Of a DNA stretch of 64,000 nucleotides, positions 1 to 64,000 are shown one piece after another. Each line of letters starts with the position of its first letter. Within the stretch, counting starts at the first letter, position 1. The notes beneath the pieces are model-generated. The model was not told the DNA's origin. It was given only the letters and a program-made list of their open reading frames with translations, and did not search any database. Origin of the DNA: Isoetes taiwanensis (Eukaryota; Streptophyta; Lycopodiopsida; Isoetales; Isoetaceae); assembly GCA_021234155.1 (NCBI GenBank), contig JAJEKV010000062.1, positions 7,642,425 through 7,706,424 on the forward strand. Reading direction: 5' to 3'. The translations under genes were made by a program, and so were the position numbers.

Positions 1-387
1 GCCGTATATATCGGGGGAAAAACTTTGGCTTGATGTGTGTTGCTTGGTTCTTTGCTTTGCCACATTCCTAGGGCATGTGATGTCCCCTATGAAGTCTAGT
101 CAAAGCATAGGTCAATTATTTGTTGAAGCCCCTAGACAAAGTTTTGTTCAAGTTTTGGCGAAGCATCTGTCAATTTCGTAGTTGAATGAACTCCAAGTCA
201 ACTTCCTAGTTAATCTATGGTCAAATTCGCAAGCGAGTTCTGATTAACTCTGTCAATTGCAATTTGGTCTGGGACAAAAGATGACCGTAGTGGACTTGGC
301 TTAACCCTTTGGCGATTGTTCTAGATATGAGATGATAATATAATATGTCTTGCCTAGAAATATAAAGAATAGGCTGGCAACAAAAAG
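1..387. other. no recognised gene
   Basis: AT-rich DNA with no ORF or repeat that I recognise. It leads into the tandem repeats that begin near 388. Confidence 0.5.
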
Positions 388-725
388 TATGCAATCAAGC
401 TGTACGAGCTGGAGTTCCATATCCAAATATTCTGCACATATGCAGTTAGAAATAAACAGGAAAAATGGTGATCATCTGATCAAGCTGGAGATTCCAAAGC
501 TTTGGGGAGACCAAGTCTGTATGAGCTCAAGTTCCATATTCTACATACATGAAGGTAAAAATAAAAACAGTATATGTTCAAGGAAAATGGTGATCATCTG
601 ATCAAGCTGGACACTCGTGGAATTAAAGGATGTCCCGTTATTCCAAGGGTTGTCCAATCTTGGCCATGACCAAGGGGTGTGCAACGTGGAACTAAAGGAT
701 GTCCCATTATTCCAAGGGTTGTCCA
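388..725. repeat. two short tandem duplications
   Basis: A unit of about 122 bp (around 390-490 and 510-612) is present twice; both copies end in the string GTGATCATCTGATCAAGCTG. Immediately downstream a 69-bp unit containing AAAGGATGTCCC and TTATTCCAAGGGTTGTCCAA is present twice, starting near 617 and 686. The short ORFs here are by-products of the repeats. Confidence 0.75.
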
Positions 726-776
726 ACGTAAAGGATGGCTTTATGCCTAGAATAAAACCATGTTTGCATTAAATTA

Positions 777-1094
777 ACATTCTTTTAGATTATATTGAAT
801 TGCTCAATAGCCTTACATTCTCCTAAATTATATTTGCATTTGCTCCATATATATAAGCCACATGTTTACTACGCAATTAAAACAATTGAAACGAAAGAGC
901 TTTCAAGTTCAGAATTGGTTTCTCCAAATTTTGGCACATTCTTTTAGATTATATTGAATTGCTCAATAGCCTTACGTTCACTTAAATTATATTGCGTTTG
1001 CTGCATATATATAAGCCTCTTGTTTACTATGCAAATAAGACAATTGAAACGAAAAAGCTTTCAAGTTCAAAATTGGGTTCTCCAAATTTTTGCA
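777..1094 (+). promoter_or_regulatory. 159-bp tandem duplication with TATA-like boxes
   Basis: Two copies (777-935 and 936-1094) differ at few positions. Each has a TATATATAAG box (about 847 and 1006) followed 40-80 bp later by AAAACAATTGAAACGAAAGAGC-type sequence that ends in TTTCTCCAAATTTT. This layout resembles a plant core promoter or the U3/R boundary of an LTR duplicated in tandem. No convincing reading frame follows. The only downstream ORF (1105-1323, 72 aa) is unrecognised, so promoter activity is inferred from motif layout alone. Confidence 0.45.
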
Positions 1095-2105
1095 TCACTA
1101 AAATTTGATGTTCAGTAAAGCACCTAGTTTTATGCTAAATCAAGCTCCCAAAGAAGAAAACGTGGATAGAGAAATACGTGGAGATTTGACACGTTTTTTT
1201 TGGATGCTCGACAGTCTAAACAAATCCAGATTATACTTTGGGATCAAAGAGGGACTCAATAAGTTTTATAGTTTTTGCTTTGGAATAGCAAGGATAAGAT
1301 ACGTCTTGGAAAAAGAATGTTAATGCAGTGCATTCATATAGAGTTTAAACAATACAAATAGGACTCACTCAATTATTATGCCTAGCAACTTCACCTTGAA
1401 TTGGGCACAATACATCAATAAATGCAAGCAAATACCATGACTATTTTTAGGCCTTGCTTCTGTAGCATTTGTGCATGAAAAACAATCATAAATATCCTAA
1501 GAATCTGTAGTATGCAGAGATACATAGTATGGCAGCAATTTGATGTGCGAAAATGATGGAGCAATAACAACCTTTGCATTGAGACGTAATATAAATAGAC
1601 ATCCTATGATAAAAAGGCTAGGTAAGCAACAAACTCTACGGAGGAAATAATTACGTGTAGCTCCTGCGCACCGACATCCTGTACTCATTCAATAATGGAT
1701 TGGTTGTGGGCTCAATGACTCTTGCCATAAAACAAAAGCTTTATACCTAGCGGACTCATGAGAGACCACTTCTAAAATATCTACGGACCTTCAAATGACA
1801 TCATATGCGCATCATTAATCAAAATCAATGGCTGTCACAAATCAATAGTTGCCGACCACAAAGGAAGCAAAAAGTTAAAAAGTTTACCTTGCTATGAAGA
1901 CTCTCACGCAACAATATTGACATCCGGACACGAAGAAGAATATATCCGAATAATGAGATGCACATTCGTCCCACGAATGCCATTCACAAAAGACTTAGTC
2001 CAAAGTTCTAAAACACACCGCAAACCAAGAAATCAGTTCAACATAATTTAAAGCATAAAAAACACAGAAAAAAACAAAGCTCACATTGCTTGCAATTTTA
2101 GGCGC
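1095..2105. other. no recognised gene
   Basis: Apart from an unrecognised 72-codon ORF at 1105-1323, I see only AT-rich sequence with short random ORFs. Confidence 0.4.
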
Positions 2106-2775
2106 TTAGTGGATGCCAATGTATGAATATGAAATGTGATGAAACTCTGATGAAGATGCAGGAGTACTACTTGGTAAAAGTGCAAACATAGGTAAGCTCT
2201 GTTTTGGATGGCTTGATCTTGAGATTGCTACAACTAATGATGCTTCCCAAATGCTACATACAATACAGATGAGCCAAAACATTGAGACCCATTTAAACAA
2301 ATCCAAACACATGTCACCACTTGACTAACATCTCTATCCATCTGTTTTGCCATGACAAAATCCACCACTTTGGTACCATTTTTTCATGCAACAGTATGTT
2401 CTGAGGCTTCACATCTAGATGAATAATGGGCTGTCTGCAATCTTCATGCAAATAATGGGCTCTCAACATATACTAGTGATCCAGTGAGCCATTAGTTTCT
2501 CTACATTGTCCATTAGTTTGACAGATTCCAAATGGATCACATGTTAAGGGAAGTTGGCATGGGCCATGAAACATTTTGGGCGTGTTCCACATCATGGTGT
2601 GCATGTTTAGCCTGTGAAGAGCCTGTGACAGCATTTGAAGTAATAGGGCTAAGGAACTGCCATAACATTCCTGGTTTGCAAGTTGAAAAAATATTAGAAT
2701 CTGCAAAATCAAGATTATTGGGTTTGTAGATGAGCGAAGCTTGCTTGCAAAGATCAAAACTGGAGGTTTTAACAA
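2106..2775 (-). pseudogene. G-type (S-domain) lectin receptor-like kinase relic
   Basis: Read on the minus strand, 2559-2503 encodes a cysteine-rich stretch (CQLPLTCDPFGIC) like the EGF/S-locus glycoprotein segment of S-domain receptor kinases. From about 2454 down to 2395 it encodes YLHEDCRQPIIHLDVKPQN, the kinase catalytic loop (subdomain VIb with HLD and N). It then continues in another frame, about 2380-2320, with KVVDFVMAKQMDRD, subdomain VII with the DFG glycine changed to V. The transmembrane segment, glycine loop and VAIK lysine are missing between the two halves, so there is an internal deletion as well as a frameshift. The ancestral role would be plasma-membrane signalling; this copy cannot make a kinase. 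Confidence 0.8.
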
Positions 2776-2828
2776 AATAAGGCTATACTTTGGCTGTTAT
2801 GTTGAAATAGAAAACCAACCTGCTATGT

Positions 2829-4050
2829 TCAATAGTTGCAGTATTGCATACAAATGCCCGCATTGCCCACTTGAACGCTGGAGAAGGCATAGAAAAATTT
2901 ATTCTTGAGCAAAAGCCCTTCGACCTCTTCATCAAAAGCTTCCTTCTCCTTTCCTCGCTTCATCGACCTAAAAAACCGGCATTTTATATGGCAAATGGGC
3001 TTGAGCCTCAAAGCAAGAACTTCGACATTGCTCTTTGCCGATTTTCCAAATGCTTTATCACCCGTATAGGCATCCTCAATCTCGGCTTGCTCTTATCTCT
3101 GAGGGTTGCAAGCGTGATTCTATGTTCACAAATTGGAACAGAGCTCTATCCGGTTCCATGGATTGAACTTAGTTAGCCAAGATTTGGGTATATGCCGCAT
3201 CGCGGATCAAACCGAACTGATACGGCCTTGAATCCGGAGACCATACTCAAGTTTTAGAATCCCAAGCATGTGGGCAAAATCCGAATCACGTAACATCCGA
3301 TTCAATTGAAGGAGGAACATTTTGAAAAACTGCCGCAATTAGCCCACTTTCCCCGGTCTATTTTACATGCAACATACCTAACACCGCGGGTAATCCCGAA
3401 AGCCAAATTGCAAGCTGAAATTGCTTAAAGGGTTAGCAAGCCTTATTAATACTATCGGTATAAGCGGTACATGCCCCCAGTTAGCATTTATCCTCGCCCC
3501 TAAAACCTCTGCAGGCTAAGAATGGATGTAAACGAATTGGCAACGAAGCCTGCCTACTCGGATCTTTGCAAACTTCGAAATTGTTTGGGTGCACAAAGCT
3601 TCGAACCCTGGTTTTATTTGATGGGTCTCAAATTCGACCTCCGAACCATGCTCGCATTGCATGGGTCTTCAAATTTGACTCGCAATCTTCAAATCCGACC
3701 CAATACGCCATGGGAAATCCAACTCTTTGATTTTTTGCTCGAAATCTACTTACGTAGAGCTACAGCTACAAATATCCGCCCACGTAATCAAAAAACTTCA
3801 AATCACACTCAGAAAACATGTTACCTTGTTTACACAACAATAGAGACTCTACGGGTATATGGAGCAAGGAGCTCGTTGCCGGAAACAATGGCCATGGCTT
3901 CAAACCTGCGCCCTGCGCCCATGTCTGCCGGAAAAGAACCGTACAAAAACGTAGATAATTCCAAAAATCAATTTTACTCTGCATTTTTGACCTGCAAATA
4001 GATATACATAATTCGAAATCGCCATTTTTGGAGCCGTTTTTTTTTTTTTT
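2829..4050. other. unrecognised coding-like stretch and spacer
   Basis: A minus-strand frame from about 3095 to 2829 stays open and is rich in K/E residues (for example MKRGKEKEAFDEEVEGLLLK), which looks like a real but unidentified exon. A plus-strand 159-codon ORF (3522-4001) overlaps no recognisable domain. I cannot assign either. The poly-T run at 4037-4050 marks the edge of the AT microsatellite. Confidence 0.3.
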
Positions 4051-4061
4051 ATATATAGGAA

Positions 4062-4180
<119 letters not shown>

Positions 4181-4289
4181 AGTCTTTGTACTATGAGCGG
4201 TTGCACTATGAGAGACTGTACAAATCCAACTAGAAGCCAAAATGCAGAGCTATCCAATGAAGATTCTACTAGATTCACCAAGGCTCTGG

Positions 4290-5905
4290 AAATATTCCCC
4301 TAGGCTATATGAGATGCCATTAATGTTCCCCTGTATTCCTTAAGATCCCATTATGATTCCTCGAGATCCTTTACAATTCGATAAACATTCCGTTAAATTG
4401 CCCAATATTTTATGAAGGTTCCATTTTGTATTACGGTGATTGTACAAATTAACTAGAACTCAATTCAAAATCATAATGATGAAGGTTCCATAGAGATTCT
4501 CTAGATTCTCCAACATTCTATCAAGGTTTCTTTAGACAGAATTCCCTTAGATTCTTAAAGATTCTCTTGAGATTTCTTTAGATTTCCAAAAATTATCTCA
4601 AGATTCCTCTAGATTGCCCAAGATGCCAGCTAGATTCTCCTACATTCTGTTAGATTCTATGAAGATTTCTCTGCAAGCACACCTAATATCAAAGATTCTC
4701 CTAGATCCTCTGGGATTTTCTCCTAGATTTCCTAAGATTGCACAAAGATTTCCCTAGATTCTTAAGATTCTATAAAGATTCTCCTAAATTTTTGGGAATT
4801 ATTCCAAGATGCCTCTAGATTCACCAAGATTCTATGTAAATTCATTCAAAATTTCAAGGATTCATTCAAATTTTGTAAAGATTCCCCTATATTCTCAAAG
4901 ACTTTATGAAGATTCCTTTGGATTCGCCGAAATTCTCAAAGAGTTTAATGAGATTCCCATAGATTCCCCTAAAAGATTGTTTCAAGATTCACCTAGATTT
5001 CGCATGATTCTATGTAGATACTCTTTGATTTCCTTAGATTCTATGAAGATTCCTTTAGGTTCTCCAAAATTTCATCAAGATCCCCCTCGATTATTAAAGA
5101 TTTTATGAAGATTCCTTTAGATCCTATGAAGTTCCTAGACTTCATCAAGATTCTCCTAGATTCCCAAAGATTCTCTAAAGATTCACATAAATTCCCCAAG
5201 ATTCTATGTAGATTCTTATAGACTCTCTAAGATCCTAAGAAGATTTCCATAGTGCTCAAATATTCTATGAAGATTTCCTTCGATTCCCTTAGATCCTCTC
5301 GAGATTCCCCTAGATTTCTAAAGATTGCCCCAAGATTCACCTAGATTCTCCACGATTCTATGTAGATTCTCTTGGACACCCCTAGATTCTATGAAGATTC
5401 CTCTAGATTCTCAAAGATTTCATTAAGATCTCCTTAGATTTTTAAGGATTTTATGAAGATTCCTGCAGATACCCTTAGATCCTATTAAGATTCCCTTGAT
5501 TTCTTCAAGATTCCTCAAGATTATATGTAAATTCATTAAAATTTTCAAGCATTCATTCAAATTTTGTAAAGATTCCCCTAAGATTCTCAAAGATTTTCAT
5601 GAGATTCCCATAGATTCCCCTATATTTCAAAAAAAGTTTGTTTCAAGATCCTTTAGATTTCCCACGATTCAATGTAGATACTTTTCGATTCCCTTAAATT
5701 CTATAAAGATTCCTTTAGGTTCTCCAAAATTTCATCAAGATTCCCTCGATTATTAAGATTTTATGAAGATTCCTTTAGATCTTATGAAGTTCCTTTAGGT
5801 TCTCCAAGATTCCATCAAGATTCTTTTAGATTCCCAAAGATTCTCTAAAGATTCATATGAACTCCCCAAGATTCTATGTAGATTTTCATAGACTCTCTAA
5901 GAATA
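4290..5905. repeat. degenerate GATTCT minisatellite array
   Basis: About 1.6 kb composed almost entirely of variants of AAGATTCYCCTAGATTCTATG. A higher-order duplication is visible: the block beginning TATGTAAATTCATT at 4833 recurs at 5524 (period 691 bp) with the same order of variants. The same family occurs in the opposite orientation at 29.48-29.90 and 58.25-59.58 kb and weakly at 55.2-55.4 kb. ORFs within it have no codon structure. Confidence 0.9.
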
Positions 5906-6475
5906 CGATCAAGTTAGCTCCAACTGCGACGGAACGATGCCAAAGCACCACTCTTTGGAAAGTTCTCGAGGAGAGGAATCCAATGGTGTGGGTCCCACCT
6001 TCATCCGACCCCTCTACTGCAAGTTTTCGGCCCTTGAAGCTGATTATAAAAAAGAAGCTTCCTAGAAAGTCTATTCATTAATGATAGTGTCACCTCATTA
6101 ACTTTGAAATTAAATAAGGATGCCACCTCACCTCTTTTAATAAAGAAATTGTAATTTAATAAAAAATTTAATGGTTAAGATTTCTCCTCCCCCTTTTGAT
6201 CCCACGGTTAAGATTGACTGCACCAAAAAACACATTTTAAGGGACCTTCCTTGCACCTTCCCTTAAAAAAAATCAAAGGCCAAGATTTCTCGCGTGCCCG
6301 ATCCACGGTCCAGGGATGGGGTGCATGCCCCATGCATGCCCCATGCATGCCCCCCATCAAATCCAAAGGCCGTTGTCGCGCCACCTCAAAAAATGGACGG
6401 CCGAGATGAATCTCTACATAACTTTAACCCCCCATAGGACCCATAAAGTAATTGTATATATATAGTAGATATATA
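5906..6475. repeat. conserved module end flanking the GATTCT array (reverse orientation)
   Basis: The segment with CCACCTCATT, GGTTAAGATTTCTCCTCC, GGACCTTCCTTGCACCTTCC and GCATGCCCCATGCATG matches, as reverse complement and in the same order, 57.7-58.25 kb, where it also abuts a GAATCT array. It ends in AATTGTATATATATAG (6449-6464). Two copies with the same array, module and TATATA order indicate one dispersed element rather than chance low complexity. Confidence 0.75.
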
Positions 6476-7880
6476 TCAAAAGAAGCTACTATATGCAGAT
6501 GACGACATTCTCTTATAGATGACATCATTCATTTGAGCGGCACTACTAACACACAATAGCTTGACACCGAACTGATGATATGTAGATCAATTTCTCTAAG
6601 ATGAAAACTCGTCATCAAAAGAGCTAAAAGTGAATTGAAGTTCTAAGTTTTGTCATCAGATGAAGTTAATGTTTTGAGTTGTCGAATACTATGAATTTGG
6701 ATTTGGCAACTAATATGCTTTTGGATCTAGCACCTCGAATAAACTTTGTGGTTGGTGTCATGTCTTCTGATATCAAGCGATTCCAGCTACATGGCATACC
6801 TTTGGAGCCTTGTTATTTTAATCAAAAACGGCAATAGCTTGGAGAGTCCATACCATATTTTGGGAGTTAAAACTACATTACTATCAATAATTTTTACAGG
6901 AAACATGATTGCTAAAGCGATCGAACAGATTAAAATAGATATTTATTTAAAGTGAAACATGAGTATCTTTGCCTTATTTAAAACTTCAGTATTTTCATTG
7001 AGTCTCTGTTCATTACTTTTATAGTAGTGTTGTTTAGGTCGGGGGTATTAGAGACAAGAAATGAGGTTTAAGGGAAATGGTTATCATTTTTTGCATGACT
7101 TTGAAATTTGTCTGAATCGTGTCAAAAGCCTTTTGTTCTAAGATAATACATGGATGTATGCGTCTTAGACAAGCTTTATGCTAGTAATTTGGAAGGGTTA
7201 AAATAACTAATCATACTTACATCAGTAGACACATATGTCTATAAAGAGGTGTCGAGGCCATGACTCAAAATTGATACAATAGGATTTAATGTGGAATTCC
7301 CTACTTAAGATACGACACTAACTAGTTAAGATACGTTCACTTGTCATGCACCGTTCAAAAGCCTATGCTGTCTCACTTAGATGGGCTATCCAAGACTAGA
7401 TGTCATCTCATTTCATCAGGACTATGACATTTAATGATCTTGTTAGATGCAAGCAGAGGGGTATCCCCCTTGCTCCCCGGCTGGAAGGAGTAACTACGGG
7501 TCGAACTCGTTCTTCCTCTGGGTTCTATCGTGTTGTTATCCACCTTGATTGGGTTCCAGAGCGTCGCGTCTATGAGCTTAATAGCATCACTCAACCACCT
7601 GCTCATGATGAGCCCGAGTGCGAATGAACTGCTGCATTCATGTATGCTATGCCTCTTATATGAGTTCTAAATTTTGTTACTACAATATTTCAAACATTCG
7701 CTAGTTATAAGTATGTAACCATAAGTGATACGTGTGATCCATCTACTTACCGCACATTTTCAATTTGGAACGCTCTTGGCCATCTTCCTTACATGTAGAT
7801 TCTAAATTCAGATAAGCATTCTCTCCTGCATGTGCAAAATAAGCACCCCGCCACGTTGTTTGAGTAAAATGACTGAACGT
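6476..7880. other. no clear gene; one unidentified ORF
   Basis: Mostly AT-rich spacer. A plus-strand ORF at 7400-7627 (75 codons, ending HDEPECE) has good codon texture and could be a terminal exon, but I do not recognise it. On the minus strand, a GTAAGTAG donor-like site at about 7741-7750 follows an open stretch, suggesting a decayed exon. Confidence 0.3.
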
Positions 7881-7883
7881 ATC

Positions 7884-8009
7884 AACGGTGCAAAAGTGGT
7901 CCCCACACAGCGTGTGGAACAGTCTATTTCGCACCGTAGTCACGGTGCGAAATTGCGCCCTCCAAAAATTTTGGAACTACTACTTTCGCACCATGGCGAC
8001 GGTGCGAAA
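7884..8009. repeat. palindrome cluster 1 of the H3/BAH cassette
   Basis: Two complete 26-bp interrupted palindromes (7927-7952 and 7984-8009): left arm TTTCGCACCGT, four central bases, right arm ACGGTGCGAAA. A partial right arm lies near 7884. They sit 57 bp apart, just beyond the 3' end of the minus-strand H3-like gene. The same unit recurs in the next two gaps of the cassette. Confidence 0.9.
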
Positions 8010-8187
8010 TAGACCCTCTCACAGAATGTGGAATAACTAGTAAATGAATACACAGCCTCAATAAATAGAATAGCAAATAATTATAGAACCTCAACATTTA
8101 TTAGAAGGAGAACTAAAATGTAACCATAACGAGAAAAATATTAAAACACTCATATATTAACAACCAAAAAAGGGTTACAAAAGGCTC

Positions 8188-9587
8188 CTAAGGGAGGCAG
8201 CCATGGAAGTATCTAGCTAAGGCATAGTCCCTGTCCTGCACAGTAACACATCCTCTGTGCACACAACAGCGGACACTGTCCTCAAAAAGGCTAATTCGAT
8301 GAGCCTCTGCTGCCTCTTGCAGTATATCCAAGGCCTCTGTTTGGATTCTATTCATCTCCTCCTCCACCATCGGGACATAGTCTGGTGCTCTCTCCCTCCT
8401 CTTCTTCCTTGATTCCTTCCTCCTCTCAATGATGGCCTGCATCTCGTACCTGACCATTCTAGCGAAGGCAAGCTTGGGAATCAGAGGCTGGGTGCATGGA
8501 GCACCCTTTATCTTCTCAGGGCCACCATATCTAATACTAGGATCGCCTTCCTTTGGCTTCCGCTTATTCCCATGCTTATCTGTCTCATTGGCTGCATCTC
8601 TCTCAGCTTGTCTCCAACTAGGAACAAGCTTAGGAGGCTTTGCCGGGCCGGATCTCTTGGGCGTGGATTTCTGCTTACGCCGGGGAATGGGCTTCCTAGT
8701 ACCTGTTCCACTAGAACTGGGCTTCCCATGATCAACCTGATCCTGCTGATCATGCTGGTCCTGCTGATGCTGATCATGCTGGTTCTGCTGATCTTGCTGG
8801 TCCTGCTGATCCTGCTGATCATGCTGGTCCTGCTGATCTTACTGCACTTCCAGAATCTGCTGCAAAATAGGCACTAGCAGAGTCTGCTCGTGCTCTTGTT
8901 CCTCCCCCACCACTGCCAAACATTTGGGAATGCAGTCGTGGCCCCAACGTCTTAGACGGGGTAACCTGATTCAGCAGCCACTGGGCACCATGGCCCTGGT
9001 CAACCTGCCACAGCATCTGGATGTGTGTAGACGCCCCCCCGTGGTCCCAGCATGTAATCCAGCTCATTACACAGGAACTGGAATGGCCGTTTCTCCACGC
9101 TGGACATGGATGTCATCATCCTCGGCCACATGATATATGACCCGACGGCTTCCTCTACTGTCTCCGCTCCAGGGGTGGTGAAGGGCAGACTGGCCGTTGG
9201 ATCCAGAGCTGTGTCCACTGATACCACAATACAGTCGTCTGGAACTGGAATATTGTGGCAGACAGAGGCCTCGCGGAAAGCTCCTTCCCCAACAACCTTA
9301 CTGGAGCTCAGCAAGGAGACCCGAGTAGGAAACACGTTCGGGTTTTGGAAATATTCGTCCACACTATTATTAATGTCCTGGATGACATTTCCAAGCCTTT
9401 GCCCGAACCCTTCTGGCAGGACAGTCTCATCTACGTCCATCTGTTGGCTTGTGATTGGAATAGCTGTCTCGACGTCTGTGATGGGAATAGCTGTCTCGGC
9501 GCCGCTAGTAATGACCTCGTCAAGATTCTGGCGCTTGTCAAGCACCTCATTTTGTGGGTTTTCAGAGCTAGCGCCTTCCATGGACAT
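8188..9587 (-). CDS. H3-like histone-fold protein with long N-terminal region
   Basis: Starts at ATG 9587 (MSMEGASSEN) and stops at 8188-8190. The C-terminal ~125 residues match histone H3. TQPLIPKLAFARMVR (about 8510-8450) corresponds to the H3 alpha-N/alpha-1 region (TELLIRKLPFQRLVR). EALDILQEAAEAHRISLFED (8337-8278) corresponds to helix 2. GCVTVQDRDYALAR corresponds to the RVTIMPKDIQLAR loop and helix 3. A charged insertion of about 30 residues (ERRKESRKKRRER) separates the first two helices. The basic, lysine/proline-rich stretch upstream resembles an H3 tail in composition only. Three lesions interrupt the frame: +1 in a G7 run near 9034-9040, +1 in a G5 run near 8908, and TAA at about 8843. 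The TAA lies in GTAAGA, so the following Gln/Asp tract (about 8727-8845) may be an intron. It is the last gene of the cassette. Confidence 0.72.
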
Positions 9588-9674
9588 GAGCGGATTTTAG
9601 CAAGGAGAAGAAATTCAAATAAGCAATATTGTCTCTCCCGATCCCATAAACCCCTAGACTAAAAAATGTTCATA

Positions 9675-9855
9675 GTAGCCACGGTGTGAAATGGTGTCAT
9701 GCGCATGCCGTGGAATAGCTGTTTTCGCACCGTAGCCACGGTGCGAAATAGGGCAGTCCAAAAACTGCCGACGTCGTGTTCTCGCACCGTAGCCACGGTG
9801 CGAAATCGGGCAGTCCAAAAACTGCCGACATCCTGTTCTCGCACCGTGGCTACGC
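9675..9855. repeat. palindrome cluster 2 of the H3/BAH cassette
   Basis: Two complete palindromes (9723-9748 and 9780-9805) are flanked by a right half (about 9675) and a left half (9838-9855), again spaced about 57 bp. The spacer itself is repeated and contains the hairpin GGCAGTCCAAAAACTGCC. The cluster lies between the unknown gene (3' end at 10102) and the H3-like gene (5' end at 9587), that is, in the latter's promoter position. Confidence 0.9.
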
Positions 9856-10101
9856 TCCTTATGTACATACATGGAAATGACTAAATTCACCATTAAAGAA
9901 GACCTAACATATACATCTAACAAGGATTTATTGCGGACATTAAATTCTAACAATTAATAAATTTCATAGATGAACAATCATACAAAAGCAATTTTGTCAT
10001 ATGAAAACAATTCATGAATTTTATAGAAAAGATATTATATTAATACAAAAGCTTTTCAAGTACATTTCCTTTTCTTGGCATCAGGGCCTGGAGTACCCGA
10101 A

Positions 10102-11541
10102 TCAAATTCTTCTAAGTCCTCTTCTTTTACTCCAGCCCCAATTGCATCTAACAGACACAAGACGCAGTGCTTCCTTGTCCGCTCCACTCAAGCCTAGAGC
10201 TGCTTTATTTGCAAGGACAGAGTACATTTTGAAGCCCCCGAAGACATACATGGCGATAGCCCTATCTACTGCTATAATTCGATCATAGTTTGCGGCTAGG
10301 GGCACGTGGTTGCCAGCTAAGGACAGAGCTTTAAGCTTGAAGACCTCCTCTACTCCAGATGGACTATATTTATTGTGAAACACAATAATTTCCCCCTTGT
10401 GAAGGTAGCCCATATAATGTGCAATACTGGCGTCCCGACCTAGGGTGACTCTCTCATGCCTTGCACAGAAATCATCAATAAATAACTCCTGCATAAAAGA
10501 TACATCAGATTCAAGAAGAAATAAAAAATGAAACCAGATAAATACCTCTCTCTTGTCCCGTTCGACAACAGCTGGGTTTGTTATTTTGAAAGAGGACTTC
10601 GACAGCTCATGTTCTATGAACACAGAAGCAGTGTTTGAAGAGCTAGCAGCTTCAAATTTGACATCTTTCACTGCTTCATACCCTGCTTCAGCTTGCTGCA
10701 TGACAATTTCAAATGCATCCTCTGGAGGTATTGAGGATCCATCATAAGTCACAGCCTCCATCATTTGTCTTGGGACATCAGTCTCAAAGTCTATAAGTCC
10801 TCCCAGACCTACAACATGCACATATATCTGGCCCAATATCTCGTCTTCTCTCAACCCTGTCACTTCAGATATGTCGGGCAGCAACAAGTATGGTTTCCCA
10901 CCTACATGGATGGGATATGCTTCTGATAACCCCCAAGTAGACAATTGTTTCTCGGAGACATCCTCTTCCAGAACCTCGTTCTCCTCATTTTCCAGTATGA
11001 GCTTCTCTTCCTCAAGATCTATCGGCTGCTCTACTGGTGAGGCGGGGCGTTCTATTTGAGCGACCTGTGCACTTGAAGAAGAACCGGCATCTTTGCTTGG
11101 CTTAGTGTAAATCATGTATGTGCTGAACATGATATCTAGGCTGAAAAAACTTTCTTTGCCCTCTTGCCTGCACAGTTCTACAGGTAGTCTCTTCAAGAAC
11201 CTTCTAATTCGGTCTTGATCAGGTTTCGGAAACATCTTAATTAAAGCTTGCATGCTTAGTGAAGGCAAACCAGTCACAGGACTTGGTTTCACGTCAGGAC
11301 CAGCTCTAGCCATGAAGCTATGAAGGATGCCGCCATATGCATCAGTAAACCTGTTACACTCTGCCATAATGTCTACTGTCAGGCAAAAATTATTATATAC
11401 AGTGGTTGCATCCACTGGTTCCTCTAGCTCCTCCTCGAACTCTTCTGGATGCTTCTGACGAAAATCCCGTTTTTTCTCCACTATTTTTTCATACCATGCG
11501 CTAAACAACTCCCATGCCTTATCTGACCTGCTATTTGTCAT
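10102..11541 (-). CDS. unknown 460-aa protein, middle gene of the H3/BAH cassette
   Basis: The first ATG of the frame is at 11541 (MTNSRSDKAWELF). One 57-bp intron at 10489-10545 (GTATTT..TATGCAG) removes 19 in-frame codons, giving 460 residues without any lesion. Visible features are an acidic N-terminal helix-rich part (KHPEEFEEELEEP), a serine-rich linker, an acidic segment with many glutamates (EEEKLILENEENEVLEEDVS) and a C-terminal part with alternating hydrophobics (HKGEIIVFHNKYSP). I recognise no catalytic motif and no known family. Good codon texture and an undamaged frame argue that it is or recently was functional. Palindrome clusters flank it on both sides. Confidence 0.7.
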   Translation of the reverse strand: MTNSRSDKAWELFSAWYEKIVEKKRDFRQKHPEEFEEELEEPVDATTVYNNFCLTVDIMAECNRFTDAYGGILHSFMARAGPDVKPSPVTGLPSLSMQALIKMFPKPDQDRIRRFLKRLPVELCRQEGKESFFSLDIMFSTYMIYTKPSKDAGSSSSAQVAQIERPASPVEQPIDLEEEKLILENEENEVLEEDVSEKQLSTWGLSEAYPIHVGGKPYLLLPDISEVTGLREDEILGQIYVHVVGLGGLIDFETDVPRQMMEAVTYDGSSIPPEDAFEIVMQQAEAGYEAVKDVKFEAASSSNTASVFIEHELSKSSFKITNPAVVERDKREVFIWFHFLFLLESDVSFMQELFIDDFCARHERVTLGRDASIAHYMGYLHKGEIIVFHNKYSPSGVEEVFKLKALSLAGNHVPLAANYDRIIAVDRAIAMYVFGGFKMYSVLANKAALGLSGADKEALRLVSVRCNWGWSKRRGLRRI

Positions 11542-11671
11542 TCTCGTGGAGCAGCGCCTCGATTTATGACAGTTTGAATGTGAGCGCCTTTGTAGCGGCT
11601 TGATTTGCAAGAGAGACTAACAACGTGACAACAATGCGAAAATAACACTTCCTTAATTTATGCTATACACA

Positions 11672-11970
11672 AATTCGCACCATGGCTATGGTGCGAAAAT
11701 AAGACTTCGATAATTTATTCTATGTACAATTTCGCACCGTGGCTACGGTGCGAAAATACCCCTTCCATTTTTTATGCTATGTACAATTTCGCACCGTGGC
11801 TACGGTGCAAAAAGACCCCTTTCATTTTTTATGCTATGCACATTTTCGCACCTGGCTACGGTGCGAAAATAGCCCTTCCATATTTTATGATATCCACAAT
11901 TTCGCACCGTAAGTACGGTGTGAAAATACATCCATATTTTATGTTGTACACAATTTCGCACCGTAGCTAC
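11672..11970. repeat. palindrome cluster 3 of the H3/BAH cassette
   Basis: Six units at about 57-bp intervals (near 11672, 11730, 11787, 11844, 11900 and 11953), each with the TTTCGCACCGT / ACGGTGCGAAA arms in more or less perfect form, separated by ATTTTTTATGCTATGTACA-like spacers. The last unit has only the left half. The cluster lies between the BAH-like gene (3' end 12053) and the start of the unknown gene (11541), again upstream of a start codon. Confidence 0.92.
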
Positions 11971-12052
11971 TTTAAGTCTTATATTCCAATGAAAGCAAAT
12001 GTTTGCAATTAATATACAATAGACCTCCAATTAACTATCACTTATATTTATA

Positions 12053-13263
12053 TTACATAGATTCATATACAGATATGACTTTAGGTGGCATGCATGACCC
12101 CAATTTATAGCATTCTTCTCTGCGCTTTTCCACCTTCTGTCCGTCTATCATAAAATGGAAGAAATTTAAGTCTGTCTCAAACTCTAATTGCCGCTGAACA
12201 TCGAATAGAGACCACTCGCTCTCCGCTCTCAGACTTTTGAACATCTGATTATCCTTATGAATGTTCAAGTCTATGACAACGGAATGAGTGCCATCATTGT
12301 CATCTTGTTCTACAAGAATCCAGACGTACTTTCTTCCTTCACAGACATTTCGCCATCTCCTATACTTAAAAGTGACATACAATGTTTGCTTCCGAATGAA
12401 ATATCTGAACCGAACCGTGTCTCGACTTATCTTGCATTCAGTAGATTCAGCTCCATCGTGAAGTCGAGCACTCCAACCTTCAAGAAATAGACTATCTAAA
12501 AAACTATCCACCGACTGTTGAACTGTAAACATCTTCAAGGTCTTCTTAACATTGTCGGCGCTCTTGAATAAGGCAATGAACAGATCAATTCCTAAATTTA
12601 TCTTCACATGCCCGCAGACTCCTCCCTTCTTCTTCGATGCCGTGAACATTTCCTGCGACAACTTACTCCGTGCTAATAAGATAGAAGTGGCATCCAGAGG
12701 CCTGCAGTATAAATCGGACAGGCTGGGCAATGGAAGCTCAATTAGCTTGGATCTTCGTGGAGAATATTCATACCTCCAGAACCATATACCCCTTTCTCTG
12801 AGCTGCACTGGTGTGCTACCTTCGAACAACAAGGAGCCCATATCTTGGTGAAAGCAATGGAATACACTACTTATCGAGTGTGAAGAGACTGTGTTCTCCA
12901 CATCAGATATACACAAACCTGAGAGAATAGGAATGAACTGGATAAGTAACTGAACTAATTTAAATATGGATTGCATAGAAGTACATACTCACAATTTGCT
13001 TCTAACCGTGGGAAAGTTCGTCGCTTGCTTATTTTTTCTTTTGCCATATCTGTTGGAGTGTATACATGCCTTACTTGTACAAATATCTCTTTGCCTGATC
13101 GAAAATCGACCAACAAAGCCTTCCAATGTGCAGAAACATTATTTCTCCTGCATCTTTTGACTCGCCATTCACCTCGCATTGCAAGTTGGAGTGTAACAAA
13201 GCTCCCGGTCGACACCACGAAGCTTTCAAAGTCATTTCCGACTGTGATAGAGCTTATAGCCAT
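12053..13263 (-). CDS. BAH-like domain protein, 378 aa, first gene of the cassette
   Basis: Two exons: 13263-12993 and 12918-12053. The 74-bp intron has a perfect donor (GTGAGT) and a pyrimidine-rich acceptor (TTCTCTCAG). Splicing gives 1137 nt, an intact frame of 378 codons plus stop. The N-terminal ~120 residues have BAH-domain layout: a strand with EIFVQVRHVYTPTD (compare VRWFYRPEDT), a gap, then CLCISDVENTVSSHSISS (compare ELFLSDHxDTVPxxSI). BAH domains read nucleosomes or chromatin proteins. The remaining ~260 residues (for example ESEWSLFDVQRQLEFETDLN) are unknown to me. The BAH call rests on pattern only. No frame damage is visible, unlike the neighbouring H3-like gene. Confidence 0.6.
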
Positions 13264-13735
13264 CTAGTCACAGAATTCAAATCAGAATGTGGAGCGGAAT
13301 CAAAATACTAGGAAAGGCTCCGCGATTTTACATTGATCGAAGCTTTCCTGTGGTCGAAACTCCCTTTGGCGCAGGTCGAAGCAGTTCCAGAGCAAATCGA
13401 AGTTCCCTTGGCGCGGGCAATCGATCTTCGTGCAAACTCTGTTGAGGACAACACCCGAGTGGGAATTGAGGGCGGGAGCTAACGGTCATAATTGCCACGT
13501 GTGTAATCTGGCACCCGAAGCTAGAGGCACGGATATTACCGAAGCTACCGGCAGTTGACACCTGGAATGGCGAAACCAAGGTTCGGTAAAAAAACTCTGT
13601 ACAAGCTCGGCTCCCCATTGGCCGCGAGCTTTTTGACGTGGCATCGAGTAAGGGCCCTTATTTGACCTCAAAAAAACTCTAATGAAGATCATCTGAATCT
13701 AATCTCTATAGCTCAAGTTCTAAGCATAGAAACAA
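13264..13735 (-). promoter_or_regulatory. GC-richer upstream region of the BAH-like gene
   Basis: This 470-bp stretch has markedly higher GC than its surroundings, no ORF with domain content, and a G-box-type CCACGTG near 13496. TCGAAGC motifs recur (about 13338, 13376 and 13397). Its position directly upstream of the ATG at 13263 makes it the candidate promoter for the minus-strand gene, or the terminal region of the element that carries the cassette. Confidence 0.4.
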
Positions 13736-13761
13736 TTGACATTCTCTCTTTAGTGCTACGT

Positions 13762-13996
13762 CTGGGCGTTTGGTCTAGTGGTAACACACTAGTTCCTTAG
13801 TAATGTGGTCTCGAGTTCGAGACCGCCTAGAATCGCACTCGGTACTGTTGAGGGTCAAATCCTAACAGACGCAATGTAAGGTGGTTGGGGGCAGGGCCCA
13901 ACCGAGCAATGTAGTGTGGTGTGTGGTCACATGTCCAGTTGGATGCTGCCTAGTGGCGTGACGTTAAAATACTATCTATCTATCTATCTATCTATC
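13762..13996 (+). mobile_element. tRNA-derived SINE with (CTAT)n tail
   Basis: The A box TGGTCTAGTGGT (13771-13782) and B box GAGTTCGAGACC (13813-13824), spaced as in tRNA-derived polymerase III promoters, are followed by about 150 bp of unrelated body and a (CTAT)6 tract (13972-13996). The tRNA part does not fold into a full cloverleaf, as expected of a SINE head. No clear target-site duplication was found. Confidence 0.75.
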
Positions 13997-14797
13997 TTCT
14001 TTTTTCTAGATATTATATGCAATGGTTTTTTGGTAAAAAAGAACCTCTCATAAAAATCTTATTTTTCATTAAAACTTTTTTTTTTCCAGCCAATATATTG
14101 TAAAAAGCATTTGCAAATGTAATGGCCAACATATTAAGGTAACGACAATTACAAGTTATAAGATGACATATCCATATTCAACAAGCTATACTCAAACAAA
14201 TGGGATCTAGATTTATAGGAAAGCTTTAAGAAAAACGCGAAACATAAGTTTAGCTTCGTCAACAACTTAGAAAACATATTAGGTTTTATTAGAGGCTTCT
14301 AATTTGCATCAAAACATCAGCCCCTGTCCTTCTAATGCAACAAATGTGGCTTAGTAAATGCTACATTCTACTGGCAATAATAAAGCCACCAAATCTAAGA
14401 ACAAAATGATACGTCATGTTTGTAAATGCTGGAAGCTCTAATATTCCACTTGCATAGGCAATTTAGGCTCAAGTCATCTAATTGCCAAACTTTAAAATTA
14501 GCTAACGTTGAGTTAATGCTAGGAGTTGCACTTGCACACTTTTTGTTGAGATAACTAGATAGTGGAATTTGGACTGCAAGTAATGCAATTCATTCAATAA
14601 GACTCCGTACTTTTAGAATTTTGAAATTAGGCTTCTCTTAGGCTCCATTAAGATTTCAAAATTAGGCCTCTCTTATGCTCTGTTAGATTCTGAATTTAGC
14701 CCTCTTAACCATTTAATGATTCCCAACATTTGACGTGAGATGACCAAAAAGTTGTCCTTAAGTGTGATGTTGCCCAACAGGGATGGATGCGCACAAA
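13997..14797. other. no recognised gene
   Basis: AT-rich spacer. TTAGGCTTCTCTTAGGCTC / TTAGGCCTCTCTTATGCTC at 14626-14684 is a short imperfect duplication. Nothing else stands out. Confidence 0.5.
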
Positions 14798-15480
14798 TTA
14801 AAATAGCTTAAGTAGCTTCTTTTGCGGCATCACTAACACTTCGCCTTTCAGAAGGTGCCTCTTCATAGGCATTTGATGCGTGACTGCATATGCAGCTTTC
14901 CAAAAGAATATGATGAGTTGTGAGGAGTTGGTCTTCTTCTTCATATTTTCGTGGAGATGTCTTGTGCAAAAGGCATAATCAACAGCGGGAAGCAATCCCT
15001 TCTATCTGTCAAAAATAGATGTTAAGTCTCTTAGAATGTGAATGACTACATTTACAAGATCTTGTACGAACCAAATCTAGTTTGCCTCATTTTATTAGCA
15101 ATGTCAAAAGCTAGTGGACAAAGGTGCCCTAATGCATCTATGGCAATTGCAAAAAAGCAAAACATCAAGGTATTTTCTAATCATGAATGTTCCATCCAAA
15201 TCTATCAAAGGTCTACAATTGTTAAATCCTAGAACACTAGCATTGTATGATAAAAACATAAAAAATCGATCATCTTGTGTTTTTTGTATGCTTGCAATAG
15301 AGGTTGGATTAGCTAGCATCGCGTTTTACATCTACTATTAAGTCTTTGGGCTTGTGTCCAAGATGGTGCTACCATCTTGGAGTAGCCTTGTTGCTATGAA
15401 TCTGAATTCTGCCACAATTATGTTATGTTGTCAATTCTGCCACAATTTATGTTCAAGCATAACATATTCCTTGTCCTTCA
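14798..15480 (-). pseudogene. MULE (MuDR-type) transposase relic
   Basis: On the minus strand, NNCRPLIDLDGTFM (about 15235-15185) matches the first DDE aspartate block of MULE transposases (CRPVIxxDGTHLKGKY). Further downstream, FCTRHLHENMKKK (about 14970-14935) matches the conserved CxRHLxxNxxKK block, followed by FWKAAYA (compare LWxAA). These are in order and strand but in separate frames with stops between, so the transposase is dead. I could not define terminal inverted repeats. Confidence 0.75.
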
Positions 15481-16590
15481 GCAACAATAGAAACATGCAC
15501 ATGCCATGGACATTCCTCCTCTTCCTTTGCCATGTATTCCACAGTGTATTGGACCAACTTTCCTTACCTCGAAAATTGAGGCAAATTTGACGCCTCGTTT
15601 CAAAGGTTTCTATGCATGCTCCAATTTCAATCGTCCTAGGAACCTGCTGAAAAAGAAAAGCAGAAAGCATTACTTCAATGCTCTAGGGTGTATTATTTTT
15701 TCTGGGCCCTTGTATCGTGGCACAATTTATAGGATATTCCCTTTCCAAACATCATGTTCGCCTATCTGGAGTCTTTCTGGGGTCAAACTAGCCCCAGTTG
15801 ACCCGATTTAAAAGGGGACTCTAGAAGGCCACACACCATGAGGTAAAATAGTATACTACCATCTGTACAGTATACACCATGTGTCATACTAATATAATGT
15901 AGAACTGCATAACTCAAACATAGCAACATAGCTCAAACATAGCAACAACATTCGAACATGACATGAGCCTGGGGAATCGAACCCCAATTCCAATCCAATG
16001 CTCAGGGCTTACCTGGAATGCCACGAATAGGACGTCTCCGACTACCTTATCTGGAGCTTCACAATTTAGTTCAATTCCTGACATGATACATGCATCACAG
16101 ACCCGCCAGTGATGGCTTCATAGAACTGCAAATTCAACTTGCTCTTGCACAAACGGGCCCCCTAATATTTCCTAGAAAACTATACAATAAAAATTTGATC
16201 CGGGGTGTATGTATGCTCAAAGGTCAGATTCAATGTAGAACAGGAAAAAATAGAGATTGAAAGGAAAGTCAGATTCTTGCAGTCTGTAAAGGCAATAATG
16301 GATGCAAAGACAAAGACATTAGATGTTTTTGTTTGAAGAAGTGTGTCCTGCCCATCTTTGTCGTCTCTGCACAAATCAAAACAGCTTGGCTTTCCGCTAA
16401 CAAAACATAGCATTACAAGCAGTTCTGCTTGACAATTTGCCCATAATCTTGCCTAGAAAGCTTCAAGTCATCGTCAAATTAGAATCCATTTCGTGAGTTG
16501 CTTCGAATTTAGCTACAGAAATATCAAAAGCGGAACTAAGGTTTTTTTAATTCTTTGTTTCTTATTACTAATTTACAGTATTTTCTGTAG
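15481..16590. other. spacer with a SINE-like B box
   Basis: On the minus strand, GGGGTTCGATTCCCC at about 15983-15997 is a perfect polymerase III B-box/T-arm. About 75 bp upstream on that strand lies GGTAGTCGGAGACG, a weak A-box-like string, so this may be an old tRNA-derived SINE (about 15955-16080). No anticodon stem fits, so it is not a tRNA gene. The rest is unremarkable AT-rich spacer. Confidence 0.35.
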
Positions 16591-16599
16591 GTTTCTTTC

Positions 16600-16830
16600 A
16601 TGGATGATCTTCACGAGCCTGTTCTTCGTGACATTACAAATACTGTTCTTGATAGGGACCTGCAGACCTTCAAGCTTGGTAACTTGAACATCTCAGATGA
16701 CCCTAATGAGACTGTTGCTGACTTTGAGAATGCCTTACTGTCCGAGTTTGGAGAGGAAGCTATTGCAAAATATATTAGGGATGCTGGTGATGAACCTGCC
16801 ATTGTTCCTGTGTCAGATTTTGTCTTGTAA
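16600..16830 (+). CDS. small acidic ORF, 76 aa, unidentified
   Basis: ATG 16600 to TAA 16830. The ORF is acidic and helix-prone (DPNETVADFENALLSEF, EEAIAKYIRDAGDEPA), has plant-like codon use and is preceded by a polypyrimidine tract and TTTCTGTAG, an acceptor-like site. That suggests it could be the last exon of a gene rather than a free small protein. I do not recognise the family. It lies 540 bp upstream of the aldo-keto reductase gene on the same strand. Confidence 0.4.
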   Translation: MDDLHEPVLRDITNTVLDRDLQTFKLGNLNISDDPNETVADFENALLSEFGEEAIAKYIRDAGDEPAIVPVSDFVL

Positions 16831-17370
16831 TCCTCAGTATCAAATTTTGATGGAATGAAAAATTGATACTTTTTTACTCTCTATATTTTTGTCTACTGAA
16901 TTATGGAATTGCAACTAAATTTGGAACTGCAAGTAACTTAAAAACTTTAATCACATTTCTGAAAAAGAAAAACAAGCAGAATTAGGGGTAAAAACAACAG
17001 AATTGAACCTAGGTTAACTTTATGTGTGCAGATTAAGAGCAAAAATATGGGGTTTCTATATTGCTCAAACAGGGGATTCTTGTGCAGGAGATTTTGTGTG
17101 CCGAACCAGGGGTTCTTGTGAAGGGGATTTTGTGTTCAAGCAGGCTTCTTGCTCGCATCCACCGGTTTCATGAATGCAAATTCTTGATGGCATCACCGGT
17201 TGAACCAGTAAACCAAATTTGTGGACCCAATCGTCATGCTGTGATATTGGCTGATGCCATGTGGCATCACAGGAATACACCACCGAAGAAAATGTCGACC
17301 CGATTATGATATTGTAGGCCGATATCGGTTCCTGGTAACAGCATTGTGCAGCAGTCCGGCTTGCAGCTCC
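16831..17370 (+). promoter_or_regulatory. upstream region of the aldo-keto reductase gene
   Basis: This holds a short imperfect duplication around GGGGATTCTTGTGCAGGAG and GGGGTTCTTGTGAAGGGG (about 17070-17140) and a GC-richer stretch that leads into the start codon. No clear TATA box can be placed by eye. The context CTCC-ATGG at 17371 is favourable for initiation. Confidence 0.35.
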
Positions 17371-19016
17371 ATGGCCACCAAAGCACCTAGCATCACTCTT
17401 AACAATGGCTATGCCATGCCTGTCATAGGCCTTGGCGTATGGCGGGCAGATCCTGGGGCACTCCATGAGCTCATCTTCCATGCTCTTCGACTGGGCTACC
17501 GCCATTTCGATTGTGCAGGTTTGTCTCCATCCTTTTCCCCAAACACTTTCAAATCTGCAGCCTTGCTAGACAGATAACTTAATGCTTTTATCTGAGATAA
17601 ACCCATTACTGCAGCCGATTATCAAAATGAAAAGGAAGTTGGTAGCGCTTTGGCAGATGCCATTTCCCAGGGTTTGGTAAAGCGCGAGGAGCTTTTTATC
17701 ACTACAAAGGTAGAAACTAAGATCTTTATTGTAAGACAGTGGACTTGTGAAATTGACAAATCCCTCCTGGTTTACAATAATTTATGTATCCTATAATCCA
17801 TATACTAATGGCATGCCGTTTACAGCTATGGAATTCCGACCATGGACATGTTGAAGAAGCATGCAAAGACAGTTTGACAAAGTTGCAGCTAGATTACCTT
17901 GATCTTTACCTTGTACATTTTCCTGTTGCTGTTCGTCATACAGGTAGAATCTTTGCGTATGGAGTGTTGTAATTTTTTCTTGTTTGTAGCATATGCTGAT
18001 GAGTCTTTGACAGGTATTGGGACAACTTCAAGTCCGCTGGATGTTGATGGTATGCTCGATATTGATGTCACAATCTCATTGGAGACTGTGTGGCATAACA
18101 TGGAAAGCTTGGTAGAAAAGGGTCTAGTTCGAAGTATAGGCATCAGGTATTAGCTGATCCAATATCTAGATGTGTGCTTACAAAAGCTCATTAAATGCAC
18201 AAAATACCATGCCTTATATATATCTTCTTCTTCTTCAAAAAAAAAAGAAACTGTTGAAATAACTACGGTAGCAGTTGTTATCTCCTTTTGTGCGTACAGG
18301 CTTTGTAGACAGCGTGAGATTATTAAGCATTCATGGTAATAGTAAGAAGTTTAGCTTAATTGTTTTGACATGGACTCCTTCAAAAGCATATAAAAGGTAG
18401 TTTTGTATATATAGCATATCAAGATTTTGGCATTGAGTTTTGCAGGCTCATTTTTTCATAATCATGTGCTTGTACTTCTACAGTAACTATGACATATATT
18501 TGACACGAGACTGCTTGGCATACTCAAAGATCAAGCCAGCTGTCAATCAGATTGAAACTCATCCTTACTTCCAAAGGGAATCATTAGTAAAGTTCTGTCA
18601 AAAACATGGCGTTACTATTACGGCCCATACCCCTCTTGGTGGTGGTGCAGCTAATGTTAAATTGTTTGGTTCTGTAAATACATTGGATGATCCTGTCCTG
18701 GAGGTATCTTGGTTTTCACTTATAATATTTTCACTTATTATATTATGAACAAAACGAAGTAACGCTGCTCTTTGAAAATTTCCAGGATCTAGCCAAGAAA
18801 TATAACAAGACTCCTGCCCAGATTGCACTTCGATGGGGTATTCAACGCAACACAATCGTCATTCCAAAGTCAAACAAGATTACAAGGTTAGAAGAAAACT
18901 TCAATGTGTTTGACTTCTCTCTATCAGATAAAGACATGGCAACCATAAAATCAATTGAGAGGAAGCTGCGTACTAACCAACCTGCTAAGTTTTGGGGAAT
19001 TGATTTATATGCATGA
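17371..19016 (+). CDS. NADP-dependent aldose/sorbitol-6-phosphate reductase (aldo-keto reductase), 314 aa
   Basis: Six exons with GT..AG introns: 17371-17518, 17615-17709, 17826-17943, 18014-18146, 18484-18703 and 18786-19016. Together they give 945 nt and an unbroken 314-residue protein, the normal family length. The aldo-keto reductase tetrad is present: D and Y in [12 protein letters not shown] in [18 protein letters not shown] in LYLVHFPVA. The C-terminal signatures are complete ([23 protein letters not shown]; final KFWGIDLYA). The [15 protein letters not shown] start and the FWGIDLYA end are typical of the plant sorbitol-6-phosphate dehydrogenase/mannose-6-phosphate reductase subfamily. 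That family reduces hexose phosphates with NADPH in the cytosol, supporting polyol synthesis. The exact sugar substrate cannot be read from sequence. This is the one clearly intact host gene here. Confidence 0.95.
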
Positions 19017-19600
19017 CAACATGTGAGCGAAGAATGCTATTTGGTATTTAACTATATGAGATTGTTCGTTCTTTTTATCAGCAATCTTGTTTAGTGCTGT
19101 TTGTGGCCCTGGTTTTCTATTTATGTTCTTCATTTCCTTTCAAACCTTAATTTATTGCGTACAAATGTCAAGCCCTGTCGTGCACAACTATGCAAATCAT
19201 GCCTCATGAGTCGTATTTTTATTATGTGCTTTACAGTTGCACCATACAGTTCCTTGGAGGTTTAGGGCAGATTAAAATTTTCAGTCATAGGGAAGCTACT
19301 GTGGTAGAGAACACCAAGTCAAAAATAAAAATTAAATTAAACTTAAGAACTGTAGATGTAATTGGATTTAGAAACGATCTTGAATTAAAGGGATGAGGCA
19401 GTTGGATGATGAAGATATTTGAAGGATGTAAGGAAAATCTCAATATACAATATGTATATTTGTATGCGTATGTTTGCATATGACTGTAAAAATAGCATGT
19501 TCATTGATAGAGCCATGGAATCCAAATGGACATAGGAGCTTAATTCAAATCTTTGCCTAAAAAAAATATGGCACAGCAATATTTGTCCAAGGGGTACTTT
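19017..19600. other. 3' flank of the reductase gene
   Basis: Probable 3' UTR followed by AT-rich spacer. No canonical AATAAA signal stands out in the first 200 bp, and no other gene is visible. Confidence 0.4.
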
Positions 19601-19621
19601 AATAAAGCTTATTGGTGCAGT

Positions 19622-19961
19622 ATCCTTGGAATCTTGTTCCTTCGAGCACTACCACTAAGTTGCTTGGAGTTCTTTTTGGAATGGAATCTTGTTCCTTCGG
19701 GCACTACCACTAGGTTGCTTGGAGTTCTTTTTGGAATGGAGATTTCAGTAGCACAAGGTTGCTTGGAGTTTTTTGGAATGGAGATTTCAGTAGCCCAAGC
19801 ATGGGATCAGGTCATTCTTGGCCTTTAGAGGCATCTATCATGGTGGAGAGGTGCTTCGTTATCCATAGCCAGAAGAGTGCAGGGAGCTAAATATATCCTT
19901 AACAGTACGTATGTGTATGTGCAGGGAGCTAAATATATCCTTAATAGTACGTATGTGTATG
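19622..19961. repeat. short tandem duplications before the LINE relic
   Basis: A block containing AAGTTGCTTGGAGTTCTTTT is repeated three times between about 19655 and 19790, with GGAATGGAGATTTCAGTAGC repeated twice. A perfect 42-bp direct duplication (GCAGGGAGCTAAATATATCC...) lies at about 19878-19961, differing at one or two bases. The open frame across it is repeat-driven. Confidence 0.75.
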
Positions 19962-20071
19962 CGGTGTCTACATTACTAGCTCCTCCTCAAAAATTTAAAG
20001 AGATTATTGTACTAGTTCGAAACTCTGTGTGGGGTGACCATGAGACAGGTGCAGCTGTAAATATTGCCTAG

Positions 20072-21120
20072 AACAAATGCATCCGCCCCAGAAAGGAGGG
20101 TGGTCTAGGTATATCTGATCTTAGACTCCATGGTAAAGCTCCCCTTTCCAAGTTCCTCTGGCATGGGCCTTGTACAGTCAGTCATGTGGAATGCACATGT
20201 GGAATGCGTCTGCATGTTCAGTCATTGGAGCACTGCGTTGCTTTTGGCAAACTTGCAGTTAAGCCTCAGTTACCTGGGCTCTCTTCTATCCCCTCAAGCC
20301 ATTCTCGCATGCATCTCCCTTTTTCAAAGGTCTGTTAAATGCCTGGTACACTATGAATCCTTTGGTGGCCGTTAGCCCACTTAATTGCATGCAAACCTCT
20401 CTCTCTTTTTTGTGGCTTCCTCTTGACCATCTTCCATTTGCAGCCTCTCTGCAACCTAGAACACAAGGGAAGTGGTAGGACACTGGTGTTTCTATGCTTG
20501 AGACATGATACTACAATGAACAACTCCTCACTTGGCCAACATTTCATGAAAATATCATCTGGCTGCAGAGGACTTTTATGTGCAACCAGATCTGGAAGCG
20601 AATCTGGAAAACTAATGAAGGCATTTCAGTGGGTAAGGATTGGTTCAGCATTGCTATAGATCCCTAACATCTGCTCCCCCCTTCCCCCATCTTCATATTG
20701 GACATTGATGGTGCAAGAAGAGCATCTCCATCTGCATGTGGAGCTGTATCGGGATAAGAATATCATTCCTAAACACTCGGTGCTTCTTTAGCATATTGTT
20801 CATTAGTCAATCCGAGTGAATGTGAAGGTCCACTCATTTAAGACACGAGTAAGTCCACTCTGCCCTGTATGCAAGGTGTCACCTGAGACTATTGAGCATT
20901 GTTTTGATTTGTGTGACAACTTGCACAGCTCATGGGCATGGATTTAGGCGCATTTTCAATCGCGTCACAACATTCAACAGATTCTCCTTGGTTCGCCACT
21001 TGGACGCTGGCCAAGATTAAAAAATTAGCGTTCCATATCACATGAATGTTGGCCTGTTGGCAGCAGGCCATTTGGAAAAGTCAGTGTCATCTAGTATTTA
21101 AGAATGCTTCCCCTACCCCA
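20072..21120 (+). pseudogene. LINE (non-LTR retrotransposon) ORF2 C-terminal relic
   Basis: RPRKEGGLGISDLRLHGKA (20081-20140) matches the KKxGGLGIRDLxxxNxAL block after the reverse-transcriptase thumb of plant LINEs. Further on, CPVCKVSPETIEHCF..C..L (20861-20925) matches the zf-RVT zinc knuckle, followed by the usual W-rich tail. Stops and frame changes interrupt it, and the 5' two thirds (endonuclease, most of the RT) are missing. Truncation at the 5' side is typical of LINEs. AT-rich DNA follows at 21.12 kb. Confidence 0.8.
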
Positions 21121-24100
21121 GATGGAGTGTATTTATATTTATTCCGTACATATTATGTAGCTTATTTATAATAATATATTAATACAAGATATTGTGGTCT
21201 TTAATTTGTATCTGATATCTTTGAGTCGTATGTGGAATGATGGTTTATTTAGGTAAGTTCATGCTAATGAACTTCTTCAAAAATCTAAAATGATCTATAT
21301 AGGATTCGTTATTTAATTGAAATATCTTTCTAGAAATAGGCTCTTTCATTGAAATAGGCTCTTTTTTCTAATCTAATTCAACTCGAAGATATGTAAAGTA
21401 CCATATTAATGATATGGCTTAGGATAGCAAAGTCGAGCTTATTCTACTATTATGCACAAATTTGGACAAAATGGCATTTAAGGGCTGAAGTTCTTATAGA
21501 GCACTCTGTTATGTGTGTATGAACGCGGGAGTAGATGGTTTACAATTGGAACAATGGAATACGCATGCTAACGGATGAACATTAGCTACCATTATTTATT
21601 GTGGCAGAAAAACTATGGAACAAATGCCTCATGACTATGGCACAAAAGCTGATTTTGGGATATGGCACTACTCCTAATCAGTTGATTCTGCAAACTAAGT
21701 CTTGTTTGGTGTTCAAGGCCTCTGGTCGTCTAATGTAATAGGAATGGGTACTGTCTATGGTCCTAGGGACGAGTTTGTGCGGCATCAAGAAAAATGCTCA
21801 TTTGAGATCATTTTGATTAAAACACGTGGCAATTTAGAGATTAACAACAAAACACTTACCATTTAATACACATTTTTTAAAATAAATAAGGCAAAAAATT
21901 ATTAGAAACCATAACTCTGACGTTACTGGGATAAAACTTTCAATTTAATGGTTAATACAGGAGCGTAGATCAACTTGTCGTAATTAAAACAAAATGCTAA
22001 TTTTAAGGTATTGTGCTAAAGCCCCAAGATTTTATTTTGTTATTGATAAATTTTAATTGGCTGGTATATACGTATCTATAAGGCTAAGGATGGGGAAACC
22101 GATCGAATGTTTGCTAAAATATACGACAATTCCTATATTGGTGTTGGATTTTTATCAACAACACCATTAGGGATTAGGGTATGAATTAGTAAAACATTCT
22201 CATAACCTTCGATAAGAGTACAACGCACACTTTTCGACACCGCGTGACCAAGGCCAACAGCGACATTAAGTGAGGGCTATACTTGTCAACGAAGGCTTAA
22301 AAGTAAGCTTTTGTAGTAACCTTTTGGTTGCTAGACTGCTAAAATGTATATGCAATAGGGTATGCTTCCATATGATAATCGGTACCTAGGACCTCCATTA
22401 CATAGAGATCTTCTTTGTGTCCATTAAAAGAGAAAATATTACTATTCACAATTCGCAATTTCAGAATTAAAAAAAGGAAATATTTAGACATTAACAAAAA
22501 TCTCCCTATAAGGTTATTTATCATTTAATAAACATTTCGTGGCATATGTTAGGCAAAAAATGAATATCGGTCGTATTAAGACGATAATTACAAATATTTA
22601 AACCATCTACCATTTAATACATTTGGCAGCATCACTGTATTCATTCTAAAATTATAATTCTGACCTTGGTGAGATTTGAAGCAAGGTACGACTAGAAGCC
22701 AAATGAAGAATAAATGCTGCCTCTCACAATTCGTGGCCAACTCATATATAGCCAACTCATTCCATGAGTTGGCTATATATGGATAGCTTGTTTTTACAAA
22801 TTGAACACAATTGACAGCATCAATTATATTCATTTGAAAACTATAGCTTTTATTTTGGCGACATTGATGCGAAACATGAGTGGAAGCCATGTCTGCTGTC
22901 TATATAAGGCATCATTATATTCACTGTAAAAACTATAACTGTTTACAGGAATAAAAAATATGAGCGATGGTACATCTAGTCTATGTAAATCTAAGCTAGA
23001 TAGTGTTTTTAGCCTATGGCTTTTCATGCCTTATCACATTTTATGACAGAAATAAAAACAAATAAAGTAGCAGGAATTTGCATTTAGCTTTACTTATGGA
23101 TAATCTACAGTCTTAGAACTTCAGAACTTTTTATTAGTTCTAAAGATGCCATTTACAAAAAATGCATTTTGGATCTTTAAGTTCGAAAATAATTCATGTA
23201 TACATGGCTTGGATGGACACATACCTGACTTTTGGGCAGAATGCTATGAAGAGGGAAATGTTGGGTGGAGATCAGATGGAATACTGTTGAAATAACGTGC
23301 GATAAAAGAGAGAACACTGTAGCAAATAAACCCAGCATCAGATGTGAACAAAAGCACATGGAGCGACAATTTCGTTATTAGAAATGGTTTGATACAAAGT
23401 CCAAAATTAATCATTTATTACAATCATAATTATTAACTAATTATAGGTTTCTTTAAGATATACCAGATGCTCTAATCTAGAATGGTTAGCAGATCTCAAA
23501 ATGAAAAAGTCCATGGTGATGGCCTAGGTAATTTCAGTTGAAGTTCTTAACTGATATCTGTGACATCATACTTCTATGCTATATATTTCTCTATCAGTAG
23601 CATATCAGTCCTAATCGGCCCTAGACCTTCGGTGATGTTTCTGTGTTCTAGCATTCTAAGAGATTGCTGCTCTGCGAGAGAGGAGTTCTCTCTTGGGCTC
23701 CCTCAGATTAAGCCGTTTGAAACCAAACATTTGTCCTTGATTTGGCTTTTCCCTTCTCTGTGTTGGATTTAAGAATTCAATCCCATAATCTGTGAATTCA
23801 CACCCAAATTTGGGTCTATAAAGCACAAAATTGCAGAGGTCAATCTTAATCTCTGTGGTCCAAAATTTACACAGCCTATGAGTTCACACTCAAATTTGGG
23901 TTTATAAACCATAAAATTGGAGGTCAACCTCGATCTGTGAGGTCGAAAAAGTCCACAATTTGCTCTGAATTTAAGCAATACATCCGCCTCAACGGTGGCA
24001 AACGTCCTATTAAAATTGGGGGCATGCCATAGGTAAATGGATGCCATAATTCTTAGGTACCGTTGCTGCTGTGGGAAGTTACTCAATGCAGAATTTCGCC

Positions 24101-24490
24101 TTAGCAATCATATTAGAGTGACTCCATCTCCTTAATTTGTGACCAGCATTAGCAACTCGATATGCCGAAATTACAGTTGCAAAAGAATCCACAGATCCTG
24201 ACTCAACTTTAAAGTTTTTGGATTCTAGTGCCTGGATTTATGTAAAGGGCTTTGATTTATTTTATTCCTAGTTTGCTTCTGGTCATGAAAAAGCAAAGTG
24301 TCTGCTGTTCGTAGAAAGCTTTTACAGAGCCTGTAAATAGGCTTGAATCTGGCTTCGATCATGAGAAAAGTATCAAAATTCGTCTGAATGCAATTGGGCA
24401 AAGTCGCATCTCTGGAAGGTTCCTCTTTGCAAAGAGCTGCAGTGTACAAATTTGTAGATTCTGCTTTCATGGCCGAGCAACAGAGATCCA
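21121..24490. other. non-coding stretch with local duplications
   Basis: No recognisable gene. Diverged repeats carry CATTTAATACA..TTCATT..AACTATA motifs three times between 22.60 and 22.95 kb. A direct duplication of about 90 bp at 23.78-23.97 kb contains TTCACACYCAAATTTGGGT and ATAAARCAYAAAATTG. A hairpin at 22743-22781 is listed separately. Confidence 0.5.
22743..22781. repeat. perfect 18-bp inverted repeat, 3-nt loop
   Basis: CATATATAGCCAACTCAT, then TCC, then its exact reverse complement. Such a tight perfect hairpin could be the residue of a MITE or a small-RNA-producing hairpin, but it is shorter than typical plant pre-miRNAs. Confidence 0.85.
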
Positions 24491-25885
24491 AAATGCTGCC
24501 GGAATTGCCTCAAAATGCGCGTTTAAAACATTCTTTTGAGAATTGTGCCAAAAGATAGGCTAATTAAATTCCATTGGTTCGATACGCACATGGTTATGGG
24601 GCAAGGAATTCGAAATTTTATTGAAGGACCTATGGACTCGGCCACAAAAATCCAAGAACTTGTCTGCAAAGCGCATCAGTTGGGGCTAGAATCCATATTA
24701 GACTCTGTAATCGATGAATACGTCAGAAACTGCTATATGATTATGCGTTAAGCAACCCAAAATTTTGTTGAACTGGCCATGGATTTGCCCGTAAAAATCG
24801 AAGAAGATGTCTGCAAAACACATCGATTGGGGCCAGTGAGCACAGTACAGAGAAAGGCCTAGGGCTCTCTGGCTCTTGTTTTAAATTTGAGCCCCTAGAT
24901 CGATGCGCCAGGTCTAAGGCCACTGTTTTCTGGATTCAACACTGCTGCTGCAAACAAAAAGCTTAGCCCCTTTTTATGATGTGGGCGATGGATTTCCCTA
25001 TGTTTCCAACTGAATTAGCCTGCTTTTATCCCGGAATTAGCTGCCTTTATCTTTAATTTCCTCACCGAAATTGAAACGCTAGATTAACTATTTGCTTTCT
25101 GTTCTTACCATATAGAAGATTCTGGAGCTAGGGACAGCAACTTACCCGGATTTTTTCAGCTCTGGCTGGACCTTTCTTGTTAGTCTCGTGCAAAGCTTCT
25201 GCAAAGAACACAACGAATAGACCAATTACTAATCTATTTTGTTAAAATGGAGCCCTGGGTGGCATCTAACGGAGTAGAATGAGTGCAGCCGCCCTGTGTT
25301 TCCAAGCCTGGAGTCTTTAAACTACTTGGATGAAAATTGGTCCGAAAATGCATCCTAGAAAGCAATAGATTTTTTAACCGGAATTGAAACCAAAGTCATG
25401 GACCAAGCAATTCCCAGCTGATTTTTGCTTATTCTAAAACCACAATTAACTGGTTTTATCTTGCTTAGTCTCCTCACCGGAATTAAAAGGGAACGTTAGG
25501 TATTTAATTTAAGAAATGGACAATTTTCAATCAATTCTCGTTTGGTCCAAAGGAAATTTCATATCTCTTACTGCATGCAGAGTAAATCATGGCGCTACAG
25601 ACACAAACTTACCCGGGGTTTTCTTGGCTCCGCCTGTACTTTTGTTGATAGTTTTGTGCAGAACTTCTGCAACAACAAATAGAGTCTATTACTAATCTAG
25701 TTCATACAACGGGGGGCCAGGCGGCATAAGGGAAGAGGCACGTGCACCGGGGGAAGCTCACGGCGATCTGAAAGTTTCTCCGGTTTGAATATAGTCAATT
25801 TTGCTCTTAAGCAATAACCGGAAGGTAGGTATAGCTAATTCTAAAATGCCTTTTTGGAACCGGATTTTTTTTTAATAATAATATA
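24491..25885. other. duplicated exon-like segments, unidentified
   Basis: Two copies of a ~110-bp segment (about 25139-25250 and 25606-25715) read on the minus strand as AEALHETNKKGP.. and AEVLHKTINKSTGG.., each running into a GTAAGTT donor. Two plus-strand segments (24636-24690 and 24795-24840) likewise encode related KIQELVCKAHQLG / KIEEDVCKTHRLG strings. This suggests a gene region that underwent internal duplication, but I cannot identify the protein. Confidence 0.35.
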
Positions 25886-25889
25886 TATA

Positions 25890-26323
25890 GAAGGATAGCA
25901 CATCAAACCATTGAAAGGGGCATCAAACATATTAAGAAATTGAACCATTAAATTAAACCCCCCTTGACCCCCAGTTATTTTTGCTGATATTCATGCAAGA
26001 CGTCCAACGGTTGGCGAGGAGCCCCAAATACATACGCCAATATATGTGTACCGTACTAAGCATACATGTGTACAATGCACCTCACAACCTTTGGGCTAAT
26101 TGTGTATTTGAAACTGATAGTTATCTAAAACTTACAAATAAACGAGTTGCATCTAATGATGGTTGGGATCGTCCGAAACAGACATCCAACAGTTCGAGCC
26201 TACCGATGGACGCCCTGCACGAATATCAGCAAAAACAACTAGGGGGTCGGGTGGGTTTAATTTAATGGTTCAATTTCTTAATATGTTTGATGCCCCTTTC
26301 AATGGTTTGATGTACTATCCTTC
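25890..26323. mobile_element. foldback MITE with ~107-bp terminal inverted repeats
   Basis: 25890-25996 and 26217-26323 are inverted copies that differ at only a handful of positions by eye. Both begin GAAGGATAGYACATCAAACC inward from the ends and run through GAACCATTAAATTAAACC to TTTTTGCTGATATTC. Weaker pairing continues inward to about 26020. The 220-bp centre has no gene. The flanks are TA-rich, so the target-site duplication cannot be called. The right end directly abuts a module copy at 26.34 kb. Confidence 0.85.
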
Positions 26324-26344
26324 TCCTTCTATTCTATCTATCAT

Positions 26345-27411
<1,067 letters not shown>

Positions 27412-27419
27412 TGAATGCC

Positions 27420-29460
27420 TGATTGTTTTTAGGGTCTGAAGCATGGATTTGAAAACACAAGACAAGATGTTCTGAATATGAAATTTCAATTGCAGAAGGA
27501 GTTTGTAACTTTCGGTATGTGCTTTTACTCATGTCATATTACATATTTAAAATTTCGTTAGATTGGCTGTCAAATAACGCGGAGTTCTGCAAAGATAGAT
27601 TTGAATGCAAAATTATGTCTGTTTGTTTTCCAGCATCTTAACATGCAACCATAAAAGATTTCTGCCATCAATAAGTTAAACATGTGTCTACTTATCTTGC
27701 CCTTCCTTACTAGATCCTCTCCATGTTACCAGCTATAATTAAAGCTTACTAAAAGATATTTGAGAGCCTTTTGGTAGTATACTATTATAGCTGTGATGGC
27801 CACAAAGAGTTGATCCTTCAAGTTGTTAAAGCCTGAATTAAAAGGTAGATCAGTTATTGCTTCCATCACATGTGTGAATTTGCTAAGCGATATGCATCTT
27901 CCTCCAGGATAGTGCTGTTCTTGAGACTTATCCTCTTGTGCAAAAGTCTGCTCCAGCATTAGGGCTCATTATGTTTGCTGCATATGGATTGGATCCTTTA
28001 GCTCGGTTCTTACATGAAATTTTTTTAAGGTAGAGAAATATATATGATAATATTTTTTTCACATACATATGATGATGGTTTATCAATGTTTTCTGCAGTT
28101 AATCAAAGAAGATCAGGATTGGAATAAGAGCGATATGAAACACATTCTAGTCTCTTATATAAGGTCGTTATTGCTTTGGACAGGAGTCACTAGCATCTGC
28201 AGGTAGGCCTCTACAGATAGCATTCCCACATCCTGTTGATTATCCTAATTCCTAAGTTTTCAGAGCATTTGATCCTCTGAAACTATCGTGTGAAAGGAGT
28301 CAAACTATGAAAGAACGCCTTGTGCATTTTCTGCAGTCTTTGTCGACAGTCTTGGCATTTGCCATTTGTACGCAAGGGTATAGTAAATTTCGAATGCTTT
28401 ACTGAAAGAATAAGATGGCTAACATGCCCTATGGGAATCTTCCAGCTTGGTGCAACAGGTCCATCAAGTCATCAATGAGCAAGAATTAGATAAAAATCTA
28501 CCAGTAAGCTTTCTTATCATCTACATTTATGGGTGCTAGAGGTGGCAGCATGTGAAAGCATAGTGAATTTTCTGTACCAGTAACTATATCCATCATAGGG
28601 TAGAAACTCTTCTTTTACATCTCCTTAGGAACCTTCTTATGCACCACAAAAGTCTTGACAGCCCACCTCTAAGATAAATACTTTGCTAGGTGTCAACTTC
28701 CAATCTGTCTATTTCTTGTTTGTCTATTTCCTCTTTGCAATTTCAACTTCTTTTTTTTATCATGCTTTGGAAAGACAGAGAGGCAGCCAACTTGATCATC
28801 AAGAGAGAGCTTAATGCTTGTACATGTTTTGAGCCCGTGCCAAGAATGCAGAAAGTCAGTTTTGGAATTGTACGGTAAAGTTTGTTTGTTGTTTTTAGTC
28901 TACTTGATTCACTTTTTCGATAGTTCCCATACTATGGCTTCTAAAATTGCAAGGAGGAGAGTTCTCGGAGATTATCAAAGGACTTAAAATGAAGCGCAAT
29001 AAAAGGCACATCTTTTATCTCGTTTGGTGGAGACAACCTCAATAGAATTATAGGTAAGTGACATGAAGACTGATGTTAGTGCAGCAATAATACGCAAATA
29101 TGTCCAATAGCCAACATTTGGTACCATTTCGAGAACTGCTCACGAACACTTTGAGAACTAATTATCAGTGTTGTAGGTACATTTGTGTAACATCTATTGA
29201 AGTATTATTTGTGTAACTTGTTGAAGTATTAGTTGCCTAAGATTGCACGGGAGTCATTACAATACAAAATGTGAGATATTGTAATAACATGTTCCACCAA
29301 TTTACCCAACATGACTTGCTAGAAAGTGTTTCTTAGCCCTTCCCTATCCCTTTTCAATGATAGCATATCCTTTTGCAAACATTTTGTCTTCAAAATTTTG
29401 AAATAAATAATATCAATTGGATTATAGATGCCACACAATCATTTACAAGTGCATTGAGCT
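27420..29460 (+). other. series of unassigned exon-like pieces
   Basis: Plus-strand stretches bounded by splice-like sites occur at about 27905-28031 (PLVQKSAPALGLIMFAAYG..DPLARFLHEIFL), 28100-28160 (LIKEDQDWNKSDMKHILVSY), 28775-28855 (EAANLIIKRELNACTCFEP) and 28950-29015 (LQGGEFSEIIKGLKMKRNKR). They read like consecutive exons of one protein that I cannot name, possibly part of the same captured DNA as the PRP4 piece. Confidence 0.35.
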
Positions 29461-29479
29461 AACTTATCGGAACGGTTGA

Positions 29480-29905
29480 ACATGCACACAATGACAACCT
29501 TAGGAACATGTTTTCCACTAGAGGATCTTTATAGAATCTTGAAGAATTTAAAAGAATCTTCAGAGCTTTCGAATCTTCTATAAACCTTGAAATATAAAGA
29601 AATCCACAAATAATCTTCAACCATCTAGGTGAATGTTTATGAAATCTTGGAGTACAAGGGGTCTTCATACAATCTTAAGGATCTGGCAAAATCTTATGGA
29701 AATCTTCTCATAATCTTCATAAAATGTTGGAGGACCCGGAAAAACTTCATAGAATTTTAGAGAGCCTCTAAGGGAATCGTATGAGGATTGCAAACTCCAG
29801 GAAATCTAGGGTAAGGTCCATATAATCTTTGAGAATCTAGGGCAATTTTTATAGAATCTTAAAAAATCTAGGCGAATCTTCATAAGAATCTTAAGCTCGA
29901 ACGAG
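29480..29905. repeat. short GAATCTT array
   Basis: Degenerate repeats of GAATCTTNNNGAATCTAGG in the orientation opposite to the array at 4.3-5.9 kb. About 450 bp further on lies a module copy at 30.35 kb, the same array-then-module order as at 58.25-59.64 kb. Confidence 0.75.
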
Positions 29906-30342
29906 ACACCATACAATTTGTGTGCCCCCATAAAAGCTTAGGTTCGAAGTAGACACCTTATGAACTGCACACTTGTTGGGGATCCTTAGCTTCTAGTTAA
30001 AGGAATTGGGATTCCAATTGAGATGATTGAGATTATAACAACCCATGAAGGAGTTAACATTCACAATTTGAGTAGGTTGCAAGTGTGTGTGGATGCATTT
30101 CCTGAATAAATATGCTTATGCTACTCGTTAGAGGGACATTGAATTCGACTTATCTGAGCCAAAGGCACCCCACAGGCTAAAAATAAGGAACATCCTTCAC
30201 CAAAAATGGATGCCGTAAAAAAAAACAACTAAGATAATTTGGTGCTTTGGAATGAATCTTTCTATAATCTTACGGAATACTCGCAGTATCCTGGAGAATT
30301 TTAATACATTGTTGAAAAACCTATGTACGTACAGTCGATTTC
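29906..30342. other. spacer between array and module
   Basis: No gene recognised. The last 100 bp (TGGAATGAATCTTTCTATAATC onward) still contains scattered GAATCT units. Confidence 0.4.
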
Positions 30343-30580
30343 GTACACTCCCTTATAGTACAAATACTTTTATATATATACAATTATATTTGTGTGTAGA
30401 TGTGTGTAGACATTTTGATCTCGGCCGTCCATCTCAGATCTGGACAGCCCACGTGAAGCCCCCAAATAAGCCACCTCAAATGACCCCTTTATTTGGGGCT
30501 TTTGATCTAGGCCCTAGAATGTGCTAGATCAATGGCTTATATTTAATCGCCCATATTAAATGTAATAATTAATGCCAACC
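30343..30580 (+). repeat. dispersed module copy 2
   Basis: GTACACTCCCTTATAGTACA, the TATATATATACAATTATAT core, GATGTGTGTAGACA, GGCCGTCCATCTCAGATCTG (second arm mutated to GGACAGCC), CCCCTTTATTTGGGG and GTAATAATTAATGCC are collinear with copy 1 at near identity. An HSP70 first-exon fragment begins about 200 bp downstream. Confidence 0.85.
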
Positions 30581-30792
30581 GAGTGGCAAGAACCTATAGT
30601 TACAAATCTCGAGAGAAAGTCTTCGAGATGTTTCGGCAAAAAATATCTTTGAGATATCTGATTTCTTCAAGCCCTGACTGCTCTGCTCTGTTCGATAACC
30701 CATTCATACTCGATCCACTCCTCCGGCCAAGTTAGGCTTGGGATCTTGTGTTTTTTGTCAAAAATCCGTCTGTTTTTTCTTAGATCTTGGAG

Positions 30793-30908
30793 ATGGCCGG
30801 AAAGGGTGAAGGCCCTGCCATTGGTATCGATCTTGGTACTACCTATTCTTGCGTCGGAGTTTGGCAGCATGATCGTGTTGAGATCATCGCAAATGACAAG
30901 GGTAACAG
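30793..30908 (+). pseudogene. HSP70 N-terminal fragment
   Basis: ATG 30793 opens [20 protein letters not shown] and continues through [18 protein letters not shown], the phosphate-1 ATP-binding loop of cytosolic HSP70/HSC70. Homology stops at 30908, where AACAG-GTTAGG looks like a donor, but plant HSP70 genes normally splice about 30 codons later. The rest of the ATPase and the substrate-binding domain are absent. The leader sequence before the ATG looks like genuine UTR, so the captured piece probably included the 5' end of a host gene. Confidence 0.9.
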
Positions 30909-31464
30909 GTTAGGCATCTGTTGCTTTCCGCAGGGCTTCCTATTTCTTCTGCATAAATGTCTTCTTAGATTCGGCCCATGTTCATTCTGCTTCGAAGTAT
31001 TTTCTTTTACCGTAGCATTGCACCTGTATTCAATTGATCCTTCATATGATCTACTTCTAAACGTGAGAAACCGAGCATCGCCAGTACGAGGTCTTTGGTA
31101 CGACTGTCCAGGCACAGATTTGCAGAGATAATGCAACAGGTATTTTATAAGTTAAGAATGGTTTGTTTTTATGAAAGGGCAAATGCCAGACATGATTCTT
31201 AAGCTTGTGTTGCAGGTAATTAATTGCCGAGGGCTCTTGGTTGATGCATGCTTTTATGCATGAAGAACCACAAACAGGTCCCTTATTGAATCGATTTCGA
31301 GCGCTTATCCTTTTTGGATTTGCATTCCATCTATGTGCGACGGATTTGGCGATGTTTTTGGAGCTACCCCTTTGCGCATGATGCCGGTAGTGCTTATGCC
31401 CGGTTCAGCATCACTTACGGCCTCTCCTTTTTATTCTGGCGTCATTCACAGCCATGATTGGCAG

Positions 31465-31714
31465 ACATAGCTGTGGTAAGCTTTTTGTTGATCTAACAAG
31501 GCAAATGCTTTCGAAGCTTGCAAATCAGCTATACATGTCTGCTCTGCTGTCCTTTGGAAACAAACATATGGTTAACCTGAAGAAGTACAGTATTTTGCTT
31601 CTGGATCTTCTGGTGGATCTGAAGACTGTTCTACAAGCTGACAATGGTTTCCTTCTTGGGCATTGGTTAGAGAATGCGAAGCAGGTAGCAACGTCTCAAA
31701 ACGAAATGGAACTG
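31465..31714 (+). pseudogene. alpha-N-acetylglucosaminidase (NAGLU) exon fragment
   Basis: Bounded by TTGGCAG and a GTATTT donor, this exon encodes VDLTRQMLSKLANQLY and later LLLDLLVDLKTVLQADNGFL, then GHWLENAKQVATSQNEMEL. This is the C-terminal helical domain of plant alpha-N-acetylglucosaminidases (compare DLTRQVLSKLANQ, FLLGTWLESAK, EYEWNARTQ). The following EWNARTQVT block and the catalytic N-terminal domain are not found. It lies 0.55 kb after the HSP70 piece, with which it has no normal linkage. Confidence 0.82.
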
Positions 31715-34040
31715 GTATTTAGTTTTCCACAATGTTTATTGCCTTTTTGTCCCTTCGATTTGTCTCTTGTTTGGCAATTAAGCCCAATCGATCTGAGTTT
31801 GCATTTCCCTGCATATTGTGCTAACTCTGGGTATTTACCCTTTTTGCAGGCAAAATCCTTCGGGTTCAACTGGTGGTAATTTGAAGGCCAAATGCACGTG
31901 GTTACATGCAGAACAGGTGATCACGTACTATTTGTTTCATCAATAAAGAGATTTGTTTTGTCAATAAGGGGGTCAGATGCACATAATGGGCTGTGTCTTA
32001 TCTTCTTGATTGTTGCAGTTACGTCAAAAAATCCAGCTTCAAGCTTGTTAGAATCCAGAAGCATGAGCGTGTCGAGTGCTAATACCAGGGCTACATGGAT
32101 TTCATGTTCACCCTTCAAGAGACCGACAAAGGTATGCCTTTCTCTTTGGTTAAAACTCAACTTCTAATCTTGAGAGCTTAGCAGAAGGTAATCATTTTGC
32201 AGGTTTCTGTATTGTTGAAAGAGTTTAAAACCAGTAGCTGTTGCTTCGAACTTTGACAATGCTTATGAGGATGCACATAAAAATGAAAATAAGTCAATAT
32301 GGCATTACACTCATATCTCCCTTCATATCGCTCATGCTAGAGGAGATAATCGTGCGTGTAATTGTATCTGCTAAAATAAGTATCCGAAATTGACTTCTGC
32401 CACTTCTACCTTAGCCAGATAAGGTCTGGCTTTCATATAGGAACATAATTTGGCTTATGACTTCATGCTGCTTACCAAACAATTTAGATTTCGCAATAAG
32501 CAACAGAAGAAGTGCCAGAAGGCACTATTTAAATCTTTATGCATGTGTGTTCCTGTTCTTCAATTAGTTTAATTATTTGGAGAATCTTTTAGTTAGGTAT
32601 TTTTATCATTATTATTCCCGTAATTTTGATAATTGTATTTTACAAGAACATTTTTTTTCTAGATTCGGCGTTGGGATTACTTTCGAGGGCGGCTTTGTCG
32701 ATACTTTTGACGTGGCAAACGTGGTCAGTCTGTTGTGTCCACTTTTCCTGCATGTATGTCTTGCTATCTGTTTTCTCTGTTTTTGTTGTGAAGCTTATTT
32801 GGACTAATGGGCAGAATGAGGCAACGGATGGCCTTGTTGGTGGAGTTCATTATGTCTAGAGTCCCATGCAGTTTTAGGCATTGCTACAAGCCGGATGTAA
32901 CATCTTTGTTGCAAGAATCATTGGGGGTACATATTCTATCCCCGGAAAAAAAAAAGTGGTCTTTTATTTTATTGTTGGAAACTTAGGTTGTAGCCGGACT
33001 ATGTAGTTAAACTTCACGTAATTCATTCTCCTTTCGATTTTCAATTCTTTAAGTGGAAGTGAAACCCGAACCGGACACTTCTCCCTTACTGCCTTTAGAA
33101 ATGAATGGAGCCCAGGGCTATCTTTAAATATGAAGCTTTTTCGGTCTCATTTTGGATGCGAGCATCGGACCCAACAAATATGGTCGCTTTTAAGTAGTGT
33201 ATGCGTTATCATCTTGTGTTTACCGCCAATTCGAGAAATTTAACTATTTTCACCTTCTTTGTGAAATCATCTTGTGTTTACTGCCAATTCCAGAGAATTT
33301 AACTATTTTCACCTTCTTTGTGAAATCCCTGTGCGTATAGCTACTATACTCGTAGTCTTTGAGCCATTTTTGAATCTTTGTGGCTATTTTGATTAATTTG
33401 AAATGGGCTGCAGGTTTTATGGAGTTCTGCTACTTCGATGTGATATTGGAACAAAGAAAATATGTTTATGAATGTAATATTTCTTCACACTAAGATGATG
33501 CATGGTTCTCTAGACAATTATTTTAGAAAAAATTTGTCCAACTAGCCTGCAGTTTGATCAACATGGGAATTTATGGGTAGTTGCTAGTGCAGCTGAAACA
33601 ATGGTCATTGACAATTTTGGGCACCCTCTTGTGCTTGGCCAGTCCCTTTGTTTTGTGTATTTGGAATTTTGTTGACCGAGCACAATAAGCTTTTGACTGT
33701 GGCAGTTGGCCATTATCTTCCTCACAATCTTACACTCTAATAATGAATGAAAAATTGTTTCACCATCTTACACTCTAATAATGAATGAAAATTTGTTTCA
33801 TTGTTAATACAACCGAGACAGAGAGAGCAGAGCACTACCATATTTAGCTTTTCTAGAATTCAGGTAGCTACATCGTGGTTTTAAATACCAGCGTTGCAAT
33901 TTTTTAACACTTGTGAAAACTTGATTTGGGCAACCAGCCGTAAATGCATGATCTGACAATTCCACTCAAAACATTTTGCGTCGTTAAATGGCAATCGAAA
34001 ATAATGTTCAAAGATTTGGAATTAATCCAAAACCATTTTG
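31715..34040. other. further exon-like pieces and tandem repeats
   Basis: Unassigned exon-like plus-strand stretches lie at 31858-31917, at 32021-32132 (ends GYMDFMFTLQETDKG before GTATGCC; contains one stop) and at 32660-32725 (FGVGITFEGGFVDTFDVAN). A ~60-bp tandem duplication (ATCATCTTGTGTTTACYGCC) lies at 33208-33330 and a ~48-bp one (ACTCTAATAATGAATGAAAA) at 33730-33800. I cannot name the proteins. Confidence 0.4.
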
Positions 34041-34044
34041 CAAA

Positions 34045-34539
34045 CTAAAATAATGTTGAAAGATTTGCAAGTAACATAAAATCATTTTGCTTTGGGCCTT
34101 GGTTGGCAGTCTTTGATTGGCTCAGCAATATAAAAAGGAGCAAAATACCCTTCTTGCTTCCAGAAGAATGGTGCTTACTGGGTCTAGCATGAGGGTGGCA
34201 GCGGCCAGAAAGGCCACAGTAAGCTCTCAGCCTCTCAATTGTATACCTTTGTCCTTTAGGGGAAGATTTTAACATGAGTGGATGCAAGAAGCGTTGCAAC
34301 TCTAAGCTATTGATCAGGTCTTGAAGGGCGCCTGCAATTTGATAGCTCATTGAGTTGTGCAACCGTTTAACACTAGCCCAATGAGTCATATGTTGAAGGG
34401 TTTTCAATAGCTGTAGAGTTTTGGATTGCAAATAACAAAGTTTTAACGGTGGATGCCATCGCAATGCGAGGTGTTGAATGAAAACCTTTTTCTCTTGCTT
34501 CTCAATCCCATTATGCAAGTTAATCCAAGGCAAAAGCAT
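34045..34539 (-). other. 164-codon ORF, unidentified
   Basis: The open frame contains SYQIAGALQDLINSLELQRF and GQRYTIERLRAYCGLSGRC. I see no family match and no clear splice signals. It may be coding remnant or chance. Confidence 0.25.
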
Positions 34540-35740
34540 ACACCATCATATGGATAATACTATACCTACTTTAAATGTATTATCATTGCATAAAGTAGGT
34601 CCAGCTGTTGTAATTCTGGTTGCAGATGAACAAGAGGCTGTTATTTTTTCTTCAAAAGGGAGCCAATTTAGTAGCATATCCTTGTTATCCACCATTCACT
34701 CAATTCAACTAACAAAATTTTCTTGAGATGGGTTCTATGATTTTGAACCTGGATATTTTGCATCCAACTCCAGAAAAATGTTGCATGATAATCGTTGAAA
34801 CCTAGAGTTTTCGCATCCAACTTCTATGCTATTTTTGAATTATGCAAATCACTGGAGGTGAAGAGCTTCAAAATCATTCACAAAACCAAATAACTAAATA
34901 GATCGAGATGAAAATGGAAAAACCTTTCATTCAGGGGATATTAAAAAGAAGTTATTTAGGGAAGCCCTTTTAGCGCGAGTAAAATCCTTTGTTTAACATT
35001 TTCAATTGAAGAAATTATTTAGGGAAGTTCTTTAAGCACATGGGATTCAATCATGCATAAAGTTTTGGCATTAAACACCGGCGATATTATGAATATTGCG
35101 AGACCACACCAATTCATGGTTCAAGTCAACGTCGTCTCAAATAATGTTGCGAGTCCAAACATGGTTCAAGTCAACGTCGTCTCAAATAATGTTGCGAGTC
35201 CAAGAGAATCGAAATTCCAAAGAATTTTGAATATTCCAAAAGGAGGTCCATTCTGGACTAGGAAACAAGTTTTTACCATGGCACTTCCGACAACATTGGA
35301 TGTTTTTTATTCTGTAGATGAAATAGTTCTAGTAAATAGTGTTGAACTTCTAACTGCTAGAAGTTCTAATAAACAATGGCGAGCTTCATTGAATGGCTAT
35401 CAGGCAAGGCATTTAGCTTCAAACTTCATGATTTTGGACTAGATACAGACTCCCATTTGTGCGACAGGATAGTTGAGATGATAAAGTCTCAAACAAGAAG
35501 AACGTTAAAGACACTAATACTTCACCATGTGATGCCAATGAATTAATGGATTATGATACTTAAATTCGACTTGGACAAACAAAATTTGGGGGTTAACCTA
35601 TGACTATAAACAGACTAAGAAGCTATATGAAACTATACGACAATGTTGAACGACCCAACTTCCACTATGAATTCTTCTAACTTAATTTTTGACACTCAAC
35701 TTTAGATACTAATATTTTTAAGCTTTGATTTTACTCCCAA
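34540..35740. other. spacer with a short in-frame duplication
   Basis: A plus ORF at 35053-35442 contains a 43-bp direct duplication (ATGGTTCAAGTCAACGTCGT..., starting near 35117 and 35160). The protein is unrecognised. From about 35690 the sequence resembles 55.40-55.48 kb (TCTTCATAAACCATRG..AACCCA), which leads into module copy 3. Confidence 0.4.
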
Positions 35741-35744
35741 ATCT

Positions 35745-36150
35745 TCATAAACCATGGTAACAAACCCACTTATAGTACAAATACTTGTATATATATACAA
35801 TTATATGAGTGCTGCCAACATGAAGTAGAGATTTGGTAGAGATTGATCTCGGCCGTCCATCTCTGAGATGGACGGTCCAGACGGTGCCACCTCGTAACAC
35901 CCCCAAGCATCCCCCTGATTTGGGGCTTTTAATCTGGACCATCGGATTTAGGGATTTGATCTAGGCCATCCATAAAAAAATTAATGATATTAAATGCCAC
36001 CATAAATGTCCCCTTATTTGGGGCTTTTGATCTAGGCCCTTGGATTTAGGGGTTTGATCTTGGCCGTTCATACAAAGGTCCTTGACATTAATGCTATCCT
36101 AAGAAGTGGCGACATGTTATATGTTGTTTCCCTAGTTTTTCCTAAAGGTT
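35745..36150 (+). repeat. dispersed module copy 3
   Basis: ACTTATAGTACAAATACTTG and TATATATATACAATTATAT (35770-35805) are followed by a near-perfect 28-bp palindrome (GGCCGTCCATCTC with TGAGATGGACGGTCC, about 35853-35880), the best preserved of the copies. The TTTGGGGCTTTTRATCTRG block appears twice (about 35918 and 36017). The TOPLESS fragment begins about 270 bp after its end. Confidence 0.8.
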
Positions 36151-36419
36151 TTAATGGTGGCGTGCCAAATTTTCGTGTCCCATAAGCGAATGACGTGTTA
36201 TTGCCCATGGAATAGGGTAGGCCTGATATAGGAGTGGAAAGGGGGATGAAGATGCAAGTTTTTTATGAGGGGCGGCTATGGCAGTGTCGGGAACACGTGG
36301 AGATGAGGTTGCGGGCTGCCCTGTTAGCCTGCTCTTATCGTTAACTTTTCTTTTTTTATCCATGCGACCTCCACGACCTCTCAATTCCTTTGTGATCCGC
36401 AACTCCGGTGGCCCTAGCG

Positions 36420-36668
36420 ATGTCTTCCCTCGGTTCGGAGCTCGTCTTCCTCATTCTTCAGTTCTGGAGGAGGAGAAATTTAGAGAAACCGTTCATAAGT
36501 AAGTCTTCTCTTTCTCAATCTTCGGAATCCCTCCTTTCCGCTTACCGAACTTGCTGCGGTTGGAGCAAGAATCGGGATTCTGGTTTTACAAAAGTGGGCG
36601 ACAACCGTTATTCCATGAAGATTTTCTTCGAGATTCGGAAGCAAAAGTACCTGGAGGCTTTGGACAAA
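36420..36668 (+). pseudogene. TOPLESS/TOPLESS-related corepressor N-terminal fragment
   Basis: ATG 36420 encodes MSSLGSELVFLILQF, the LisH start of TOPLESS-family corepressors. After a 1-bp loss the frame shifts to EEEKFRETVHK and meets a GTAAGTC donor at the position of the family's first intron. Exon 2 (from 36559) encodes LEQESGF and then, in another frame, DSGFTKVGDNRYSMKIFFEI and KQKYLEALDK (CTLH/TPD region). About 23 codons between the two SGF strings are missing, consistent with deletion at a short homology. The EAR-binding groove is incomplete and the WD40 repeats are absent. It is a captured, dead copy of a nuclear corepressor gene. Confidence 0.92.
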
Positions 36669-37490
36669 TTAGTGCAAAACATTTATCTTCAAATTTGAAA
36701 TGCGGATATGGCATTTTTTTCCCTTTTATTCAAGTGGTTGTTATCAACTTTTTGCTTTCAATCATTGCTCACGGTATCTCACTAATATTGCACTTTGCCA
36801 TAGCAAGTGATGCATGCCGTGGAAATCTAAAATGGCATAACAGTCTATCAACTTGGTGGTTGAATTCTATCTTTGCTACAACCCGACATTGGATTTGGAG
36901 CACGAGTGGAGCATAGAGCAAGGTGAGCATCAGTAAATGTTTTTCCATTTCCTTGCATCGTAAATGCTTTCCTAGTTGTTACACTATTAATGCTTTTTAA
37001 TTTAATGCATTGTCCGGTAATCAAGGCTTATATTTCTATCTTCCGGTCCAAAAGCTACGATTCTCCGAAGTTTGCTAGCTTCGGATCTGGAAGTACATTT
37101 GGATTTGTGTGGCTTGTGTTTATTTATACGTCCTTTTGTTGGATTTTTAACCTGATCCAAATAGCTTAAGACTGCTCTAACGATTACAAATTTGCATGTG
37201 TGCTCTGCCGCCTTCTTCATAGCTCGAGCTCTATTGTCTGTTGGAAGAAGTCCCGTTGTAGATCTGCGCAGCCAAAATGATGTGATGGGAACAGAGAAGT
37301 CTTGTGATCCATACAGAACACGGGAAAAGCTACCTTGGGCAGACACGGATGTTTACAGGTTGGCACTGGAAGTAACACACATCTCTGTTGATAAAGAACA
37401 GCTTGAATATGCTGCAGCAGCATTTCGAAAGTATAGGTATTTGTCCCAACTACTTCCCCTCTTTGTTACGCAAGGCTGACTCCCAGATGG
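36669..37490 (+). other. unassigned exon-like piece
   Basis: After CTTCTTCATAG, 37222-37432 stays open and encodes RTREKLPWADTDVYRLALEV..EQLEYAAAAFRKY before AG-GTATTT. It has the composition of a genuine exon but I cannot identify it. The Copia element is inserted 55 bp further on. Confidence 0.4.
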
Positions 37491-38181
37491 TGATGAAAAC
37501 AGAGACAACTAAAGCAAACAAAACCTTCTGATCTTAATCAAGACACATCTTACAATACCCTGGCAATTACCCAATTCAAACTGCTGATAGTGATTCACTG
37601 CATAAGAAATTATCCAGCTAAATAAGCCAGAGCACAGAAGAAGGTGATTCACCGCTACAAGCAAATTCCAGTTAGTAAAACCGGAGCAAACAGGTGTAAA
37701 GCAAAATAGATCACTTATCAAACAAGCAGTTAGCAGATCTTTAGCCTCTGACAGGTTTTCACAGATCACAGCAGAAGATCGTTCAGCTGACTTCTCTTGA
37801 TCCTCCCAATCTTATTGGTACAGCAACCAGCTATTCATATGTTCTTCTGCTGCAGCTTCAGATGACCCAGACGACTCATGAGATCATCAACTCCTTCTAT
37901 TCCGCTTCAAGCAGGAGGCACCAGCACCAATCTTCAACAGCTACCTCTGCTGCTACTGTCGGAGCGCACAAACCAGGCCGATTCCTCTCACGGCAAACCC
38001 AAGAGCGTTTGCAAGCCGCATCAAATATCAGCTGCTCTTCCGTTGATTTCCCCTGTCCCGATCTCTGCTATTTAACTCAGATTTGCACCCACCGACTTGT
38101 TGCATGATGACATGTGTCGGTCTGATAGTGATGGACCTTATTATTTTTTTTTTAGTACAACAATGGCATGAATATCCAACA
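37491..38181 (-). repeat. Copia 3' LTR (691 bp)
   Basis: Identical by eye to the other LTR over the first ~255 bp (to about 37745) and the last ~80 bp. The middle (about 37746-38085) carries many small substitutions and indels, often CAG here against GG or GAG there. Confidence 0.95.
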
Positions 38182-38200
38182 TTTCCCCTTCATGCCTTTG

Positions 38201-38632
38201 TTATCTTATACCCAACAATTCTTTGAACAGATTAAGCTTTCTTTCTGTCATTGCTTTGGTGAATATATCTGCTGCCTGATGTGCGGTTTCCACATACTCC
38301 ATTGTAATTACATTGTTTGCAATAAGATCCCTTATAAAGTGAACATGCAACTCGATGTGTTTGGTTCTCTCATGGTGCACAGGATTTTTTGCTATGGCAA
38401 TACAACTGAGACTATCAGTGCGCAATACTGTTGGATGATCTTGAGACACACCTATTTCTGTCAAAAGCCTTCTCACCCATACTATTTCTTTAGCTGCTAA
38501 CGAAGATGCTGAGTATTCTGCTTCAGCTGACGACATGGCAACGGATGATTGTTTTTTGCTTCTCCATGATATTGTACCTCCTGCAAGAACTAGAGCATAA
38601 CCAGAGCAATACCTTACACCCCTTTTTGTCAA
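38201..38632 (-). pseudogene. Copia RNase H C-terminal remnant
   Basis: Encodes GGTISWRSKKQSSVAMSSAE, then AEYSASSLAAKEIVW, LRTDSLSCIAIAKNPVHHER, TKHIELHVHFIRD and a typical ADIFTKAM ending. This is the RNase H domain of Copia elements with its catalytic SSAEAEY and D..S residues. It lies in a different frame from gag and is fused to the protease region near 38635 by loss of integrase and RT. Confidence 0.92.
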
Positions 38633-39956
38633 ATCTTAATTCATATCCTAAGTCAACTAACTGACTTACTGAAATAAGGTTCTTATACAAGCCTGGTACA
38701 CACAACACATCGGAAATATTGACTCTCTTTCCTTGCAGATCGAACAATTGAAGCATTCCTTTCCCGGTTACGCTCTGCAAGTCTCCATTTCCTAACTGTA
38801 CATGGCTCAAGTGTTTACTAGCATGAACATCATCTAGAAAATCAGTAGAATTAACTACTGATCGTTCAGCTCCACTATCAACTATAAATTCATCAACCTT
38901 GTTGTTAGAATAATAATCATCACATGTTGATAGTATAACAGGTTTTACCTCTTGATCATCTTGATTCTTAGCAGAATTATCTTCAACAACTTCTTGAGTT
39001 ACATTAACTCTGGCTGCTCCTCTTCTTCCCCTTCCCCTTGACGTACTACCTCTTCCCCTCAAAGCAAAGCTTGCTCTATCAGCACTCCATCTTCCTCGTC
39101 CCCTATCAAGATTTTTGGGACTAGAACAATTTGTGGAAATGTGCCCCATACCACCACAATTATAACAAGACATCTCTTTATTTAATTTTGGACAACTTGC
39201 TTTTAGATGCCCCATTTCGTGACAATAAAAACAAGGACCCATACTTCTTTGATGTTTAGCCTTTGACTTCTCAACAAACAAGACCTCAGGACTTTCTTCT
39301 TCCTCATTACTCATTTTTCTTTGCTCAAGCTCTGTCCTTATTAATCTTTCTGCTTCATCACGATTTTTTATTGTGGTTCTTATTAATGTGGACAACATAT
39401 CATACCTTGAAAACGCACGGGCTATTGCCAGAACCTGAAATTCATCACTTAATCTTGCTCCCGCTGCCTCCAAATCAGCAAAAATATTATCCAGTTTTGA
39501 AAAAAACTCTGTGATACTTTCACTTTCATTATATTTCAACTGTCTTAATTCTCTGTCTAAAACATCCAACTGTGAAGATGATTTTCGTTCATATTTATTG
39601 AGAAGGTATGGCCACATTTGCTGAGGATTCAATCCTCTCATTCTAAGCAAGATACTAGGCCCAACTTTACATGCAATAATCCCTCTGGCTTCTCTAAGTT
39701 TTTGATCAGAATATGTACTAGAACTTTCAGTCTTACCAGAACCTTCTGCAAGCTTGCTTTCCCCTTCACCGATTTTCATCTTTCCCAGTTTCGCAAGGAT
39801 CTCCTTTAGGTCCTTTCCCTCTGGCGGCTGCACTATCTCCATCAATCCTTCTGCATTCAAGACCTCCTGAATTTTCTCTTTCCAGACTTGAAATCCTGCA
39901 CCACCATTATATACTTCTATTGCACTAAGAAGCGCAGCACCAAATCTAGTTGCCAT
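38523..39956 (-). CDS. Copia gag-protease ORF, truncated
   Basis: Starts at ATG 39956 (MATRFGAALLSAIEVYNGGA). The frame encodes a Copia gag with UBN2-like LRQLKYNESESITEFFSKLD, two zinc knuckles (CFYCHEMGHLKASC and CYNCGGMGHISTNC) and an aspartic protease (FIVDSGAERSVV). It then begins the GAG-pre-integrase region (LYKNLISVSQLVDLGYELRF) and runs out of homology at about 38640, the deletion junction. Gag and protease look undamaged, so it could still make capsid protein. Confidence 0.93.
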   Translation of the reverse strand: MATRFGAALLSAIEVYNGGAGFQVWKEKIQEVLNAEGLMEIVQPPEGKDLKEILAKLGKMKIGEGESKLAEGSGKTESSSTYSDQKLREARGIIACKVGPSILLRMRGLNPQQMWPYLLNKYERKSSSQLDVLDRELRQLKYNESESITEFFSKLDNIFADLEAAGARLSDEFQVLAIARAFSRYDMLSTLIRTTIKNRDEAERLIRTELEQRKMSNEEEESPEVLFVEKSKAKHQRSMGPCFYCHEMGHLKASCPKLNKEMSCYNCGGMGHISTNCSSPKNLDRGRGRWSADRASFALRGRGSTSRGRGRRGAARVNVTQEVVEDNSAKNQDDQEVKPVILSTCDDYYSNNKVDEFIVDSGAERSVVNSTDFLDDVHASKHLSHVQLGNGDLQSVTGKGMLQLFDLQGKRVNISDVLCVPGLYKNLISVSQLVDLGYELRFDKKGCKVLLWLCSSSCRRYNIMEKQKTIIRCHVVS

Positions 39957-39979
39957 TATTTAAGTTGCTCTGATACCAA

Positions 39980-40677
39980 TGATGAAAACAGAGACAACTA
40001 AAGCAAACAAAACCTTCTGATCTTAATCAAGACACATCTTACAATACCCTGGCAATTACCCAATTCAAACTGCTGATAGTGATTCACTGCATAAGAAATT
40101 ATCCAGCTAAATAAGCCAGAGCACAGAAGAAGGTGATTCACCGCTACAAGCAAATTCCAGTTAGTAAAACCGGAGCAAACAGGTGTAAAGCAAAATAGAT
40201 CACTTATCAAACAAGCAGTTAGCAGATCTTTAGCCTCGACGGGTTTTCACGGATCCACGCAGGAGAAGATCGTTGGTGACTTCTCTTGATCCTCCCAATC
40301 TTATTGGTACAGCAACCAGCTATTCATATGTTCTTACTGCTGCAGCTTGAGGATGACCCGGGCGACTCATGAGATCATCAACTCCTTCTATTCCGCTTCA
40401 AGCGAGGAGGCACCAAGACCAATCTTCAACGGCTACCTCTGCTTTTTCTTGTCGAGGCGCACAAACCAAAGCCGATTCTCTCTCACGGCAAAACCCAAGA
40501 GCGTTTGCAAGCCGCATCAAATATCATTTGCTCTTCCGTTGATTTCCCTGTCCCGATCTACGCTATTTAACTTTCAGTTTGCACCCACCGGCTTGTTGCA
40601 TGATGACATGTGTCGGTCTGATAGTGATGGACCTTATTATTTTTTTTTTAGTACAACAATGGCATGAATATCCAACA
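39980..40677 (-). repeat. Copia 5' LTR (698 bp)
   Basis: The partner LTR, directly next to the primer-binding site. It is followed at 40678 by the GATGG target duplication. Its divergent middle block runs from about 40237 to 40590. Confidence 0.95.
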
Positions 40678-40682
40678 GATGG

Positions 40683-41990
40683 ACATGTTATGGTGTGAGT
40701 TCTAAAGGTCTGCTTTGCACATGTTGTGGTGTGAGTTCTATATTCAAAGCACTGGGGTAATTTTAGGCTATGGTGGGTTCGTTTGCAATTCTTAGTTGTC
40801 ATTTCCATCATTCTAATGGATGTATTGCCTCGATTCAGATGGTTGCCATTTCAATCACCTCATGGGAGCATATTGTTGCAGGACCTGCCGTATGGGCTTT
40901 GATAATCAGTACGGCCTTAACAGTCCTGATCAACTCATTTGAAGCCTTCTAATGTATGTAGTACCTAATGCAGCTTCAGAGATCCTTTTCCTTAACAGGG
41001 TAGAGCAACATTTTGCTCAAGAATTTAGATGGAAGTCTGTACTTCTTAAATGATTGAGGTAGCAGTTGGAGCACTTCTTTCTGCATAAGTGTTAGTTGAT
41101 TTACTAATTTGGCACAAAATTTACAGGCATTTTTGGCATATGGTGTCCCCAAGAGCGAGCACAAAGTTTACCAATTGATGCAGAAGGTTCGCTAAAATTT
41201 CACGATCTCTCCATTAGGTTATCCATGTAGTTAAAGCTTTTTTTGTCACCGCATGCATGCTCGTTGTTGGGGCCACTCATTCGATGCTCTTGCCATTGAA
41301 TATGCTTTATTAAAAGGAAGGCCTCTGCGTAATGTCCCCAGTTGTAAGTAGTTTATTCCCTTTCCTATAGGTTACCTTTATATAGAAGCCACTGACTTGT
41401 TACTATTGGTAAAACAATTTAAATCTTGCGGGCATTGTTCTTGGCCCTTCACAAGGTTAGACTGCCGAGGAGGAGCAAAGTAAATTTTCAATTGATTATC
41501 CTGAACCACTAATAATGTTTGCATTGTCTTTGTGGGATGGGCTCTTCCCTTGAGGTATGGTACCTACAACGTTGTTCCTGTATATGAGAATTCGCTATAA
41601 ATCCTACTTTTGTGACTTTACCTAACAGCTATCATTCTTTCAGGTTCGCATATATAATACAAAGAATGTTCATGAGCAACTTGAAGCATCTTTGCATGAC
41701 TACAATGTGCATCAGTTGGTCTCGATCTAAGAAGCAAATTGCAAATTCCTAAAATGGTTTATTTATATGCACAAGACTTTGTTGAAGACATGTCACTTTT
41801 GGATTGGATATGCCATCATCACTTTTGCATCTCAAGTGGTTGTCATCGGAGAATGTGTGCAGCAAAGGAAACAAAGATATTTAAGCTTCCGTGACTTTGT
41901 CATACTTCCGTTTGATTTTGGGTTTTGTTATCTGTTTCTTCCTCGAAACCCTCTCTTGACAACGACAAGCGTATACCATATCACCTGTAT
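40683..41990 (+). other. unassigned exon-like pieces
   Basis: Plus-strand stretches at 41129-41188 (AFLAYGVPKSEHKVYQLMQK), 41270-41345 (WGHSFDALAIEYALLKGRPL) and 41650-41727 (NTKNVHEQLEASLHDYNVHQ) have exon-like borders (TTTACAG, CTTTCAG) but no family that I can name. A short duplication of TTGTGGTGTGAGTTCTA is seen at 40690-40740. Confidence 0.4.
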
Positions 41991-42417
41991 GACAGCCCAA
42001 GATCTATTGCGAGGAGCCAACTTTGCATCCGCGAGAGCGTGCATTTTGAGGATTTCATTATGACCTTTCTAGAAATCTTTGGCGGTTGAGAAGATTAACC
42101 ATGCCCGAACAGTTTACTCTGTTCCAACGTGGGTCCCGATCTGCGGCAAATATTATCGCCAATGCCCTTGTTTACGTGACTATTGGAGGAAATGACTACA
42201 ACAATTATCCTCTGCGCAACTCCGGTCGGAGGGCAATTTAGCCCCTGGTCAATTCAACGCCTTTCTCATCTCTAATTTGAGATCCCAACTAGTGGTAAGC
42301 ATTTGTGAAAAATAATTAACAAGAATGCTAAACTCTAATAGTCTCATTGTTTACGTATTTATTTTTTCGCCCGACAAATGTACAACTTGGGTTTTGGCGG
42401 CGTCTCTGCCAAGGTGT
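41990..42417 (+). pseudogene. GDSL esterase/lipase fragment
   Basis: QDLLRGANFASARAC (41998-42045) is the block II region (GANFASAGAG) of plant GDSL lipases. From 42101, MPEQFTLFQRGSRSAAN and ALVYVTIGGNDYNNYPL contain the block III G-G-N-D motif. PGQFNAFLISNLRSQLV ends at a GTAAGC donor (42295). A last exon (about 42380-42415) encodes MYNLGFGGVSAK, matching LYNLGARKVxV. Frameshifts and a stop separate the blocks. The block I GDSL serine region and the C-terminal DxxH are missing. The parent family comprises secreted ester hydrolases. Confidence 0.85.
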
Positions 42418-43125
42418 GAATTCTGAGATTTTTTTGGGGGGTAACTCTTCTTTGTACATTTAACTTTCGGACAAATTGTCCTTTTGGCTTCTCAAAATGT
42501 CTTCATATGAACGTAATTCAACTAATGGCAAATGTGAACATATTGAGAGTACTGACAGTATTTGTTTCATTATGTCATCTGTTATATTGTTTGTTATGAT
42601 GTCTCTAATATTATGTTTTCTTCTTACTACAGGCACATATCTGGTCAGCAAACAGCAGGAACACGATTGCAAATTAAACGGGAGTGTTGCATCACTCCCG
42701 TTTCAAAGATTCCCTTTAAAAAAACACCAAGTTTCTAAAATAAGCCTTTTTTTTATAGTTGTTGAGAATTTCTAGAGGTTCGCATTTTTTTTATGCCATT
42801 TTGGCCCATCATTAGACGAAAACTTTGTATTTATGAAACAGAAATCATAAAAATAGCGAAATTTAGGCATAGACTTGAAGAGACTGAAAGCATTACAAAA
42901 AAACAAGCACCAGAATAGAAAGGAAAAAAAAGTACTATGTTTTTATTAAATTGTTGTACATCAATATTGAAGATTCATTGTAATAAGTAATGATAATTTA
43001 AATATGCAGTAGTCAAAGATCTACATCATAGTCCTCCTCATTCTTTTTTTGCTCTCGCCATCTCGTCCTTACATTCTATCTCTCCTTTCTTTGGAGACTT
43101 GAGTTTTTATCCTCCTTGTCCTCTG
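42418..43125. other. no recognised gene
   Basis: AT-rich spacer between the GDSL fragment and the 3' end of the methyltransferase gene. Confidence 0.45.
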
Positions 43126-43129
43126 GAAT

Positions 43130-46100
43130 GGTAGCTAAAGCTACTTCTTTAAGCTCTGCAAAGGTTGCCTCATCGTCTAGTGAGCCGGAGAATGGAGGTT
43201 TGTATCTCGAGGGCGTTAGTTTAGCATAATCGGATGAAGACTTGGCCCCTAGCTCTTGATGTTCATCCGTAAAGTAGGTAAAGCGGCCGGTCTCATCTTC
43301 ACAAAATTAACAACATCCTTATCAATATCCACGGCTACAGTTCGCGGCCCTTCTTAAGTGCACATGCGATAGTAGTACGAGAACCGGAGAAAGCATCAAG
43401 CACCCAATCTCACGGGCGAGAACATGTCCGGGAGATGGTTGATGAGCTTTGTGGTTTACGGTAGTGATTCACAATCCCCGCCTTGTGCGGTTGGGTCCCT
43501 ACAATTTCTCGTAACAACTTCTTTGGAAACTCAAGGGCGTTTGAGAAGTTTTGGCCAGGGCGGTGTTGAAGTGTTCCATGGTCCTCTTCCCATCAAAACT
43601 CCAATAAGCTACATGAAGGTACTCTACCTTGCTAAGCAACCTTGGTCCTCCACCATGGTAGTTGATGTTAGTTTTGTACCTAGTAAAACATTTAAAGTGA
43701 TGTTTACTTAGCAAAAACAAGAACACACTTCCGAAACGAGAAGCGAGGAAATACTATTCCTAATACACTACGTAAGCAAAGAGAAAAGTAATCATTTCGG
43801 AATAAGACTTACCGCACAAAGGTTTTCATATCCCACTGAACCCGGAGAACCAAAGTGGTTTTAAAAGGCTGATTCTACCAAGCCCGGTGCATGCTCGAAT
43901 GGAAAGTAACTAAACGCCAATGTTTAGCCGTTGTGATCTGCTTGATTCCATCAATAAAAGCATTAAACTCTGAAAATTTGAAGGGCTGGTCGTCATATCT
44001 GCTGTCTTTAAGCTTAAACCCGTAGGGAAGATCAGCAATAACCAAAGTGAAGTCCTGTGGCTTAACCGTTCCGACTAGCTTCGTGCAATCACCATGAATG
44101 ATTGAATATAAATTGTTTTGATCAAACATGCAGAATCTCTCGTAGTCGGATGGTTCTAACTCAACAGTTCTTACGTCCATTAACGACCTCTCTTCCCGTG
44201 CTGTTCTAACCAAATGCATGAAGCCCTCGGGAAGGTCTTTGTTTTTCTTTTTGCTCTGAGGAAAAACATGACAACAACTGTAAGGAGATCGTGTGTGCAA
44301 AGGCGAGGAATGTTGAGAGTACTTACCCAGCCCTCAAAATTTGGTGCATATTGCACAATTCGCTCGTCAGAAGTGGCTACAGGGTAGAGTTCCTTGCACC
44401 TTTCCCATGTCTCTCGTTTAGTTGCTCCATCAAACATGTTTGACATGTTATGACGTTCTTTTGGCTGCAAGGCGTTAAGGAAACAATGAGTTAGAAAGTA
44501 AGAAACAAGGCAAAGAAGAAGAAAAACAAATAAAAGTCAAGCTAAATGTATTACGGAATACAAACCGTTTTAGCGGTGATGTTACCTCTAAACAAAATGC
44601 ATTGTGTATTCCGGAATACACATTGCTTCTCTGAAGAAAGCAATGTGTATTCTGGAATACACAATACTTTTTTAGAAGAGGACATGTGTATTCCAGAATA
44701 CACATGGCTTCCTTTACATGGGCAATGTGTATTCCGGAATACACATTGCTTGTCTCTAGAAAAGCATTGTGTATTCCGGAATACACAGTGCCCATGTGAA
44801 GAAAGGTATGTGTATTCTGGAATACACTATCTACCCCGATGTTTTTGGGACTCTAACGTCTAAAGAGTAAAGTTTGTGGCAGAGATCTTACTTGTGCAAT
44901 TCCTTTGACATTTCTTCTAGGCTAAACTCCTTGTCAACAACTTTTTGGAGAAGCCTCTCCAAAATCTCTGTGTCGGAGAAGCCCTGCATTTCTCGCCAGA
45001 CGGTAATGGTCATTTCTTTTTTGGGCACGTCAGATGATTTTTTCTTGGCTGTCTCCTTGCCCTTGCTCTTTAACTCCCCTCGTTCGAACATTGAAAATAT
45101 CTCGTCTTGGAGTTCCCAAATCTGTTCAAAAAGATTTCACGTGAGATAGTTGATTTGTTATTCTGGAATACGTTTTGTGCTTACCTTGCCATCTCTAAAA
45201 GCTAATTGAAACCAGTTATCGTGGCCAATAAGAGACTGCCTTTTATTGGCCTCGTCATATTTTAGGCAGCATTCAATGGCACACGCCTCCTTAAGCTCCA
45301 AGGAAAACGCTGGCTTCTTCAGGTCCTCACCGTACTTTTCCTTGAAAATTACGTACTCCCTGTGCATGAACCGGATCTTGTCGTGCCAAGCTCATCTTTA
45401 GTTTATATTAGTTATCGGCATTGTGGGTGTTGGCAAGCGATTTTTCGCTTCTTCATCGGTAAGACCCGCGATGAAGCCAGTATTGAGGAGGGCGGAGAGG
45501 TACCTCGGGTTCTTCTTCTCTTTGTAAAGTTGCCTTCTTGCCTTGAAGCTGTGATTGCCTCCCAAGACGTAGTGAGTGTAGATCTCTGAGTTATCACTAT
45601 CATAATCCTGGGGGGTTTTGCACTGCTCCCTGTCAACAAGGACAACTATTGGGGCCACATGAGCATTTGGATTGCTCCTTATTCTGTCTTTCAGGTTCCT
45701 CAAGTGATCTGCGTAAATTTTGCGAACCTGAAGTGGCCTTTCACCAGCTTCATTTTTTGGTGGAAGCTTCATACAAGTGACTGGCAAATAAATAACACCT
45801 TGCACAAACTTGTGCAGGTTTATCTCCTCCATTTTTTCAGATGTTTTATCAACTTTTTTTTTTTTTGATGATAGCAACACCGGGTGCTTTGCCTTTCCCC
45901 TTCTTCTTCTTTTGTGCCTCGGGGCATCTTACATTTGCAATCAAAGCCGTTTGCTTTTTTTTAGGCTCTTTAGCGGCAACGGTTTGCCTTTGCCGCTTTG
46001 GTGGTGGTGACGGTGGCCTTTCGTCGGACACTGATGGACTCCCAGATGGTGATGCACTGCTCGGGCTATCTGGGTTATCTTCCCCTTCTTCTGACTCGCT

Positions 46101-46597
46101 GTAGGGGAAGTCCTCGCTCGTTGTGCTTCGAACGTAGTTAATGATAGAACAGAGCGACTTCTTGTTCAGGTAGTGAGAAACATACTTGTAAAGAGGATGT
46201 GGATTTACTTTCACCACTCTAAGGTATGATTCATCAACATGAATAAAGCCTTGGGATGTCTGAAAAGAAAATCTCCCTTCCTGACCGGACCAGCTACCTC
46301 ACTGACGGCCTGGATGGTGCCCATGCAGACAAACTCCCTGTCATCGTACCTTTTGGTTCCAGGGCTCCGACAGACATGTAGAAAAGTCAGGGTGCTGTAC
46401 TTTCCTGAAGTACCCCTTGTAAAGAACCATTGAGTCTGGAAGTTTTCGTAGATAGCTGGCGCAGCTGACTCCTCAAGCCTTCTCTGTGGGTGCGGTTTTT
46501 GTACGACTTTGAGGGGCCTTTTCTGTTGTTTCTTGCTGTTGTCTTGTCTGTGCAAATTGTTTGTAAACACGACCATGTTAGAGAAAACAGTAGCCAA
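43130..46597 (-). pseudogene. ParB/Srx-like domain plus N4/N6-type DNA methyltransferase gene, damaged
   Basis: Minus-strand gene with introns at 45122-45184 (GTAAGC..AACAG), about 44468-44891 and 44256-44326 (GTAAGT..CCTCAG). Order: an N-terminal unknown region (46597-46211); an acidic serine-rich then basic linker (46217-45849); a ParB/sulfiredoxin-like domain (45880-45398; VRKIYADHLRNLKDRI, GGNHSFKARRQL, GLTDEEA). Next is a helical linker (45367-44888), then the methyltransferase with motif IV ADLPYGF (44036-44016), TRYKTNINYHGG, SFDGKRTMEHFN, and motif I DAFSGSRTT (43397-43371; normally SGSGTT) followed by VAVDIDKD. Motif IV before motif I is the beta-class order. A ParB-like domain joined to such an enzyme is known from phages and bacteria; introns here show a eukaryotic gene. 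Single-base shifts at an A12 run (45856), 46215, 45400 and several 3' sites break it. Confidence 0.82.
44603..44828. repeat. six phased 20-bp palindromes within a methyltransferase intron
   Basis: TGTGTATTCCGGAATACACA or a one- or two-base variant at 44603, 44644, 44685, 44726, 44768 and 44809. Start-to-start spacing is 41, 41, 41, 42 and 41 bp, close to four helical turns. Spacers differ from one another, so the palindromes, not the whole unit, are conserved. A degenerate seventh lies near 44546. The array occupies the intron between the exons ending at 44892 and starting at about 44467. Confidence 0.95.
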
Positions 46598-47250
46598 AAA
46601 CTATTCCAGAATACAAAATGTCTTGCAAAAAGGGAAAAAAAGGGCAAAAAGAGGACAAAAATGCCAAAAAAAGCACTGCAATCTTGACAAAAAAACTGGT
46701 CTAAACAAGCTTTAAATGCAGCAAAAACGCCTAGATTAACTAAAAATCGCATGGAAAAGTAACCTCTTAAAACCTAAAAACACGAAAGTGTATTCCGGAA
46801 TACACTTTCGCCTTCGACTGAAGGCCAAAGTGTATTCCGGAATAAGAAACAGACATGCAAATGATTGTACGTTGTACTTTCTTACTGACCTGTCCATGTT
46901 CTCTCTATGTAAATCGGAATACAGTCTCTGAATATTATAATCGAGTATTTGGCGTGGCTTGAGCTCGAGACTGAATACGCAACCCGAAGGCGTAGAAATT
47001 TCCTTTTAAAGGTATCATTTTCGTCTTGCTCTTTTTCTATGTGATGCGAATACGTTCAGCTTTACTATCCTACTCTTGTGTATTCCGAATAGCTTTTATT
47101 TTGACTTTCACTTGATTAGTCTTGGAACTTCTACTTGTACTCACGTTGGCGTGTATTCGAAATAAGAAAAGCTGCATTACGTAAAAGTTTCTCAAATCTC
47201 TTTACTATTTTGCGGTTGTCAAGATGACCGAACCGCCGTGAACAAGCTTC
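46598..47250. promoter_or_regulatory. divergent intergenic region with further palindromes
   Basis: Separates the minus-strand ParB-methyltransferase gene from the plus-strand gene. It contains a perfect 28-bp palindrome (46783-46810; CGAAAGTGTATTCC plus its reverse complement), a half copy 42 bp further (46830-46843), and decayed versions at about 46598, 46908, 47075 and 47150. The CCTTCGACTGAAGG spacer is itself nearly palindromic. Placement between two divergent starts suits operator- or iteron-like sites. Confidence 0.7.
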
Positions 47251-50200
47251 CACCACCTTTTGTTGTCTCAAGCTCGTGCGGTTCGAGGACACGCTTGGGA
47301 ACAACGTCATTTCTAGTGAAGACCGGCATTCTCCGAGTCCTACCTGCTTCATCGTTGTTGCTTCTCAAGACACACCGAGTCCGACACAAATGACTTCCAC
47401 CACCCTTCCAACCGTCACCAAGTCCTCAGGCGGCCTGCTGGCATCTCCTTCCAAAGAATCACCACTAGTTGGGAGCGGGTTGCCACCACCCTTTGTTCCA
47501 TCCCGGACTGCGAAGCTCCACAACAAAGGTCTTTGAAGAACAAGCTACCCCCCTTTATAGTTTAAGCCCCTTACGTTGCAAACATACAAGGAACCGCGAG
47601 AAAACGTAAGACCGTGAGATTCACTACAATTTCTCTCACCGTGACTTCACTACAAATGAGGACGGCGGCTCCGATGCACTCCTCTTCACACAACAACGGT
47701 TGTGACACATGGATTTGCGAGAATTCCAGTCGCTCTAAAGGAGATGTTTGCAAGAACTCCTTTTCAAGATGGTACAAGAACGGTGATGCCACAACCTCTT
47801 ATGGGCCATCGCCATCCTTTAACACTTGTACCCCGCCTATTAGGGAACAACTTCACGTGGTCTGCTTTTCCTCTACAAGCACACCACTTTCGGGACGAGG
47901 AAGTCACCCCCCAGTAGAAGTTTCATCGGAAGATGAAGACACCAACGAGGAACAAAGAGATTACATGTTCTCAAGCCAATCTTCAAAGAAATTCAAGGTG
48001 GATTTTGGTTTGAGGGCGTGCTCCTCTCAAGAAGAAGAAGAAATCTTATGGATGAACACAAAATGAGGAGACTTTTGAGAACTAAATGCTACTCATTGGG
48101 TTGCATCAACAATTTAATATGGCTAAATTACGAAAGCATTAGAGACAACTACTGTTCCATGACATTGGCGGACGAGAATGCCTACTTAGCTTATCATGTA
48201 AGACCGGACCAAGCAACACCTTCTTGCACTACATTAACCGTCAAGAAGTTTGCCGTAAATGCTTTATGGTTGTCCACCGTTTAGGGTCCACCGGGAATGT
48301 CCAGAATACACAAAAGACCGGACAAAAATCCAAAGAATCGATGATCATTGTGGGCCAAGAAGAGTTGTAACCATGCATGCCCTTCTTCTTTGTGTCATGG
48401 ATGGAGAAATATTTTAGAGAAACATGTGAGAAGCTACCTAACAAACAACATGTATCATTTAACGATAACATCACCAAAAAGATGTTTTTAATGAGTACAA
48501 AGAGACTTGCACTCGGCTTGAGACATCTCTTACTCACACTTCACCGGTGTGGAAAAGTGAATTCGGTCTTGTGAAAATTCCTAGAAAACATAGAATGTCC
48601 GTTTTGCTTTCGAGGTGTCGCGAAATTAAAGAGTCAACGAGAAACCGCAAAAGGCAGAGGTCGAAAGAAGTAAGCTCATGTTCTCCAATCTCTCACTTAT
48701 TTCGGAGAAAATGTTTTGACCTGATTTCTTCTACGATATTGTGCAAATGAGAACCTTGCCCGGACATCGTGAACAACAAGCGTGAGAGAGAGAAAGAAAG
48801 CTTGCCAAGCATAGAAAAAAAAAAGCTCTTGAACGTCCAATTTGCAATACATGTCATTTGTGATTGATGGAATGGACCAAAAAACAACTCTACCACATTT
48901 CTTGAACATTCCTAAGGATGTGCGGAGGAATGTTTTGTTAAGGTCCACCTTGTAGGAGCTATGGTCTTCAAAGGAAGTCTAAAGTGCAAAGTATTTTTGA
49001 CGTATCAAACTTGCATGGTGACCCGAACCTCACAATTACAATTCTTAACAAGGTCCCGTATGTCGAGCAAGAGCAATTACCACCGTGCTTTATCCGCAAC
49101 TTGACAATACTACAAGGGAGAACAAGAATCAAACACTCTTTAAGTCATCATTGTTAGTGGAGCTAGGGATCTTTAGAAAAGTGAAGCTTCGGTTTCTTAC
49201 TTGTAGGCCACACTCATGATCCAGATTGACCAAATGTTAAGCAGATTTTACGGCGCCTTAGAAGGAAGAAGGCTTTCATCTTCCTTCTTTAGTTCTAATT
49301 ATTGAAGATTCTTACACTCCTACTCCATTAATTCGATCTTCTTAAAGAGACCGCTGATTTTAGAGAGTTTGTTTTCTCTCAACGTTCAAACGAGAGAACA
49401 AGGCGTGAACAAGTTGAATGATCTCACCTTCGACATCATATCAAGTTCTACTTGAAGGATGGCCAAAGCTTCTTCTGAGGGGAAGAAGTATACCACAACT
49501 AAGGACCTGAGTCCACCCGGGGATTACGCTTCCTTAAATATATTCCGGACACTTCCTTCATAGAAGCGTCTTGAACAACTTCCTCTCAAAAATCCTAAGG
49601 AGTCCAAGCGGAAGAAAAGTACCCCGAGTCATCCTTAAAAGCCATTGAAAATGGAATTTCCTCGAGCTTTAAGTACTTCTTAGAAGAAGATCGGATGTGG
49701 TGGAGTAATTTCTTTCTCGAACAGAAAATTGTTGTACAAAATATAGCTCTAAGACGGTTGCAAGAACCATTTCAATGGCCTAACACCTTCCATCAACCCC
49801 AAAGACCAAGGGTCCAAGCGATTACTACATTTGCACCGGCGGTAGAAGACGAGGAGGACCGAGTCATGTACCTCGGACCAAGGCGCAGAATGAGCCTCAA
49901 GGTAATATCCGCGAAATTACCAAAGGTATGCTAATTGCTCTTCCGACCGAGGAGGATGACAAAGGTCGGCCACTTACGGATAGCAAAAGTGCTTGACCTG
50001 ATCAAGGAGGAAGGCTTAGTCACTAAACTCAAGATTCATTGGCTTGCAACACGCTCAGAAAATGCTTTTGAAGGTAGATATGAGTTAGAAATGAGAAGCC
50101 AAGGAAAAGGGAGAAAGTCCAAGAAGGTGGGTTGTAGGGACGAGCTGAACCTTAATGACGTGACTATTTTGTGCTATGATTTTAAATTGAAATCTGACAA

Positions 50201-50335
50201 TCGTCTACGCCAGAAGACTATCAATTTGCTTAAAAAAGCTTGTATTTAAGAAGATGATGAAGAAGGTGGTGACAATGCTTCACCGATGCGGTGATAGTGA
50301 TGAGGAAGATAACTCAAGCACTTCCTCGGATGATG
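47251..50335 (+). pseudogene. VGHTHxxxDQ-family protein gene (DUF7869-like), heavily decayed
   Basis: Successive blocks in changing frames follow the order of this widespread uncharacterised eukaryotic family: a serine/proline-rich N-terminus (47276-47980); a CLxxLxxxxIxxxR-like block (48085-48245); then WMEKYFRETCEKLPNK (48401-48448); VWKSEFGLVKIPRKHRMSV with a cysteine and REIKEST (48545-48645). Next are GDPNLTITILNKVPYVEQEQ (about 49020-49080), GIFRKVKLRF followed in another frame by VGHTHDPD (49168-49230; a stop replaces the Q), and a C-terminal RIAKVLDLIKEEG..LKIHW (49980-50040) with DVTILCYDFKL. The family function is unknown to me. At least eight frame breaks make it a pseudogene. The family name is from memory; the motif match is what I see. 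Confidence 0.68.
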
Positions 50336-52980
50336 ATTGAAAGAAGTGAAGGTGATGACGATGGCATAAATGAACATGAAGACGTCCTGGATCCCTCTCT
50401 CATCACTCCTCACACTTTTGCACATAACTGAGTCTTAGAAAAACACTGTAAATTTTGATGTGAATATGAAGATTCTATCTTCAAATTTTGAGAATACTAC
50501 AGTTTCAATTACAGACTTACTTCAATTTTTTGTTAAATATTTTATCCACTGAAATTAGAGTTTCTCTCTTAAAACATACTTTAAGAACATTCTTTTTGCT
50601 AAGAAAAGTGACACTTTAAAAAGTCAATTCCTTAGTTGCAAAAAAAATTAGTCATTTTGGGGTCAAAATAGAATTTCATGCATCTTTTTTTTTTAAACCT
50701 CATTTTACCCCCTTTTTTGTAAAAAAAAAAGGGAATCTTTGAGGAATATTCCTTTTGCTCTCGTTTCAATGATTTGCTCCCGTTTAATACGCAACTTTGT
50801 TCAGGATGCATTGCTCACAAAAGATAATAGAAAATTGGCTATCCCTTTCTTGCTATTGATTGCACAACAAAGGTCAAAGTAAAAGGCTTACTAGCTATTA
50901 AATGATGTGTATTTCATAGGCTTGGTGTGATCTCATACACGATGTCTTCATTTTTAGCATTATTACAAGTGCCAATGTCGCTCATTATGAAGATGGTGAG
51001 TGAAGCGTTATGATAGATGCCATGGAGCCTTTGTTACAATTTGTTGATTTCTCAACCGTTGCTTTTTCCCCAACAATAACATATGCACATTAAGTGGCTT
51101 ACATCTTGTTACGATACACACAAGTAAATGTTGAGGTTTTGCAACGTTTGCATTTTTCCTCGTGTTTAGCATGGTTGATCACATTATATTGTGCAAGATT
51201 TGTTCAGACATTGCATGTTCTCTTGGCATTTTGGGCTGCGACAAGATTTATTTACCAATCTTAATATGAGTTTAAAATCTTGAAACTAGGAGTATGTGGA
51301 ATTTGATGTGGGCTGGGGACGGGGGTAGCAATGGTTAAAGTTTGTGAGGTAGTTTATATTAGTGACGATGTTAGTAGTTGGAGTTGCGTTGATCATGTCT
51401 TTACATGCATTCCCAAAGAAGTGTTTCACCTAATGTCTTTGAATAATTTCCGTTGCATGGCAGACAGATTTCTTTTAGTTCTTCATTAGCGAATTGTTGT
51501 CGTCGCATTTTAAAACCGTGGTACCTTAAGGATTTTAAAATTAGAATTATGTTTCAAGTAACGTACGGTATTTTCATAAGAAGGTAGTTCTTATACAATG
51601 TAAATGATAGGGCGTCAGGAGTGGGTTACAGTAATTTTGCCCTAGGTTGATGTGATACTGCCCCAGCTGAAATATCCACCCGATTGAACCCATTGGACAT
51701 GGGTGACTATGATCTTGCCTTGGATTGATGTGTTATCACCCCTCCAAGGAATTGAACTGGTTGGGTGCAACGAATGAGTGACCATAGTCATCTTGCTTTG
51801 AGTTTGTTTGATGCCTCTATCTAAAATAGTGTAACGAGTGACCATAATCAATCTTGCCTTCATATGTGCAATACCCCTTTTTTAGAATATTGCAAGGTTA
51901 ATATTGCCTTGAATATGTGTGATAGCCTCCATCTAGAATATTGCAAGGTCAACCAAAATTAAACCTACTCTATTACCATCCCATCCAAAACATGCCAAGG
52001 CATTGTCTCTAGAATGCACATAGTCCAATAGGCATAATGAATGGGTGACCATAATCTTAGAAGGCATTGTTTAAGGTAGAACCAGGAATTGAAATTTGGG
52101 GGTGGCAATCGAAATTTGGGGGTAGGGGGGACCCCGAATTCAAAAAAATTCTAAAAATTTTCAATAGCAGAAAAATGTTTTCGGCACTTTTTCAGGCCAT
52201 TTCCATCAAATTTTCTAGGGTTTCTAGGAAAGTACACTATAAATTTGTGTATTTATGGTAGTCTTAAATCTAAGGGCGCATCCCCATTAGGCCGTTATCT
52301 AGGCTTGACTTTGCCACATGGCAAACCCAGCCAGGAAAAAATCATTCCCATTACCTTCCAAGGCACCAAAGTTCTGCTGACGAGTCCAGGACAACTTCCC
52401 TTTCTTAAGCCTCAAGGACTTAGACGTGTTGGAATTGGGGACTGCTAATTTTGAGCAACAACTTGGACTTTGAGATGGTATTTTCTCTTTTCCATATCTT
52501 TATGGCTAAAGTGGTTATATACTTAGCTTGCACAGCCGCAGATTGTTGATGACTTAACGTCTGTGTGTATGAAAGTCATTTTCAATAAAGATTTTGTGGC
52601 ACGACAACATGGTATTGTTGGCTTGCATCATCATCTTGCATTGCATTTCATCTTCAGGTAAGTTGTGTTTATGGTTGAATGTTTCTCCAGTTTTGTCTCT
52701 AATCTCGAGGTCCTTTTGTTTGCAGAAATAGGTGGTCGGTTAAGCATATTGAAATGAATAAAAAGGCTTGCAAATATGTTATTTCAGCCATATGTTTTAA
52801 AGGGATGTTTAAGAGGAGAGCGGCGGAGAGGGTTTGTCCATGTTGATATGAATACTTTTTTTTCCATGTATGGAACACTTCTTATGGACGATTCTTAGAT
52901 GCATTGTTGTTTCTGGAGCTCTTCTGCTGGAGAAATTAGCAAGAATGTGTGGTTCATGGAATAATTTAAGGGCTAAACTT
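50336..52980. other. non-coding, with a degenerate repeat
   Basis: No gene recognised. At 51610-52060 a degenerate unit with GGGTGACYATRATCTTGCCTT and ATTGCAAGGT recurs about five times. The remainder is AT-rich. Confidence 0.5.
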
Positions 52981-52984
52981 AGCT

Positions 52985-53570
52985 ATTTGGCGATTTTTTA
53001 CCACATTTTCAAAATAATTTGGCTAAAGTAAATGGAAAAAATTGGGAAAAAAATAATAATTTTAGCTTAACTTTTTTCGGGACTGCATCAACCTTGGAGC
53101 TCTTTAGCCAAACGCTAGAAAGTAAGAGAGTGAAATTTTGTATTGTTTAGCTAAACTATAGAAACTTTTAGAATGAATTTCGGGCCAGTTTAGCTAACAT
53201 CATTCTAATTTATATGAAATATAGGATCAATAGTTTAGTTTCTAGCATTATGAATTAATTTGAGTCCTAGACTTTGCTAGTTAGCATTATTTTAGAATGT
53301 TTTCACAAAGAAAATGACCAAAATAAATGGAATATATTGAGAAAAAGTATAGTAATTTGGCTTAATATTTTCTGTTGGTCATACCATAGAAATTTTTGGG
53401 TTGATGTTTGGGTTAGTTTAGCTAAACGCTAGAAAGTATGAGAGGAAAAATGTGTAGAGTTTAGCTAAACCACAGAAAGTTTTGGGATTAATATCAAGCA
53501 AGTTTAGCTAAAGTCATTCTGGCTAATAAGAAATATGCGATTAGTAATTTATTCCCTGGTGTGGTTATAG
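52985..53570. repeat. ~300-bp tandem duplication
   Basis: About 52985-53265 and 53285-53570 carry the same ordered motifs: AAARTAAATGGAA, TTTAGCYAAACGCTAGAAAG, TTTAGCTAAACYAYAGAAA and AGTTTAGCTAA. Divergence is moderate. Confidence 0.7.
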
Positions 53571-54260
53571 AAGCTTCAGACAATGAGTTTTTGCTGATTT
53601 GCCTAGGTTAACTTTGGCCTTATTATCTGCTTTCCTTCCAGATGCATGCAATTGAGAGGCACGTTATTTATTGTTGGAGACCTGAAGTCTCTATTTGCGT
53701 ATGTCCATTCCCCAGCAGGATATAAGCATAGCGGTCTACCCATGCTCTGATCCCTAATGCCTAATGCCCTTCTAAAATTGCTCAACCACAATAAAGGAGA
53801 GCATAATTACACACAATAATGGCAACTGTAGCCCAATTATTGTCCCAACTCATCAACTGAAAGTTGCTTGTCCTTATTTGAAAAGCCTGCAATTCCATCC
53901 ACAATCATGAAACAGGAGACTGTTATACAGGTGTATTTCTTGGCATCCTTAAATATAAATCATGCTACTGATTGTTACTAAGTTCTGGTTCTATAAGAGC
54001 ACATTGCATTCGATGAAGGTACTCCAAGGCTTTGTAGACAATGGAATACATGCTTCTAAATTTGGAATGGATAATACATCAAAAACCTTGCAAGCTTCTT
54101 CCAGATCCCCTCATTAAATTCTCACAGTTAGATTCATGCATCATCTATTTTACCACGTTAACACGGGCTTACATAAGGGAATGTCCGTATCTTCCAAAAT
54201 ATTGGGCCTCAAATTGTGTCTGCAGACTGCTACTATGGTACAAGGTAATATCATGTTCTA
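53571..54260. other. no clear gene
   Basis: A minus-strand ALEYLHRMQC string at about 54035-54005 vaguely recalls a kinase subdomain VIa and would fit the lectin-kinase relic next to it, but it is too short to call. Confidence 0.25.
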
Positions 54261-54279
54261 TTAATCAAATGTAGTTATA

Positions 54280-54700
54280 TGTATATAGTGGGAGCAAGCA
54301 AATTGCTCTAGGCACAATTGTTAAATGATTCATGATGTTGTGGATTAACATTTGTGACTCCAAATTAGGATACACTGAAGCAATTTTATACATAAAACTG
54401 GATATATTACTGATGTTGGACCCTTGGATGTGGGTTCTATTATTTGGTATCAGTGTTGACAGGTCCAAATATTCATAAAAACACAGCAACAAGGTTGCAT
54501 TCTTATGTGGGTAGACGACCCTTTTTGCGAGAATCCACTCCATGGAAGACCGACTGCTCCCAACAGCCCATTGCTGAAGTAAGTCGACATTGCCAGGTGT
54601 AGGGCGTCACATACAAGAATGCCATACCCGAACCTTCGAACTTGCCATTAAGATTAACCCTAAAATCAATTACATATTTCACATTTAACCACCCTAACAT
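54280..54700 (-). pseudogene. possible bulb-lectin domain relic of a receptor kinase
   Basis: The minus-strand frames contain VNLNGKFEGSGMAFL (about 54655-54610) and RVVYPHKNATLLL (about 54515-54475). The latter recalls the VVWSANRxxPVxxNATL block of S-domain lectins. Frames change between blocks. The match is weak and I would not rely on it alone. Confidence 0.35.
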
Positions 54701-55215
54701 TTTACATGAAAGCGCTATGGTATTTTAATGTTCTAAATATCTTAATGTTGACATAGAATGTTGACATTGGATTTTGGCATATTTCTACAAATATGCTAGA
54801 TCAAGGGTCCACAAGTATACACCTCACACCCCTGCATACTTGAGCGCTCCCCGACGTATGTACATATAAATACAAATAGGAATGGCATATACAAGGCGAT
54901 CAAAGAATGATCGGCAATGCTTGGCAGTGTTTCTAAGTGAGTAGAAACAATAGAAAATATTCAATCTATGATCATTGTGAAGAAATAAAACATTTATATT
55001 GTTTCATGCCAACTGTTACGCAACGTACATGTTTTTGTTGTGAAAGATAGAACAACCCACCCAATGCGTACACAATCTTTTGTATAGAAATTGCCACTTC
55101 CCAAAAGGTAACATTTTTTCGGTGAGAATGTTATTTTGCAATATAACATGTGCCGAAATGCCTGTGCCTCAAAAATAAATCCATGGTTATGTAGAATAAA
55201 AAAACAGTGGCAAAT
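54701..55215. other. no recognised gene
   Basis: AT-rich spacer, nothing notable. Confidence 0.5.
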
Positions 55216-55500
55216 GCAAATGTTTCTAGATAATGTTGGAATCTTTATAGAATTTGAAAGAATGAGAATTATAGAGGGATCTTAATATTTCCTTAAACTC
55301 TCTAAGGTTTTATGAAAATTCTTCTAGATCCTTTAGGATTTCTTAATCCACTTAGATTTTCGATCATTGTATGAGGATTCCACTAAATTCGACTCTTTCA
55401 GTGTATTCCAATCCGTTTAAGCCTAGATTTTATTTCCATGTCTTCATAAACCATAGCTCATTAACCCATTCATGGTACAAAAACTTGTAATCAAAACATA
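55216..55500. repeat. degraded GATTCT array and module edge
   Basis: Scattered GATTCT/GAATCT units (55237-55400) are followed by TCTTCATAAACCAT, AACCCATTCATGGTACAAAA and ACTTGTA (55440-55490). This is the same order as at 35.70-35.80 kb, leading to a decayed TATATA core (ACATATATAAAGC). It is an old copy. Confidence 0.55.
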
Positions 55501-57640
55501 TATAAAGCATTCACTTTGATTCTATTCTCCAAGATTCCTTGATGCTCCATTGCATGCCTGCCAAATGTCAAAATTTTTTTTCGGGGAACATTTTTGCAAT
55601 TTTGCATTTTTCTAGTTCTTTGTGGCTATGGCGGCCAGGGCAGCCACGGCGCCCTTCCAGCTCCGGCTTCTCAAGATGTTCCCGCTCCCCGGAAGCACCA
55701 GCAGGTCGGCCACAAAACCTTGCTGAAAGGTGACGATTTCTACAAGGTTTGCCCTAGATCTGCCGTTTCTTGATGGGCCTCAAAATCGGTCTCTAAACTC
55801 TAGTTTGCTTGCTATTTGCCATGCTATTGATGTGTCTACAGCCTAAAAACCACCAAATCGGGTCTGGTAGCCGCAAATTCAGCTTGATGGGCCTCAAAAT
55901 CGGCCTCTCAGATTACATTCTTCTTGATGGATCTCTAAATTCCAAAGCAAAGCCCCATTGGATAAAATCGTATCCACAGTTTCAAAGCCCATTGTTTAGA
56001 AATGTCGGTCAGAATTGTCTTCTAGGAATTATTTGCGGGGGAACATGCCCGATGGATTAGATAGACAACCCGGATCCTTTACCGTAATTTTTCCCTCTTA
56101 GATTTGTTAATAGATGAGTGTTTGAATCGACTCGTATGATTTTAGAAGCAACCCAAAGGGATTTTTTTATAGTAGAACCCAAAGGGATTTTTTATAGTAG
56201 AACTGCTCTGTCTACAACTGTGAGGTCGAATTTGCTGCAAATTCCTATGCTCTCTCGCTTCTGTGTTTACCCCTTCCCTTCTATGTCCCTCCCTTCTAAG
56301 GCTTGCCGTCCTTCTCCGCCAAACAAAGTACCTTGAAGGCTGTGAACCAAGTGACTCTTTTGCTTCATACACAGCCCTTACGGATTAATGCTTGAGAAAT
56401 GGCCCCTGCACATAAAAAAGAGGAAGGATTCAGGGCTAAAAGGGCTGGGCCGACACCAATTTAGATAATATAAATCTTGTCCCTATTGGCTCGTGGGTTC
56501 TTGTGGTGCAAAAACTAAACCTTACCCATGTTCTAATGGTCGCCGAGGCATGCGAATCAGAGCTCTGCTCTGGGGATTAACAAGGCGTCTATTTTGGGGC
56601 TGCAGATCCGGTGCATGGGGCTCACAAATCGTAGTAGCCAAGCTTCATCCCCAAGCATCTGGTTTGTGCTTCCTATAATGCCAAAACAGGGGATAAAGCC
56701 AAAACCTGTGATAAGGCACAAACAAGAGGAAGTGCATAAGTTGAAAACACCTCTATTGCTTGCGGGCAAATAGACGAATCTGATGAGGTATCTTTTGATT
56801 CACGGGCGACGACGAAGGCCAATCAAGGAAGGCTGCCAAATACACTACGTTCCAGCATGTTTTCCTCCCTAAATCGTGTGATGAACAAGCCACCCGCTTA
56901 TCGGGTGCTCACACTTTTACTCTATGATATTTAAATCCTTAAAAGCTAAATTATTTCTACCCCATTAGATATCATTTTAATTTGCCCTAAGGCAACATGT
57001 TAGCTATTAGATTTCTGCACCTCAACCGAGGTGGATGCAAAATAAACAACATGGGGCAACAACCATACTTTGAGACCGATTTATATTTCAACTTTGAAAT
57101 TTTAACTCTTAGATAAAGACTCAAAGTTTCATCAGATGATTTTGTGCAATTCAAACAATTGGGGTATACACTCAATCACTTTATATTTGGTGCTAAAATG
57201 ATATATAAGGACTTTTTCAACCATTTCTCAGTTCCCAACTCAACAATTGGCGGTTTAACTACTACAAGTCTTCAATATTGTGCTCACATATTAGAACACC
57301 GTGAGAACACTCATTCTGGTTGCAACCTTGGACCTTGACTCTACTAAAAGTACTCTACAATTTGCAATTTTAATGTTTGCAAATGCTCCGCATGTCGCTC
57401 ATTAAAATTGGCTTGCCTACCAGGATTATTCCACATTCGCATCATAGGCCTTATCAACATACTAAATTCAGGTGTATTTGGAAGGCGAAACTATTGAGCA
57501 GACTTCTAATGAGCGTATTGTATGCTCACAGCAAAAATAAGTATCATGATCAACTACGTCCCAATGCGGACTATAATAAATCCATTGCTATACAAAACTA
57601 GAACATAGACTCGGGCCAACTTTACAGGGTTAGGACTAAA
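55501..57640. other. no recognised gene
   Basis: GC-richer patch at 55.63-55.75 kb (GGCGGCCAGGGCAGCCACGG) and a direct duplication of GATGGGCCTCAAAATCGG (55774 and 55887) suggest captured or promoter DNA, but no protein is identifiable. ACCCAAAGGGATTTTTTATAG is duplicated at 56150-56195. Confidence 0.4.
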
Positions 57641-57648
57641 GAAATGTT

Positions 57649-57670
57649 CGCGGCGGCCTTGGCCGCCGCG
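57649..57670. repeat. GC-only 22-bp palindrome
   Basis: CGCGGCGGCC-TT-GGCCGCCGCG, embedded in AT-rich DNA, immediately precedes the TTGTATATATATA core of the module at 57.68 kb. It may be a terminal hairpin of the element. Confidence 0.8.
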
Positions 57671-57674
57671 ATAA

Positions 57675-58250
57675 ATTTCTTGTATATATATAATTATTCT
57701 ATGTGTCCATGGGAAACGATGTACCCATGGATTGGTTACATATTCAAATCAATCTAAGCCGTCTATTAGGGGGCCAATGAGGTGGCACAACTAGGGCCTT
57801 AGGATCTACATGGGGTCATGCATGGGGCATGCACCATGCCTCTAGACCATCGGATCAAGGGGGAAGGCAAAATCATAGCCCTTGATTTTTTTAGGGAAGG
57901 TGCAAGGAAGGTCCCTAAAGGTGCTTTCTGGTGTGGCCAATCTCGGCCCTTGGATCAAAAAGGGGAGGAGAAATCTTGGCTATTAAATTTTTTATTAAGT
58001 TGCAATTTATTTATTAAAGGAGTTGTGGCATCCTCATTTAATAAAAAAAGTAATGAGGTGGCACCAACATTTATTGAAGGAATTTCGAGGAAGCTTCTTT
58101 TTTGCAATTATCTTCAAACGCCCGTAACTTGCAGCAAAGGGGTCAGATGATGGTGGGGCCTACGCCATTGGATTCCTCTCATCGAGAGCTTTCCAATGAG
58201 TAGTGTTTTGATATCGTTTCGTTGTAGTTGAAGCGAATATGATCGAATAC
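57675..58250 (+). repeat. dispersed module copy 4, array-linked form
   Basis: CTTGTATATATATAATTAT is followed by an ordered match, in the opposite orientation, to 5.9-6.47 kb: GGGGCATGCACCATGCC, GGAAGGTGCAAGGAAGGTCC, GGAGGAGAAATCTTGG, TCATTTAATAAA, GTGGGGCC, and GAGAGCTTTCCAATGAGTAG. The array starts directly after it. Confidence 0.8.
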
Positions 58251-59580
58251 TAAGAATCTTCTTGGAATCTTGGAATTTTATGGATCTATGGGAATTTAAG
58301 AGAATATAGGGGAATCTTCATAGGATCTTAAAGAATGTAAAGGAATCTCAATAGAATCTTGAGGAATCTATGAGAATCACAAGAGAATCTTTTAGAATCT
58401 AAGCGAATCTTTATAGAACCTTTGAGAATCTAGGGGAATCTTGATAAAATCTTGAAGAATCTAGGGGAATCTTCATAGATTCTAAGGGGATCTGAGAGAA
58501 TTTACATAGAAACTTGGGGAATCTAGAGGAATCTCAATAGAATTAGGGAATCTATGGAAATCTTAAGAGAATCTTATGAAATCTAGCAGAATCTAAGCGC
58601 ATCTTCGTAAAGTCTTTGAGAATCTACGTGACCTTTAATGGAATCTCGGAGAATCTAGGGGAATGTACTTAGATCTAATGGAATCTAGGGGAATATACAT
58701 AATATCTAAAGGAATCTAGGGGAATCTACATAAAATCTATATATAATCTTAGAGAATATAGAGGAATCTTTGTAGAACATTAAGAATCTAGAAGACTCTT
58801 TGTGGAATCTTGGGGAATCTTCCACATTGGATGTGTTTTGCAGGGGAATCTTCATAGAATCTACGGGAATTTAGGAAAATCTACATAGAATCTTGGAGAA
58901 TCTAGAGGAAACTTGGGTTAATCTTTGAGAATCTAGAGGAAAGTCTTGAGAATCTTAAAGAATCTATGAGAATCTCAAGAGAATGTAGAGGAATCTAAGG
59001 GAATCTAGAGGAATCTCAACAATATTAGGGAATCTATGGGAATCTTAAGAGAATCTTATGAAATCTAGCAGAATCTAAGCGCATCTTTGTAAAGTCTCTG
59101 AGAATCTACGTGATCTTTAATGGAATCTTAGAGAATCTACGGGAATGTACTTAGACCTAATGGAATCTAGGGGAATATACATAATATCTAAAGGAATCCA
59201 GGGGAATCTACATAAAATCTATATATAATCTTAGAGAATCTAGAGGAATCTTTGTAGAACATTAAGAATCTAGAAGAATCTTTGTGGAATCTTGGGGAAT
59301 CTTTCACATTGGGTGTGTTTTGCAGGGGAATCTTCATAGAATCTTTGGGAAATTAGGAGAATGTACATAGAACCTTGGAGAATCTAGAGAAAATTTGGGT
59401 TAATCTTTGAGAATCTAGAGGAAAGTCAAGAGAATCTTAAAGAATCTATGAGAATCTCAAGCGAATGTAGAGGAATATAAGGGAATCTTCGTGAAATCTT
59501 CGAGAATCTAGGGAAATTTTTTCTAAGCCTTGAAGAATCTAAAAGAATCTTTATAGAATCTTCACTAGATGGCTCAAAAT
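58250..59580. repeat. GAATCT minisatellite array with 482-bp higher-order repeat
   Basis: Degenerate GAATCTAGGGGAATCTTCATA units over 1.3 kb. A block beginning TCTATGG near 58551 recurs at 59033 (period about 482 bp) with the same variant order, including an unrelated CACATTGGRTGTGTTTTGCA insert at about 58832 and 59305. The insert shows that the block, not only the unit, was duplicated. Confidence 0.92.
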
Positions 59581-59640
59581 TTGTACACTCCCTCATAGTA
59601 CAATCACTTGTATATATTATATTATATTATATTATATATT
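59581..59640 (+). repeat. module core after the array
   Basis: TTGTACACTCCCTCATAGTA, CAATCACTTGTATATAT and an ATTAT run match the start of copy 2 (30343-30385) closely. The GGCCGTCC part does not follow here. Confidence 0.8.
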
Positions 59641-62600
59641 TATTAGTGCTGGAATTAGCTTTTTCTATCAGCCTCCCGCCACGTCAGCAATAGGTATTTT
59701 TCTTGAAACCCGTGGGTTCTTCCTTCCAGAAAAGTTCCATCTAGGCTATAGCTTATGTTAACGCCGTCCTCGTCAATCTCCGTGTCCAACTGAGGTAAAC
59801 CTTTTGCTTGCTTCAATTCCAAGTTGCGATTTAAAGTATCAAATAGCAAATAGCTTGAAGCGTGTGGCTGCAAGCCGGCACGGTGCTTGGCAAATTACTC
59901 TGTAAACAGGGTAAAAAAACAAAATTTTATGGGCACGATTTGAAATTTTGCTTCCCTGGCACATATTAATTCCCCCATTAAAGCATACAGTGGATGTCAA
60001 AATAACTCGGTTATAGGCAAAATCCTTGCTGCCCATTAAAGCCTGTAATTGATGCCGGAATGGCTGAAATCCTTGGTGTTTTTTGTTAAGCTTATTAGGA
60101 TGCAAAGCCCAAATGATTTCGTGGGCATGTTGCAGTATGAACTGGCTCCAAAGATTGAAATTTGTGACGGAACTGAGGCAAGAATGCTTAGATAAACAGA
60201 GATCTGAGACCGGACTTAGCACAGAAATGAAAACCCATCTGCAAATATCTTTACCTGTGTTTAAAGCCAATTCAAACAAGAACTGAACGGAATTTAACAG
60301 ATTTGTGGACATAAATACTGAAGCATGTTTTAAGCAATAAGCTGGCCTTTGCCATGGATCTGAGGACATGGCCAGGCCGATGGCCTTAAGGTCTTTATTC
60401 CAGATGCCGATGCTATTCAATTCGGAATTACGAGGTTTGCCCTGTTTTTTGTATGGTGAGTCGTTAGGAGGGCAATATATTTGCTTATTCACCTTCTAGA
60501 TCCGCATGGATGGGATGGAGCCATTCTTTTGGCGGCCATGTGTAAAATCTCGATGGCCTGTTCCTGAAATTTTGACATGCTTGGCGAATTGGGCGCTCAC
60601 ATGGGCTGTTGTGCCATCAACAGCTTTGGTGGATAGATCCATTCCGGATCCTATAAAGAGGGAAATTAGTAGGAGTAATCCACGCAGATATGCAGTAAAT
60701 CCTATGACAGGGCTGAAAGTGTTGATAAGACTCTTAGGATTTACAAAGGCATGGAGCATTCAACGTCAAAGCCGCATTCTCAACCGCTTGGGTTTCAGAC
60801 ATCCAGCAATATCCAAGATATTCCAGTGTTTCCTTTTGTTTCCGTGAAAATTTAAGTAGAAGATACATTTGAGCATTCCGATTCTTCCAGTTGCTGGTGG
60901 CTCAACAAGGTTATAGAGTTGTGAGTGAGCTCTACTATGGCCGGAGGTTTGTTATTTGCTATTTACTGCTATTCCAATGGAATGTCAGCTGCAAAATGCA
61001 TGTTTGCCTCTACGTTACTTGATCCAGTGCTTTGGGAAGCCCACAATTTCTGCAACAAAGTAAACAGAAACCCCCATCTTGCTTTCCCCAATTTAACACC
61101 AGCCTTTAAGCACTCCGCTGTGCTGATTTCAAGATGGGATCCAGAACCAGGCCTATGCCAAATCCGGCAACATTGGCAAGGCCAAATCTGGCTTTTCGGA
61201 TCTGTGTTCAAGAATGGGATTGCTCTGTATTAATGTTCATCACATGTTCGGCTTTTAGTTTAACTTGCTTCAGTTTGTGTATTTTGTGTAAAAGCTGTTC
61301 CAATGATCAATTTCTCACTGTTGTTTCAGGCATATGATTGCATCCAGGAAGGTTTCGTGGCCCTGTGAATTGCTTTAAGGCAAGTGTAAAGATAAACATA
61401 CTTTAAACATATAATAAACAATCTATCGTCTTTTTTTGTAACTGTGTGCTTAATTCGAACTATTTTGTGGAAACTTCCTCCTGGGTAGGTTCTTCCATTC
61501 TTTTTGTGTAGATTGTTTGTGTTTAAGTTTTACAAATGGACAGTAAATAGTCTCCAGATTGTCAGTCTTCATACACTGGATACTTATTGAGCTATTTGTT
61601 TATTCTTCACGGAATGCAGTGGATCCATATTTGCCAGTGTGTGCCGAGTTCCTAGGAACACTAGCATCCTACCTGTTGAAATCAAGAATTTCCGATAGAG
61701 AAAAAAAATTCCAGGAAGTTTTCCGGTCAAAATCCGTGGGTTTCTTTATATTTTTCCGGATGAAATCTAGATTTTCATAAGCCCCTTCCGCCTAGCATAA
61801 ATTATTCAGGAAATATACTTGTATATCATACCATATATAAAGCAGTAACATTTCTGTTCTTAAAAAATAGAAAGTATTTTTTCTGGGCTGAGGACAGACG
61901 TGGGGCCGACACGTATACTTATATTGCGTTTCTAAATTCAAGAAAAGAGAAAAAACCCAGGGATGCCGCGTTCTTCCCCTGCAAGCAATTCGGCCTGCTC
62001 CAATTAGGCGAGTTCGGCCCTGCCATAGCCAAGCCAGGCTCGTCCTTATTGCTCAAACCTCGAACCCAGAGGTGCCAAAATGCAAAATGTCTTCATGTGG
62101 TGGGCTTCAGCTGGGGGTGGGGTTCCAGAAGTTTTATTGGGGCGATTCTTGACGCCCGGCTTCTTCTTGCATACATTCTTTTGACGCCCGATTCTTCAGC
62201 GGCAATGGCTGAAGGGAGCGATGCTGGCCATGAATCTCTAAGGGTCTTAGCTGAGGTACAGAATGAAAGGTGCATTTTGCCCCTTTTGCATGATTCCAGC
62301 TTTTGCATGTCTGAGCTATGGCAGTACTATATCCTTCTGCTGGACTGCGAGCCGCGGATTCTTCGTATTTTGGTCGAATGGCGGATTTGCAGAGTTTAGA
62401 AGCTGGTCTGGGGCAGAAAATCTGCGGGAACAAGCGCCCAGCAGCGGCTATGGGAGCGGGGTACAATGGCGGATGGGGTCGATCAGTTTTAGGTTGTGGA
62501 TCCAGTTCTTTGTAATTATTCTACCCGGATTGTTGGTTGCTCGCCCATTCTTTTGGGAACGAAAGGGTTGTCCTTAATGTTAGTGCTTCTGAACTGAAAA

Positions 62601-62740
62601 TTCCTTTCACTCATATTTGATTTTGGTTTGAATTGAGAGAGCATTCAATATACCTCATTCTTTAGCTGCATCTATAGAGCTGATGATGCAAAGAGAATTT
62701 CATTATCAGCTGTATTGCTCTACATGCACAAGGCCTAGTT
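59641..62740. other. unassigned coding-like pieces
   Basis: A minus-strand stretch at 59873-59655 (EIDEDGVNISYSLDGTFLEG) and a 217-codon ORF at 60492-59839, plus-strand ORFs at 60506-60847 and 60925-61233, and an exon-like 61620-61720 after CACGGAATGCAG (VDPYLPVCAEFLGTLASYLL) all look partly coding but match nothing I know. 61.9-62.5 kb is GC-richer, like promoter/5' UTR DNA. Confidence 0.35.
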
Positions 62741-62879
62741 TACTAGATGCAAAATCTGCCATTGGATAGCGGATTTGGGCGTGGGAGAAAGCGAGTTGTT
62801 ATCAAAATAAGCACATCCAATGCCAAGGAAAGGTGGAGATGCATGCATATAAGTAATGGCCACGACCAACTCACGGAGG

Positions 62880-63735
62880 CTTCTGGAGTGCGAATCACTT
62901 CAAGACTCCGGAGGGGTCGTTACAAGCTTTCATGGGAAAAAGTCATCCAACAGGCCTTTTACATTACAGCCATGGCAAGACATTTACCCGGGCAAATGTC
63001 GAGTTATCACTTAATCTTTGCATTTGGATTTACGTTTGTGAGAGAAATAAATTTGTCAACCTAGATTCTTTTTTCTTTAGGTCACTTTGGCACATCTCAA
63101 ATACAAGCCTGCCCAAGCAAACTCTGAAACTCTGGGCGGGTGGAAAGGGGGATCACGATTTCCAACAAAGAAGGTTCTTTGGGGTAAATGGAAGCGAGCA
63201 CTTGGATTTGTTGGGGAAATGGCTTTGCTAGCAAATTTAGTGGAGGCAAGTCCACTTTTTTTGGAGAGTGAATGTAGGAGTCACTAATGGCCCCGCCTTT
63301 ATCAAACTTTGATGGTGAGGGTGTATATGCCATCTTTAATGTTGATGATGCCCTTTTCATCGGTGACTACAATTCAAATGAGAAGGCAAGCAAGCTTATT
63401 GGAGCACATCTTATCAACCGGCGATTTCTCAAAATATATGTTTTGATAATTGTAGGACCACGTAAAAAGCCTCGCACTTCAATAATTCCAACCCCATCCG
63501 TCATCGCGTTTGATCCCGAGGCTAAGGACGGACATGATCTCCTTATTGGATTAATATCGAGATGGTAATTATTGTACAAAACTTCTTCCCTCATGCCAAC
63601 TCATCATTTTCCCGTAATGGATATCTTTTGTTACAATTACTTTCGGTTTCAACTGCGACAACAACTACGGGATCCTGGAAAGAAACTTGTTGGCACAATG
63701 CACTATAATAAAGAGGGTTCTCTTAACAGTAGGTA
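62880..63735 (+). pseudogene. WDR20/DMWD-like WD40 protein 5' fragment
   Basis: In order but in three frames: HFKTPEG (about 62896), GRYKLSWEK, SHPTGLLHYSHGKTFTRAN, an intron ending TTTCTTTAG (63081), VTLAHLKYKPAQANS, RALGFVG, NFDGEGVYAIFNVDDALFI (63307-63363), AFDPEAKDGHDLLIGL and, after another intron-like gap, QLRQQLRDPGKKLVGTMHYN. These match the N-terminal half of the plant WD40 protein related to animal WDR20 (KTPEGRYKLSYEKTHP, FDPEAKDGHDLLIGLNSGD, SLRQQLQD). Multiple indels and an altered stretch (RRFLKIYVLIIVGPRKK) show that it is a pseudogene. The remaining WD repeats may lie beyond the window or be absent. Confidence 0.85.
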
Positions 63736-64000
63736 TGTTGCATCTTCTGATTGTTATAGGGTGTTATGTACAGTTATTAAGCATGATGTAGCGCACCGTA
63801 TCTAGTGACTTCCCTGACTGTCAATAGTAGTGACTTCCCGATTATTAATAGAAGTGCCGAGATATGCATTGTATGGCTTTACCAATCATTTGATTGCCTT
63901 CATGTAGGGCACATAAAATGAAAGTCTGTAGCTTATGTGCAAAGATATCTTTGTTTGATTATGCTTTATGTGATGTTTCACGGCCGATGCAATCACATTG
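63736..64000. other. no recognised gene
   Basis: A short duplication GTGACTTCCC (63806 and 63827) with AGTGCC. No continuation of the WD40 gene could be found. Confidence 0.4.

Follow-up and report, generated by a model that had tools for sequence, protein, structure and literature searches.

Family-specific palindromes as candidate targets of a ParB-like/DNA methyltransferase protein encoded by a probable Sola1-like transposon of Isoetes taiwanensis

Transposon genes joining a ParB-like domain to a DNA methyltransferase have already been reported and proposed to mark their own element (PMC12477816). The Sola1-1_Ec32 element of the brown alga Ectocarpus is 21.5 kb long and carries an accessory gene for a protein of 1104 aa with a ParB-like and an N4C/N6A methyltransferase part, which, its authors suggest, might act on its own transposon by binding and modifying it; for comparable genes of green and red algae they cite Iyer 2011 and Petroll 2025 (PMC12477816). 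That text makes no mention of palindromes. A literature search for targets or target arrays of ParB-methyltransferase transposon genes retrieved no reported case.

In bacterial ParB-parS systems, a ParB-type domain is paired with clustered palindromic sites. Fusions of ParB-CTPase and N6_N4 methyltransferase domains are frequent in phages (PMC12704722). Sequence-specific anti-silencing encoded by a transposon is known from the VANDAL elements of Arabidopsis, whose VANC protein causes the loss of host methylation and targets short tandem motifs in the non-coding regions of the element, the motifs varying between related families (PMC10398659).

The window, a stretch of 64,000 nucleotides of the Isoetes taiwanensis genome (contig JAJEKV010000062.1, positions 7,642,425 to 7,706,424), contains a whole DNA transposon of 8142 bp with two divergent genes (42660..50801), the ends of which were placed where the similarity of most copies stops. 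It is bounded by terminal inverted repeats (TIRs) at the methyltransferase-gene end (42660..42684, plus strand) and the transposase-gene end (50777..50801, minus strand) and flanked by the target-site duplication (TSD) CAGG (42656..42659 and 50802..50805). Exact 4-bp TSDs of varied sequence, together with TIRs, were present in 13/13 copies for which both ends were found among the 21 examined, window included. The exact 24-mer of one end occurred 621 times in the 1.66 Gb of genome searched, with no occurrence of its control. Copies are 7.9-8.8 kb long and most of them are broken; the window element belongs to a high-copy DNA transposon with two genes and is itself degraded. A 4-bp TSD and TIRs are features of the Sola1 superfamily; both are present in the window family, and the transposon is probably Sola1-like. 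The degraded plus-strand gene (47230..50430), matched in pieces by tblastn, contains DUF7869 (2e-18 on the window read-through, 1.5e-43 for the profile match in copy L029) and most likely encodes the transposase. As in Sola1-1_Ec32, the same domain pair is encoded within a DNA transposon and lies opposite in strand to the transposase gene, here the putative one with DUF7869. The two differ in size (21.5 kb vs 7.9-8.8 kb) and in the defined site arrays of the present element, whose two families have different palindromes.

A reading of the window from its letters alone (the sequence-only reading) had described a spliced gene combining ParB-like and methyltransferase domains. Both domains were recovered by profile in better copies, but the window gene itself (43076..46582, minus strand) is a pseudogene, its reading frame broken by in-frame stops and several frameshifts. 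The motifs GGNHSFKA (45562-45539), ADLPYGF and DAFSGSRTT, named in that reading, were all located on the minus strand, and profile searches supported the N6_N4 methyltransferase strongly and the ParB-like domain moderately. The beta-class methyltransferase region (43340..44255, minus strand) contains motif IV (ADLPYGF) followed by motif I, which is DAFSGSRTT in the window and DAFSGSGTT in copy L029. It matched PF01555 (N6_N4_Mtase) at 1.1e-6 on the window read-through and 5.2e-17 in L029, where phrog_67 was also matched (4.2e-20). The D-L/I-P-Y form of motif IV suggests an N6-adenine target for this amino-methyltransferase.

The ParB-like domain (45398..45844, minus strand), with its VLGGNHSFKA motif, was assigned with modest confidence from profile matches in two libraries, obtained on an aligned set (A2) and modest in E-value: TIGR03764, a ParB family (best 1.4e-5; 8/10 sequences matching at E<=10), and phrog_1033, a ParB-like partition protein (best 2.7e-6; 4/10 at E<=10), both pointing to a ParB-like CTPase domain. 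The best phrog_1033 match, sequence L057, had no NCBIfam match and gave a sub-threshold Phage_connector match (0.0083). In the Pfam scan the region matched no ParB family and only DUF6551, below its cut-off; among PDB sequences no ParB homologue was detected, the only profile hits being an unrelated protease and a portal protein. AlphaFold2 run without an alignment on the window ORF alone gave a pLDDT of 41. Pfam scans of the ParB-like protein detected no helix-turn-helix (HTH) family. The segment SLEEMSKEL, located after the ParB-like part, looks HTH-like by eye only. Between distant family A pairs (L026 left out because of unequal length), 86-92% of amino acids were identical while 43-61% of third codon positions differed, a measure used instead of NG86 synonymous rates, which were saturated for many subfamily pairs; the comparison indicates conservation of the ParB-like protein sequence.

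The ParB part had no confirmed match in viral contigs or prokaryote genomes, and of its two weak matches in plasmids one carried the annotation of a ParB-family partition protein (E 0.5) and the other that of a nuclease (E 0.1). The methyltransferase part resembled many phage methylases (26-42% identity among the matches listed) and one IMG/VR locus (29%), and the motif IV exon of the window had no match in viral contigs. In phages the ParB part had no match, and descent from a phage or virus was rejected as far as close homology goes. With bacterial ParB-parS and the phage fusions the element shares a ParB-type domain, clustered palindromes and the fusion to a methyltransferase; it differs from them in being a spliced transposon gene with GGNHS in the ParB motif. 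The sequence of its sites is presumably unrelated to the parS consensus.

The intron array described by the sequence-only reading was confirmed: an intron with splice-like ends and matched flanking exons (44465..44891, minus strand) holds six palindromes of the TGTGTATTC(C/T)(G/A)GAATACACA type (44603..44828), three exact, two with one mismatch and one with two, at start-to-start spacings of 41, 41, 41, 42 and 41 bp. A decayed seventh site, GTATTACGGAATAC, is located in the same intron as a 14-bp core (44548..44561), and single near-sites were found in the preceding intron (TATTCTGGAATA, 45159..45170) and just upstream of the methyltransferase reading frame (TATTCCAGAATA, 46602..46613). Further palindromes, noted by the same reading in the upstream divergent region, are present there as a pair (46787..46850) consisting of AGTGTATTCCGGAATACACT and a second site with an exact core and a lost right flank. 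At <=3 mismatches the window contains seven palindromes, the six of the array and the one at 46787, and 100 dinucleotide shuffles of the window contained none.

Genome-wide, 4830 TATTCCGGAATA cores were counted vs 65 for the reversed control; the 18-mer occurred 2585 times and the 20-mer 299 times, with 0 for either control. Palindromes occurring without the gene, the outcome contrary to the sequence-only reading, were not encountered: of the 25 palindrome clusters listed, 22 were examined and every one of these fell inside an element copy, with the ParB-like ORF matched in 22/22 and the methyltransferase exon in 21/22 (E<=1e-3). Conversely, intergenic and intron sites were present in all 20 copies found through the gene and in the window. 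The sites lie in the non-coding DNA of the element: in 13 full-length copies, 197 near-sites were located in 33.2 kb of non-coding and 1 in 74.5 kb of coding-like sequence, with none in 19.8 kb of flank. In sites chosen at <=2 mismatches, core columns carried 1.8-2.0 bits, except for the central CpG, the most mutable position of the site, vs 0.03-0.7 bits at positions >=7 bases outside. Part of this core conservation may reflect the young age of the copies.

The sites had also been thought to lie on one helix face. In 21 copies, 152/216 neighbouring spacings of <=130 bp were 40-43 bp long, and arrays grow and shrink in units of ~42 bp. The remaining 64 spacings were hardly in phase with a 10.5-bp turn (R 0.23, or 0.08 when the 31 distinct values are taken). 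Helical phasing as a constraint was therefore rejected, with R of 0.08-0.23 outside the 40-44 bp class, and appears to have come about through tandem duplication.

A related family, B, carries a different palindrome. Its ParB ORF was 48% identical in amino acids to that of family A (one fetched locus), and no TATTCCGGAATA core was found in this locus at <=2 mismatches. Instead, it contained nine GTAT-N6-ATAC sites, six intergenic and three intronic, with NAATTN as the inner part in all; 200 shuffles of the locus gave a mean of 0.05 sites and a maximum of one. These sites, of the GTATGAATTCATAC type, occupy the same kind of places as those of family A. The B-palindrome occurred 64 times genome-wide vs 11 for the control, which suggests that about 11/64 are due to chance; for 23/50 listed sites a listed hit of the family-B ParB search, which scored 110 hits, lay no more than 5 kb away, and for 27/50 none did. 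The same search also pointed to a third ParB group, at roughly 50-65% identity to family B. The motif thus differs between related families, the comparison covering two families with B represented by one locus and genome-wide site positions. In the single further DUF7869 locus sampled (L058, 2.2 kb taken), a clear ParB sequence was not evident and both palindromes were absent. Chance origin of the palindromes was rejected by the window shuffles, the genome-wide controls and the family B shuffles.

The reading favoured here, with a probability of roughly 0.55, is that a dimer of the ParB-methyltransferase recognises a family-specific palindrome and marks the non-coding DNA of its own element. 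The accessory protein would recognise, as a dimer, the GTAT-N6-ATAC arms; the palindromes repeated in the intergenic region and introns would be its targets, at which the ParB-like part may load or spread, and the methyltransferase would mark the surrounding non-coding DNA of the element, with anti-silencing and/or regulation of the divergent promoter as the result. We infer the binding of the protein to the sites, the methylation and a mark countering silencing. The layout resembles that of VANDAL/VANC in that short motifs, different between families, are repeated in non-coding parts of the element itself. The protein would be a different one, with ParB-like and DNA methyltransferase parts accompanied by DUF7869, and a methyl mark is predicted to be added, whereas VANC leads to methylation loss; no VANC-named Pfam match appeared in Pfam scans of the element proteins. 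Of the self-recognising mobile-element system suggested by the sequence-only reading, the transposon, the palindromes in its own non-coding DNA and the different palindrome of a related family were retained, and helical phasing and partition were not. Plasmid-like partition was rejected, ParB homology being its sole support.

A more elaborate and unlikely version makes the composite site a programmable address: the ParB/HTH part would read the shared GTAT..ATAC arms, the methyltransferase would read and N6-methylate the inner hexamer (TCCGGA in family A, GAATTC in family B, both shaped like restriction-modification targets), and the resulting family-specific adenine mark along the element's non-coding DNA would resist host 5mC silencing. 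If true, a eukaryotic transposon would be carrying a modification system with a specificity code of its own.

A rather doubtful alternative to self-marking is that the palindromes serve as operators in a simple autoregulatory circuit at the divergent promoter, occupied by either the ParB-methyltransferase or the transposase, with the methyltransferase acting elsewhere. It agrees with the sites found between the two divergent genes in 21/21 copies examined and with the six intergenic sites of family B. However, the longest arrays of family A are usually located ~1.7-2 kb inside the gene, with single sites in other introns, and pure promoter control is disfavoured because intron sites would be needless for it. 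The sites are also restricted to the element and present in 21/21 copies examined, as would be expected if they were bound by the transposase or used in replication or synapsis and needed in cis for transposition. Many transposases do bind internal repeats. Such a role appears quite improbable, as the sites are not subterminal but >1 kb from the nearer element end in the window and L029, and occupy either the intergenic region or, within the methyltransferase gene, its leader and introns.

Very little weight is given to a view of the intron arrays that dispenses with a DNA-binding partner and makes them RNA hairpins or by-products of tandem repeats (siRNA source, splicing elements): the palindromes could fold in RNA and the arrays do change by ~42-bp units, but one core is common to intergenic DNA and several introns, its information content falls off outside it, and family B carries another palindrome. 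Some plant transposons carry heat-shock elements, and TTCCGGAA contains TTCnnGAA, yet recruitment of a host factor, be it heat-shock factor or another transcription factor, has the slightest probability, since it leaves the intron arrays unexplained and family B sites lack TTCnnGAA while keeping the same kind of locations; the heat-shock-element reading was rejected on this absence.

The best reading would be family-specific self-recognition and marking, VANDAL/VANC-like in layout and carried out by a different protein. New relative to the algal gene are the candidate targets, the GTATTCCGGAATAC and GTATGAATTCATAC arrays, each with a matching protein, which can be synthesised and tested. If the reading is true, a transposon would have recruited a bacterial-type ParB and a DNA methyltransferase to tag itself epigenetically, as a parallel to VANC, and the system would provide a direct handle on the disputed role of 6mA/4mC in eukaryotes.

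The window (C1070:7642425-7706424 of the host assembly G000, which measures 1.66 Gb and, judging by size and introns, is evidently eukaryotic) contains the spliced ParB-like/methyltransferase gene proposed in the sequence-only reading, but its gene model there is that of a degraded pseudogene, with a reading frame that shifts several times and stops in the part coding for the methyltransferase as well as in the divergent gene. The gene is part of a transposon carrying two divergent genes (family A; window 42660-50801), the methyltransferase gene being located on the minus strand and a candidate transposase gene on the plus strand. The search for the ParB-like ORF in G000 gave 150 scored homologous places among 2820 first-look candidates, and the exact 24-mer from the methyltransferase-side end had 318 occurrences on one strand and 303 on the opposite one, against none for its control. 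From the 150 listed places, 20 family A copies of about 9.9 kb were chosen for their long open frames. Similarity to the window copy ended at window positions 42660 and 50801 in most of them. Among the 21 copies, window included, 16 yielded the transposase-side end and 17 the methyltransferase-side one; 13 yielded both. In every one of these 13, the inverted repeats start with AACA and the element is flanked by a perfect 4-bp target-site duplication, whose sequence varies between copies. Duplications of 4 bp are a feature of Sola1 transposons.

Some family A copies looked mosaic. The N-terminal part of L020 resembled L029 and its ParB part L018, and in L020 and L022 compared with L018 and L029 the two parts tracked different subfamilies, hinting at module-swapping recombination. 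In the window, the transposon is adjoined by direct repeats (37491-38181 and 39980-40677; 94% over 703 bp, 2.49 kb apart), either LTR-like or a tandem duplication. An inverted pair (window 4541-6345 and 57809-59516; about 69% over 1.7 kb) consists of GATTCTAGGGGAATCT-type tandem repeats with units of 31, 93 and 482 bp. These could belong to one element of roughly 55 kb, as its sub-terminal arrays, or be a satellite present twice.

The candidate transposase matched DUF7869 both in L029, a better-preserved family A copy (1.5e-43), and in the related family B read at locus L057 (2.5e-54). A sub-threshold RFX_DNA_binding match 5' of DUF7869 (L057 2263-3744, minus strand, 0.013; L029 6151-6915, plus strand, 0.023) is possibly the DNA-binding domain of this gene. 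The ParB-like domain was matched at E<=10 by TIGR03764 in 8 of 10 sequences (best 1.4e-5) and by phrog_1033 in 4 of 10 (best 2.7e-6); no ParB match was obtained in Pfam, where the sole match was DUF6551, below its cut-off, or among PDB sequence profiles. The methyltransferase matched PF01555 (5.2e-17, L029) and phrog_67 (4.2e-20), and its motif IV precedes motif I, the order found in beta-class methyltransferases.

In the window sequence, the array of six palindromes was confirmed, as was its location within an intron, both as previously described; seven matches at <=3 mismatches were obtained in the window and none in 100 shuffles. By eye, the array intron cuts a helix-turn-helix-like stretch (SLEEMSKEL/PKER; window 44464-45121, minus strand) 3' of the ParB-like domain. 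The family A core is TATTC(C/T)(G/A)GAATA, with 339 cores at <=2 mismatches in the 21 copies and 0-28 for 20 shuffled cores. In 238 distinct 30-mers, from sites selected at <=2 mismatches and gene-first copies selected for long frames, the ten outer core columns were almost invariant. At the central C, the two strands show a change to T in 26% and 29% of the 30-mers, a pattern that 5mC deamination would be expected to leave.

Genome-wide, 4830 cores were counted (65 for the reversed control), together with 2585 18-mers and 299 20-mers (0 for either control). Palindrome-first sampling covered 22 of 25 listed clusters, representing 47 of 50 listed 20-mers among the 299 counted. The co-occurrence of palindrome and gene suggested for checking was borne out in these clusters, with the ParB-like ORF matched in 22/22 and the methyltransferase exon in 21/22 (E<=1e-3); similarity to the 21 copies covered 71-100% of each stretch. 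Across the 13 full-length copies, non-coding element DNA held 197 sites, coding-like DNA one and the flanks none. The sites occupied the region between the two genes, an array in one intron and, as singles, other introns; in the divergent copy L031 a short array was located in the preceding intron.

At locus L057, the DUF7869 gene has an open frame of 600 aa, and the ParB-like ORF shares 48% identity with that of L029 over 260 residues. This locus contains no match to the family A core (<=2 mismatches) or to its 14-mer version (<=3). Instead, nine GTAT-N6-ATAC sites were present (mean 0.05, maximum 1 in 200 shuffles), six in the intergenic region and three in the intron that follows the ParB exon, with the inner part NAATTN in 9/9. 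The outer GTAT..ATAC arms are common to both families and the inner hexamer differs, in a comparison of two families with family B read from one locus. Genome-wide, GTATGAATTCATAC occurred 64 times (11 in control); among 50 listed sites, 23 were <=5 kb from a listed match of the family B ParB search and 27 were not, five of the latter (C1060:6302120-6305241) having the same site layout as a copy on contig C1037. Most of the 110 listed matches belonged to a third group of ParB ORFs, with roughly 50-65% identity to family B. First-look DUF7869 candidates numbered 9902, and in the 2.2 kb examined at one DUF7869 locus (L058, C1103:972116-974316) neither a clear ParB sequence nor either palindrome was found. 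Some DUF7869 elements may lack the accessory gene.

Over a 141-residue ParB-like stretch, 2-25% of third codon positions differed in closer family A pairs and 43-61% in more distant ones, amino acids in the latter being 86-92% identical. Such divergence of third positions with amino acids kept indicates that, in those lineages which spread, purifying selection acted on the ParB-like protein.

The accessory gene is of an already known kind, since Ectocarpus Sola1-1_Ec32 carries, on the strand opposite its transposase, a gene that combines a ParB-like domain with an N4C/N6A methyltransferase and for which self-binding and self-modification were suggested (PMC12477816). The string 'palindrom' is absent from the text of that paper, and no report of target arrays for such accessory genes was found in the literature searched. 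A survey of the ParB-CTPase fold published in 2025 describes N6_N4 fusions as frequent in phages, the strings 'plant' and 'transpos' being absent from its text (PMC12704722). The putative Sola1 membership is based on the 4-bp duplications and the Ectocarpus parallel. The closest functional analogue of the proposed system is VANC, a protein that binds repeated motifs within non-coding DNA of its own VANDAL family and removes marks of silencing (PMC10398659).

The sequence data show a transposon, two domains identified through profile matches, sites confined to non-coding DNA of the element, and a palindrome that is another one in a diverged family. In the most likely mode of action, binding, methylation and the effect of the mark are all predicted. 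The protein of each family would bind the palindrome of its own family, with loading or spreading aided by the ParB-like part. The element would be methylated by the methyltransferase, with 6mA (motif D-L/I-P-Y) or 4mC as the product, and this mark would oppose host silencing or tune the divergent promoter.
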